41,831 bases of DNA. Source: Megalodesulfovibrio gigas DSM 1382 = ATCC 19364. GTDB taxonomy: Bacteria > Desulfobacterota > Desulfovibrionia > Desulfovibrionales > Desulfovibrionaceae. This document shows positions 1 to 41,831 of this stretch, in pieces (the stretch's first letter is position 1; each line of letters starts with the position of its first letter). Made by a program: the position numbers and the translations under genes. The stretch is from positions 3,591,922-3,633,752 of the forward strand of contig NC_022444.1 of NCBI RefSeq assembly GCF_000468495.1, written 5' to 3'. Below the pieces are notes generated by a model. That model saw only the letters and a list, made by a program, of their open reading frames with translations, did not search any database and had not been told where the DNA came from.

Positions 1-21
1 CAAAGATAACTTGCTCTAACC
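1..21. repeat. Partial copy of a palindromic terminator repeat (right-hand tail)
   Basis: These 21 bases match 613-633 at 17 of 21 positions, in the same orientation. 613-633 is the right-hand flank of the palindromic terminator at 568-599. The window therefore probably opens inside the tail of another copy, with its hairpin lying to the left of base 1. The match is short, so a chance or functional resemblance is possible. Confidence 0.45.
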
Positions 22-31
22 AGGAGGCGCC

Positions 32-502
32 ATGAAGAAATTCGGCATGCACGCACTACGGTTGATGGCGGTTGCGGCGATGGTGTTGTTGGGCCCGGCG
101 CAGATGCTGGCTGGCAACGCGGATGCGGCGAATCAGGCGAATCGGGCGAATCTGGCGAATGCAGGCGAACGCGCGCCCTCCCTCACGGGCGTGTGGGAGG
201 GGTCCGTGCTGTTTTCCACGGTCCGTGCCGAGCTGGTGCAGGAAACCGCCATGGTCAACGAGCAAGCCTACCCGTTTTCCGGGGTGGTGACCATGCAAAG
301 CGGCTCGGAAAAGGCGGTGTATCACGTGTTTGGGTTTGTGAGCCCGGATACCGTGGCCGGCATGCATCCCCCCAGCGGGGCGCAGTTCCTGGGGTCCCTG
401 TTCTCACCGGATGAACTGCGGGGAATCATCACCCTCAAGTCCGGTCAGCAGATTTCCCTGACGGCCTTCCGCAAGCCCGGCGCGCAGCCTGTTGCGCCGT
501 AG
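32..502 (+). CDS. Small secreted protein of unknown function
   Basis: This is a 156-residue protein that I do not recognise. Residues 1-32 look like a Sec signal peptide: a Lys start, a hydrophobic core, then an Ala-rich cleavage zone. It is followed by an Ala-Asn-rich stretch (about 33-46) encoded by four 9-bp units at 127-162. The rest has alternating hydrophobic and polar residues that suggest a small beta-rich periplasmic domain, with no catalytic motif seen. An AGGAGG ribosome site at 22-27 supports the ATG at 32. It converges on the glycosyltransferase gene, with a shared palindromic terminator between them. The export call is inference from the N-terminus. Confidence 0.7.
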   Translation: MKKFGMHALRLMAVAAMVLLGPAQMLAGNADAANQANRANLANAGERAPSLTGVWEGSVLFSTVRAELVQETAMVNEQAYPFSGVVTMQSGSEKAVYHVFGFVSPDTVAGMHPPSGAQFLGSLFSPDELRGIITLKSGQQISLTAFRKPGAQPVAP

Positions 503-567
503 CGAATGTTGTCTTTGAAAATAGTATTTTGTAATTATAACAAAAGTCTTTGGGGAGGGGGGGGCTA

Positions 568-599
568 GGGGAACCCCTTTCTATAGAAAGGGGTTCCCC
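568..599. terminator. Perfect 32-bp palindrome, bidirectional terminator
   Basis: Bases 568-583 and 584-599 are perfect reverse complements, giving a stem of about 13 bp around a CTATAG loop. It lies between the convergent genes ending at 502 and 628. Outer arms TCTTTG (547-552) and CAAAGA (613-618) extend the symmetry. Runs of C and A/T rather than a long U tract follow the stem. A related hairpin in opposite orientation closes the window at 41791-41829. Confidence 0.75.
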
Positions 600-627
600 C
601 AGGAACTCTTCTCAAAGATAAAACGCT

Positions 628-1398
628 CTAGCCCAGTTTGGCGCGGTCCAGTTCGGCCGGGAACAGGGCGGACTGAATCCACTTGAACTTGGAAAGCCGG
701 AAGAGCAGGCCGGTTTCCAGGCAGCCGAAGCCGTAAATGCAGCTGCGCTTGAAATTGATGGACGAGCTTTCGGGCTCGTAGCGGGTAGGGCAGCTGATTT
801 CCCCCACCTGGGCGCCGGTGTAGAGGATCTGGGCCAGCATCTGGTTGTCGAAGACAAAGTCATCAGAATTGGCGGTCAGGGGCAGCGCTTCCAGCAGCTC
901 GCGGGAAAAGGCGCGGTACCCGGTGTGGTATTCGGAGAGCTTGGCGCCGAGCATCACGTTTTCCGCAAAGGTGAGGAAGCGGTTGGCCACATACTTGTAC
1001 ATGGGCATGCCACCCTTGAGGGAATAGCCGCCGAGGATGCGCGAGCCCAGCACGCAGTGGTACAGCCCGTTGCCGATGAGGGAGGTCATGGCCGGGATGA
1101 GCTTGGGCGTGTACTGGTAGTCCGGGTGAACCATGATGACGATGTCTGCCCCGTGCTCCAGGGCCAGACGGTAGCAGGACTTCTGGTTGCCGCCGTACCC
1201 TTTGTTCTTTTCGTGAACATGCACGTAGGTGGCGGGCAGTTCGCGGGCCACTGCCGCCGTGTCGTCGCGGGAGCAGTCGTCCACCACGATGACCAGATCC
1301 ACCACTTCCTGCTGCATCACTTCTTCATAGGTCTTCACAATGGTCTGCGCCGCGTTGTACGCAGGCATGACCACCACCACTTTCTTGTCCTTGTACAT
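628..1398 (-). CDS. Family 2 glycosyltransferase, polyprenyl-phosphate type
   Basis: This 256-residue GT-A fold glycosyltransferase begins with the typical strand and PAYNAA motif (residues about 7-16), followed by VVDDCSRDDT near residues 38-47, which binds the nucleotide. The metal-site region reads HPDYQY instead of the usual DxD, a form also seen in bacterial dolichol-phosphate-mannose-synthase-like proteins. There is no C-terminal membrane segment, so it is probably cytosolic or peripheral, transferring a sugar from a nucleotide donor to a lipid carrier or glycan. A GAGG precedes the ATG. Upstream in the leader is a 7-bp hairpin (1413-1430). The stop codon falls inside the repeat flank at 613-633. 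The acceptor is unknown. Confidence 0.85.
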   Translation of the reverse strand: MYKDKKVVVVMPAYNAAQTIVKTYEEVMQQEVVDLVIVVDDCSRDDTAAVARELPATYVHVHEKNKGYGGNQKSCYRLALEHGADIVIMVHPDYQYTPKLIPAMTSLIGNGLYHCVLGSRILGGYSLKGGMPMYKYVANRFLTFAENVMLGAKLSEYHTGYRAFSRELLEALPLTANSDDFVFDNQMLAQILYTGAQVGEISCPTRYEPESSSINFKRSCIYGFGCLETGLLFRLSKFKWIQSALFPAELDRAKLG

Positions 1399-1626
1399 GA
1401 GAGCCTCGCGCAGCCTTCCACCGGGAAGGCCCTAGGGGTGTTTTCGAGGGGGTTGCGACGAGCGCACGACCAAAGGCGCGACAATGCCACACGCCAATGG
1501 GCACGCCAACAGCCGGCCATGCAGCGGCCAGCGTACGAATGCCGCACTGCGCACGACAAAACGCTTCCTCGCTGTACACCATGGCAGGGGCGGGGGCAAG
1601 TTGTCTTTCCGGGAGATGTCTGCGGA

Positions 1627-3651
1627 TTACAGCGAGAGCATCACCATCTGTTTCTGGTCCGGATCGTAATACACTTGGCAATGTTGCACGGCATGCGCCA
1701 CACGATGCTGTGTGCCGGCAGCATGAATGACAACCCCGGGCCAGAGGGTTTTGTTGACCTTGAGCCGCGTGGCCAGAAAGGCGGCGCGCTGGGCCTCGCG
1801 TTCCTCAGAAATGGCCCGTTCAATGTCCAGCAGCTCCAGGGCGGCCTTGTTGCGGGTTTGCAGCAGCCTGCCGATGGTCGGCAGCTTTTCGGGCGGGGTG
1901 CGTTTGAGGATGGCCACATCCGAATCCTTGCCCAGGCCGGCGGTGATTTTGCGAATCACGCCCTCCAACTCGCGTTTCCTGGCAAAGCGTTGCTGGTCCC
2001 GCACGGATTCCTTGCCCAGGACGATGACCGTCGCCACCCCAAGCTCCGAGCCCACTTCCTGGGCCATGACGCCCCGGGCTGCATGCACGGTGGAGCCAGC
2101 GATTTTGCCGCGGCCATTCGTCGCCAGCACCCGGCCCTCAGCCTTGACGATGCAGTTGGTCAGCTCGTGCTTGATGGACACATCCCCGCCGGCCTCAATG
2201 GTGGCGTTCATGGCGAACACGGCGGCCACATCGCTTCCGGCCTTGATGAACCCGCCGCACTCCATCAGGATGCCGCCGCGTATCTCCACGGCTCCGCCAG
2301 CGGTGATGCGGGAATTTTCCACCACATGATCCACCAGGATGTTCCCCGGCACCTCGATGGTGAAGCCGGACAGGATGGACCCGCGCACATGCAGGGACCC
2401 CTTCTCCAGGGTAATATTCCCCACGGCGATGTTCACGTCGCCCTGCACCTCATAGACATCCGTGACGGCGATGGCGTTGTGGGCAAACACCACCACCCCG
2501 GTTTCTGTCGCCACAAAGGTGCGGGTTCCCGTCTTGTAGACCACATTTTCCCTGGCTGCCACCAGACAGGGCTGCCCTTCTCTGGCAGGCAGCACGTTGC
2601 CATGCACGTCGCGGCCGACCAGACCCGGCACCGGCGGTTTGATGTGGCCAAGTATGGTGCCCTTTTCCACCGCGCGGATGGCGCCGCGGGCGCGGAAGTC
2701 CATGCGGTCGCCCTCGCTGAGCAGCCCCACCACATGGCGCTTGTCCTCGGCGGTAAATTCGAACGTGCCATCCTGGCCGTGCAACGGAGGCGTGCCTTTG
2801 CACAGCAGCACGTTGTTGATGGCCTGGTCTGTTTCCATCGCCTTGGCCAGGGCGTTTTCGTAGCTGCGGGCTTCCAGGGAGGCCACAATGCCCAGGGCGG
2901 CCAGGGCCTGCTGCATGCGTTCGCGGGTGAGGATGTTGCCGGCGTTATCGCGATGATGCACGGTGCCGGTCACCCGCATGGCATCCGGAGAGACCTTGAT
3001 CCAGTCCTTGACGTAAATCGTCTGGCCCTGCAGCTCCACCTGCCCGAAAACTTCCGTGCGGATGCTGAAGGTACGCTGGTCGATGCGACAATTGCACCCG
3101 GCGGGAAAATCAATGGGCTTGCCGCTGCCCTCATACGTTGGCGGCAGGGACTTGCCGGTGACGCTTACGCCGTTCTTGGAGGGGGCCGCCTGGACAATTA
3201 AGCCAATTTCTTCATTGGGGATGACCGGATAGCGCCAGTCTCCCACCGGGATGATGGTTGCATCCCTGGCGTCTTCGGGTTCGCGTCCCCTGACGAGCAC
3301 AGTGCCAGCGATGTCTTCGCCCGCCCGCACCGCTTCGACGCATCGGTTGATGACGCTTGGCGGCGGTGGCATGCGGATGCCGGCGCGGGTGAGCAGCTTC
3401 ACGAGAGAGGTGGCGCTGAGGGGCGCACCGTCGCCGAATGGGGGCGTATATGCGCCGGCCGTGGCCTGCATCTCGTCTTCGCTGATGATGATTTCCACGG
3501 CGGCATCGCCATGGATCTGGCAGGCGACGTACTGGCGAGGAGCTTGCAAGGTAAGGGAGAGATACTGAGCAGGGGCGTCGAACGTCTGACACGCCTGTTG
3601 CATGGCTTCAGATTCGCTGGCGGCTTCAATGGTAATGCATCGCTGGGACAT
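1627..3651 (-). CDS. FapA/DUF342-family protein with Jag-N-like N-terminus
   Basis: The 674-residue product has an N-terminal stretch (about 1-60) resembling the Jag-N module found before many FapA domains. It is followed by a long Gly/Val-rich beta-repeat region (about 200-560) typical of the FapA family, and a charged helical segment near 560-620. Family members are linked to flagellar assembly and polar growth; the biochemical role is not settled. The frame stays open upstream to 4161, but the start at 3651 is preferred. GAGGG sits 5 bases before this ATG, the Jag-like domain begins right there, and the longer form would overlap the divergent gene at 3956. It is transcribed toward the glycosyltransferase, 228 bp away. 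Confidence 0.8.
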   Translation of the reverse strand: MSQRCITIEAASESEAMQQACQTFDAPAQYLSLTLQAPRQYVACQIHGDAAVEIIISEDEMQATAGAYTPPFGDGAPLSATSLVKLLTRAGIRMPPPPSVINRCVEAVRAGEDIAGTVLVRGREPEDARDATIIPVGDWRYPVIPNEEIGLIVQAAPSKNGVSVTGKSLPPTYEGSGKPIDFPAGCNCRIDQRTFSIRTEVFGQVELQGQTIYVKDWIKVSPDAMRVTGTVHHRDNAGNILTRERMQQALAALGIVASLEARSYENALAKAMETDQAINNVLLCKGTPPLHGQDGTFEFTAEDKRHVVGLLSEGDRMDFRARGAIRAVEKGTILGHIKPPVPGLVGRDVHGNVLPAREGQPCLVAARENVVYKTGTRTFVATETGVVVFAHNAIAVTDVYEVQGDVNIAVGNITLEKGSLHVRGSILSGFTIEVPGNILVDHVVENSRITAGGAVEIRGGILMECGGFIKAGSDVAAVFAMNATIEAGGDVSIKHELTNCIVKAEGRVLATNGRGKIAGSTVHAARGVMAQEVGSELGVATVIVLGKESVRDQQRFARKRELEGVIRKITAGLGKDSDVAILKRTPPEKLPTIGRLLQTRNKAALELLDIERAISEEREAQRAAFLATRLKVNKTLWPGVVIHAAGTQHRVAHAVQHCQVYYDPDQKQMVMLSL

Positions 3652-3955
3652 GCAGCCCTCAAAGCGGGATTCGCCGGCGTCGATATTGACACATGGCGGC
3701 GCAATGCGCGCTGCCTTCCCCCCCGGCGTCTTGTACTGGCGGACAAAAACCTGTGTGTATTCTTCGATGGTTAGTATACCAAAGCCTGGAACTCTGCAAG
3801 CCTTGGCGGCAACTTGGGATGAAGTAAAACAATTGGCGCGGGTTGCATGGGGTTGCATACAGGCGCTTCGCCGTTCTATAGATGGCCGCGGGAGGCTGCA
3901 CCGACGCCTCCCGGCATTCCAGTGACCCTCAATTATCTTCCGCAAGGAGCCCCCC
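3652..3955. other. Divergent intergenic region with hairpin and possible promoter
   Basis: About 304 bp separate the leftward fapA-like gene from the rightward gene at 3956. An 8-bp stem (3889-3896 with 3906-3913, 9-base loop) lies in the leader of the rightward gene. On the minus strand, TTGCAG (3799-3794) and TATACT (3778-3773) could be a weak promoter for the fapA-like gene, but the spacer is only 15 bp. No open frame here looks coding. Confidence 0.35.
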
Positions 3956-4465
3956 ATGGAAAGCGCCGCCGAAAAAGTGGTTCCCCTCAAGCCCGAGCAC
4001 GACCCCCACGAAGAACGTCTGCGTGCCGCAGAGGCCGTGCACGAAGACGTCGCCAGCGAGGAAGACGTGGCGGAGGAGCCCCTCCAGCCCGCGCCCCAGA
4101 AGACGCAGAGCGACATGGGCCGCATGGCGTTGCTTATTTCCTTGACGCTGGTGCTCATCATGGCGGTGAGCTACTTTTTCCTCGCGCGTGACATCAAAGG
4201 CCTGACCAACGAGGTCCAGGCCCTGAACGCAGTGCGGTCCCAGGTGTCCGAGCTGGATGCCAAGATGGGCAGCGTGGAGCTGCGCATGTCGGCGCTGGAA
4301 TCCTTGCCGGCCCGCACCCGCCGTCTGGTGGTTCGCGCCATGATCCAGGAAATGGCCAGCAAGGCCGACTTCCTGGCCAAGGACGTGGATAGCGAGGCCG
4401 AAGCCGCCAAGCTCCAGGAAGCCATCACGCTGCTCAGGCAGGTGGAACAAGGCATGGCGCAGTAG
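3956..4465 (+). CDS. Single-pass membrane protein with coiled-coil domain
   Basis: I do not recognise this 169-residue protein. An acidic, charged N-terminal segment (1-58) is followed by one clear membrane helix (about 60-78, rich in Leu, Ile, Val and Met). After that comes a helical, heptad-like region (about 82-168). The arrangement suggests a cytoplasmic N-terminus and a periplasmic coiled coil. An AAGGAG site precedes the ATG. It ends 2 bases before the TPR-SPOR gene, so the two are almost certainly co-transcribed and may act together at the envelope. That functional link is inference. Confidence 0.75.
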   Translation: MESAAEKVVPLKPEHDPHEERLRAAEAVHEDVASEEDVAEEPLQPAPQKTQSDMGRMALLISLTLVLIMAVSYFFLARDIKGLTNEVQALNAVRSQVSELDAKMGSVELRMSALESLPARTRRLVVRAMIQEMASKADFLAKDVDSEAEAAKLQEAITLLRQVEQGMAQ

Positions 4466-4467
4466 GG

Positions 4468-6243
4468 ATGTACATCACAGGCACGCGCATGGTCAGGGCT
4501 GTGCTGACAATGGCCGGGCTGTCCTCCGGGCGGCCCGGTCGGCCTGTGCTGGCGGCGGTGGTCGTCCTGGCGTGCTGCGTCGTCCTGGTTGCGGCCTCGT
4601 GCAAGACCGCCTCCAAACAGCAGATGTCGCAGGGGCTTGCGCCTCCTCCGTCCACCACCGACGCCGAGCGTCTGGGCGACCAGTACATGGCCAACAACAT
4701 GGCCCAGGCCGCCATTCCTCAGTTTGAGCAGGCCCTTGCCGCCGGGGCTTCCAAGGCCTCCGTGGCCTGGCGCATCGGCAACGCCTATTTTTCCCTGAAA
4801 AAGTGGCCCGAGGCGCTGGAAGCCTTCCGGCAGGCCATCGCGGCCGATCCGCGTCTGGCGGTGGCCTACGAAGGCGCCGGGTATGCCTCCTTCGAACTGG
4901 GGCGCTTTGAAGAGGCGGTGATGTTTTTTGAGCAGGCAACGGAGCTGGCTCCCGCGCACTGGGTGCCGCATGCGTTTCTGGCCGTGCTCTATCGGCTGGA
5001 CGGCAACCGCGACCAGGCCATGGCGGAGAAAGAAACAACCCTGACCCTGGCAGGCGAAGCCAACAAACTCATGGCGTCGGACACCATCCGCCGCGCCTTG
5101 AACCGGGCCCTGGCGCTTCGGGACAAGGCGGCCCTGCCGCCGCCTGAAGACGCTGCCGTCCAGGATCTGGCCCTGCTGGAAGCGCCGGACAGACCGCGGA
5201 CGCAGACCGCAGGCCGCGACCAGCCGGCCGCTTCTGGCGCGTCTGCCGTGCCGGATGACATTCTGGACCCCCTGTCGCCGGATATGGATATCCTGGGTCT
5301 GGGTGATCAGTCTGGCGGTCAATCTGACGATCGGCCCGGCCGCACGCAGACCCGCCGGCAGGAGCGCGGGAGGGATTCGGGCGGAGAAACGCCCTCGTCG
5401 ATCACGGGACAGGCCGGCGCCAGGGACGCGTTGCCCCCGGCGGCCGTCTCGGCCAATGCCACGCCACCACACGACATCGCGCCGCCATCGACGGCCAGGA
5501 ACACTGCTGACGACACGCGCGCCAAGGAATTTTCGGCCAACGCGACCAACGCCACGGCCGCGAGGCAAGACGCCAACGCCACGGCCGCGAGGCAGGACGC
5601 CAACGCCACGGCCGCGAGGCAGGACGCCAACGCCACTCCGGCTGATGTGCAGTATGTGATTTCCACACCGCTGTTGTCGCCCGGGGCGGCCAAGGCTCAG
5701 GCGGCCAAGGCTCAGGCTGAAGCAAAGCAGGCCGAAGCAAGGCAAGCCGAAGCAAGGCAGGCCGAAGTGAAGCAGGCTGAAGCAAAGCTGCCGGGCAAGG
5801 AATCTGACCCGGGCAATAGGACCGCCGTAACGGCTCCGACAGCCGCCGAGGGGCCGGCCAGACAGGACAGCGCCCCTGCCTTCGAGGCCCGCAACGCCTC
5901 CGCGTCTGCCGAGAGTGTTGCGTCTTCCAACGGCACCAGCCGTCGCACCGGCTCCCTGCCGGCCCAGCCTGGCCCAGGCGAGCCCTTTGTGTATTCCCTG
6001 CTGGAGAGTTCCTGGAAGTCCAGGGATCGAGCCGTGGAGCGCGCCAATTATCTGCGGCTGCGCGGGGTGCGCGCCCAGCTCATGGAGGCGGATCTGGGTC
6101 CCAAGGGCCTGCACTATCGGGTGATGATCGGCAGCCGGCAGCAGAAGGGCGCCATCGAAGCCATCAAGAAAGAGCTGGACGCACGGTTCGGGCTGCACGG
6201 GCTGGTGATTCTGCGCATCCGGCCGGGCAGCCTGGAGGAGTAA
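4468..6243 (+). CDS. TPR and SPOR domain lipoprotein with repetitive linker
   Basis: The 591-residue protein starts with a hydrophobic signal segment ending in VAASC (Cys near residue 46), a possible lipobox. Three to four TPR-like helical repeats follow (about 65-195), rich in the usual Ala/Gly/Pro spacing. A low-complexity Ala/Gln/Lys/Pro-rich linker spans about 240-500, including three 9-residue and seven 5-residue repeats. The C-terminal 85 residues resemble a SPOR domain, which in known members binds denuded peptidoglycan at division sites. ATG codons at 4468 and 4489 are both possible starts; neither has a strong ribosome site. It is likely an envelope or cell-division accessory protein. 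Confidence 0.75.
   Translation: MYITGTRMVRAVLTMAGLSSGRPGRPVLAAVVVLACCVVLVAASCKTASKQQMSQGLAPPPSTTDAERLGDQYMANNMAQAAIPQFEQALAAGASKASVAWRIGNAYFSLKKWPEALEAFRQAIAADPRLAVAYEGAGYASFELGRFEEAVMFFEQATELAPAHWVPHAFLAVLYRLDGNRDQAMAEKETTLTLAGEANKLMASDTIRRALNRALALRDKAALPPPEDAAVQDLALLEAPDRPRTQTAGRDQPAASGASAVPDDILDPLSPDMDILGLGDQSGGQSDDRPGRTQTRRQERGRDSGGETPSSITGQAGARDALPPAAVSANATPPHDIAPPSTARNTADDTRAKEFSANATNATAARQDANATAARQDANATAARQDANATPADVQYVISTPLLSPGAAKAQAAKAQAEAKQAEARQAEARQAEVKQAEAKLPGKESDPGNRTAVTAPTAAEGPARQDSAPAFEARNASASAESVASSNGTSRRTGSLPAQPGPGEPFVYSLLESSWKSRDRAVERANYLRLRGVRAQLMEADLGPKGLHYRVMIGSRQQKGAIEAIKKELDARFGLHGLVILRIRPGSLEE
5548..5637 (+). repeat. 27-bp in-frame tandem repeat, three copies plus a partial
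   Basis: Units begin at 5548, 5575 and 5602 and differ by one A/G change (first copy against the other two). A 9-base partial follows. Each unit encodes nine residues of the pattern NATAARQDA in the linker of the TPR-SPOR protein. Confidence 0.9.
5686..5790 (+). repeat. 15-bp in-frame degenerate tandem repeat, seven copies
   Basis: Seven consecutive 15-base units encode the pentapeptides AAKAQ (twice), AEAKQ, AEARQ (twice), AEVKQ and AEAKL. They form an Ala/Gln/Lys-rich, probably helical stretch of the TPR-SPOR protein linker. Confidence 0.85.
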
Positions 6244-6255
6244 TCGGCAGGACGA

Positions 6256-7113
6256 TCAGGACGGCTGGGCGCAGACGGTCGGGCTGGCCATGTGCGGCGC
6301 CATGCTGGTGATCACGCGGGCCAGATCCCGGGAGGTTGCCTCGGCCACGGCGATGATGTCTTCCAGGCAGGCGGGGGCCATGTTGCCGGGCAGGTTTTTG
6401 TTGGTCAGGACGCTCAAGGCGCACAGTTCGATGCCGAGGTGCCGGGCGGCAATGGCTTCCAGCACGGTGGACATGCCGATGGCATCGGCCCCCAGACGTT
6501 TGTACATCCTGGTTTCGGCAGGCGTTTCCAGTTGCGGCCCCTGCACGCCGATGTACACGCCGTGGCGCAGGCGCATGCCGCAGCGGCAGCCGGCCTCCAG
6601 CGCCATGGTCTGCAGGGCCGGGGAGTAGACGGCGCTCATGTCCGGAAACCGGTCGCCCCAGGCGGCCACGTTGGGGCCGGTCAGGGGGGAGACGCCAGTC
6701 ATGTTGATGTGGTCGGCCACCACCATGATGTCGCCTGCGTCCCAGGCATGGTGCAGACTGCCGGCGGCGTTGGTCAGCAACAGCCTGCGGACGCCCAGCC
6801 CGTGGAGCAGCCGGATGGGCATGACCACGTCCCCCGGGGAATGCCCCTCATACAGGTGGACACGCCCGCACTGCAGCCACACGGGAACGCCCTGCACTGC
6901 GGCCAGGGCCAGGCACCCCTGGTGCGAGGCCACAGTGGCGGCGGGGAAGCCGGGGATTTCTCCAAAAGAGATGCTTTTTTGGATGGTTATGTCGGGCATG
7001 GCGTTGGAGAGGCCGGTTCCCAGCACAATGGCCCACTGGGGAGACGGAACGCCAGGCGGCAGCGTGTCCCGAACATAATCCAGGGCTAGCTTTACTTTTT
7101 TCTGATTTTGCAT
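6256..7113 (-). CDS. punA: Purine nucleoside phosphorylase, trimeric class
   Basis: This 285-residue enzyme cleaves purine (deoxy)nucleosides with phosphate to give the base and pentose-1-phosphate, in the cytosol. Family signatures are present in order: VLGTGLS (usual GSGLG) near residue 30, the phosphate-site SHQG and GRVHLYEG motifs, TNAAGSL near 115, GPQLETPAE, GADAIGMST and finally LTNKN for base recognition. The length fits the family. The ATG at 7113 is chosen because the conserved fold starts shortly after it; the ribosome site is weak (GGAA). It converges on the TPR-SPOR gene with 12 bp between stops and diverges from motA. It pairs functionally with hpt (32051) for purine salvage. 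Confidence 0.9.
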   Translation of the reverse strand: MQNQKKVKLALDYVRDTLPPGVPSPQWAIVLGTGLSNAMPDITIQKSISFGEIPGFPAATVASHQGCLALAAVQGVPVWLQCGRVHLYEGHSPGDVVMPIRLLHGLGVRRLLLTNAAGSLHHAWDAGDIMVVADHINMTGVSPLTGPNVAAWGDRFPDMSAVYSPALQTMALEAGCRCGMRLRHGVYIGVQGPQLETPAETRMYKRLGADAIGMSTVLEAIAARHLGIELCALSVLTNKNLPGNMAPACLEDIIAVAEATSRDLARVITSMAPHMASPTVCAQPS

Positions 7114-7225
7114 AGGATTGTTCCGGTTGGGAGGGCGCGTGGGCGTGCGCCGTGCAGCACCGCGCCTGAACAGTTGAGGGCCAAGAAACATGTACCTTCT
7201 GACTGCTGGAGCATAGACCCCTCCC

Positions 7226-7981
7226 ATGGATTTTGCAACGCTCTTCGGCATCATCGTTGGGTTTGTCCTGGTGGTTGCGGCCATCCTGATGGGCGGCCCT
7301 ATTTCCATCTTCCTGGACGCCCCCTCGGCCATGATCGTGTTCGGGGGGACTTTTGCCGCAACCCTGGTAACCTTCCCCCTGGAAGAGGTGGCCAGCGCCT
7401 TTTCCGGCGGCATGCGGGTGTTCATGGCCCGCAGGGTGAAGCCGCAGGAAGTGGTGAGCACCATGGTGCGCATTGCGGAAATCAGCCGCCGTGAAGGCCT
7501 GGTGGCGCTGGAACGCATCAAGACGGAAAACGCCATCCTCAAGAAGGCCTGCCAGCTCATCGCCGACAACGCAGATCCCATGCTCATCCGGGATACGGTG
7601 ATGATCGAAATCGCCACCATGAAGCGCCGGCACAACATCTCCATTTCCGTCTTCAAGCGGCTGGGGGCGTACTCGCCGGCTTTCGGGATGATCGGCACGC
7701 TCATCGGCCTGGTGCAGATGCTCACCAATCTGAACGACCCCAAATCCATCGGCCCGGCCATGGCCCTGGCCATCCTGACCACGTTTTACGGCTCCTTCAT
7801 GGCCAACCTCATCTTCATCCCCATGGCCGGCAAGCTCAAGGCGCGGACGCTGCAGGAAGAAGTGCAGTTGAACATCATCTTCGAGGGCGCCAAATCCATT
7901 CTGGAAAACAACAACCCCAGACTGGTGTACGAAAAGCTCTCCTCCTTTATTCCGCCGGCGGAGCGTGTTGATGGACGATGA
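7226..7981 (+). CDS. motA: Flagellar motor stator protein MotA
   Basis: The 251-residue inner-membrane protein matches MotA in length and plan. It has two N-terminal membrane helices (about 5-24 and 33-50) separated by a Gly/Pro loop. A charged cytoplasmic domain carrying the rotor-contact region (about 70-155) comes next. Two more helices (about 156-176 and 184-205) include GMIGTLIGLVQML with its conserved Gly and Leu. It forms the proton (or sodium) channel with MotB. The ATG at 7226 is directly followed by the first helix; the best ribosome-site candidate, GGAG near 7212, is somewhat far away. The gene overlaps motB by 11 bp, indicating translational coupling. Confidence 0.93.
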   Translation: MDFATLFGIIVGFVLVVAAILMGGPISIFLDAPSAMIVFGGTFAATLVTFPLEEVASAFSGGMRVFMARRVKPQEVVSTMVRIAEISRREGLVALERIKTENAILKKACQLIADNADPMLIRDTVMIEIATMKRRHNISISVFKRLGAYSPAFGMIGTLIGLVQMLTNLNDPKSIGPAMALAILTTFYGSFMANLIFIPMAGKLKARTLQEEVQLNIIFEGAKSILENNNPRLVYEKLSSFIPPAERVDGR

Positions 7982-8708
7982 ACACAACTCCCTTTCCGTA
8001 GACATTGACGAGGACGACGGCGATCTGAACGAATGGATCGTCACGTACTCGGATATCGTCACCTTGCTGTTCGCCTTTTTCGTGCTGCTGTTTTCCATGT
8101 CGTCCCTGGACACGCGCCGGTTCACGGATTCCTTTACCGCCGTGCGCCGCGCCCTGGGCACGGATGCCAAGAGCATGCAGGTCTCCAAGTTGCAGAACGA
8201 TGAAGGCGCCATCCTGGAGACGGTGTTGCTGCAAAAGCAGATCATGGCCCAGCAGCGGCAGGTGTATTCGGAAATCCGCACCTTCCTGAACCGCAAGGGC
8301 GTGGAGGGCGTGGTGAGCGCCGTGTTTGACGAAGGGATCATCACCATGCGGGTGCCATCGGATATGCTGTTCGCCTCCGGCTCCGTGGAGTTGAGCCCGG
8401 AGGGCAGGCAGGCGATTGCCGGCCTGCGCGATGTGTTCATCCAGCATGTGGATCAGATCATCAACATCAAGGGGTTCACGGACGACGTGCCCCCTGCGCC
8501 GGGCGGCCGGTTTCAGGACAACTGGGAAATTTCCTCCATGCGGGCGGTCAATGTGTTGCGGCTGTTGCTGGAAGAAGGCGTGGAGCCCAAGCGCATGACG
8601 GCCACCGGGCTGGCCGATCTGGACCCCATCGTGCCCAATTCCAATGACGACGGCCGGGCCAAGAACCGGCGCGTGGAGTTTGTGCTGCAACGGCAGGTGG
8701 GCAAGTAG
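7971..8708 (+). CDS. motB: Flagellar motor stator protein MotB
   Basis: The 245-residue product has an acidic N-terminus, then a single membrane helix (about 26-45) with the essential ion-binding Asp28 in the YSDIVTLL motif. Its C-terminal OmpA-like domain (about 110-240) ends with the peptidoglycan-binding NRRVEF signature. It anchors the stator to the cell wall. An in-frame GTG at 7965 is a possible alternative, but the ATG at 7971 is better spaced from GGAG near 7959. It lies at the end of motA and is followed 110 bp later by a PilZ-domain gene. Confidence 0.93.
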   Translation: MDDEHNSLSVDIDEDDGDLNEWIVTYSDIVTLLFAFFVLLFSMSSLDTRRFTDSFTAVRRALGTDAKSMQVSKLQNDEGAILETVLLQKQIMAQQRQVYSEIRTFLNRKGVEGVVSAVFDEGIITMRVPSDMLFASGSVELSPEGRQAIAGLRDVFIQHVDQIINIKGFTDDVPPAPGGRFQDNWEISSMRAVNVLRLLLEEGVEPKRMTATGLADLDPIVPNSNDDGRAKNRRVEFVLQRQVGK

Positions 8709-8818
8709 GGCTGTCTTGGCCCTTGCCTGCCGGGACCCTTTGAGGTATCTGCAGCCAACCGCCGGGGCCATGCGCGGCATGCAACCTGGAACATCCTGAA
8801 CAAGAGGGTGGGGCGGGC

Positions 8819-9211
8819 ATGGAGCAGGACGATTTTTCCATTGATCTGCCCGAGGTGGGCGAGAACAAGCGCAATGCGTACCGTGTTCGGGCCACAGGCC
8901 TTGAGCTGTGGATTCCCAAGCTCAACCGGGCTGTTATTGTGGGCGATATCTCCGCCACGGGCCTTGCGTTGCATGACGTGCCAGAAGGTGCACTGGGTTG
9001 GGGCGAGGTCTTTGCCTGCGACTTGCTATTGAACAAGAAACTTTTTATCTCCGGTCTCTTTGCCAAGGTCCGCCGCGTGTTTGCCCATGGCGAGGCGGGC
9101 TGCACCTTCGAAGAGCTGGACCCGCGCAAGGAAGCCAGGCTGGACAAGCTGGTGCTCGAAGTGCAGAAACGGCTCATTGCGCTCAAGCGCGCCCGCGAAG
9201 ACGGTCGTTGA
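8819..9211 (+). CDS. Stand-alone PilZ domain protein
   Basis: This 130-residue cytosolic protein carries the two c-di-GMP binding motifs of PilZ domains: RxxxR at Arg18-Arg22 and DISATG (the D/NxSxxG motif) at 43-48. Beta strands follow, and a charged C-terminal helix runs from about 103 to 130. There is no YcgR N-terminal domain. A purine-rich GGTGGGGCGGG leader precedes the ATG. Its position 110 bp after motAB suggests that c-di-GMP tunes the motor here, but that is inference from context. Confidence 0.85.
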   Translation: MEQDDFSIDLPEVGENKRNAYRVRATGLELWIPKLNRAVIVGDISATGLALHDVPEGALGWGEVFACDLLLNKKLFISGLFAKVRRVFAHGEAGCTFEELDPRKEARLDKLVLEVQKRLIALKRAREDGR

Positions 9212-9317
9212 TCCTGCGTCTTGCCAGACTGGCAGGCTGCGGGCTGTCTTCGTGTCCTGTGGCGCGCGGCGCGTCCTGGCTGCTCAAGTCGAGACAAGCA
9301 TAACCAAATCACGCCGG

Positions 9318-9336
9318 CCGGGGCACCGCACCCCGG
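9318..9336 (+). other. GC-rich hairpin in the carboxylase operon leader
   Basis: CCGGGG (9318-9323) and CCCCGG (9331-9336) can pair across a 7-base loop, about 25 bases before the biotin carboxylase start. There is no following U tract, so it is not a typical terminator. It may affect translation or be incidental. Confidence 0.25.
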
Positions 9337-9361
9337 GCTGCGCAGAGTGGAGCAAGAATTG

Positions 9362-10795
9362 GTGGATACGCACAAGGTCCTTGTGGCCAATCGTGGAGAG
9401 ATCGCCGTCAGGATTATTGAATCCTGCAAGAAGCTCGGGGTGGAGTTCGTCTGCGTGTATACCCCGGTGGACGTGCATTGCGGGCATGTGGCCCTGGCCA
9501 GGAAGCTGGGCGGGGAACAGGCTGTGTGCCGCATCAGCTCGTACACCGACGCCAACGAGCTCATGGCCGTGGCCGACGCCACCGGCGCCACTGCCGTGCA
9601 TCCGGGCTACGGCTTTTTTGCAGAGGACTTCCGCTTCGCCCGCCGGGTGACGGAACGCACCCGCAAGCTTGTGTTCATCGGCCCGTCCTGGCGGGTCATC
9701 CGCGAGCTGGGGGACAAGATCAACACCAAGCGGCTGGCCCGCGCCCTGGGCGTGCCCACGGTGCCGGGATCGGACAAGCCGATTTACGATGAGCTGGAAG
9801 CCGAGGAGATTGCCGAAAGCCTGTTCGCGTTTCAGGCAGAGCAGGGCATCGAGCGGCCCATGGCGCTGGTGAAGGCCTCGGCTGGCGGCGGGGGCATGGG
9901 CATTGAAGAAGTCCATGATATCGACCTCTTCCGTACCGTGTATCGCCGCATCCGCAACTATGCCAAGCGCCAGTTCGGGGACGAAGGCGTGCTCATCGAG
10001 CAGCGGGTGCACACGTTCAACCACCTGGAAGTGCAGGTGGCGGCGGATCGTCATGGCCATGTGGCCCACTTTGGCACCCGCAACTGCACCGTGCAGTCCA
10101 CGGGGAGGCAGAAGCGCATCGAAGTGGCGCCCGGCTTCGACCCCTCCACCATCTCGTACAACTTCGACGCCACCAAGGTGCTGGACGAGATTACCCAGCA
10201 CTCCCTGACCATGGCCCGCGAGGTGAAGTACGACAACGTCGGCACCTGGGAGTGGATCGTCACGCCGGCGGGCAATCCCTTCCTCATGGAAGTGAATACC
10301 CGGATCCAGGTGGAAAACGGCGTTTCCGCCACCATCAGCCGCATCCGCAAGAAGGACGGCACCAAGGCGGACGTGAACATCATTGCCGAGCAGATTCGCA
10401 TGGGCCTGGGCGAGCCCATGGGCTACACCCAGAACGACATCCTGTTCGAGGGCGTGGGCATCGAATACCGCGTGATCGCCGAAAGCCCGGAAAACAAGTT
10501 CGCCCCCTGGGTGGGCCGCATCACCCGCTTTGAAACTCCCAAGCGGGACTGGGTGCACCTGCATACGCAAGTGCCCACCTGGTTCGACCCCGAGACCCCC
10601 TACGACATTCCCACGGAGTACGACCCCAACCTCGCCCTGGCCATCATCTGGGGCGCGGACCTGGCGGAAGCCAAGGCCAGGGGCAAGGAATTCCTCCAGC
10701 ACACCATCCTGGAGGGCCGGGACAACGCCGGCGGCTCCATGCAGTCCAATCTGGCGTTCCTCCATGCCAGAACAGACACCATCCTGGAATTCTAG
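9362..10795 (+). CDS. accC: Biotin carboxylase subunit of an acyl-CoA carboxylase (divergent)
   Basis: The 477-residue protein carboxylates biotin on its carrier using ATP and bicarbonate. It shows the N-terminal VLVANRGEIAVRII strand-helix, HPGYGFFAE, the Gly-rich ATP-grasp loop beginning at Lys171 (KASAGGGGMG), a Cys/Gln/Lys active-site segment and NTRIQVE near 312-318. Two signatures differ from standard AccC: the usual ERDCSxQRRxQK region reads TRNCTVQSTGRQK with one extra residue, and RIQVE is followed by Asn-Gly rather than His-Pro or His-Thr. GTG 9362 is chosen, but TTG 9359 has slightly better spacing from GGAG (9349-9352). It is first in the carboxylase operon. The acyl-CoA substrate (acetyl or propionyl) cannot be fixed from sequence. 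Confidence 0.85.
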   Translation: MDTHKVLVANRGEIAVRIIESCKKLGVEFVCVYTPVDVHCGHVALARKLGGEQAVCRISSYTDANELMAVADATGATAVHPGYGFFAEDFRFARRVTERTRKLVFIGPSWRVIRELGDKINTKRLARALGVPTVPGSDKPIYDELEAEEIAESLFAFQAEQGIERPMALVKASAGGGGMGIEEVHDIDLFRTVYRRIRNYAKRQFGDEGVLIEQRVHTFNHLEVQVAADRHGHVAHFGTRNCTVQSTGRQKRIEVAPGFDPSTISYNFDATKVLDEITQHSLTMAREVKYDNVGTWEWIVTPAGNPFLMEVNTRIQVENGVSATISRIRKKDGTKADVNIIAEQIRMGLGEPMGYTQNDILFEGVGIEYRVIAESPENKFAPWVGRITRFETPKRDWVHLHTQVPTWFDPETPYDIPTEYDPNLALAIIWGADLAEAKARGKEFLQHTILEGRDNAGGSMQSNLAFLHARTDTILEF

Positions 10796-10860
10796 CTCCC
10801 GTTGCTGCCGCTTTCGGCACCTGCACCCTCTACGCACCGGCACACCATACAGAGCCTCGC

Positions 10861-13125
10861 ATGGATACCGACAAGAAACTGCATATTCTGGCCGAACGCC
10901 TGCGCTACATCCAGGACATCCTCGGCCATCGTGAGAACGATCACTCCCGTCTGCTGGCCAGCGAGCTGGCGGAAATCCAGACCCTGGAAAAAAACTGGAC
11001 CCAGGAACGCAGGATCAAGGCCCTGGAGACCCTGGAAGAGCTCTTCGACTTTGCCGAAAAGCAGCTCGAACAGGAACTTACGCCCATGGATCGCGTGCGC
11101 ATCGTGCGCCATTCACAGCGTATCTGCCTCAAGGACATCCTGGAAAACGTCTACGACAACTATACGGAAATCGGCGGGCAGGACGAATACTCCATCGACC
11201 CGTCCATCGTCATCGCCCGGGCGTACATCACCCGCCGCTCCCGCGGCAAGGCGGTGCATCAGCCGGTCATGGTCATCGGGCAGGAAAAGGGCCACGGCCA
11301 GGAGTTCCGCAACGGCGGCTCGGTCAAGCCCTGGGGCAATGCCAAGGCCCTGCATTACATGAAGGTGGCGGAGACGGAAAACATCCCCATCCATACCTAT
11401 GTCTTCACCCCCGGGGCCTATCCCATTGAGGATTATCCCGGCGCGGCGCAGCAGATTGCCAAGAACCTGTACGAAATGTCGGCCCTCAAGGTGCCGGTGG
11501 TGGCCATCTTCTCCGAAGGCGGCTCCGGCGGGGCCGAGGCCATCGCCCTGGCAGACATGCGGCTCATGCTCTCCCACGGCTACTATTCGGTCATCTCGCC
11601 CGAAGGCGCGGCCGCCATCGAGGGCCGCCTGCGTCAGGGGCAGCGGGCCACGCCGGAACTCATTGAGGCCTGCGCCAAGAATCTCAAGATCACCGCCGAA
11701 GACAACGTGCGCTTCGGCTACATTGATCGCATCATCCAGGAACCCCCGCTGGGTGCGCGGCCCGAGCACTTTGACTTCTTCAAGCTGCTGCGCCAGGAAG
11801 TGGTGGCCGCCACGGACGAAGTATTCCTCAAGTTCAAGGGCATCAAGTTCTTCCGGGCCATGGGCGTGCGCCGCATGGAACGTCGTCGCAAGCAGGGCGC
11901 CTACACCACGGAAAACTTCTACGTGCGCTGGGGCCTGAACTCCACGGCCAAGGAAGATCTCCTGGCCCGACGCTACGCCCGCCACGCCCGCATGAGCCGC
12001 TGGGCCTCCCGGGATACGCGGCCCGGCAAGGAAAAGTTCCTGGCCGGCCTGCACGATGTGGGCTGGAGCGTCTATTCCTTCTTCAAATACGACTTCCTGC
12101 GCAAGCACCAGAAAGTGGTGGTCCACGCTCTGGAAGAAGTGGGCGCGGAAGCCCAGTATGTGGTGGGCAAACTGCTCGCCCCCTGGCGGGCCGTGCGCAG
12201 CATGTTCAATGCCAAGCCGACCCTGAACCACGGCAAGGCCAAGGAGCTGACCGAGCTTTCCTACTGGGAAGACCCGGCCGCCGGCAGCGGCTGGCGCTGG
12301 GTGAGCCCCAGGGCCAAGGAAGACCGGGCCATCACCTGCCCTAACGCCGTCACCCATGGCTGTCTGGATCTCTGGGCCCCGGACCTCTTCGGCGACCACG
12401 CCGGCGTGTGCAGCTACTGCGGGCATCATTTCTCCATGGAGCCGCACTGGTTCGTCAACAATATCTGCGATCCGGGCTCGGTGTATGAGTTCAACGCGGA
12501 AATCGAGGCCGGCAATCCCCTGGCCTATCCGGACCTGGATAAAAAGCTGGATGAAGCCAAAAAGCGCACAGGCATGAAGAGCGCCTGCCGCACCTTCGAG
12601 GCCCGCATCGACAACACCCGCGTGGTGGTGGCCATGCTCACCGGCACCTTCCGCGGCGGATCCGTAGGCGCGGCCGAGGGCGAGAAGTTCTTCCAGGCCG
12701 CCGAGCGCGCCTTGAAGAAGCGCTTCCCCTTCATCGCCTACGTGCACGGCACGGCCGGCATCCGCATTCAGGAAGGCACCAACGGCGTCATCCAGATGCC
12801 GCGCTGCACCATGGCCGTGCGCCGCTACATCGACGCCGGCGGGCTCTACATGGTCATCTACGACACCAATTCCTACGCCGGTCCGGTGGCCAGCTTCCTG
12901 GGCTGCTCGCCGTATCAGTTCAGCGTGCGCTCGGCCAACATCGGCTTTGCCGGGCCCGGCGTCATCAAGGAGACCACCGGGGTGGATATTCCGCCGGACT
13001 ACCATCGCGCCTATCGCGCCCTCTCCCGCGGGCACATCCAGGGCATCTGGGACCGCCGGGAACTGCGCGCCAACTGCATCCAGGCCCTGCTCACCATGGG
13101 CGGCCGCAACGTCTATTACCGCTAG
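10861..13125 (+). CDS. Fused alpha-beta carboxyltransferase of acyl-CoA carboxylase
   Basis: The 754-residue protein joins an AccA-like half to an AccD-like half. The N-terminal part (about 1-330) has the crotonase-fold motif SEGGSGGAEAIA and a helical start typical of AccA. A linker region (about 330-490) contains charged helices. The C-terminal part carries a zinc ribbon with Cys493, Cys501, Cys517 and Cys520, so the first knuckle is Cx7C instead of CxxC. The AccD core follows, with RGGSVGAAEGEKF and IGFAGPGVIKET. The order alpha then beta is opposite to that in plant and animal fused enzymes. The enzyme moves carboxyl from biotin to acyl-CoA. It sits between the biotin carboxylase and the carrier gene. 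Confidence 0.88.
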   Translation: MDTDKKLHILAERLRYIQDILGHRENDHSRLLASELAEIQTLEKNWTQERRIKALETLEELFDFAEKQLEQELTPMDRVRIVRHSQRICLKDILENVYDNYTEIGGQDEYSIDPSIVIARAYITRRSRGKAVHQPVMVIGQEKGHGQEFRNGGSVKPWGNAKALHYMKVAETENIPIHTYVFTPGAYPIEDYPGAAQQIAKNLYEMSALKVPVVAIFSEGGSGGAEAIALADMRLMLSHGYYSVISPEGAAAIEGRLRQGQRATPELIEACAKNLKITAEDNVRFGYIDRIIQEPPLGARPEHFDFFKLLRQEVVAATDEVFLKFKGIKFFRAMGVRRMERRRKQGAYTTENFYVRWGLNSTAKEDLLARRYARHARMSRWASRDTRPGKEKFLAGLHDVGWSVYSFFKYDFLRKHQKVVVHALEEVGAEAQYVVGKLLAPWRAVRSMFNAKPTLNHGKAKELTELSYWEDPAAGSGWRWVSPRAKEDRAITCPNAVTHGCLDLWAPDLFGDHAGVCSYCGHHFSMEPHWFVNNICDPGSVYEFNAEIEAGNPLAYPDLDKKLDEAKKRTGMKSACRTFEARIDNTRVVVAMLTGTFRGGSVGAAEGEKFFQAAERALKKRFPFIAYVHGTAGIRIQEGTNGVIQMPRCTMAVRRYIDAGGLYMVIYDTNSYAGPVASFLGCSPYQFSVRSANIGFAGPGVIKETTGVDIPPDYHRAYRALSRGHIQGIWDRRELRANCIQALLTMGGRNVYYR

Positions 13126-13137
13126 GAGGAAAGGACC

Positions 13138-13788
13138 ATGCTCGACGTCACCGCCCTCCTGGAAGAGATCAAGGCCTCTCCCTTTGAGGAAGTGGACATC
13201 CTGGCCCCGCACACCGGCGTGGTCAGCTTCCCGGATATCGCCCCCGGCGCCAAGGTGCACGGCCCTCGCGGCACCTGGAAGGAAGTGCCCGGCACCACGC
13301 TGGCAACCCTGGAGCGCGAGCGCAACCCCAAGCCCATTGTGGCGCCGCAAACCGGAGATCTGGTCTGGCTGGCCACGGACATGGCCGGCACCTTTGTGGA
13401 GGCTGGCACGCCCATCGCCCGCATCCGGCACTATCTGTCCAAGGAAGAAGTGCAGCAGATCATCCTCAAGCAGGCCCTGCACCTGTTCCGCGCGCCAGAC
13501 CGGGCCAAGTACTACTTCACGCCCGAGGTGGACCTGAAGATCAAGGCCTCGGGCCCGCGTTCGGTCACCGTGTACGAAGGGCTGGAGCTGTTCATCATGT
13601 CCCGCATGAAACGCGAGGCCCCGGTGAGCTACCAGGGGCCCGAAGGCGTCATTTATGCGGTGTACTTTCAGCACAACCAGAATGTGGACGCCGGCGAGCC
13701 CCTGGTGGGCGTGTGCCCGCCGGAGCAGCTGACCCTCATCGAAGATGTGGTGGTCCGGGTGCAGACCGAGTGGCAGGAGCAGGGCTGA
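13138..13788 (+). CDS. Biotin/lipoyl-attachment-like carrier protein, atypical
   Basis: This 216-residue protein appears to hold two biotinyl/lipoyl-like folds. The first (about 20-97) keeps the APxTG strands and the VEAGTPIARI turn but has no modifiable Lys motif. The second (about 140-195) aligns with the usual AMKM hairpin, which here reads SRMKRE with Lys158 at the attachment position. Val171 and the VDAGEPLVGV strand fall at the expected spacing. It would be the carboxyl-biotin shuttle between the two flanking enzymes. A strong AGGAGG-AAAGGA site precedes the ATG. Its stop overlaps the next gene by one base (TGATG). Whether Lys158 is biotinylated is uncertain. Confidence 0.7.
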   Translation: MLDVTALLEEIKASPFEEVDILAPHTGVVSFPDIAPGAKVHGPRGTWKEVPGTTLATLERERNPKPIVAPQTGDLVWLATDMAGTFVEAGTPIARIRHYLSKEEVQQIILKQALHLFRAPDRAKYYFTPEVDLKIKASGPRSVTVYEGLELFIMSRMKREAPVSYQGPEGVIYAVYFQHNQNVDAGEPLVGVCPPEQLTLIEDVVVRVQTEWQEQG

Positions 13789-14144
13789 TGGGCCGGCACC
13801 TGCAGGTTATCGTCTCGGCGTACACGTATCGGCCTGAGGACATTGAAAAGGTCTGGCCGAGGCTGCATCACCTGGCCTGGGGCACTGTGCCCACCGCCGG
13901 GCCCCAGCCCAAGAAAGGCGTGCTGGAGCTGGTGGAAGCCCTTGACGATGCCCTGAACTTTGGCAACCATCCCAAGGATGTGAAGGCCGCACTGGAGCGC
14001 AAGCTGGCCGTGGCCAAGAGCCGCAAACGCAGCCTGGAGAATGCCCTGGCCGACTGGAAGCCCGGCGAGGCCAACGCCTTGTCCGATCAACTGGAAGACG
14101 TGCTGGCCGAGCTGGAAGCCCTGGCGCCGCCGGTGGTTGACTAA
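13788..14144 (+). CDS. Small helical protein of unknown function in carboxylase operon
   Basis: I do not recognise this 118-residue protein. After an N-terminal strand-like segment (HLQVIVSAY) it is predicted mostly helical and charged, with Lys/Arg-rich (about 65-85) and Glu/Leu-rich (about 98-115) helices. It has no signal peptide and no metal motif. The ATG at 13788 overlaps the stop of the carrier gene by one base, so it is translationally coupled to it. A role as an accessory or assembly factor for the carboxylase is a guess from position only. Confidence 0.7.
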   Translation: MGRHLQVIVSAYTYRPEDIEKVWPRLHHLAWGTVPTAGPQPKKGVLELVEALDDALNFGNHPKDVKAALERKLAVAKSRKRSLENALADWKPGEANALSDQLEDVLAELEALAPPVVD

Positions 14145-14187
14145 CGTCGCTGCCTTCATCGATCGTCATCACTACAAGGAGTATCCC

Positions 14188-14790
14188 ATGGCGCCCACCC
14201 TCAATAAGGTCATGCTCATCGGCCGCCTGGGCCGTGATCCCGAACTGCGCTACACCAACAGCGGCAAGCCCGTGGCCAATTTCTCCATCGCCACGGATGA
14301 ATCGTACAACGACCGGGACGGCAACCGCGTGGACAAGGCGGAGTGGCACGATATCGTCGTCTGGGATCGTTCCGGCGAGAACTGCGCCAATTACCTGCGC
14401 AAGGGCTCCCTGGTGTACGTGGAAGGCCGCCTGCAGACCCGCAAATGGCAGGACCAGCAGGGCAATCCCCGCAAGTCCACGGAGGTGGTGGCCGACCGCG
14501 TCCAGTTCCTCGATTCCAAGGGCTCGCGCGAGGCCTATGACGGCCCCGAGGCCCCTGCCGGGTATGGCGACGAAGGCGAGTTCCCGCCGCCTCCTGGCCA
14601 GCGCACCGGCAACAGGCCGCAGCAGGGTGGCTACCAGCAGGGCGGAGCCGGGCGGCAGCAGCCTCGTCCCCAGCCGGCTGGCCAGCAGCCCCCGCGCCGT
14701 CCCCAGGCTGCGCCCCAGCAGCGTCAGGACGAGGACCTCGGCCCGGCCTTCCCGTCGGAGGCCAGCAGCATGGACGACATGCCGTTTTAA
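14188..14790 (+). CDS. ssb: Single-stranded DNA-binding protein SSB
   Basis: The 200-residue SSB has an N-terminal OB fold (about 1-110) with LNKVMLIGRLGRDPELRYT and the WHDIVVWDR strand. A Pro/Gln/Gly-rich flexible linker (about 125-185) follows. The acidic DDMPF tip is what SSB uses to recruit repair and replication proteins. It coats single-stranded DNA in replication, recombination and repair. AAGGAG at 14176-14181 fixes the start. It follows the carboxylase operon by 43 bp and is followed by a hairpin terminator, so it may have its own transcript. The ruv genes start shortly downstream. Confidence 0.96.
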   Translation: MAPTLNKVMLIGRLGRDPELRYTNSGKPVANFSIATDESYNDRDGNRVDKAEWHDIVVWDRSGENCANYLRKGSLVYVEGRLQTRKWQDQQGNPRKSTEVVADRVQFLDSKGSREAYDGPEAPAGYGDEGEFPPPPGQRTGNRPQQGGYQQGGAGRQQPRPQPAGQQPPRRPQAAPQQRQDEDLGPAFPSEASSMDDMPF

Positions 14791-14802
14791 CGGAACCATC
14801 CC

Positions 14803-14835
14803 GGCCCGGGGGCTTTTGCTCTCGGGCCATTTGCT
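14803..14835 (+). terminator. Hairpin terminator after ssb
   Basis: An 11-bp stem with two G-U pairs (14803-14813 with 14818-14828) closes over a TTTT loop. It starts 12 bases after the ssb stop. The following bases ATTTGCT form only a weak U tract, so readthrough into the radical SAM-ruv operon is possible. Confidence 0.55.
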
Positions 14836-14916
14836 ATGGGGTGAACGGGGCGTCCCGCTGCCGCGGCCGAGCCGCCAAGGACTGCCCCTGCGTTGTCTTG
14901 CCTGTCGGAGCGATTC

Positions 14917-16287
14917 ATGACCGCCATTCCCGCCTGTGTCGCCGCCCCCCGCGTGCTGCTCATCGAACCCACTTCCCGCTGCAACCTTGCCTGCGGCATG
15001 TGCCCGCGGCAGACGCCCGGCTGCGTGATGACCGATGGCGATCTTGCCTTCGAGACGTTGGCCGCCCTGGAAACCGTGCTGCCCGGGGTGGAGCGCGTCA
15101 GCCTGGCCGGCCTGGGCGAGCCGCTGTTGCATCCTCAGATTGTTGAGATCGTCGCCTGGCTGCGCGCCCGGCTGCCTGCCACGGCCCGCATCGGCCTGCA
15201 GACCAACGGCCTGTTGGTGACACAGGCCCTTGCCGATCGCCTGGCCGCCGCCGGCCTGGATCAGCTCTGCCTCTCCGTGGATGCCCTGGAGACTGCCCCG
15301 AACCAGCCCCTGCATGGCGGGTCCTTTCTGCCGGCCATCGAAAGCGCCTTTGCCTGCTTCCGCGAGGCCCGCACCCGTGCCGGCCGGCCGCTGGAGTTGG
15401 GGGTGGAATGCGTGCTCATGCGCAGCAACCGCCGCGCGTTGCCGGGACTGCTGGACTGGGCCGCCGGTCAGGGCGCAAATTTCGTGCTGGTGAGCCACCT
15501 GCTGCCACCGGCGCCGCAGTGGGCCGGGGAGTCCCTGTCCAACCCCAACGCCGCCGCGGCCGTGGCCCTGTTCCGGCAGGCCGAGGCCGAGACCAGGAGG
15601 CAGGGGCTCAACATTCAGGACATCCTGAAGCTGCAGTTGCGGTTCCGGCTGACCATGACCGGGGAGGAGCGCCGGCTGCAAGTCGTGGAAGCGGCCCTGC
15701 GCGAGGAAGCCTGCCAGCAGGGCGTACCCATCAATCTCAAGTCCCTGGTGGCATGGGCGGCGGACGAGGCCATGCAGGAACTGCCGGACCTCTTTGCCGT
15801 GGCGCGCCAGCAGGCTGCCCGGCACGGCCTGCGGCTGCATCTGCCCTCGCTGGCTGCGGCGGATGTGCGCGAGTGTCCCTTCCTGGCGCGGAACATCGCC
15901 TGCCTGGATGCGCACGGCAATGTCGCGCCCTGTCATTTCCTCTGGCATACGCACGTGACGGCAGAGCAGGGCCGGCCCAAGCGCATTGCGGCGACCTTTC
16001 TGGGACGATTGGGCGCGGCAGACGCGCCAGCCATGGACGCCCTCTGGAACGCGTCCTCCTCCCGGGCCTTTCGCGCCGAGGCCCAGGCCAGCGCCTCCCC
16101 GCGCTGCTACGATTGCGCCGCCTCGCCCTGCAGCGAGCTTATCCAGGCCGCCTACGGCGATGCCTGCGACTGTCTGGGCGGCGGCGTGCCGTGCGGTCAC
16201 TGTCCCTGGCCCCTGGGGCTGGTGTCCTGCCTGGGGACCGAAGGACCGCCCACTGTTGCCGCCAGTGATGCCCAGGTGGCGGCATGA
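14917..16287 (+). CDS. Radical SAM/SPASM-type iron-sulfur enzyme
   Basis: The 456-residue enzyme carries the radical SAM CxxxCxxC motif at Cys22, Cys26 and Cys29. A TIM-barrel-like region follows with GLGEPLLHP (SAM-binding GxGE-type motif) and LQTNGLL. The C-terminal third is Cys-rich: CPFLARNIAC, a CHFLWH segment, CYDCAASPC, CDC and CGHCPWPLGLVSC. This is consistent with SPASM-like auxiliary clusters. Similar deltaproteobacterial proteins have been described as putative metalloenzyme maturases, but the substrate is unknown. GGAG at 14907-14910 selects the ATG at 14917 over an in-frame ATG at 14893. It overlaps ruvC by 4 bases, so its translation is coupled to the Holliday-junction genes. 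Confidence 0.82.
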   Translation: MTAIPACVAAPRVLLIEPTSRCNLACGMCPRQTPGCVMTDGDLAFETLAALETVLPGVERVSLAGLGEPLLHPQIVEIVAWLRARLPATARIGLQTNGLLVTQALADRLAAAGLDQLCLSVDALETAPNQPLHGGSFLPAIESAFACFREARTRAGRPLELGVECVLMRSNRRALPGLLDWAAGQGANFVLVSHLLPPAPQWAGESLSNPNAAAAVALFRQAEAETRRQGLNIQDILKLQLRFRLTMTGEERRLQVVEAALREEACQQGVPINLKSLVAWAADEAMQELPDLFAVARQQAARHGLRLHLPSLAAADVRECPFLARNIACLDAHGNVAPCHFLWHTHVTAEQGRPKRIAATFLGRLGAADAPAMDALWNASSSRAFRAEAQASASPRCYDCAASPCSELIQAAYGDACDCLGGGVPCGHCPWPLGLVSCLGTEGPPTVAASDAQVAA

Positions 16288-16832
16288 CCGCTGCGGTGCG
16301 TGTGCTCGGCATCGATCCTGGCAGCCGCGTGGCCGGCTATGCCGTGGTGGAAGAGCGCTCGGGCAAGGCCTGTCTGGTGGAGGCCGGCACCCTGCGGCCG
16401 GATCCCTCCCTGCCCATGGCCCATCGTCTGGCGCGCCTGTATCGCGGCGTGGCGGATCTCATCGACCGGCACGCCCCGCACGAGGCGGCCATGGAGGAAA
16501 TCTTCACGGCCAAGAATGCCGCCTCGGCGTTGGTCCTGGGGCAGGCCCGTGGGGCCATCCTGGCCGCCTGCGGCGTGCTGGGACTGCCGGTGACGGGCTA
16601 TGAGCCGTCGGTGGTCAAAAAGACCCTGGTGGGCACAGGACGGGCGGATAAGGAGCAGGTGGCCTTCATGGTCCGCCGCATCCTCGCCGCCACGGAGGGC
16701 GCCTACGCCATGGACGCCACGGACGCCATGGCCGTGGCGGTCTGCCACTTGAACCATCGCCGCTTCGCCCGCCTGACCGCCACAGCAGAGACCACAGCGA
16801 AGCGCGGACGAGGGAGGGCCATGACGCCATGA
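16284..16832 (+). CDS. ruvC: Holliday junction endonuclease RuvC
   Basis: The 182-residue resolvase cuts Holliday junctions symmetrically after RuvAB branch migration. The RNase H-like active-site acids are visible: Asp11 in GIDPGSR, Glu71 in AMEEIF, and Asp144 and Asp147 in MDATDAMAVAVCH. The length is close to the usual 170-180, with a short basic tail. It starts with ATGA overlapping the radical SAM stop and ends with ATGA overlapping ruvA, so all three are translationally coupled. Confidence 0.95.
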   Translation: MTAAVRVLGIDPGSRVAGYAVVEERSGKACLVEAGTLRPDPSLPMAHRLARLYRGVADLIDRHAPHEAAMEEIFTAKNAASALVLGQARGAILAACGVLGLPVTGYEPSVVKKTLVGTGRADKEQVAFMVRRILAATEGAYAMDATDAMAVAVCHLNHRRFARLTATAETTAKRGRGRAMTP

Positions 16833-17440
16833 TTGCGTTCCTGCACGGCACCGTCACGTACTGCGACGAGGAATCCTGCGTGCTGCTCACCCCCGGTGGC
16901 GTGGGCTATGAGCTGACGTGTCCCATCCCGGTCCTGGCCAGCCTCAGGCAGGGCCAGGAGGCGTCGCTGCACGTGCAGACCATCGTGCGCGAAGACGCCA
17001 TAGAGCTTTTCGGTTTCCAGGATCGGGACACCCGGGACTGCTTCGCTCTGCTTATCTCCATCGCCCGCCTGGGGCCCAAGACGGCCGTGAACATCCTGTC
17101 CGTCTTCACCCCCGAGGACCTGCACCGCGTGGTCCTGGAGCAGGATGCCAGCGCCCTGACGGTGGTGTCCGGCATCGGCAAGAAAAGCGCGGAGCACATT
17201 TTTTTCGAGCTGTCATACAAGCTCAAGGCTCCGGCCGGCCGCAAGGGCAAGACGCCCGGCGCTTCGCCTGTTTTGGCTGGAAAATCAATGGTCTATAGAG
17301 ATGCATTGACGGGCCTGACCAACCTGGGATACGTGGAGGACGAGATCCGCCCGCACCTGGACGCCGTGCTCAAGGACGAGCCGGATCTGGACGTCTCCGC
17401 CGCCCTGCGCGCCGTGCTCAAACGGCTCATGAAGAAGTAG
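16829..17440 (+). CDS. ruvA: Holliday junction DNA helicase subunit RuvA
   Basis: This 203-residue protein has the N-terminal OB fold (MIAFLHGTV, GGVGYEL), two helix-hairpin-helix motifs (ISIARLGPKTAVNIL and VVSGIGKKSAEHI) and a C-terminal three-helix domain (about 150-203) that contacts RuvB. It binds the four-way junction as a tetramer and loads RuvB. It overlaps ruvC by 4 bases and is followed 3 bases later by ruvB. Confidence 0.96.
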   Translation: MIAFLHGTVTYCDEESCVLLTPGGVGYELTCPIPVLASLRQGQEASLHVQTIVREDAIELFGFQDRDTRDCFALLISIARLGPKTAVNILSVFTPEDLHRVVLEQDASALTVVSGIGKKSAEHIFFELSYKLKAPAGRKGKTPGASPVLAGKSMVYRDALTGLTNLGYVEDEIRPHLDAVLKDEPDLDVSAALRAVLKRLMKK

Positions 17441-17443
17441 CCC

Positions 17444-18409
17444 ATGGAACTTGCCTGCCCAGACGATCACATCCGCCCGCAACGGCTTGGGGATTTCATC
17501 GGCCAGGAGGAGCTTCGGGCCAACCTTGCCGTGTATCTCCAGGCCGCCCGCGAACGGGGTCAGGCCATGGACCATACCTTGTTCTATGGCAATCCCGGCC
17601 TGGGCAAGACCACCCTGGCGCGCATCATGGCCTCCGAGCTGGGCGTGAACCTGGTGTGCACCTCCGGCCCGGTGCTGGAACGCGGCGGCGACCTGGCCGC
17701 CATCCTGACCAATCTGGCCCGCAACGACATCCTCTTTGTGGACGAAATCCATCGCATGCCCGCGGCCGTAGAGGAAATACTCTATCCGGCCATGGAGGAT
17801 TTCAGCCTCGATCTGATCATCGGGCAGGGACCCGCCGCGCGCACGGTGAAGATCGATCTGGAGCCTTTCACCCTGGTGGGGGCCACCACGCGCCTGGGGC
17901 TGCTCACCTCGCCCCTCAGGGACCGCTTCGGCGCGCTGCTGCGCCTGGAATTCTACAGCCCGGAGGAGCTGGCGCGCATCGTCCACCGGGCGTCGCGCAT
18001 CCTGCAGACCACCGTGGACGAGGACGGCGCCCTGGAGATCGGCCGGCGCTCCCGCGGCACCCCGCGCATCGCCAACCGCCTGTTGCGGCGCGTGCGGGAC
18101 TTTGCCGCCGTGCAGGGCAAAGACGTCATCAGCAAGGATGTCGCCAGCCAGGCCCTGGAACGCATGGACGTGGACGAACACGGCCTGGACCAGATGGACC
18201 GCAAGCTCCTGGAGGTGCTCATCCACCACTATGGCGGCGGGCCGGCAGGCGTGAAGACGCTGGCCGTGGCCGTGGGGGAAGAAGTGCGGACCATCGAAGA
18301 CATCTATGAACCGTTTCTCATTCAGCGCGGCTTCCTGAAGCGCACCCCGCGCGGCCGCGTGGCCACCGCGCGGGCCTACAAGCACCTTGGCCTGTTGATG
18401 GGAGTTTGA
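17444..18409 (+). CDS. ruvB: Holliday junction branch migration ATPase RuvB
   Basis: The 321-residue AAA+ motor has Walker [10 protein letters not shown] at 49-57, Walker B FVDEIHR with Asp100 and Glu101, the sensor GATTRLG, the arginine-finger region LRDRFG, and a C-terminal winged-helix domain (about 245-320). It pumps DNA through the RuvA-bound junction. The N-terminus is slightly shorter than in many RuvB proteins but begins correctly before [11 protein letters not shown]. It sits 3 bp after ruvA and its stop is followed immediately by thyX. Confidence 0.96.
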
Positions 18410-18410
18410 C

Positions 18411-19142
18411 ATGCCCTGCGCCCAACGCCGGGTCCGGCTTCTGGCCGTGACGCCGGATGCGTTGTCGTTGATCTATGCCGCCTTCCGCCAATGCTATCAT
18501 ACCGGCTTCGTGGGCGAGATGTGGCCCAGACTCGTCGCCGGAGAAATCAGCCGCGACACACAGGCCGCCTTTGTCCGGCAGGTGTTGGAGTCTGGCCACG
18601 ACAGCCCCGTGGAACACGTGAGCTTCACCTTTGCCGTGGAGGGTGTTTCGCGGGCGTGCACGCACCAGCTGGTGCGCCACCGCATCGCGTCCTACTCGCA
18701 GCAGAGCCAGCGTTACGTGGACGAGACGGACTTCGACTATCTCGTGCCCCCGGCCATTGCCCGGAATCCGGCCGCCCTGGAACGCTTCGAGGCCTGCATG
18801 ACGGAAATTGCCAGCGCATACCAGGAATTGAAAGCCCTGCTGGAAGCCGCAGGCCGCGGCGCCAAGGCCAAGGAAGATGCGCGGTTCGTGCTGCCGCAGG
18901 CGGCGGAGTCCAAGATTGTTGTCACCATGAACTGCCGGTCGCTCCTGCATTTTTTCTCCCTGCGCTGCTGCAGCCGGGCGCAGTGGGAAGTGCGCGGCCT
19001 GGCCAACGACATGCTGGCCCTGTGCCGGGATGCCCTGCCGGAACTCTTTGCCGCGGCCGGGGCCCGGTGCGAACAATTGGGCTACTGTCCCGAGGGCGAG
19101 CGCTTCACCTGTGGCCGGTACCCCCTTCGCACGATCGCCTGA
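18411..19142 (+). CDS. thyX: FAD-dependent thymidylate synthase ThyX
   Basis: The 243-residue flavoenzyme makes dTMP from dUMP using methylenetetrahydrofolate and NADPH. The diagnostic RHRxxSxxxxSxR motif is present at Arg89-Arg101. HDSPVEHVSF upstream and the C-terminal LRCCSRAQWEVR substrate-binding segment also fit. It follows the ruvB stop by one base and is the last gene of the ruv operon. The neighbourhood couples dTMP supply with recombination and, downstream, with a dnaA gene. The region after it holds an inverted repeat that may terminate the operon. Confidence 0.95.
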   Translation: MPCAQRRVRLLAVTPDALSLIYAAFRQCYHTGFVGEMWPRLVAGEISRDTQAAFVRQVLESGHDSPVEHVSFTFAVEGVSRACTHQLVRHRIASYSQQSQRYVDETDFDYLVPPAIARNPAALERFEACMTEIASAYQELKALLEAAGRGAKAKEDARFVLPQAAESKIVVTMNCRSLLHFFSLRCCSRAQWEVRGLANDMLALCRDALPELFAAAGARCEQLGYCPEGERFTCGRYPLRTIA

Positions 19143-19220
19143 TTCGCCTCAAATTTGTAACGTTACGCACGATGAAGATACACTCCCTGAGGGGGGGAAG
19201 AATGGTCGATTTTGCCTGAG

Positions 19221-19266
19221 AAACCGGCGTGTGGGAGTGGTTGCTTGTCTCGTCGCGCGCCGGTTT
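19221..19266 (+). terminator. Inverted repeat after thyX, possible terminator
   Basis: AAACCGGCG (19221-19229) is a perfect inverted match of CGCCGGTTT (19258-19266), followed by one more T. The loop of 28 bases is long for a terminator. It lies 78 bp after the thyX stop and overlaps a second inverted repeat, TTTTGCCC/GGGCAAAA (19264-19271, 19302-19309), so alternative structures are possible. Confidence 0.4.
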
Positions 19267-19352
19267 TGCCCAAGCTGGGAGGGCTGTCAACCCCCTCCGG
19301 AGGGCAAAAAAATGCATCACCATCAGAAAAATTGAATATGGCGAGATCGTCC

Positions 19353-19407
19353 TGTGGAAAACTATTTTCAACAGGTGTGGATAAAAAAAGCGGATACCTG
19401 TGGAAAC
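19353..19407 (+). promoter_or_regulatory. Three DnaA boxes in the same orientation with exact 23-bp spacing
   Basis: TGTGGAAAA (19353-19361), TGTGGATAA (19376-19384, a perfect complement of TTATCCACA) and TGTGGAAAC (19399-19407) start exactly 23 bp apart. Two helical turns place them on nearly the same DNA face. TTTTCAACA (19365-19373) is a weaker box in the other direction and forms an imperfect inverted repeat with the first. The middle box is a consensus site; the outer two differ by one or two bases. Confidence 0.75.
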
Positions 19408-19583
19408 CCTTGTCCCGCGAGGGTTCAGCAGGGTGAAGCAGTCTAAAGGATTTCTCGTCTCATTCTATTATTCAAGATGGTTATGGCGATCCAACCCTAT
19501 GGAAAGCAACCGAAGGCAACTTCTTCCGCCGACTCTTTTTCGCCCCTTGCTCCGAGCCGTGTGCCCTTGTAGAGCTTTACCCC

Positions 19584-21050
19584 ATGAACACGCATTGGGA
19601 CCAGATTCGTCAAATCCTGCAGAAAACGGTCAATCCTGGCTTGTTTCAGGTCTGGATTGCCCCCCTTACGGCCGTTTCAAGCGGCCCAAATCTATGCCTG
19701 AAGGCACCGAATGAATTTGTAGCCATCTGGGTTCGTGACCGCTTGCTGGAGCAGATTCGGCAGGCGGCGGTGGCAGTGCTGGGCAGGCAGGTGGAGATCA
19801 CGGTCTCGGCGGATCCTGTTGGCGAGGCGGGCGATGCCCTGCTGACGGCTGCGGCCGTTGTCGGGTCTGGCGCCAGCTCGCGCGGCGGAAGTGTGTCTGG
19901 CGGTGCTGTCGTGGCCCGGCCGGCTCCGCTTCCTCGCAGTGCGTCTCACGCGTGTTCTGCCCCCACCGGCTCGCGGCAATTGGGGCTGCCTTTGCAGCCC
20001 GATGCACCCCGTTCCCGCCCCTGCTGGCAATTCTCCTTCGACGACTTCGTCGTCGGCCCCAGCAATCAGCTGGCTTATGCCGCAAGCCGAGCCTTGTGCG
20101 ACAAGCAATTGGAATCCGAGCAGGTGTTCCTTTCTTCCACTCCCGGCCTGGGCAAGACGCACTTGCTGCAAGCCGTGGGACGGAGCCTGTGTTCCCACTC
20201 GAATCGCCAGCAGGCGCGGGTTGAGTATCTCACGGCCGAGGAATTCGGCAGACTGTGGGTGCAGTCGTTGCGCAGTAACGAGCTGGAGCGCTTCAAGGCC
20301 CGGTTCCGGGAGGGCGTGGATCTGCTGCTGCTGGAGGACGTGCATTTCTTCCAGGGCAAGGAGAAGATGCAGGACGAGCTGCTTTCCACCATGAAGGCGC
20401 TTCGCAACCGTGGGGCCAAGGTTATCCTGACGTCTTCGTTCCTGCCCCGCGAACTCAAGGACGTGGATTCCACCCTGGCTTCGCGGTTCTGCTCGGGCTT
20501 TCTGGCGGTCATCGAGAAGCCCGGCTTCGAGACCCGCAAGCGCATTCTGGAGCAGAAGGCCAAGAGCTTCCACGTGGCCCTGCCCAACCAGGTGACGGAA
20601 TTGCTGGCGGAACGCATCAACACGGACATTCGCCAGCTGGAATCCTGCCTGCAGAACCTCATCCTCAAGGCCCGGCTGCTCAATCACAAGATCACCCTGG
20701 AACTGGCCTGCGAGGTGCTCAGCCACTACGAGCCGGAAATTCCGCACTTTTCCATGGATCGGATCATCGACTTTGTGTGCGACGCCTTTGAGCTTTCCCC
20801 CACCGAGTTGCGGTCCAAGAGCCGGCAGCGCCAGATTGTGCAGGCCCGCAACGCCGCCTACTTCCTGGCCCGCAAGCACACTGAACTGTCCTTGCAGGAC
20901 ATCGGCAACCGCTTCAACCGCAAGCACTCCACCGTCATCAAGGGCATCACGAACATTGAGCGCGAGATGAACCTGGAGACTCCCGTGGGCCGGCAGCTTT
21001 CCCGCACCGTGGAGCTGGCCAAGGCCTACTGCCGGGTGGGCGCCCGGTAG
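19584..21050 (+). CDS. dnaA: DnaA-family replication initiator, divergent
   Basis: The 488-residue protein has all four DnaA parts. Domain I (about 1-75) has the WDQIRQ start. A Ser/Ala/Pro-rich linker (80-145) follows. The AAA+ domain (about 147-370) has Walker A TPGLGKTH (Lys191, Thr192). The DNA-binding domain IV (about 388-488) has the signature HSTVI at 448-452. Several motifs are altered. Walker B reads LLLLEDVHF, with Glu251 where Asp is usual. Sensor 1 is LTSSFLPREL rather than LTSDRxPxEI, and SRFCSGF replaces SRFGWGL. It follows ruvCAB-thyX, and there is no dnaN, recF or gyrB nearby. It may be a paralog rather than the main initiator; the DnaA fold is certain. Confidence 0.9.
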   Translation: MNTHWDQIRQILQKTVNPGLFQVWIAPLTAVSSGPNLCLKAPNEFVAIWVRDRLLEQIRQAAVAVLGRQVEITVSADPVGEAGDALLTAAAVVGSGASSRGGSVSGGAVVARPAPLPRSASHACSAPTGSRQLGLPLQPDAPRSRPCWQFSFDDFVVGPSNQLAYAASRALCDKQLESEQVFLSSTPGLGKTHLLQAVGRSLCSHSNRQQARVEYLTAEEFGRLWVQSLRSNELERFKARFREGVDLLLLEDVHFFQGKEKMQDELLSTMKALRNRGAKVILTSSFLPRELKDVDSTLASRFCSGFLAVIEKPGFETRKRILEQKAKSFHVALPNQVTELLAERINTDIRQLESCLQNLILKARLLNHKITLELACEVLSHYEPEIPHFSMDRIIDFVCDAFELSPTELRSKSRQRQIVQARNAAYFLARKHTELSLQDIGNRFNRKHSTVIKGITNIEREMNLETPVGRQLSRTVELAKAYCRVGAR

Positions 21051-21093
21051 CAGAATACCCCCGGGCGGTTGTTCGACTGGCCCGTTTCGCGAA

Positions 21094-21909
21094 TCAGCAG
21101 CCGCACAGCTCCATTTTTCCCCAGACGCCGACTTTTCCCTGGCACACGGCCAGCACGCCTTCCACCCGCAGGGGAGGCGGCAGGCCGGCCAGGGTTTGTG
21201 CGTGGGCGAGGACGGCGGGGATGTCCTTGCCGGAGCGCAGGCGGTTGCACAGGGCTGTGGCTGCGGCGTCGGCCATGGCGGCGGAGGGGCTGCGCACCAC
21301 CACCAGCTCGGCCTTGCCGAAGGACAGGGAGTGGCCGATGGTGGCCGAGGAGCTGCACAGGGAGCAGGGCAGATCCTCCGGCTGCAGCAGCAGGCCCAGC
21401 CGGGCCTGGCCGGACGGATCGGGCAGGGCGGCCACCACGCGGGGCGTGTCTGCCATCAAAAAAATATCGCCACCGTTTTCCACCAGGGCGGTGCGGCAGC
21501 CGGCGGCAGCCAGGGCGCGGGCCACGTGTTCCGCCACCACGCCGGCCACGGCGGCCATGGGCCCCACGTTGCACAGGGCCGTGGCGTGGCACATGGCCTG
21601 CACGATCTCCGAGGCGTCCGACGGCACGGGCGGCACGGGCGGCACGGGCGGCACGGGCAAGGGCGCCAGGGCGGTCTGGAAGTGGGGATCCAGGAGGATG
21701 GCCGTCTGGACCATGGCCCGGACCTTGCGCAGGGCCTCCGAGGCCAGGGCCACGAGATCCACGCCCGGGAGGGCCTGGGCCACGATGTGCAGATCGCTCT
21801 GGGCCTGGACCAGCTGGAAGGCCGTCTCGCCGGTCTGACAGGCCGTCAGGCGGCGGTAGCTGCGGTGGGGATCGACATGCACGGGCGGGGCAGGATGCGC
21901 TGGGGACAT
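21094..21909 (-). CDS. UPF0280 family protein, ApbE-like
   Basis: This 271-residue protein matches the UPF0280 family, related in fold to ApbE flavin transferases. It shows the AAVAGVVAEHVARAL helix, VENGGDIFL (central conserved motif) and ATIGHSLSFGKA. A (Pro-Val-Pro)n segment near residue 88 is encoded by four perfect copies of a 9-bp unit at 21622-21657. There is no signal peptide. The biochemical role is not known; a FMN or thiamine link is only by homology. The ATG at 21909 precedes the conserved YRRLTA start. It ends the leftward run that begins with rpoH and converges on dnaA with 43 bp between stops. Confidence 0.75.
   Translation of the reverse strand: MSPAHPAPPVHVDPHRSYRRLTACQTGETAFQLVQAQSDLHIVAQALPGVDLVALASEALRKVRAMVQTAILLDPHFQTALAPLPVPPVPPVPPVPSDASEIVQAMCHATALCNVGPMAAVAGVVAEHVARALAAAGCRTALVENGGDIFLMADTPRVVAALPDPSGQARLGLLLQPEDLPCSLCSSSATIGHSLSFGKAELVVVRSPSAAMADAAATALCNRLRSGKDIPAVLAHAQTLAGLPPPLRVEGVLAVCQGKVGVWGKMELCGC
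21622..21657 (-). repeat. 9-bp tandem repeat, four perfect copies, coding PVP
   Basis: CGGCACGGG is repeated four times without a mismatch inside the UPF0280 gene. On the coding strand it gives a Pro-Val-Pro repeat. Perfect identity suggests recent slippage. Confidence 0.9.
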
Positions 21910-21928
21910 GGCTGGGAGGCGCCTCGGT

Positions 21929-23023
21929 TCAGAATACGATGATGACCCGGCCGCGCCGCAGGGGAGAGCCGGGCGCGCCGGCTGCGGCCCGCAGGCGCTG
22001 CGCTTCTTCGGGGCCCAGCAGCAGGGCGTCGGGACGGCCGGGCACAATCTGCTTCCCCTTGAGCACCAGCGGCGCATCGCCGGCGGTCTTGCTGCTCAGG
22101 GCCGGGAACAGATCGCGGTAATAGCGGACAATGCCTTCGGTGGAAATGGTCTCTGCTGTGAGCAGCCCGGCCGGGTACAGCTCTCCGGCCTCGTCGTGCA
22201 GGGACGGAGCCAGGGAGGGTTCGAATCCCAGGCCGCGGGCGTCCACCACAATGCCCGTGGGCACCATCCCCGTGGATGGTCCCTCCGACTGCTCCGGCGC
22301 GGCAGGATCTGCCTGTGGGGATCGAATCTGCGGGACCTGCACGGGCGGCGGTTCACTGGCGACGGGGGGCGATTCGCCCAGGTAGGACCGTTGCACCAGT
22401 CCGCGGACCTCCGGCGCCAGGAAGGGCGTATCGCCGGGGCCAGATTCGCCAGACTCGCCAGACTCGCCAGACGCACCAGGCTCGCCAGACGTGGCAGGGG
22501 GGGCCGGTGTCTTGATGTCGCCATGCACCGCACCTGGCAGGCGAGGATCCGGCGTGGCCGGCCGGGGCGGGGTCGGCAGCAGAAACTCCAGGCCGGCCAG
22601 ACGCAGCTCCACGCTCACGCGGGCTTGGGCGCTGCCGTCGGGCATGTCTTCCAGGGCTTCAATGACGGAATGCGTCAACAACCCGTCCACTTCCGCGCGC
22701 ACCACATCATGGGCGGCCATGCCTTCCTGCAGTCTGGTGCTGCCATGCAGGCGCACGCCCTGGATCACTTCCAGAAGGTTGCGGCGGGCGTCCAGCACGG
22801 CGGCGCGGCGGGCGAACTGGCGTCGGCGTTCGGGCTCGGTGATGCGTGACGGCGGAAAACCTTGCCCCGTGGCCACGGCGGTCTTGCGGATCCAATCCAC
22901 GTGACCGGCCGGGCCGATGGGCTCCTGGCCGTGGGAATCCACAAGCGCCCAGGCCGGGCCTGGCGCAAGGAGAAGCAGGACCAGCAGTCCCGGGAGCAGA
23001 AGGGAGGGGAGCCGTTGCCGCAT
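21929..23023 (-). CDS. Secreted LPP20-like protein
   Basis: The 364-residue protein has a signal peptide (1-27, Leu-rich core, PAWA cleavage). A region about 55-145 resembles LPP20-type envelope proteins: RRAAVLDARRNLLEVI, repeated VxAxV segments and a VSVELRL strand. A linker of Gly/Glu/Ser repeats (five 9-bp units at 22443-22487) leads to a C-terminal segment with TGIVVDARGLGFEPSL, typical of related deltaproteobacterial and FlgT-like proteins. It is likely periplasmic or outer-membrane associated; no enzymatic motif is seen. The ATG at 23023 is chosen because it starts the signal peptide; an in-frame start at 23077 would bury it. It lies between glpX and UPF0280. Confidence 0.7.
   Translation of the reverse strand: MRQRLPSLLLPGLLVLLLLAPGPAWALVDSHGQEPIGPAGHVDWIRKTAVATGQGFPPSRITEPERRRQFARRAAVLDARRNLLEVIQGVRLHGSTRLQEGMAAHDVVRAEVDGLLTHSVIEALEDMPDGSAQARVSVELRLAGLEFLLPTPPRPATPDPRLPGAVHGDIKTPAPPATSGEPGASGESGESGESGPGDTPFLAPEVRGLVQRSYLGESPPVASEPPPVQVPQIRSPQADPAAPEQSEGPSTGMVPTGIVVDARGLGFEPSLAPSLHDEAGELYPAGLLTAETISTEGIVRYYRDLFPALSSKTAGDAPLVLKGKQIVPGRPDALLLGPEEAQRLRAAAGAPGSPLRRGRVIIVF
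22443..22487 (-). repeat. 9-bp tandem repeat, five degenerate copies
   Basis: The units GATTCGCCA, GACTCGCCA (twice), GACGCACCA and GGCTCGCCA encode a Ser/Gly/Glu-rich linker in the LPP20-like protein. The 8-mer GATTCGCC also occurs, inverted, in the 9-bp repeats of the first gene (127-162). Confidence 0.85.
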
Positions 23024-23112
23024 GGCGGAAACTATGCAGCAATCGGACCAGGAAAGAAAGGGCGGGAGGCCCGGCACGCCGCTCCCCCCGCCCCTGAGTG
23101 CGCCGTGGCGGA

Positions 23113-24091
23113 TCAGTCGTATTGCACGCTGGAGACGCGCATGAGCTTGTCCCAGTTGTGGTTGGATTCAATGTAACGCACGGTGCCGGTCTTGCCGCGG
23201 ATGACCAGGGAGTGCGTCACGGCGCCGCGGCCGCGATATTGCACGCCGCGCAGGAAGGAACCGCCAGACAGGCCCGTGGCGGCGAAGAAGACGTTGTCGT
23301 CGGCCACGAGGTCCGTTTCCAGAAGGACGCGGTCGAGGTCCACGCCGTCATTGAGCAGGCGCTGACGCTCGGCCTCGGATTGCGGGTCCAGCCGGCAGAC
23401 CATGCGGCCGCCGATGCCGCGGATGGCGCAGGCCGAGAGCACGCCTTCGGGCGTGCCGCCGGTGCCGAGCATCACATCCACCTCGGCGCGATCGTCCACG
23501 GCCATGAGGGAGCCGTTGACGTCGCCGTCGGTGTGCAACTGGATGCGCGCGCCTGCGGCGCGGATGTCGCGCACCAGGAGTTCATGGCGGGGCTTGTCCA
23601 GCACGAAGACCACAATGTCGTCCAGGTCCTTGCCCAGCGCCTTGGCCACCTTGCGCAGGGTCTGCCCCACGGGGGCATCCAGATCGTCATGGCCGATCAC
23701 ATGCGTGGCTGCGGCCGGGACCACGAGCTTCTTCATGTAGTAGCTGGCCCCGGGGGCGTACATGGAGCCGGCAGGGGCCAGCCCCACCACGCTGATGGCG
23801 TTGGGCCGGCCATAGGCCAGCAGGCGGGTGCCTTCCACGGGGTCCACGGCCACGTCCACGGCCGGCCCCTGGCCCGAGCCCACGGCCTCGCCGTTGTAGA
23901 GCATGGGGGCTTCGTCCTTCTCCCCCTCGCCGATGACCACGGTGCCGCGGATGTTCAGGGAGTTGAAGGAAAGGCGCATGGCGTCCACGGCGGCCTTGTC
24001 GCCGGCGTTCTTGTCGCCGCGGCCCAGCCAGCGGGCCGAAGCCAGGGCGGCGGATTCCGTGACGCGGACCAGATCCAGGGCAAGATTACGC

Positions 24092-24105
<14 letters not shown>
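23113..24105 (-). CDS. glpX: Class II fructose-1,6-bisphosphatase GlpX
   Basis: The 330-residue phosphatase converts fructose-1,6-bisphosphate to fructose-6-phosphate in gluconeogenesis. The length fits the class II family. Metal and phosphate motifs are present: GEGEKDEAPML, VDPVEGTRLLAYG, and the lithium-sensitive phosphatase fold segments DVMLGTGGTPEGVL and ATGLSGGSFL. Its start lies 14 bp inside the end of rpiB, so translation is coupled. This pairing places hexose and pentose phosphate recycling in one unit. Confidence 0.94.
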
Positions 24106-24583
<478 letters not shown>

Positions 24584-24619
24584 GATATTCCCTTGGCTGA
24601 TCTGTTGCAGAAAAAGGGG

Positions 24620-25465
24620 CTAGGGTTGCTCACGGATGACGGCGCCGGGGGGAATCTCCAGCGTCAGGGCGTCCTGGGGCCAGGGAGCGGGACGCAGCTC
24701 CAGGTCCTTGAGGAACAGGATGGCGGTTTCCCGGGCGGCCGTACGGGTCATGCGCACGCGCTGGGGCGTGAGGGGCGGAAAGCCCGGCGCGCCGAGTTCC
24801 TGCAGCTCCAGGGTCCAGGGTTCCTCGCCCTCGCCGGCGGGAATCTCCAGGGTCAGGGGCAGGCCGTCGGCATTCAGGGTCAGGGCGATGGGACCGCGGG
24901 CGGTAAAGCAGCCGTAGCGCACGGGGGCGTCGGTATCGCCCTGGGGCTGGGCGGTGTCGTAGTCCTGGGGAAGCAGGGCGTTCCAGTCGCCCATGAGCAG
25001 GCGGCCGAGGTCCTGCAGATCCAGGGGGAGGGCCATGCCGAAGGCGGCCATGCCGGCCAGGGTGTCCCGGAAGCGGAAGGCGGCGTTGTTGCCCGGGATG
25101 AAGACCAGGAATCCCTCCGGCCCTTCCCGCCAGTGGCCCACCATGGCCCCCACGCCGGCCTGCAGATCCAGCCGGATGGGCAGCTCGGCATTGCCCCACA
25201 GTTTGGCCACCACACGGTGCTTGCTTTTGGGGCCGGCGTAATTGAGGGAGGCCGTGGCGGAAAACGCCGGGGCCTGCGCCTGCTCGCCCTTGGCCCGGAA
25301 GGCCTGCCAGATGGTCCGGATGCGCTCCTGCATCGTGGTGTCTGACCGGTCTGGCGCCGGAGGCGTGGGGGCGCAGGCGGCGCAGAGCAGGCACGCGGCC
25401 ACCAGACCGGCCTGCCAGACGCGGAAAAGGCGTGGAGAATGGGAGGGCCGGGGGAAGATGCTCAT
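24620..25465 (-). CDS. LolB-like outer-membrane lipoprotein
   Basis: The 281-residue protein has a basic, hydrophobic N-terminus ending in LLCAAC, with Cys near residue 31 as the likely lipidated residue. The mature part has alternating strands consistent with a half-barrel of the LolA/LolB or DUF4292 kind: SATASLNYAGPKSKHRV and the strand-rich C-terminus. It may take lipoproteins to the outer membrane or act as a related carrier; this is inferred from fold-like pattern only. Its ATGA start overlaps the stop of the TPR lipoprotein gene by 4 bases, coupling the two envelope proteins. Confidence 0.65.
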   Translation of the reverse strand: MSIFPRPSHSPRLFRVWQAGLVAACLLCAACAPTPPAPDRSDTTMQERIRTIWQAFRAKGEQAQAPAFSATASLNYAGPKSKHRVVAKLWGNAELPIRLDLQAGVGAMVGHWREGPEGFLVFIPGNNAAFRFRDTLAGMAAFGMALPLDLQDLGRLLMGDWNALLPQDYDTAQPQGDTDAPVRYGCFTARGPIALTLNADGLPLTLEIPAGEGEEPWTLELQELGAPGFPPLTPQRVRMTRTAARETAILFLKDLELRPAPWPQDALTLEIPPGAVIREQP

Positions 25466-27192
25466 AACGCCTGCAGCTTCTTGCGGATGGTCTCCGGTTT
25501 TTTGTGGTGATATTTCAGCGCGTTTTCATACCCCGTGCGGGCCTGGGCCGTATGCCCCAGGGCCAGGGCGATATCTCCGTAATGTTCCCAGATGACAGGA
25601 TCATCCACGGGCTGGCCTTTGGAATCCACCACGGCCTGCTGGATGATGGCCCAGGCCTCCTGGATCTGGCCTTGCCGGAAGCGGACCCAGGCCATGGAGT
25701 CGAGGATGTAGTCGTTGCCGGGCTTGAGTTCCAGGGCCCGGGCGACGAGGTCCTGGGCGCGATCCAGATCCTTGCCCTTGTCCGCCAGGGTGTAGCCCAC
25801 GTAGTTGAGGGCGTCGGCGTTGTCCGGTTCCAGGTCAAGAATGCGTTCCATGACCGCAAAGGCCTCGGCGCGCTGCTCGGCGCGTTCCAGCACCAGACCA
25901 TAGGTGAAGAGGACTTCGGGATCGTCGCTCCAGCGTTCCTGGGCCTGGCGCAACAGGTCCAGGGCCTGCTCCGTCTGGCCGGACTCCTGCAACAGCCGGG
26001 CTTCCAGCAGCCAGAATTCGCTGACATCGGCATATCGCGCGCGGCTGGCGCGGGCCAGGGCCAGGGCCTCGGCGGTGCGGTCCGCCTCGAAGAGCAGGTG
26101 GATGGAAAAGCGCTGGCTGCGTTCGTGAAAGCGGCTGCTTTCGGGAATCTGGCGCAGGCATTCCAGGGCCTTGGCGCTGTCCTTCCGGCCTTCGTACTGG
26201 ATGAGGGCCTTGTGGAACCAGAGCTCCTTGAAGTCAGGATGCTCCTTCAGCACCGCATCAATGAAGGCATCGGCCTCATCGAACATGCCGGCATCCAGCA
26301 GGTATCCGGCCACGGGCAGGAAGGTGGGCAGATCCTGGGGGCCTTTTTCCACGAACTTCAGGGCCTGCTTAGGCTTGCCGAGTTTGATGTTCACCTCGGC
26401 CAATCTAAGGATAAGCTCCCGGCTGGGCTCGCCCAGTTCCATGATGCTCAGGTAGGTCTCTTCGGCGCCCTTGAAGTCCTGCATGGCCTCATAGGCATAG
26501 GCCAGCTCGGCCCAGGCCTCCAGGAATTCGGGGTCCTCCTTGAGCAGGGCCTTGAGGATGGGCACGGCCTCCTTGTGGCGCTCCAGGCCGGTGAGGGCCT
26601 TGGCGCGCAAAAACTGCCATTCACGGGGGTGCTTTTCCTGGGGGATGCTGGCGGGCGTCTGCTCCAGCAGCGTCATGGCCTGCTCGTAGACTTCTGCCTG
26701 CACCAGCATGGTGGCCAGCTCGGTGCGGGCGATGAGGTCCCCCGGGTTGCGGGTCAGGTAGTGTTCCAGCAGGGTCCGGGCTTCGTCGTAGCGTTGCTCG
26801 GCCAGGTACAGTTGGGCAAGCAGTAGCTGCAGTTGCAGGTTGTTCGGGTGGCGCTGCTGCCCTTCCTCCACCAGGATGCGGGTGCGGGCGGCGTCGCCGG
26901 CCTGCCAGAAGAAGTTGGCGCAGTCTATGAACACCTGGGGCGAGTCGTCCAGACTCAGGAGTTCCAGCACCGCCTGTTCGCCCAGGGTGGCGTTTTCCTG
27001 GCGGCGGGCATCCTCCAGCAACAGATAATAATAGGTGGCCTGGGCGTCTTTGGAGAGCTTCCAGCCCCCGGCGGCAGCGCCGGCAGGATTCTTCGGTACG
27101 GTGGCGCACGCGGCCAGCAGCAGACAGCCGGCCAGCAGGGCGCTCAACAACGGCAGGATGGTATGACGGCGCATGGACGGTGCGGTCCTCAC
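25462..27192 (-). CDS. TPR-rich lipoprotein
   Basis: The 576-residue protein has a signal peptide ending with a good lipobox LAAC (Cys29), then about ten to twelve tetratricopeptide units from about residue 45 to the end. These repeats build a protein-binding superhelix, probably at the inner face of the outer membrane. A second ATG at 27174 gives a shorter signal peptide and is an alternative start. It follows rpoH by 37 bp and overlaps the LolB-like gene, so a joint role in envelope assembly is plausible. No enzymatic domain is seen. Confidence 0.8.
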   Translation of the reverse strand: MRTAPSMRRHTILPLLSALLAGCLLLAACATVPKNPAGAAAGGWKLSKDAQATYYYLLLEDARRQENATLGEQAVLELLSLDDSPQVFIDCANFFWQAGDAARTRILVEEGQQRHPNNLQLQLLLAQLYLAEQRYDEARTLLEHYLTRNPGDLIARTELATMLVQAEVYEQAMTLLEQTPASIPQEKHPREWQFLRAKALTGLERHKEAVPILKALLKEDPEFLEAWAELAYAYEAMQDFKGAEETYLSIMELGEPSRELILRLAEVNIKLGKPKQALKFVEKGPQDLPTFLPVAGYLLDAGMFDEADAFIDAVLKEHPDFKELWFHKALIQYEGRKDSAKALECLRQIPESSRFHERSQRFSIHLLFEADRTAEALALARASRARYADVSEFWLLEARLLQESGQTEQALDLLRQAQERWSDDPEVLFTYGLVLERAEQRAEAFAVMERILDLEPDNADALNYVGYTLADKGKDLDRAQDLVARALELKPGNDYILDSMAWVRFRQGQIQEAWAIIQQAVVDSKGQPVDDPVIWEHYGDIALALGHTAQARTGYENALKYHHKKPETIRKKLQAL

Positions 27193-27229
27193 GTACTCTT
27201 TGATGATGATGGAGGGGACGCCGGCGAGC

Positions 27230-28345
27230 CTATTCGCTGCGCACGATCCAATCGTTTGAAAAATCGTCTATGTTATCTGTAAGATGCACTCTCAGTTTGT
27301 GCAGCAGCCGGGTTTCCAGCTGGCGGACACGTTCGCGGGTGATGCCGTAGCGCTCGCCGATTTCCCGCAGGGTGACCGGCGAATCTGCCAGCAGCCGCTG
27401 TTCGAGGATGTCGCGCTCCTTGTCCGAGAGTCTGGGCAGGATGCGTTCCAGGTGCCCCTGCAGCGCGATGGAGATTTCCGCCCGGGCCAGGGTATCTTCG
27501 ATGCTGGGCTGCAGGGCGGGCAGCACGTCGAGCCGGGTGGTGGTGGTGTCGTCCGCCAGGGTGGTGTCCAGGCTCATGTCCTGGCTGCCCAGGCGCTGCT
27601 CCATCTCCTGCACCTCCTCCACACTCACATTGAGGTTCTTGGAGAGGGTGGCGGTGTCCGGATCAAAGCCCAGGGACTGCAGCCGGCGGCGTTCCTTGTT
27701 CAGGTTGTAAAAAAGTTTGCGCTGGGCCTGGGTGGTGCCTATCTTCACCAGCCGCCAGTTGTCCATGATAAATTTAAGGATGTAGGCCTTGATCCAGAAG
27801 GCGGCGTAGTAGGAGAACTTGATGCCCTTTTCCGGATCGAACTTCTGCACGGCGCGCATGAGGCCCACATTGCCTTCCTGCACCAGATCCAGCACGTTCT
27901 GCATCCAGCGGCGCTGGAAATCCATGGCGATTTTGACCACCAGCCGCAGATGGGAGGTGACCAGCTGGAAGGCGGCGTCGCTGTCGTTCAGGTCGCGCAC
28001 GCGGCGGGCCAGCTCGAATTCGGCCTCGGGCTCCAGCATGGGAAACGCCCCGATTTCCTTGAGATACAGCCGCAGGGTATCCTGCGCGCCGGCACGCGGG
28101 CCGGATTTGAACACCGGCATGGGCAGGGCGAGGGGCGGGGGGGCTTCGCCGTCGGGATCGAGCGAGGCGTCGATGGCGGGGAGGTCTTCCTCAAGGAATT
28201 CCTCCTCGGGGGCTTCGTCCAGTTCCAGGTCGTCGCTTTCGTCGTCCTCTGCCGGCTCGGGGTCCAGCACCTCGGCTTCGGCGACCACGCGGGACGGCGT
28301 GGCGGATGGCAGGATGGCTTCGCCGGATGGCTTGCGAACATTCAT
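27230..28345 (-). CDS. rpoH: Heat-shock sigma factor RpoH with acidic N-terminal extension
   Basis: The 371-residue sigma-70 family factor has region 2 (about 88-160) with LVQEGNVGLMRAVQKFDPEKGIKFS and region 4 (about 300-360) with LREIGERYGITRERVRQLE. The RpoH-specific box QRKLFYNL lies near 185-192, which separates it from the housekeeping sigma. An acidic Asp/Glu-rich extension of about 85 residues precedes region 1.2; ordinary RpoH is about 285 residues. GGAGGG upstream supports the ATG at 28345. It directs heat-shock gene transcription and diverges from metH; a promoter candidate lies at 28445-28473. Confidence 0.88.
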   Translation of the reverse strand: MNVRKPSGEAILPSATPSRVVAEAEVLDPEPAEDDESDDLELDEAPEEEFLEEDLPAIDASLDPDGEAPPPLALPMPVFKSGPRAGAQDTLRLYLKEIGAFPMLEPEAEFELARRVRDLNDSDAAFQLVTSHLRLVVKIAMDFQRRWMQNVLDLVQEGNVGLMRAVQKFDPEKGIKFSYYAAFWIKAYILKFIMDNWRLVKIGTTQAQRKLFYNLNKERRRLQSLGFDPDTATLSKNLNVSVEEVQEMEQRLGSQDMSLDTTLADDTTTTRLDVLPALQPSIEDTLARAEISIALQGHLERILPRLSDKERDILEQRLLADSPVTLREIGERYGITRERVRQLETRLLHKLRVHLTDNIDDFSNDWIVRSE

Positions 28346-28444
28346 GATATGGCACCCTCCCGCCGGCAGGCCTCGGCATGGGGCACCAGGGCGGGTATGG
28401 CTTGAAAACCAGTTGGAAAGGTTGATGATTTTTCCATTCTGGCC

Positions 28445-28473
28445 ATAGTATAGTTTTTGTTTGTCCTTTTCAA
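28445..28473 (-). promoter_or_regulatory. Candidate sigma-70 promoter for rpoH
   Basis: On the minus strand, TTGAAA (28473-28468) is followed after 17 bases by TACTAT (28450-28445). The stretch is AT-rich against a GC-rich background and sits about 100 bp upstream of rpoH. TATACT overlaps but would give a 15-bp spacer. Confidence 0.4.
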
Positions 28474-28565
28474 CGCTTTTCAGTACCAAGGTGCGGACTG
28501 CCGACACCGGCGGCTGCCGCGACAGCACGCCGCGCCTGCCGTTTTTCCTTACCAAGGAGTGCATC

Positions 28566-31016
28566 TTGCCTGATTTCGACTGGCTGCGCAATGCAACGAC
28601 AGTGTTATGCTTTGACGGCGCCACGGGAACCATGCTCCAGGAGGCCGGGCTGCCGGCTGGCATGTCGCCGGAGCTGTTCGGTCTGACGCGGCCGGACGTC
28701 ATGCGCGGGGTGCACGATGCATACATCGCCGCCGGGGCGGACGTCATCACCACCAACACCTTTGGCGGCACGGGCCACAAGCTGGGCCTGGGCGTGGATG
28801 TGACCGAGGTGAACCGCGAGTTGGCCCGCTGCGGCCGGCAGGCGGCGGATGCTGCTGGCGGCCGCGTGAAGGTGGCCGGCAGCGTGGGACCCACGGGGCA
28901 GTTCCTCAAGCCCATGGGCACCCTGACCCCGGCCGAGATGCGCCAGGTCTTCCATGAACAGATTCTGGGCCTGGTGCAGGGCGGGGTGGATCTGCTCATC
29001 GCCGAAACCCAGTACGATATCGCCGAGATTCGCGCCGTGGCCATGGCGGCCCGGGAGGTCTTCCGCGAGGTGGGCCGCGCCGTGCCCGTGGGGCTGTCCA
29101 TGACTTTTGAGCGCGGGGCCACCCTCACCGGCACGCCGCCCGCGGTGTTTGCCGCCGCCGCCCAGAATCTGGGCGTGGACTTTGTGGCCATCAACTGCGG
29201 TCTGGGACCCGACGAGATGTTGTCCCTGGCCGAGGCCATGGTGCCGGCGCTGCAGATTCCCCTGCTGGTGCAGCCCAACGCCGGCCTGCCCCAGCTCAAG
29301 GACGGCCGCACCGTCTTCACCCTGGGGCCGGACGAATTTGCGGAAAAGATGCGCCCGTATCTGCAACTGGGCGTGCGCATGGTGGGCGGCTGCTGCGGCA
29401 CCACGCCCCGGCACATCAGCGCCCTCAAGGCGGTCATCAAGGATGTTGTGCCTGCGCCGTGCGCGGGGCAGGGGGTGCTGCATCTGGTCTCCCGTTCCCG
29501 GCTGGTGCGGGTGGCGCCGTTTTTGCCGCATGTGGTCATCGGGGAACGCATCAACCCCACGGGCAAGAAGCAGCTCACGGCCGAATACCAGGCCGGAGAA
29601 CTGCAGCTGGCCCTGCAGTACGCCACGGAACAACTGGAAGACGGCGCCCAGGTGCTGGATGTGAACGTGGGCGCGCCCATGGTGGATGAGCAGGCGCTGC
29701 TGCCGCTGCTGACGGAAACCCTGGCCGCGCGGGTGGAGGCCCCCCTGTGCCTGGATTCCACAGACCCGGCCGCCCTGACCCTGGCCCTGGACCGGTGCCC
29801 GGCCGGCGCGCTTATCAATTCCATCAGCGGGGAACCCGGCCGCATGGAGATCCTGGGGCCCCTGTGCCGGGATCACGGCGCGCCGTGCATCCTGCTGCCC
29901 CTGACCAGCAAGAAACTGCCCGTGACCGCGGCGGAGCGCATCGCCATCATCGAATCCCTGGTGCAGCAGGCCCTGGATCTGGGCATCCCCCGCGCCAATC
30001 TGATGGTGGACGCCCTGGCCCTGACGGTTTCCTCCAGGCAGGACGCCGCCGTGCAGTGTCTGGCCACCATCCGCCATTGTACCGAGGTGCTCCGGCTGCC
30101 CACGGTGTTGGGGCTTTCCAACATCTCCTTCGGGCTGCCGGCGCGCGAACTGCTCAATGCCACCTTCCTGACCCTGGCCATGGGCGTGGGCCTGTCCGCC
30201 TCCATCGCCAACCCCCACGCCACCCGCCTCAAGGAGGCCCGGGCCGCGGCAGAGGTGCTCCTGGGGCGCGATACCAACGCCGAATCCTTCATCGCCGGCT
30301 ATACGAACTGGAAGCCCGGCGGCGAGGGGGGCGGGACCTCCGGCAGTCCGGCTGGCGGCGGTGTTGCCAAAAAATCCGCCACCACCTTGAAAGAAGCCGT
30401 GCTGATGGGGGATAAGTCCCGCATCCAGCCCCTGGTGGAAGCGGCCCTGGCCGCAGGCATGACGCCCATGGCCGTGGTGAACGAGGAACTTATTGCCGCC
30501 ATCACCCAGGTGGGAGAAAAATACGAGCGCCGCGAATACTTCCTGCCGCAGCTCATTGCCAGCGCCGAAGCCATGCAGCACGGCTTCCGCATCCTCAAGC
30601 CATTGCTGGACAAGGCCGAGGCCGAGGGGGAAAAGGTCCACAAGCCCGTGGTCATCCTGGCCACGGTGGAAGGGGACATCCACGACATCGGCAAGAACAT
30701 CGTGGCCCTGATGCTTGGCAACCACGGGTTTGAGGTGCATGATCTGGGCAAGGACGTGCCGGCGGAAACCATCGTCCGGGCAGCCAAGGAGCGCGGGGCA
30801 TCCATCATCGGCCTCTCGGCCCTCATGACCACCACCATGGTGCGCATGGAAGACACCGTCAAATTGTTGCGCGAAGAAGCCTTGCCGGCCAAGGTCATTG
30901 TGGGCGGGGCCGTGGTGAGCCAGGAATATGCAGATCGCATTGGCGCGCACGGCTATGCTCAGGACGCCGTGGCCGCCGTGCGGCTGGCCAAGGAATTGAC
31001 GGCGGCGCGGGCCTGA
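28566..31016 (+). CDS. metH: Cobalamin-dependent methionine synthase, short form
   Basis: The 816-residue enzyme transfers a methyl group from methyltetrahydrofolate through B12 to homocysteine. The homocysteine-binding domain (about 1-290) has the zinc ligands Cys211, Cys276 and Cys277 (GGCCGTTPRH). The pterin domain (about 315-570) and the B12 cap and binding domains (about 605-816) follow. The DxHxxG signature at Asp704, His706 and Gly709 gives the His that ligates cobalt. The C-terminal AdoMet reactivation domain of the E. coli enzyme is absent. TTG at 28566 is chosen because AAGGAG (28553-28558) sits 7 bases before it and conserved sequence begins there. It diverges from rpoH. Confidence 0.9.
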   Translation: MPDFDWLRNATTVLCFDGATGTMLQEAGLPAGMSPELFGLTRPDVMRGVHDAYIAAGADVITTNTFGGTGHKLGLGVDVTEVNRELARCGRQAADAAGGRVKVAGSVGPTGQFLKPMGTLTPAEMRQVFHEQILGLVQGGVDLLIAETQYDIAEIRAVAMAAREVFREVGRAVPVGLSMTFERGATLTGTPPAVFAAAAQNLGVDFVAINCGLGPDEMLSLAEAMVPALQIPLLVQPNAGLPQLKDGRTVFTLGPDEFAEKMRPYLQLGVRMVGGCCGTTPRHISALKAVIKDVVPAPCAGQGVLHLVSRSRLVRVAPFLPHVVIGERINPTGKKQLTAEYQAGELQLALQYATEQLEDGAQVLDVNVGAPMVDEQALLPLLTETLAARVEAPLCLDSTDPAALTLALDRCPAGALINSISGEPGRMEILGPLCRDHGAPCILLPLTSKKLPVTAAERIAIIESLVQQALDLGIPRANLMVDALALTVSSRQDAAVQCLATIRHCTEVLRLPTVLGLSNISFGLPARELLNATFLTLAMGVGLSASIANPHATRLKEARAAAEVLLGRDTNAESFIAGYTNWKPGGEGGGTSGSPAGGGVAKKSATTLKEAVLMGDKSRIQPLVEAALAAGMTPMAVVNEELIAAITQVGEKYERREYFLPQLIASAEAMQHGFRILKPLLDKAEAEGEKVHKPVVILATVEGDIHDIGKNIVALMLGNHGFEVHDLGKDVPAETIVRAAKERGASIIGLSALMTTTMVRMEDTVKLLREEALPAKVIVGGAVVSQEYADRIGAHGYAQDAVAAVRLAKELTAARA

Positions 31017-31066
31017 TGCACAGCTGCGCCTGCCACCCATGGCGGAACAACTTTGGAGAACGTCGC

Positions 31067-31555
31067 ATGCAGTGGTGTCGTGATTGCCTGAGGAGCGTGT
31101 GCCTGGCGCTGGGTCTTGTGCTGGCGTGTGGGATGGGTTCCGTGCAGGCGCAACAGGCGGTGCTGCCCATCGACCACATCGCCCTCATGCAGCAGGTGCG
31201 CGAGCACAAGGGCAAGGTGGTGGTGGTGAACTTCTTTGCCACCTGGTGCGGCCCATGCATCGTGGAGATCCCCGGCCTCAAGCAGTTGCGCACGGAGTTC
31301 GGCGAGGATCAGGTGCTGTTTCTGGGCGTTTCGGTGGATGAAAATCCCGAGGTGCTGCCCGCCTTCATGCGGCGGATGGCCTTCAATTATCCGGTGTACT
31401 ACGCCAAACCCGGCGTGGCGAAGTTCTTTGCCGTGCAGGCCATCCCCAAGATGCTGGTCTACAACGTGCGTGGGGAATTGATTCTGGATCATGCCGGATT
31501 CCTTGATCCAAAACAGCTAAAACAGGAGCTTGTCACGCTCCTGGCCCAGAAGTGA
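31067..31555 (+). CDS. TlpA-like thioredoxin-fold protein
   Basis: The 162-residue exported protein has a signal segment (1-28), then a thioredoxin fold with WCGPC (Cys61, Cys64) and the cis-Pro region AIPKMLVY. It is of the TlpA/ResA type, which reduces disulfides or assists cytochrome maturation in the periplasm. VLAC near residue 21 could be a lipobox, so it may be membrane-anchored. GGAG at 31055-31058 supports the ATG at 31067 rather than the open-frame start at 31016. It follows metH in the rightward run. Confidence 0.85.
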   Translation: MQWCRDCLRSVCLALGLVLACGMGSVQAQQAVLPIDHIALMQQVREHKGKVVVVNFFATWCGPCIVEIPGLKQLRTEFGEDQVLFLGVSVDENPEVLPAFMRRMAFNYPVYYAKPGVAKFFAVQAIPKMLVYNVRGELILDHAGFLDPKQLKQELVTLLAQK

Positions 31556-31567
31556 GGCGCTCAGGAA

Positions 31568-32041
31568 GTGGAGAACGAAGGGTTCTACATTCGCAAAGCT
31601 CGCATAGACGACGTCAAGCCCATCCATGGCATGCTCATGGATTGTTCCCGCAGCGGGTTGTTGTTGCCGCGCTCCTACAATGAGCTCTACAGCCACCTGC
31701 GGGATTTCTTCGTCCTGGCGCCCAAGGACGGCGGAACCATCCAGGCCTGCTGCGCCCTGTCCATCACCTGGGACGACCTGGCCGAGCTGCGCTCCCTGGT
31801 GGTCTCGGAAGCCTTGCGCGGGCAGGGCTGGGGCCGGCGGCTGGTGGAAGCCTGCCTGTCCGAGGCAGTGACCCTGGGCCTGTTCCGCATCTTCACCCTG
31901 ACATACCAGCAAGCCTTTTTCGAAAAGCTGGGATTCCAGGTCGTCGGCAAGGAAGTGTTGCCGCAAAAAGTCTGGAGCGACTGTTTGCGCTGTCCCAAAT
32001 TCCCCGAGTGCGATGAAATCGCCATGCTGCTGGAGGTGTGA
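31568..32041 (+). CDS. GNAT acetyltransferase, possible short N-acetylglutamate synthase
   Basis: The 157-residue protein has the GNAT fold: RKARIDDVKPI start, LRSLVVSEALRGQGWGRRLVE (acetyl-CoA pyrophosphate loop, residues about 73-93) and FFEKLGFQVVG. The C-terminal CLRCPKFPECDE with three Cys is seen in short ArgA-like enzymes of the deltaproteobacteria and their relatives, so N-acetylglutamate synthase for arginine synthesis is a reasonable guess. The start is GTG at 31568, 12 bases after the thioredoxin-like gene. The substrate is not proven by sequence. Confidence 0.72.
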   Translation: MENEGFYIRKARIDDVKPIHGMLMDCSRSGLLLPRSYNELYSHLRDFFVLAPKDGGTIQACCALSITWDDLAELRSLVVSEALRGQGWGRRLVEACLSEAVTLGLFRIFTLTYQQAFFEKLGFQVVGKEVLPQKVWSDCLRCPKFPECDEIAMLLEV

Positions 32042-32050
32042 TCGTTCGCC

Positions 32051-32575
32051 ATGTCCATGTTGACTGAATTGATAAGTCGGGAACAGATCGCCGCTCGCAT
32101 CCGCGAATTGGGCGAGACCATCCGCAACGACTACAACGATGAGCCGCTGGTCACGGTGTGTGTGCTCAAGGGCGCGGTGATCTTTTTTGCCGATCTGCTG
32201 CGAGCCATCGACAGATCCACCACTATTGATTTCATGCGCATTGCAAGCTATGGTTGCAGTGTTTCGCGCGAGACCAACGTGCGGCTCCTGCTCGATCTGG
32301 AAACCAACATCGCTGGCAAGCATGTGCTGATTGTGGAAGACATCATCGACACAGGCCACTCCATGCGCTGTGTGTTGGACCTGCTGGCCACGCGCAACCC
32401 GGCGTCCCTGGCCGTCTGCACCTTGCTGGACAAGCGGGAGCGCCGCGAGGTGTCGGTGGATGTGAGCTATGCCGGCTTTGTGGTTCAACAAGGATTCGTA
32501 GTGGGATACGGCCTCGATTTTGCAGAGGACTATCGTCACCTGGATGCCATTCACATCCTCGATCCCGGCGCCTAG
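32051..32575 (+). CDS. hpt: Hypoxanthine phosphoribosyltransferase
   Basis: The 174-residue enzyme salvages hypoxanthine or guanine with PRPP. The PRPP-binding motif VLIVEDIIDTGHSM lies at 92-105, LKGAVIFFADLL at 39-50, and the base-binding VGYGLDF near 151-157. The flexible-loop region reads SYGCSVSRETNV, differing from the common SYGxxTxSSGxV. It follows the GNAT gene by 9 bp. It works in the same salvage route as the phosphorylase at 6256. Confidence 0.9.
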   Translation: MSMLTELISREQIAARIRELGETIRNDYNDEPLVTVCVLKGAVIFFADLLRAIDRSTTIDFMRIASYGCSVSRETNVRLLLDLETNIAGKHVLIVEDIIDTGHSMRCVLDLLATRNPASLAVCTLLDKRERREVSVDVSYAGFVVQQGFVVGYGLDFAEDYRHLDAIHILDPGA

Positions 32576-32622
32576 GCCGCGCCGCGTGACGCGACCGGAA
32601 CGTCCATCCACGGAATGCCGAC

Positions 32623-33750
32623 ATGATCATCAAATGTCCCAGTTGCGAGACTCGGTTCAACCTGCCGGACGAGAAGTTCCAGGAAGGCCGAAAGGTGCGT
32701 TGCTCCAAGTGCAAGCACGTCTTCCCCCTTGCCCGGGAACCCCAGGCGGCCCCCCCTGCCGCCCCCGTTCCGCCGGCCCCCACCCCTGGCTATTCGGAAG
32801 ACGATGCCCAGGAAGCCATGTCGTACGACATGTTCGCTCCGGCTCCCCCCTCGCGCCCGGCCTCGTATGCCGAGGAGCCGCGCAGTGATTTTTTTGATGA
32901 TCCAGGCGGGGCAGGCATGGCCAGCCCCGGTTTTTCTCCAGACGCCGAGGTGATGCGGGCCGCTCAGGAGAGCGCCCCCTCCCCCTTTGACTTCGAAGTG
33001 CCCGGCGCGCGCGCTGCAGCGGCTGAACCGCCGGCGGAAGACACCTTCAGTCAGATGTTTTCGCAGGAAATCGCCCCGGAAGACCCCTACGATATTGACG
33101 AAACCACCAAGCTCGCCGCCAAGACCTCGCCGCGGCTGAGCATCCCCAAGGCCCAGGCGCCGAAGAGATCGCCCCTTAAAGTGGCGATTTCTCTGTTTCT
33201 GTTCATTTTCCTGACCGTGACCGCGGCGGGGGTGCTGGCGTGGTTCTTTGTGCCGGACATGCTGCCCGCCCCTGTGCGCGAGCTGCTGAGCACCATGAGC
33301 GAGCCGCAGCAGAACGCCAGCAGCGTGCCGGGAGAGCCGCTGGTCAATCAGGACATGGTCAAGCATCTGGAACTCAAGGATGCCGAGCAGCACTTTGTCA
33401 AGAACGAGAAGGTGGGCGAGCTCCTGGTCATTCAGGGGCAGGTGGTGAACAACAGTCCTGAGCCGCGCGAACTCATCAAGGTGGAAGCCAACCTGTACGA
33501 TGAAAACGGCGTGCGCCTGGATACCCGGCAGCAGCTCATCGGCAACGCCATCTCCCTGTTCCAGTTGCAGCAGCTCAACCGCGAGGAACTGGAAAAGGCG
33601 CTCAACAATCCCGTGGGCATCACCACGCAGAACACCAACATCAAGCCTGGGGCCACGGCGCCGTTCATGGTTATTTTTTACGAGCCCTCCCCCTCGGTCA
33701 AGGAATACCAGGTGGTCATTGTGGACGCCAAATCGCCGCCCAAGCAGTAA
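32623..33750 (+). CDS. Zinc-ribbon membrane protein with DUF3426-like domain
   Basis: The 375-residue protein begins with an MJ0042-type zinc ribbon (Cys5, Cys8, Cys27, Cys30). A Pro/Ala-rich and acidic linker follows (about 40-180), then one membrane helix (about 188-210), and a C-terminal beta-rich domain (about 245-370) like DUF3426, predicted outside the membrane. Its function is unknown. Related proteins are common in deltaproteobacteria and may sense or scaffold at the membrane. It lies between hpt and radA in the same orientation. Confidence 0.8.
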   Translation: MIIKCPSCETRFNLPDEKFQEGRKVRCSKCKHVFPLAREPQAAPPAAPVPPAPTPGYSEDDAQEAMSYDMFAPAPPSRPASYAEEPRSDFFDDPGGAGMASPGFSPDAEVMRAAQESAPSPFDFEVPGARAAAAEPPAEDTFSQMFSQEIAPEDPYDIDETTKLAAKTSPRLSIPKAQAPKRSPLKVAISLFLFIFLTVTAAGVLAWFFVPDMLPAPVRELLSTMSEPQQNASSVPGEPLVNQDMVKHLELKDAEQHFVKNEKVGELLVIQGQVVNNSPEPRELIKVEANLYDENGVRLDTRQQLIGNAISLFQLQQLNREELEKALNNPVGITTQNTNIKPGATAPFMVIFYEPSPSVKEYQVVIVDAKSPPKQ

Positions 33751-33779
33751 GCCCTCTACAGGTATCGCATCAGGACTGC

Positions 33780-35156
33780 ATGAAACCTCGCCGCAATTAC
33801 GTATGCACCGCTTGCGGCGGGGTTTCCGTGCGTTGGCAGGGGCAATGCCCGCGCTGCGGCGCCTGGAACACGCTGGAGGAACGGCTGGAGACCCCGGCCC
33901 CTGCCGGCGGACGTCGCGCACCGGCGGCCGTGGCTGGTCGGCCTGGCGCAGGCATGGCCCTGGCTCTTGGCGAGGTGGATATTTCCGCGCAGCCGCATGT
34001 GTCTGCCGGCATGCGTGAGCTGGATGAACTGCTCGGGCAGGGGCTGGTGCGCGGCAGCACCGTGCTGATGGCCGGGGAGCCGGGGGTGGGCAAGTCCACC
34101 CTGCTGCTGCAGGTGGCTGGCGCCGTGGCCAAGGCCGGGCATACCGTGCTCTATGCCTCGGGCGAGGAAGGCTTGCCGCAGCTCAAGCGGCGGGCCGAGC
34201 GGTTGGATTGTCTGGCGGATACATTGCTGGCCCTGAGCACCTCCAGTGCGGAAGAGGTCTGGCAGGCAGTGGAAGCCGCCGGCAATGTGGCCCTGGTGGT
34301 GCTGGATTCGGTGCAGACGGTGGTGTCCTCCCTGGCAGAGGGCCTGCCCGGCAGCGTGTCCCAGGTGCGGGCCGTGGCGGCGGAAGGCATCGACCTGGCC
34401 CGGCGCTGCGGATGCTGCCTGCTGTTCGTGGGCCACGTGACCAAGGACGGGCAGATCGCCGGTCCCAAGCTGTTGGAGCACATGGTGGATGCCGTGCTGT
34501 CCCTGGAAGGGGACCGCACCCACTGCCACCGGCTGCTGCGCGTGCTCAAGAATCGTTTTGGTCCCAGCCTGGACGTGGCCGTGTTCGCCATGCAGGGGCA
34601 GGGGCTGGCCCCGGTGGAAGATCCGGCGGCCCTGTTTCTGGAATCCCGTGCCGGCGGCCTTTCGGGCACGGCCCTGGCCATGGCCCTGGATGGGCAGCGC
34701 GCCTTTGCCCTGGAGGCGCAGGCGCTGGTCTCGCGCAGCTGGCTGGCCATCCCGCGCCGCACGGCCCTGGGGCTGGACGTGAACCGGCTGCATCTGCTGC
34801 TGGCGGTGCTGGAAAAGCGGCTGGGTCTCTCCTTTGGCCAGCAGGATGTATACGCCAAGGTGGGCGGCGGCTTCAAACTGCAGGACCCGGGGTTTGACCT
34901 GGCCTTGTGCGCCGCCATCCTCTCCTCCCAGTACGATCAGGCCCTGCCGGAGCAGGCGGTGTTTTTTGGCGAGGTGGATCTGAATGGCCGCATCCGCCCG
35001 GTGGCCGGGCAGGAAGTGCGCCTGCACCAGGCCAAACGCCTGGGACTGCATCCCGTCTTTGCCGCGCCCGGAGTGCCGCAGGCCCAGCATGTAAGCACCT
35101 TGGCTTCCTTGCAAGAAGCGCTGTTCGGGGCATCCGGGCGGGGGGGGCGTGGGTGA
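33780..35156 (+). CDS. radA: DNA repair protein RadA (Sms)
   Basis: The 458-residue RecA-related helicase has an N-terminal zinc finger (Cys9, Cys12, Cys23, Cys26), Walker A GEPGVGKST near 99-107, the RadA-specific KNRFG motif near 257-261, and a C-terminal Lon-protease-like domain (about 290-450). It drives branch migration of recombination intermediates. The length fits RadA. It is 29 bp after the DUF3426-like gene and is the last of this rightward group before the chemotaxis operon. Confidence 0.95.
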   Translation: MKPRRNYVCTACGGVSVRWQGQCPRCGAWNTLEERLETPAPAGGRRAPAAVAGRPGAGMALALGEVDISAQPHVSAGMRELDELLGQGLVRGSTVLMAGEPGVGKSTLLLQVAGAVAKAGHTVLYASGEEGLPQLKRRAERLDCLADTLLALSTSSAEEVWQAVEAAGNVALVVLDSVQTVVSSLAEGLPGSVSQVRAVAAEGIDLARRCGCCLLFVGHVTKDGQIAGPKLLEHMVDAVLSLEGDRTHCHRLLRVLKNRFGPSLDVAVFAMQGQGLAPVEDPAALFLESRAGGLSGTALAMALDGQRAFALEAQALVSRSWLAIPRRTALGLDVNRLHLLLAVLEKRLGLSFGQQDVYAKVGGGFKLQDPGFDLALCAAILSSQYDQALPEQAVFFGEVDLNGRIRPVAGQEVRLHQAKRLGLHPVFAAPGVPQAQHVSTLASLQEALFGASGRGGRG

Positions 35157-35326
35157 TTCAGCGAGTCAACATAGGCTTTTTCTTGCATATTCACTATGAG
35201 GGATGTAGGGTTGGAGACGATGCGCGTGAGGCTTGCTGGTCTCCGCGCGACGCGTCAGGCCATCGAGGGAGTCGACGGGCGTAGCGCTTGCTGCGCACGG
35301 CTTCCCGTGAACGACCGGAGAAGCCT

Positions 35327-37141
35327 TTGGAAGACGACACCATCCAGGCCGTTGCTGGCGATGCGGAACTCGCTGCGTTCCTTGCCCGGGCGCGCAAGGA
35401 TGCAGCCCCCCTGTGCGTCGAGTTGTCCAAGGCGGTGACTCCCCGCGAGGCGGAGTTCCTGGAATTGGGCGCCACCCTGCAGCGCGTGGCCGGCAGGGTG
35501 GAAGAGATCGTGGAGCAGACGGAATTTCTGACCGGGCTGACTTCCCGCGATGCCCTGGACAGCTTCGGCGTCGAACTCACACAGGAATTGGACAGGATGC
35601 AGGCGTTGCTCCTGCTGGCGGCAGGGGCGGAAAACGAAGCCGCGCTGATGAGCATCCGCACGACCCTGGCCCAACTGGGCGAACAACTGGGCAGCTTCAA
35701 GCGCATTGTCAAGCATCTGCATATGCTTGGCATCTCCACCCGCATCGAATCCGCCCGCCTGGGTGCGGATGGCCGCGGCTTTGGCACCCTGGCCGACGAT
35801 GTGGAAAAGCTCTCCGTGGCCATCGGCAAACAGTCCGACTCCATTTCCCGGCAGTCCCAGGCCCTGGATACCCTGGCCGCCACCGCCATGGACCAAGCCC
35901 GGCATATGCTGGACAGCCAACGCCGCTGTTCCGAGGAAATGGGCTCCCAGGTGCAGGCCAACCTTGAAGTGCTGCTGCAACTTTCGCTCATGTCCCAGGA
36001 CCTGTCCCAGGCCCTGGGCGAGCAGATTCGCGAGGCGCACACCCACATCGGCCAGGCCGTGTCGTCCCTGCAATTCCATGACATCACCCGACAGCAGGTG
36101 GAGCATGTGGAGCAGGCCATGACGGATCTGCTGCACGTGATCGATGAGCACCTGATTCCCGGCCGTTCGTTGGAAGAAAGCGACCAGGAACTGCTGGCCT
36201 TCATGGCCGAGGTGTGCGCCATGGAGGCGCGCCAGGTGCGGGCGGCCAGTGATCGGTTTGTGGATGCCGTGCAATCCTTCGGCGACCGCCTGCGCGGCGT
36301 GGCGACGGCCATGGGCGGGCTGGCCGAGGAAGTGGCCGTGGTGCGGCGCGACGTCCGCCTGACCGGCGCCCAGACACAAAGCACCGCCCTGCAAAGCATC
36401 GAAGACTCCATCACCAGCATCATGCAATCCATGCGGGATTTTGTGGCCCAGGGCGTGGCCAAGGGCGAGGTCATGGATCGCGTGGCCGGCACCATTCAAG
36501 AGATGGCCGCGTTCCTGGAAGGCGTGGAGGAGGTGGGGGCATCCATCGAACTCATTGCCCTCAACGCCAGCGTCAAGGCGGCGCACACCGGGGACAAAGG
36601 CAAAGCCATGGGCGTGCTGGCGCAGTCCATCCAGTCCCTTTCCCATGCCGCCCGCCTGCAGACCGAGGCCATCGCCAAGGCCCTGAGCGGGGTGGCTGCC
36701 TCGTCCGAGGTGCTGCGGACAAATTCCACCCGCTTTCGGGAGGAAGTCCATGTGGAGGAGGCGCTCTCCAGGCTGACCGTGCTGGTCAAGGGATTGACCT
36801 CCATTGATACGGAAACCTCGGTGCTGTTTGCCGAGATTTCTGCCGCAAGCAAACTTGTGGCCCGGGACATCGTGGCCCTGGTGGATGGCCTGACCATGCA
36901 TCGCGAGGTGGCCCGGCAACTAACGGCCAGCGCCGCCGTGCTCGAATCCCTGGGTCGGCAGGCAGGCAGCCTCGCCCCAGGCGGGCACGCCGGCCGGCAC
37001 TCTGCCCGGCTGGAATCCATGCTCGGGCGCTATACCATGGAAATTGAACGCCAGATTCACCTTGGCGTTGCCCCTGCGGGCTCGTCTGCGGCCGCTGCCG
37101 CCGGTGGGGGCGATCCGTTTGATGGAGTGGAACTCTTTTAA
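35327..37141 (+). CDS. Soluble receptor-like coiled-coil protein with CheZ-like motif
   Basis: The 604-residue protein has no membrane helix. It is a long helical protein with two segments resembling the chemoreceptor signalling tip: LGISTRIESARLGADGRGF near 131-150 and IELIALNASVKAAHTGDKG near 407-425. Between them, LQFHDITRQQ places Asp252 and Gln256 in the DxxxQ pattern used by the CheZ phosphatase. The TTG start at 35327 is picked because GGAG (35317-35320) is 6 bases upstream. It lies 18 bp before cheY and is part of the che operon. It could be a cytosolic receptor, a CheY phosphatase or both; the CheZ resemblance is a short motif only. Confidence 0.7.
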   Translation: MEDDTIQAVAGDAELAAFLARARKDAAPLCVELSKAVTPREAEFLELGATLQRVAGRVEEIVEQTEFLTGLTSRDALDSFGVELTQELDRMQALLLLAAGAENEAALMSIRTTLAQLGEQLGSFKRIVKHLHMLGISTRIESARLGADGRGFGTLADDVEKLSVAIGKQSDSISRQSQALDTLAATAMDQARHMLDSQRRCSEEMGSQVQANLEVLLQLSLMSQDLSQALGEQIREAHTHIGQAVSSLQFHDITRQQVEHVEQAMTDLLHVIDEHLIPGRSLEESDQELLAFMAEVCAMEARQVRAASDRFVDAVQSFGDRLRGVATAMGGLAEEVAVVRRDVRLTGAQTQSTALQSIEDSITSIMQSMRDFVAQGVAKGEVMDRVAGTIQEMAAFLEGVEEVGASIELIALNASVKAAHTGDKGKAMGVLAQSIQSLSHAARLQTEAIAKALSGVAASSEVLRTNSTRFREEVHVEEALSRLTVLVKGLTSIDTETSVLFAEISAASKLVARDIVALVDGLTMHREVARQLTASAAVLESLGRQAGSLAPGGHAGRHSARLESMLGRYTMEIERQIHLGVAPAGSSAAAAAGGGDPFDGVELF

Positions 37142-37159
37142 CATTTTAAGGATGCTGCC

Positions 37160-37522
37160 ATGGGCAAGACCATTATGACTGTGGACGATTCGGCCAGCGT
37201 GCGCCAGATGGTGAGCTTCACCCTGAAAAACGCAGGTTACGACGTCATTGAAGCCGTGGATGGCAAGGATGGCCTGGCAAAACTCACCAGCTCCGTCGGC
37301 ATGGTTATTACAGACTTGAACATGCCCAACATGGACGGCATCGAGTTCATCAAACAGGTGCGCACCAATGCCCAGTTCAAGTTCATCCCCATCATCATGC
37401 TTACCACGGAGTCCCAGGCCGGAAAAAAGCAGGACGGCAAGGCCGCCGGCGCCACCGGCTGGGTGGTCAAGCCCTTCAACCCCGAGCAGTTGTTGGCGGT
37501 GGTGCAAAAACTGTTGCGCTAA
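37160..37522 (+). CDS. cheY: Response regulator CheY
   Basis: This 120-residue single receiver domain has the acidic pair in TVDDSAS (Asp9, Asp10), the phospho-acceptor Asp in ITDLNMPNMDG (about residue 53), the Thr in MLTTES and the Lys in VVKPFNP. It would be phosphorylated by the CheA downstream and switch the flagellar motor or another output. It follows the receptor-like gene by 18 bp. Confidence 0.93.
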   Translation: MGKTIMTVDDSASVRQMVSFTLKNAGYDVIEAVDGKDGLAKLTSSVGMVITDLNMPNMDGIEFIKQVRTNAQFKFIPIIMLTTESQAGKKQDGKAAGATGWVVKPFNPEQLLAVVQKLLR

Positions 37523-37669
37523 GGGGGTGGCTACCCGCCAACCCGGATGCGCGCCGGTTGTGTCGGTTCGCGCCGGCATCGCAGCATGCGAGGCAGCGAT
37601 GCCAGCATTGAAAAAGTCCAGGAAAGACGTTTCAACACCCCTGTTTGTCTGGCAGTCGGGAGAGTGAGC

Positions 37670-39808
37670 ATGGCTTTGCCTTCGTCCTCAACCATCGATG
37701 CACGCCACAGGCATGCCTACGGGGAAGAAGCCCAGGAGCTCCTTGCAGAGTTGGAAGCCGCCCTGCTGGAACTGGAAGACGCCCCCACGGACCAACCCCT
37801 GATTGACCGTGTGTTCCGGGCCCTGCATACCATCAAAGGCTCCGGGGCCATGTTCGGCTTTGACGACATTGCCGCCTTCACCCATGACGTGGAAAACGTC
37901 TTCGACCTGGTGCGCGGCGGCACAGTGGCCATTTCCAGGGAGCTGTTGAACCTGACGCTGCAGGCCAAGGATGTGATCAGCGACCTGCTGGCCGCGGGCC
38001 TCGAATTCCGCCAGGCCGATCTTGACGCCAGCCAGGCCCTGGCAGCCCAGTTTCGCAAATGGCTGCCCAAGCCGGCCGCTGCCGTGGCTGCCCGCAAGGC
38101 CGGCCCTGCAGCCCCCGGTACGGCGAGCACCCTGTGGAGCATTCGCTTCGCCCCCAAGGCCGGCATACTCTTCACCGGTGCCAACCCACTGTGCTTGCTG
38201 GATGAACTGGCGGCCATGGGCGCCATGCAAGCCTTCCCGTATTTGCAGGGGGTGGGGCGGCTGGAAGACCTGAACCCCGAAGAAGTGCGCATGCGCTGGG
38301 ACATCATCCTGGCCACCACTGCCCCGCTGGAGGCCCTCCAGGACGTGTTCATGTTTGTGGAGGAGGATGCGGACATCGCCATCCGGGCCATCGACTATTC
38401 CGGCGATGCCTGCACCATCGACAAAAAAATCGGCGAAATCCTGCTGGAACGGGGCGATGTACGGCCGCAGGACCTGCAGGCCATCCTGGCGGCCAAAAAA
38501 CCGCTGGGCGAAATGCTTGCGGAGGCGGGCGTCGTCAGCCGCGAGCAGGTGGCTTCGGCCCTGGCTGAACAGCAGATCGTCCGCGCCCGGCGCGAGGAGC
38601 GCAAGGCCGCTGCCGATGCCGCGCCCGCGGCGGAAAAGGTGGACGCCCAGGCCGCCAGCATCCGCGTGGCAGCCTCCAAACTGGATTTTCTGGTGGATCT
38701 GGTGGGGGAAATGGTCATCGTGCAGGCGCGCATCAATCAGGTGGTGCAGCAAAAGCGCGATCCCATCCTCACCACCCTGTCCGAAGAATTGGAGCGCCTG
38801 TGCGACAACCTGCGCGATGCCACCCTGGGCATCCGCATGCTGCCCATCGGGGCCACCTTCAGCAAGTTCCGGCGGCTGGTGCGCGACTTGTCCGAGGAGC
38901 TGGGCAAGGAAATCGATCTGGAAATGCGCGGTGAGGAAACGGAGCTGGACAAGACCGTCATTGAGCGCCTGGGCGATCCCCTGGTGCACCTGCTGCGCAA
39001 CTCCATCGACCACGGCATCGAGCAGCCTGACGTGCGCGAGGCCGCAGGCAAGCCCCGGCGCGGCTCGGTGCGGCTGGTGGCCGAGCACTCCGGCGGCGAG
39101 GTGCATATTCACATCGATGATGACGGCCAGGGCATCGACAAGGAACGCGTGCGCGCCAAGGCCGTGGAGCGGGGGCTCATCTCGTCGGACGCCGAATTCA
39201 CGGACGCCGAGATCTACGCCTGCATCTTCCAGCCCGGCTTCTCCACGGCATCCGCCATCACCAACGTGTCGGGCCGCGGCGTGGGCATGGACGTGGTCAA
39301 GCGCTCCATCGACGCCTTGCGCGGCAGCATCGAGGTGACCTCCGTCCCGCAGCAAGGCACCGCCATCACCATCAAGCTCCCCCTGACCCTGGCCATCATC
39401 GACGGGCTGGAAATCCAGGTGGGGCAGGAGTTTTTCGTCATTCCCCTCACCCATGTGGAAGAATGCGTGGAGCTGCCCCGCAAGGCTGCTGCCAGGGACG
39501 ATTCCCGGGAGCAGATCGTCAACCTGCGCGGAGAAATCGTTCCGTACATCCGCCTGCGCAAATGGTTCACCGTGCCCGGGGACGCCCCGCCCATCGAGCA
39601 GATTGTGGTGGTGCGCTCCCAGGGGTTGCGGGTGGGCATTGTGGTGGATACGGTCATCGGCGAGATGCAGACAGTCATCAAAAGCCTGGGGCGGGTGTTC
39701 CGGGATGTGCAAGGCGTCTCAGGGGCCACCATCAAGGGCGATGGCAGCATGGCATTGATCCTGGATATTCCACAGCTGCTGCAAGTGGTGACGGCGGCAT
39801 CGCGCTGA
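37670..39808 (+). CDS. cheA: Chemotaxis histidine kinase CheA with inserted domain
   Basis: The 712-residue kinase has an N-terminal HPt domain with phospho-acceptor His53 (ALHTIKGSG). A variable region (about 150-245) follows. Then comes an unusual segment (about 250-305) with two KIGEILLERGDV / PLGEMLAEAGVV units resembling the N-terminal modules of GspE/PilB-type ATPases. The dimerization helices, the ATPase (HLLRNSIDHGIE, DDGQGID, GRGVGMDVV) and the CheW-like P5 domain complete it. GGGAG at 37658-37662 supports the ATG at 37670; an in-frame GTG at 37664 is possible. No cheW gene is in the operon, so CheW must come from elsewhere. Confidence 0.92.
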   Translation: MALPSSSTIDARHRHAYGEEAQELLAELEAALLELEDAPTDQPLIDRVFRALHTIKGSGAMFGFDDIAAFTHDVENVFDLVRGGTVAISRELLNLTLQAKDVISDLLAAGLEFRQADLDASQALAAQFRKWLPKPAAAVAARKAGPAAPGTASTLWSIRFAPKAGILFTGANPLCLLDELAAMGAMQAFPYLQGVGRLEDLNPEEVRMRWDIILATTAPLEALQDVFMFVEEDADIAIRAIDYSGDACTIDKKIGEILLERGDVRPQDLQAILAAKKPLGEMLAEAGVVSREQVASALAEQQIVRARREERKAAADAAPAAEKVDAQAASIRVAASKLDFLVDLVGEMVIVQARINQVVQQKRDPILTTLSEELERLCDNLRDATLGIRMLPIGATFSKFRRLVRDLSEELGKEIDLEMRGEETELDKTVIERLGDPLVHLLRNSIDHGIEQPDVREAAGKPRRGSVRLVAEHSGGEVHIHIDDDGQGIDKERVRAKAVERGLISSDAEFTDAEIYACIFQPGFSTASAITNVSGRGVGMDVVKRSIDALRGSIEVTSVPQQGTAITIKLPLTLAIIDGLEIQVGQEFFVIPLTHVEECVELPRKAAARDDSREQIVNLRGEIVPYIRLRKWFTVPGDAPPIEQIVVVRSQGLRVGIVVDTVIGEMQTVIKSLGRVFRDVQGVSGATIKGDGSMALILDIPQLLQVVTAASR

Positions 39809-39827
39809 CCGCGGCGGAGGGGACAGC

Positions 39828-40673
39828 ATGGGTTTGCTTAACGATGCCGAATTCAATCGGCTGGCCAGCTTCATCTATAGGGAAGTGGGCATCAAAATGC
39901 CCCCCGGCAAGAAAACCATGCTGGAAGCCCGGCTGCTCAAGCGGCTGCGTATTCTCAAGCTGCCGGACTACAAAAGCTACTGCGACTACCTCTTCAGCCC
40001 GGCAGGCATGACGGCGGAACTGCATCAGCTCATTGACGTGGTGACCACCAACACCACGGACTTCTTTCGCGAACCCAAACACTTCGAACTGCTGCAGCAG
40101 AATCTGCTGCCTCATCTGGCCAACGGCCCCTGCCGGGGGCGAACCCTGCGCGTGTGGAGCGCAGGCTGCTCCATCGGCATGGAGCCGTACACCCTGGCCA
40201 TGGTGCTGGCGGAATTTCGCGAGCGTACACCAGGGTTTCGCTTCTCCATTCTGGCCACGGACATTTCCACCCAGGCCCTGGAAAAAGCCAGAGCCGCCGT
40301 CTATGACGAAGAACGGGTGGCGCCTGTTCCAAAGCACCTGAAGTTCAAATACCTGCTGCGCAGCAAGGACCGCTCCCGCGGCCTGGTGCGCGTGGTGCCG
40401 GAGCTCAGGCAGTTGGTGACGTTTCAACGGCTTAATTTTATGGAAGAATTTTCCTTCCCTGACCCCATGGACATCATCTTCTGCCGCAATGTGATCATTT
40501 ATTTCGACCGTCCCACCCAGGAAGTGTTGTTCCAGAAATTTTGTCGCTGCCTCCGGGGGGGCGGGTTCCTGTTCATCGGCCATTCCGAGAGCATCACCGG
40601 CATGGATCTGCCCCTGAATCAGGTGGCGCCCACGGTGTATTCGAGGCATGCCACCAGGCGCGCGGATGGATAG
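39828..40673 (+). CDS. cheR: Chemoreceptor glutamate methyltransferase CheR
   Basis: The 281-residue SAM-dependent enzyme methylates receptor glutamates. An N-terminal helical domain (about 1-75) is followed by the methyltransferase fold with VWSAGCSIGMEPYTLAM (the usual GxEEPYS form has Met here for the first Glu), LATDIS and FCRNVIIYFD. GGAGGGG lies before the ATG. It is 19 bp after cheA and followed 9 bp later by cheB, giving the receptor adaptation pair. Confidence 0.94.
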   Translation: MGLLNDAEFNRLASFIYREVGIKMPPGKKTMLEARLLKRLRILKLPDYKSYCDYLFSPAGMTAELHQLIDVVTTNTTDFFREPKHFELLQQNLLPHLANGPCRGRTLRVWSAGCSIGMEPYTLAMVLAEFRERTPGFRFSILATDISTQALEKARAAVYDEERVAPVPKHLKFKYLLRSKDRSRGLVRVVPELRQLVTFQRLNFMEEFSFPDPMDIIFCRNVIIYFDRPTQEVLFQKFCRCLRGGGFLFIGHSESITGMDLPLNQVAPTVYSRHATRRADG

Positions 40674-40682
40674 AAGGGTACA

Positions 40683-41765
40683 ATGAAAAAGAAAATCAGA
40701 GTGTTGATTGTGGACGATTCGGCGCTGGTCCGCCAGACGCTCACCTCCATCCTGGAAAGCGATCCGGAAATAGAAGTGGTGGGCGCGGCGCAGGATCCCT
40801 TTGCCGCTGCGAAGAAGATGGAAGAGGTGGTGCCGGACGTCATTACCCTGGACGTGGAAATGCCGCGCATGGACGGCGTCACCTTCCTCAAAAAGCTGAT
40901 GACCCAGCACCCGCTGCCGGTCATCATCTGTTCCACCCTGGCCGAGGCCGGCGCGGAAACCACCCTCAAGGCCCTGGAATACGGGGCCGTGGACATCATC
41001 ACCAAGCCCAAGCTGGACACGCGCCGGTTCCTGGAGGAATCCAGGATTCGTCTGGTGGATGCGGTCAAGGCGGCCGCCGCGGCCAAGATCAAGCGCCTCG
41101 CCCCCAGTCTGGAGGTGGCCCCCAAACTCTCGGCGGATGCAGTCATCGCCAAGGCGCCGCCCTCCCGGGCCATGGCTGAGACCACGGAAAAATGCATCGC
41201 CGTGGGCGCGTCCACCGGCGGCACCGAGGCCCTCAAGGTCTATCTGGAGTCGCTGCCCGTGGATTGCCCGCCCGTGGCCATCGTGCAGCACATGCCGGAA
41301 AATTTCACGGCCGCCTTTGCCCGCCGGCTGGACAGCCTGTGCGCCATCACCGTCAAGGAGGCGGCAGACGGCGACACCATGCTGCGCGGCCAGGCCCTCA
41401 TTGCGCCGGGCAACAAGCACATGCTGCTCAAGCGCAGCGGGGCGCGCTACCATGTGGAGGTGCGGGACGGCCCGCTGGTCAAGCGGCACCGGCCTTCCGT
41501 GGACGTGCTGTTCCGCTCCGCAGCGCGCTACGCCGGCAAGAACGCCCTGGGGGTGATCATGACCGGCATGGGCGACGACGGCGCACAAGGCATGCTGGAG
41601 ATGTTCGAAGCCGGCGCCTGGACCATCGCCCAGGACGAGGCGTCCTGCGTGGTGTACGGCATGCCGCACGAAGCCGTGAAGCTCGGCGGGGTGTGCCAGA
41701 TTTTGTCCCTGCAGCAGATTGCGCCACTCTCCCTCAAGAAATGCAAGGACGGCTGGGGGCGGTAG
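40683..41765 (+). CDS. cheB: Receptor methylesterase/deamidase CheB
   Basis: The 360-residue protein has an N-terminal receiver domain with Asp57 in [11 protein letters not shown] linker (about 125-165) leads to the methylesterase domain, with the catalytic Ser in GASTGG, His in VQHMPENF and Asp in GMGDDGA. It demethylates receptors when phosphorylated by CheA. It is the last gene of the operon and is followed by a terminator of the same repeat family as at 568-599. Confidence 0.95.
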
Positions 41766-41790
41766 GGCATGGTACTTTTGAAAAGAACTG

Positions 41791-41829
41791 TCGGGGGAAA
41801 ACCTTTCTGGAGAAAGGTTCTTCCCCCGA
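41791..41829 (+). terminator. Hairpin terminator at the end of the che operon
   Basis: An 18-bp stem with a single bulged C (41791-41808 pairing with 41811-41829) follows the cheB stop by 25 bases. Sequence and layout resemble the palindrome at 568-599, read in the opposite direction, including the flank CTTTTGAAAAG. The window ends just after it. Confidence 0.75.
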
Positions 41830-41831
41830 AC

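Follow-up and report, generated by a model that had tools for sequence, protein, structure and literature searches.

The stretch of DNA analysed (41,831 nucleotides; called the window) corresponds to positions 3,591,922-3,633,752 of the chromosome (C2) of Desulfovibrio gigas. The genome of this bacterium consists of a chromosome of 3,693,899 bp and one extrachromosomal element (PMC4287179), represented here by contigs of 3,693,899 and 102,023 bp. The window contains a dnaA gene, which we call dnaA2, the name dnaA1 being used for a divergent dnaA located before dnaN. The gene order at the locus is ruvC-ruvA-ruvB-thyX-dnaA2, and dnaN is not adjacent to dnaA2. An array of DnaA boxes is located 177-231 bp upstream of the dnaA2 start codon. 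The features of this region, in window positions, are as follows.

16284-16832, plus strand: ruvC
16829-17440, plus strand: ruvA
17444-18409, plus strand: ruvB (RuvB_N, 2.2e-75)
18411-19142, plus strand: thyX, flavin-dependent thymidylate synthase, upstream of dnaA2 (Thy1, 3.3e-70)
19353-19361, minus strand: DnaA box 1, TTTTCCACA (TGTGGAAAA on the plus strand), with 0 mismatches to TTWTNCACA; the best-conserved box of the array
19365-19373, plus strand: inverted DnaA box, TTTTCAACA, between boxes 1 and 2
19376-19384, minus strand: DnaA box 2, a perfect TTATCCACA (TGTGGATAA on the plus strand)
19399-19407, minus strand: DnaA box 3, GTTTCCACA (TGTGGAAAC on the plus strand), with one mismatch
19466-19471, plus strand: TATTAT, a possible but weak -10 element of a dnaA2 promoter
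19584-21050, plus strand: dnaA2, a DnaA-type initiator of 488 aa, with Lys at the position of Asp433 and a recognition-helix loop one residue shorter

The TATTAT candidate follows box 3 at a distance of about 60 bp; it was recognized by eye and from a conserved A/T stretch in an alignment with 10 relatives (A1); a sigma-70 scan of positions 19100-19650 found no plus-strand promoter. An Rfam search of the window found no RNA. Other genes of the window encode a glpX-type fructose-bisphosphatase (23113-24255, minus strand), a TPR protein (25462-27192, minus strand) and a protein with cobalamin-dependent methionine synthase domains (28461-31016, plus strand), the last of these ORFs being overlapped on the opposite strand by a sigma-70 type ORF (27230-29845, minus strand).

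The original prediction described three nonamers in the same orientation, starting at 19353, 19376 and 19399, the middle one a perfect DnaA box, with AT-rich patches on both sides and a dnaA gene downstream. A box scan confirmed the three positions and their common strand, and the middle nonamer reads TTATCCACA on the minus strand. The downstream ORF (19584-21050) carries DnaA_N, Bac_DnaA and Bac_DnaA_C domains, and the flanks are indeed AT-rich, with a GC content of 0.33 at 19300-19339 and 0.33-0.38 at 19440-19499, versus about 0.59-0.66 in the adjacent kilobases. The first reading overlooked a fourth box, TTTTCAACA, which lies on the opposite strand at 19365. A density of at least four boxes per 60 bp was reached in none of 60 dinucleotide shuffles of the window, in which the maximum was three and the usual value one. 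The array is the second-strongest box cluster in the 2.25 Mb scanned (61% of the chromosome), in which one other cluster scores as high.

We investigated the conservation of the array in 58 regions upstream of dnaA2 from across the order Desulfovibrionales. A DnaA box was present between positions -270 and -180 in 55 of the 58 regions (shuffles: mean 9.2, maximum 17). Same-strand pairs of boxes 21-23 bp apart were found in 28 regions (shuffles: mean 0.08, maximum 1) and opposite-strand pairs 10-12 bp apart in 15 (shuffles: mean 0.07); these regions are related, several coming from close species, and the counts are not independent. Throughout the order, the array keeps its position with respect to the dnaA2 start. 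The exact 23-bp period proposed initially holds for D. gigas, but not for its relatives, in which same-strand pairs are separated by 22 bp (n = 16), 23 bp (n = 13) or 21 bp (n = 5); what is conserved is the boxes and a spacing close to two helical turns, in most cases 22-23 bp, rather than a strict 23 bp. All columns of TGTGGAAAA (box 1) are invariant in alignment A1, and in many relatives box 1 is paired with box 2 at a spacing of 21-23 bp. An equivalent of box 3 (GTTTCCACA or CTTTCCACA, at -184/-185) is present in the closest relatives (L003 and L159-L163). In the nearest of these (L003, 87% protein identity), the outer boxes are still 46 bp apart and the middle box is worn. In the genus g10 (L159-L163), boxes are found at -229, -207 and -184. 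At loci where the upstream DNA examined shows no thyX (for example, L012, L014, L015, L032 and L033), the array is still found with dnaA2.

The dnaN gene of D. gigas lies at C2:1,210,529-1,211,677, with dnaA1 before it and gyrB, called from a reading of the sequence, after it. The dnaA1 gene encodes a protein of 430 aa from a GTG start, with 22% identity to dnaA2, and lies 1.3 Mb from the latter. Among 150 Desulfovibrionales genomes, a dnaA2 match was obtained in 149. The dnaN gene was present in each of the 20 complete genomes checked, and in 19 of them the best dnaA1 match is a separate DnaA-type frame directly before this gene. The dnaA1 match was weaker or split in members of g3 and g16, and in G010 the dnaA1 search matched the dnaA2 locus only. 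In a FastTree phylogeny of 112 DnaA sequences, dnaA1 and dnaA2 formed separate clades with full support; the dnaA2 clade sits among the DnaAs of other Desulfobacterota, with the deeper branches modestly supported. D. gigas and 19 of the 20 complete relatives encode two distinct DnaAs, a less familiar setting than the array itself. Our search of the literature yielded no relevant work on the dnaA copies of Desulfovibrio or on an experimentally determined oriC, and no report of a two-dnaA setting was found in the literature searched.

A cluster of boxes with AT-rich flanks adjoining a dnaA gene has the classical layout of an oriC of the dnaA-dnaN type, and an origin core was one of the two roles proposed for the array, with a GC-skew minimum expected at this place. 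The skew is positive to the left and to the right of the array. In the cumulative GC-skew curve, calculated from stretches totalling 2.25 Mb (61% of the chromosome), a sharp minimum is seen next to dnaA1-dnaN-gyrB, at about 1.18-1.205 Mb, together with a maximum at 2.38 Mb. The latter coincides with a dif-like site, TCATCACATAATGTAAATTATGTTAACT (C2:2,380,672, minus strand), the best hit of a loose scan, identical to one dif query at 22 of 28 positions; no match to a gammaproteobacterial-type dif core was found with up to three mismatches allowed. The features at 1.2 and 2.38 Mb would give replichores of about 1.2 and 2.5 Mb. A second minimum, numerically lower, is located at 3.505-3.53 Mb, about 80-100 kb from the array, and together with a second maximum near 0.02 Mb it brackets a segment of about 0.2 Mb containing dnaA2. 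The simplest reading of this segment is an inverted piece of one replichore; the second minimum and maximum may also reflect an assembly error, or there may be a second origin at 3.51-3.53 Mb, which even so would lie about 80-100 kb from the array.

The relatives were analysed with a strand-biased motif, AGGGCAGGG/CAGGGCAGGG (also C/AGGGCAGGG), derived with the skew-defined strands of D. gigas. The motif switched from minus to plus close to dnaN in three genomes: at 0.77-0.89 Mb in G140 (dnaN at 0.90), at about 2.96-3.08 Mb in G144 (dnaN at 2.94) and at 1.01-1.07 Mb in G067 (dnaN at 1.14). Two switches occurred within 1.9-2.7 Mb in G095 (dnaN at 2.70). No origin-type switch of this polar motif was found at dnaA2 in any of these four genomes. 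In G089, the motif bias was weak, and the switch (about 4.65 Mb to 0.5 Mb) lay at neither dnaN nor dnaA2. DnaA-trios, an unwinding motif described as a feature of oriC (PMC8287927), were sought by eye, and no run of 3'-GAT repeats was seen after the boxes on either strand.

The array locus is thus not at the replication origin, which lies elsewhere, near dnaA1. It differs from an oriC of the dnaA-dnaN type, despite its clustered boxes near dnaA and AT-rich flanks, in having no skew minimum, dnaN, strand switch or DnaA-trios. It is accordingly very improbable that the array is a working oriC core, whether of the main or of a second origin. The second negative-to-positive change in skew is one point in favour of such a core. 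Another is that no canonical DnaA-box cluster was found in C2:1.17-1.24 Mb, around the skew minimum beside dnaA1-dnaN-gyrB, which leaves the sites of the true origin missing. These points are opposed by the positive skew on both sides of the array, the sharp minimum beside dnaA1-dnaN-gyrB with a dif-like site at a maximum, and the strand switches near dnaN in relatives. The location of the origin also has a consequence for genome annotation: a zero point set at "dnaA" in Desulfovibrionales may fall far from the origin. G095 and G103 are numbered from dnaA2.

The other role originally proposed, that of a DnaA-controlled promoter, fits the order-wide conservation before dnaA2 of the boxes and of their spacing of about two turns, features of the sequence that suggest such control. 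We consider the array to be, most likely, a DnaA-binding control element of the dnaA2 regulatory region that tunes dnaA2 transcription. The boxes exceed chance expectation, are conserved together with dnaA2 and are kept where no thyX is found in the upstream DNA examined; no strand switch marks the locus in D. gigas or the four relatives; and DnaA boxes in dnaA promoters, with autoregulation, are established in other bacteria, all of which favours this interpretation. Autoregulated dnaA promoters with DnaA boxes have been described in E. coli, B. subtilis, Vibrio harveyi, Streptomyces and mycobacteria (PMC8203912; PMC5835720). The same-strand boxes are two helical turns apart, with the inverted box half-way, an arrangement in which DnaA molecules upstream of the dnaA2 start would be aligned along nearly the same face of the double helix. 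Binding of this kind would most likely tune dnaA2 transcription, and by analogy with E. coli and B. subtilis the probable sign of this effect would be negative feedback. We infer all three elements of this scheme: DnaA binding at the array, its effect on transcription and the sign of that effect. The array would then be a conserved case of a familiar type of control, in a two-dnaA setting. It resembles the dnaAp1/p2 region of E. coli in having TTATCCACA-type boxes upstream of dnaA (PMC5835720; PMC8203912). It differs from that region in having three same-strand boxes at 23 bp and one inverted box, in the distance of these boxes from the start codon, and in that dnaA2 coexists with a second dnaA gene and does not adjoin dnaN.

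Several observations weigh against control of dnaA2. A distance of 177-231 bp from the start codon is far for simple occlusion, and no promoter could be placed confidently. The dnaA promoter of Pseudomonas putida has 12 DnaA boxes, but self-repression was not seen (PMC8203912), so that such boxes are not in themselves proof of autoregulation. A conserved element could also act on DnaA activity or titration instead of transcription. In a reading of this kind, the array would resemble DARS or datA, acting on the nucleotide state of DnaA or titrating the protein, with its position before dnaA2 being secondary. E. coli DARS1, DARS2 and datA are likewise short intergenic clusters in which DnaA boxes occur in both orientations; a group of at least three such boxes in about 55 bp is reminiscent of DARS cores, DARS1 and DARS2 sit in the promoter regions of uvrB and mutH (PMC5835720), and equal spacing suits cooperative assembly. 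The D. gigas array differs from these elements in being tied to dnaA2 in position, and the constancy of this position across the order fits control of dnaA2. The number of boxes, only four, is below that of typical titration clusters. We therefore regard a DARS- or datA-like function as improbable.

Control of dnaA2 by the array, the preferred interpretation, does not in itself identify the DnaA protein involved. In E. coli, helix 5 of domain IV (residues 432-435 and 438-439) makes base-specific contacts, and box specificity is thought to arise there (PMC5043019). The recognition helix of DnaA1 retains GG(K/R)DHST or DHTT in all 19 copies examined, whereas the position of Asp433 is occupied by Arg, Lys, Thr or Ser in all 63 DnaA2 copies examined, and the loop is one residue shorter. 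A DnaA2 recognition helix lacking the canonical Asp implies that self-binding is not assured. The boxes before dnaA2 are canonical (TTWTCCACA), and DnaA1 may therefore be their reader. Under this variant of dnaA2 control, with a different binder, DnaA1 would read the canonical boxes and set the level of DnaA2. The canonical helix of DnaA1, its alteration in every DnaA2 copy examined and the presumed role of helix 5 in specificity argue for cross-control of this kind. However, loops one residue shorter and similar to that of DnaA2 are common among the DnaAs of other Desulfobacterota, and DnaA2 may consequently still bind such boxes; moreover, the dnaA1 flanks contain no box array. We consider cross-control by DnaA1 a plausible variant, but short of probable. 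The DnaA1 helix is canonical, yet C2:1.17-1.24 Mb is without a canonical box cluster. More tentatively still, a two-initiator circuit can be envisaged, in which DnaA1 would read the boxes before dnaA2 and control a DnaA2 with changed DNA reading, the origin on the dnaN side being without canonical boxes; we find such a circuit rather doubtful. At stake are the identity of the DnaA that initiates replication and a possible control of one DnaA by the other.

The strongest cluster of DnaA-box-like sequences in the 61% of the chromosome read lies at C2:31,276-31,453 (L145:11276-11453), near a skew maximum. It comprises three perfect TTTTCCACA boxes and one weak box in 180 bp, and is located between a putative hydrolase gene and an apparent membrane-bound hydrogenase operon.
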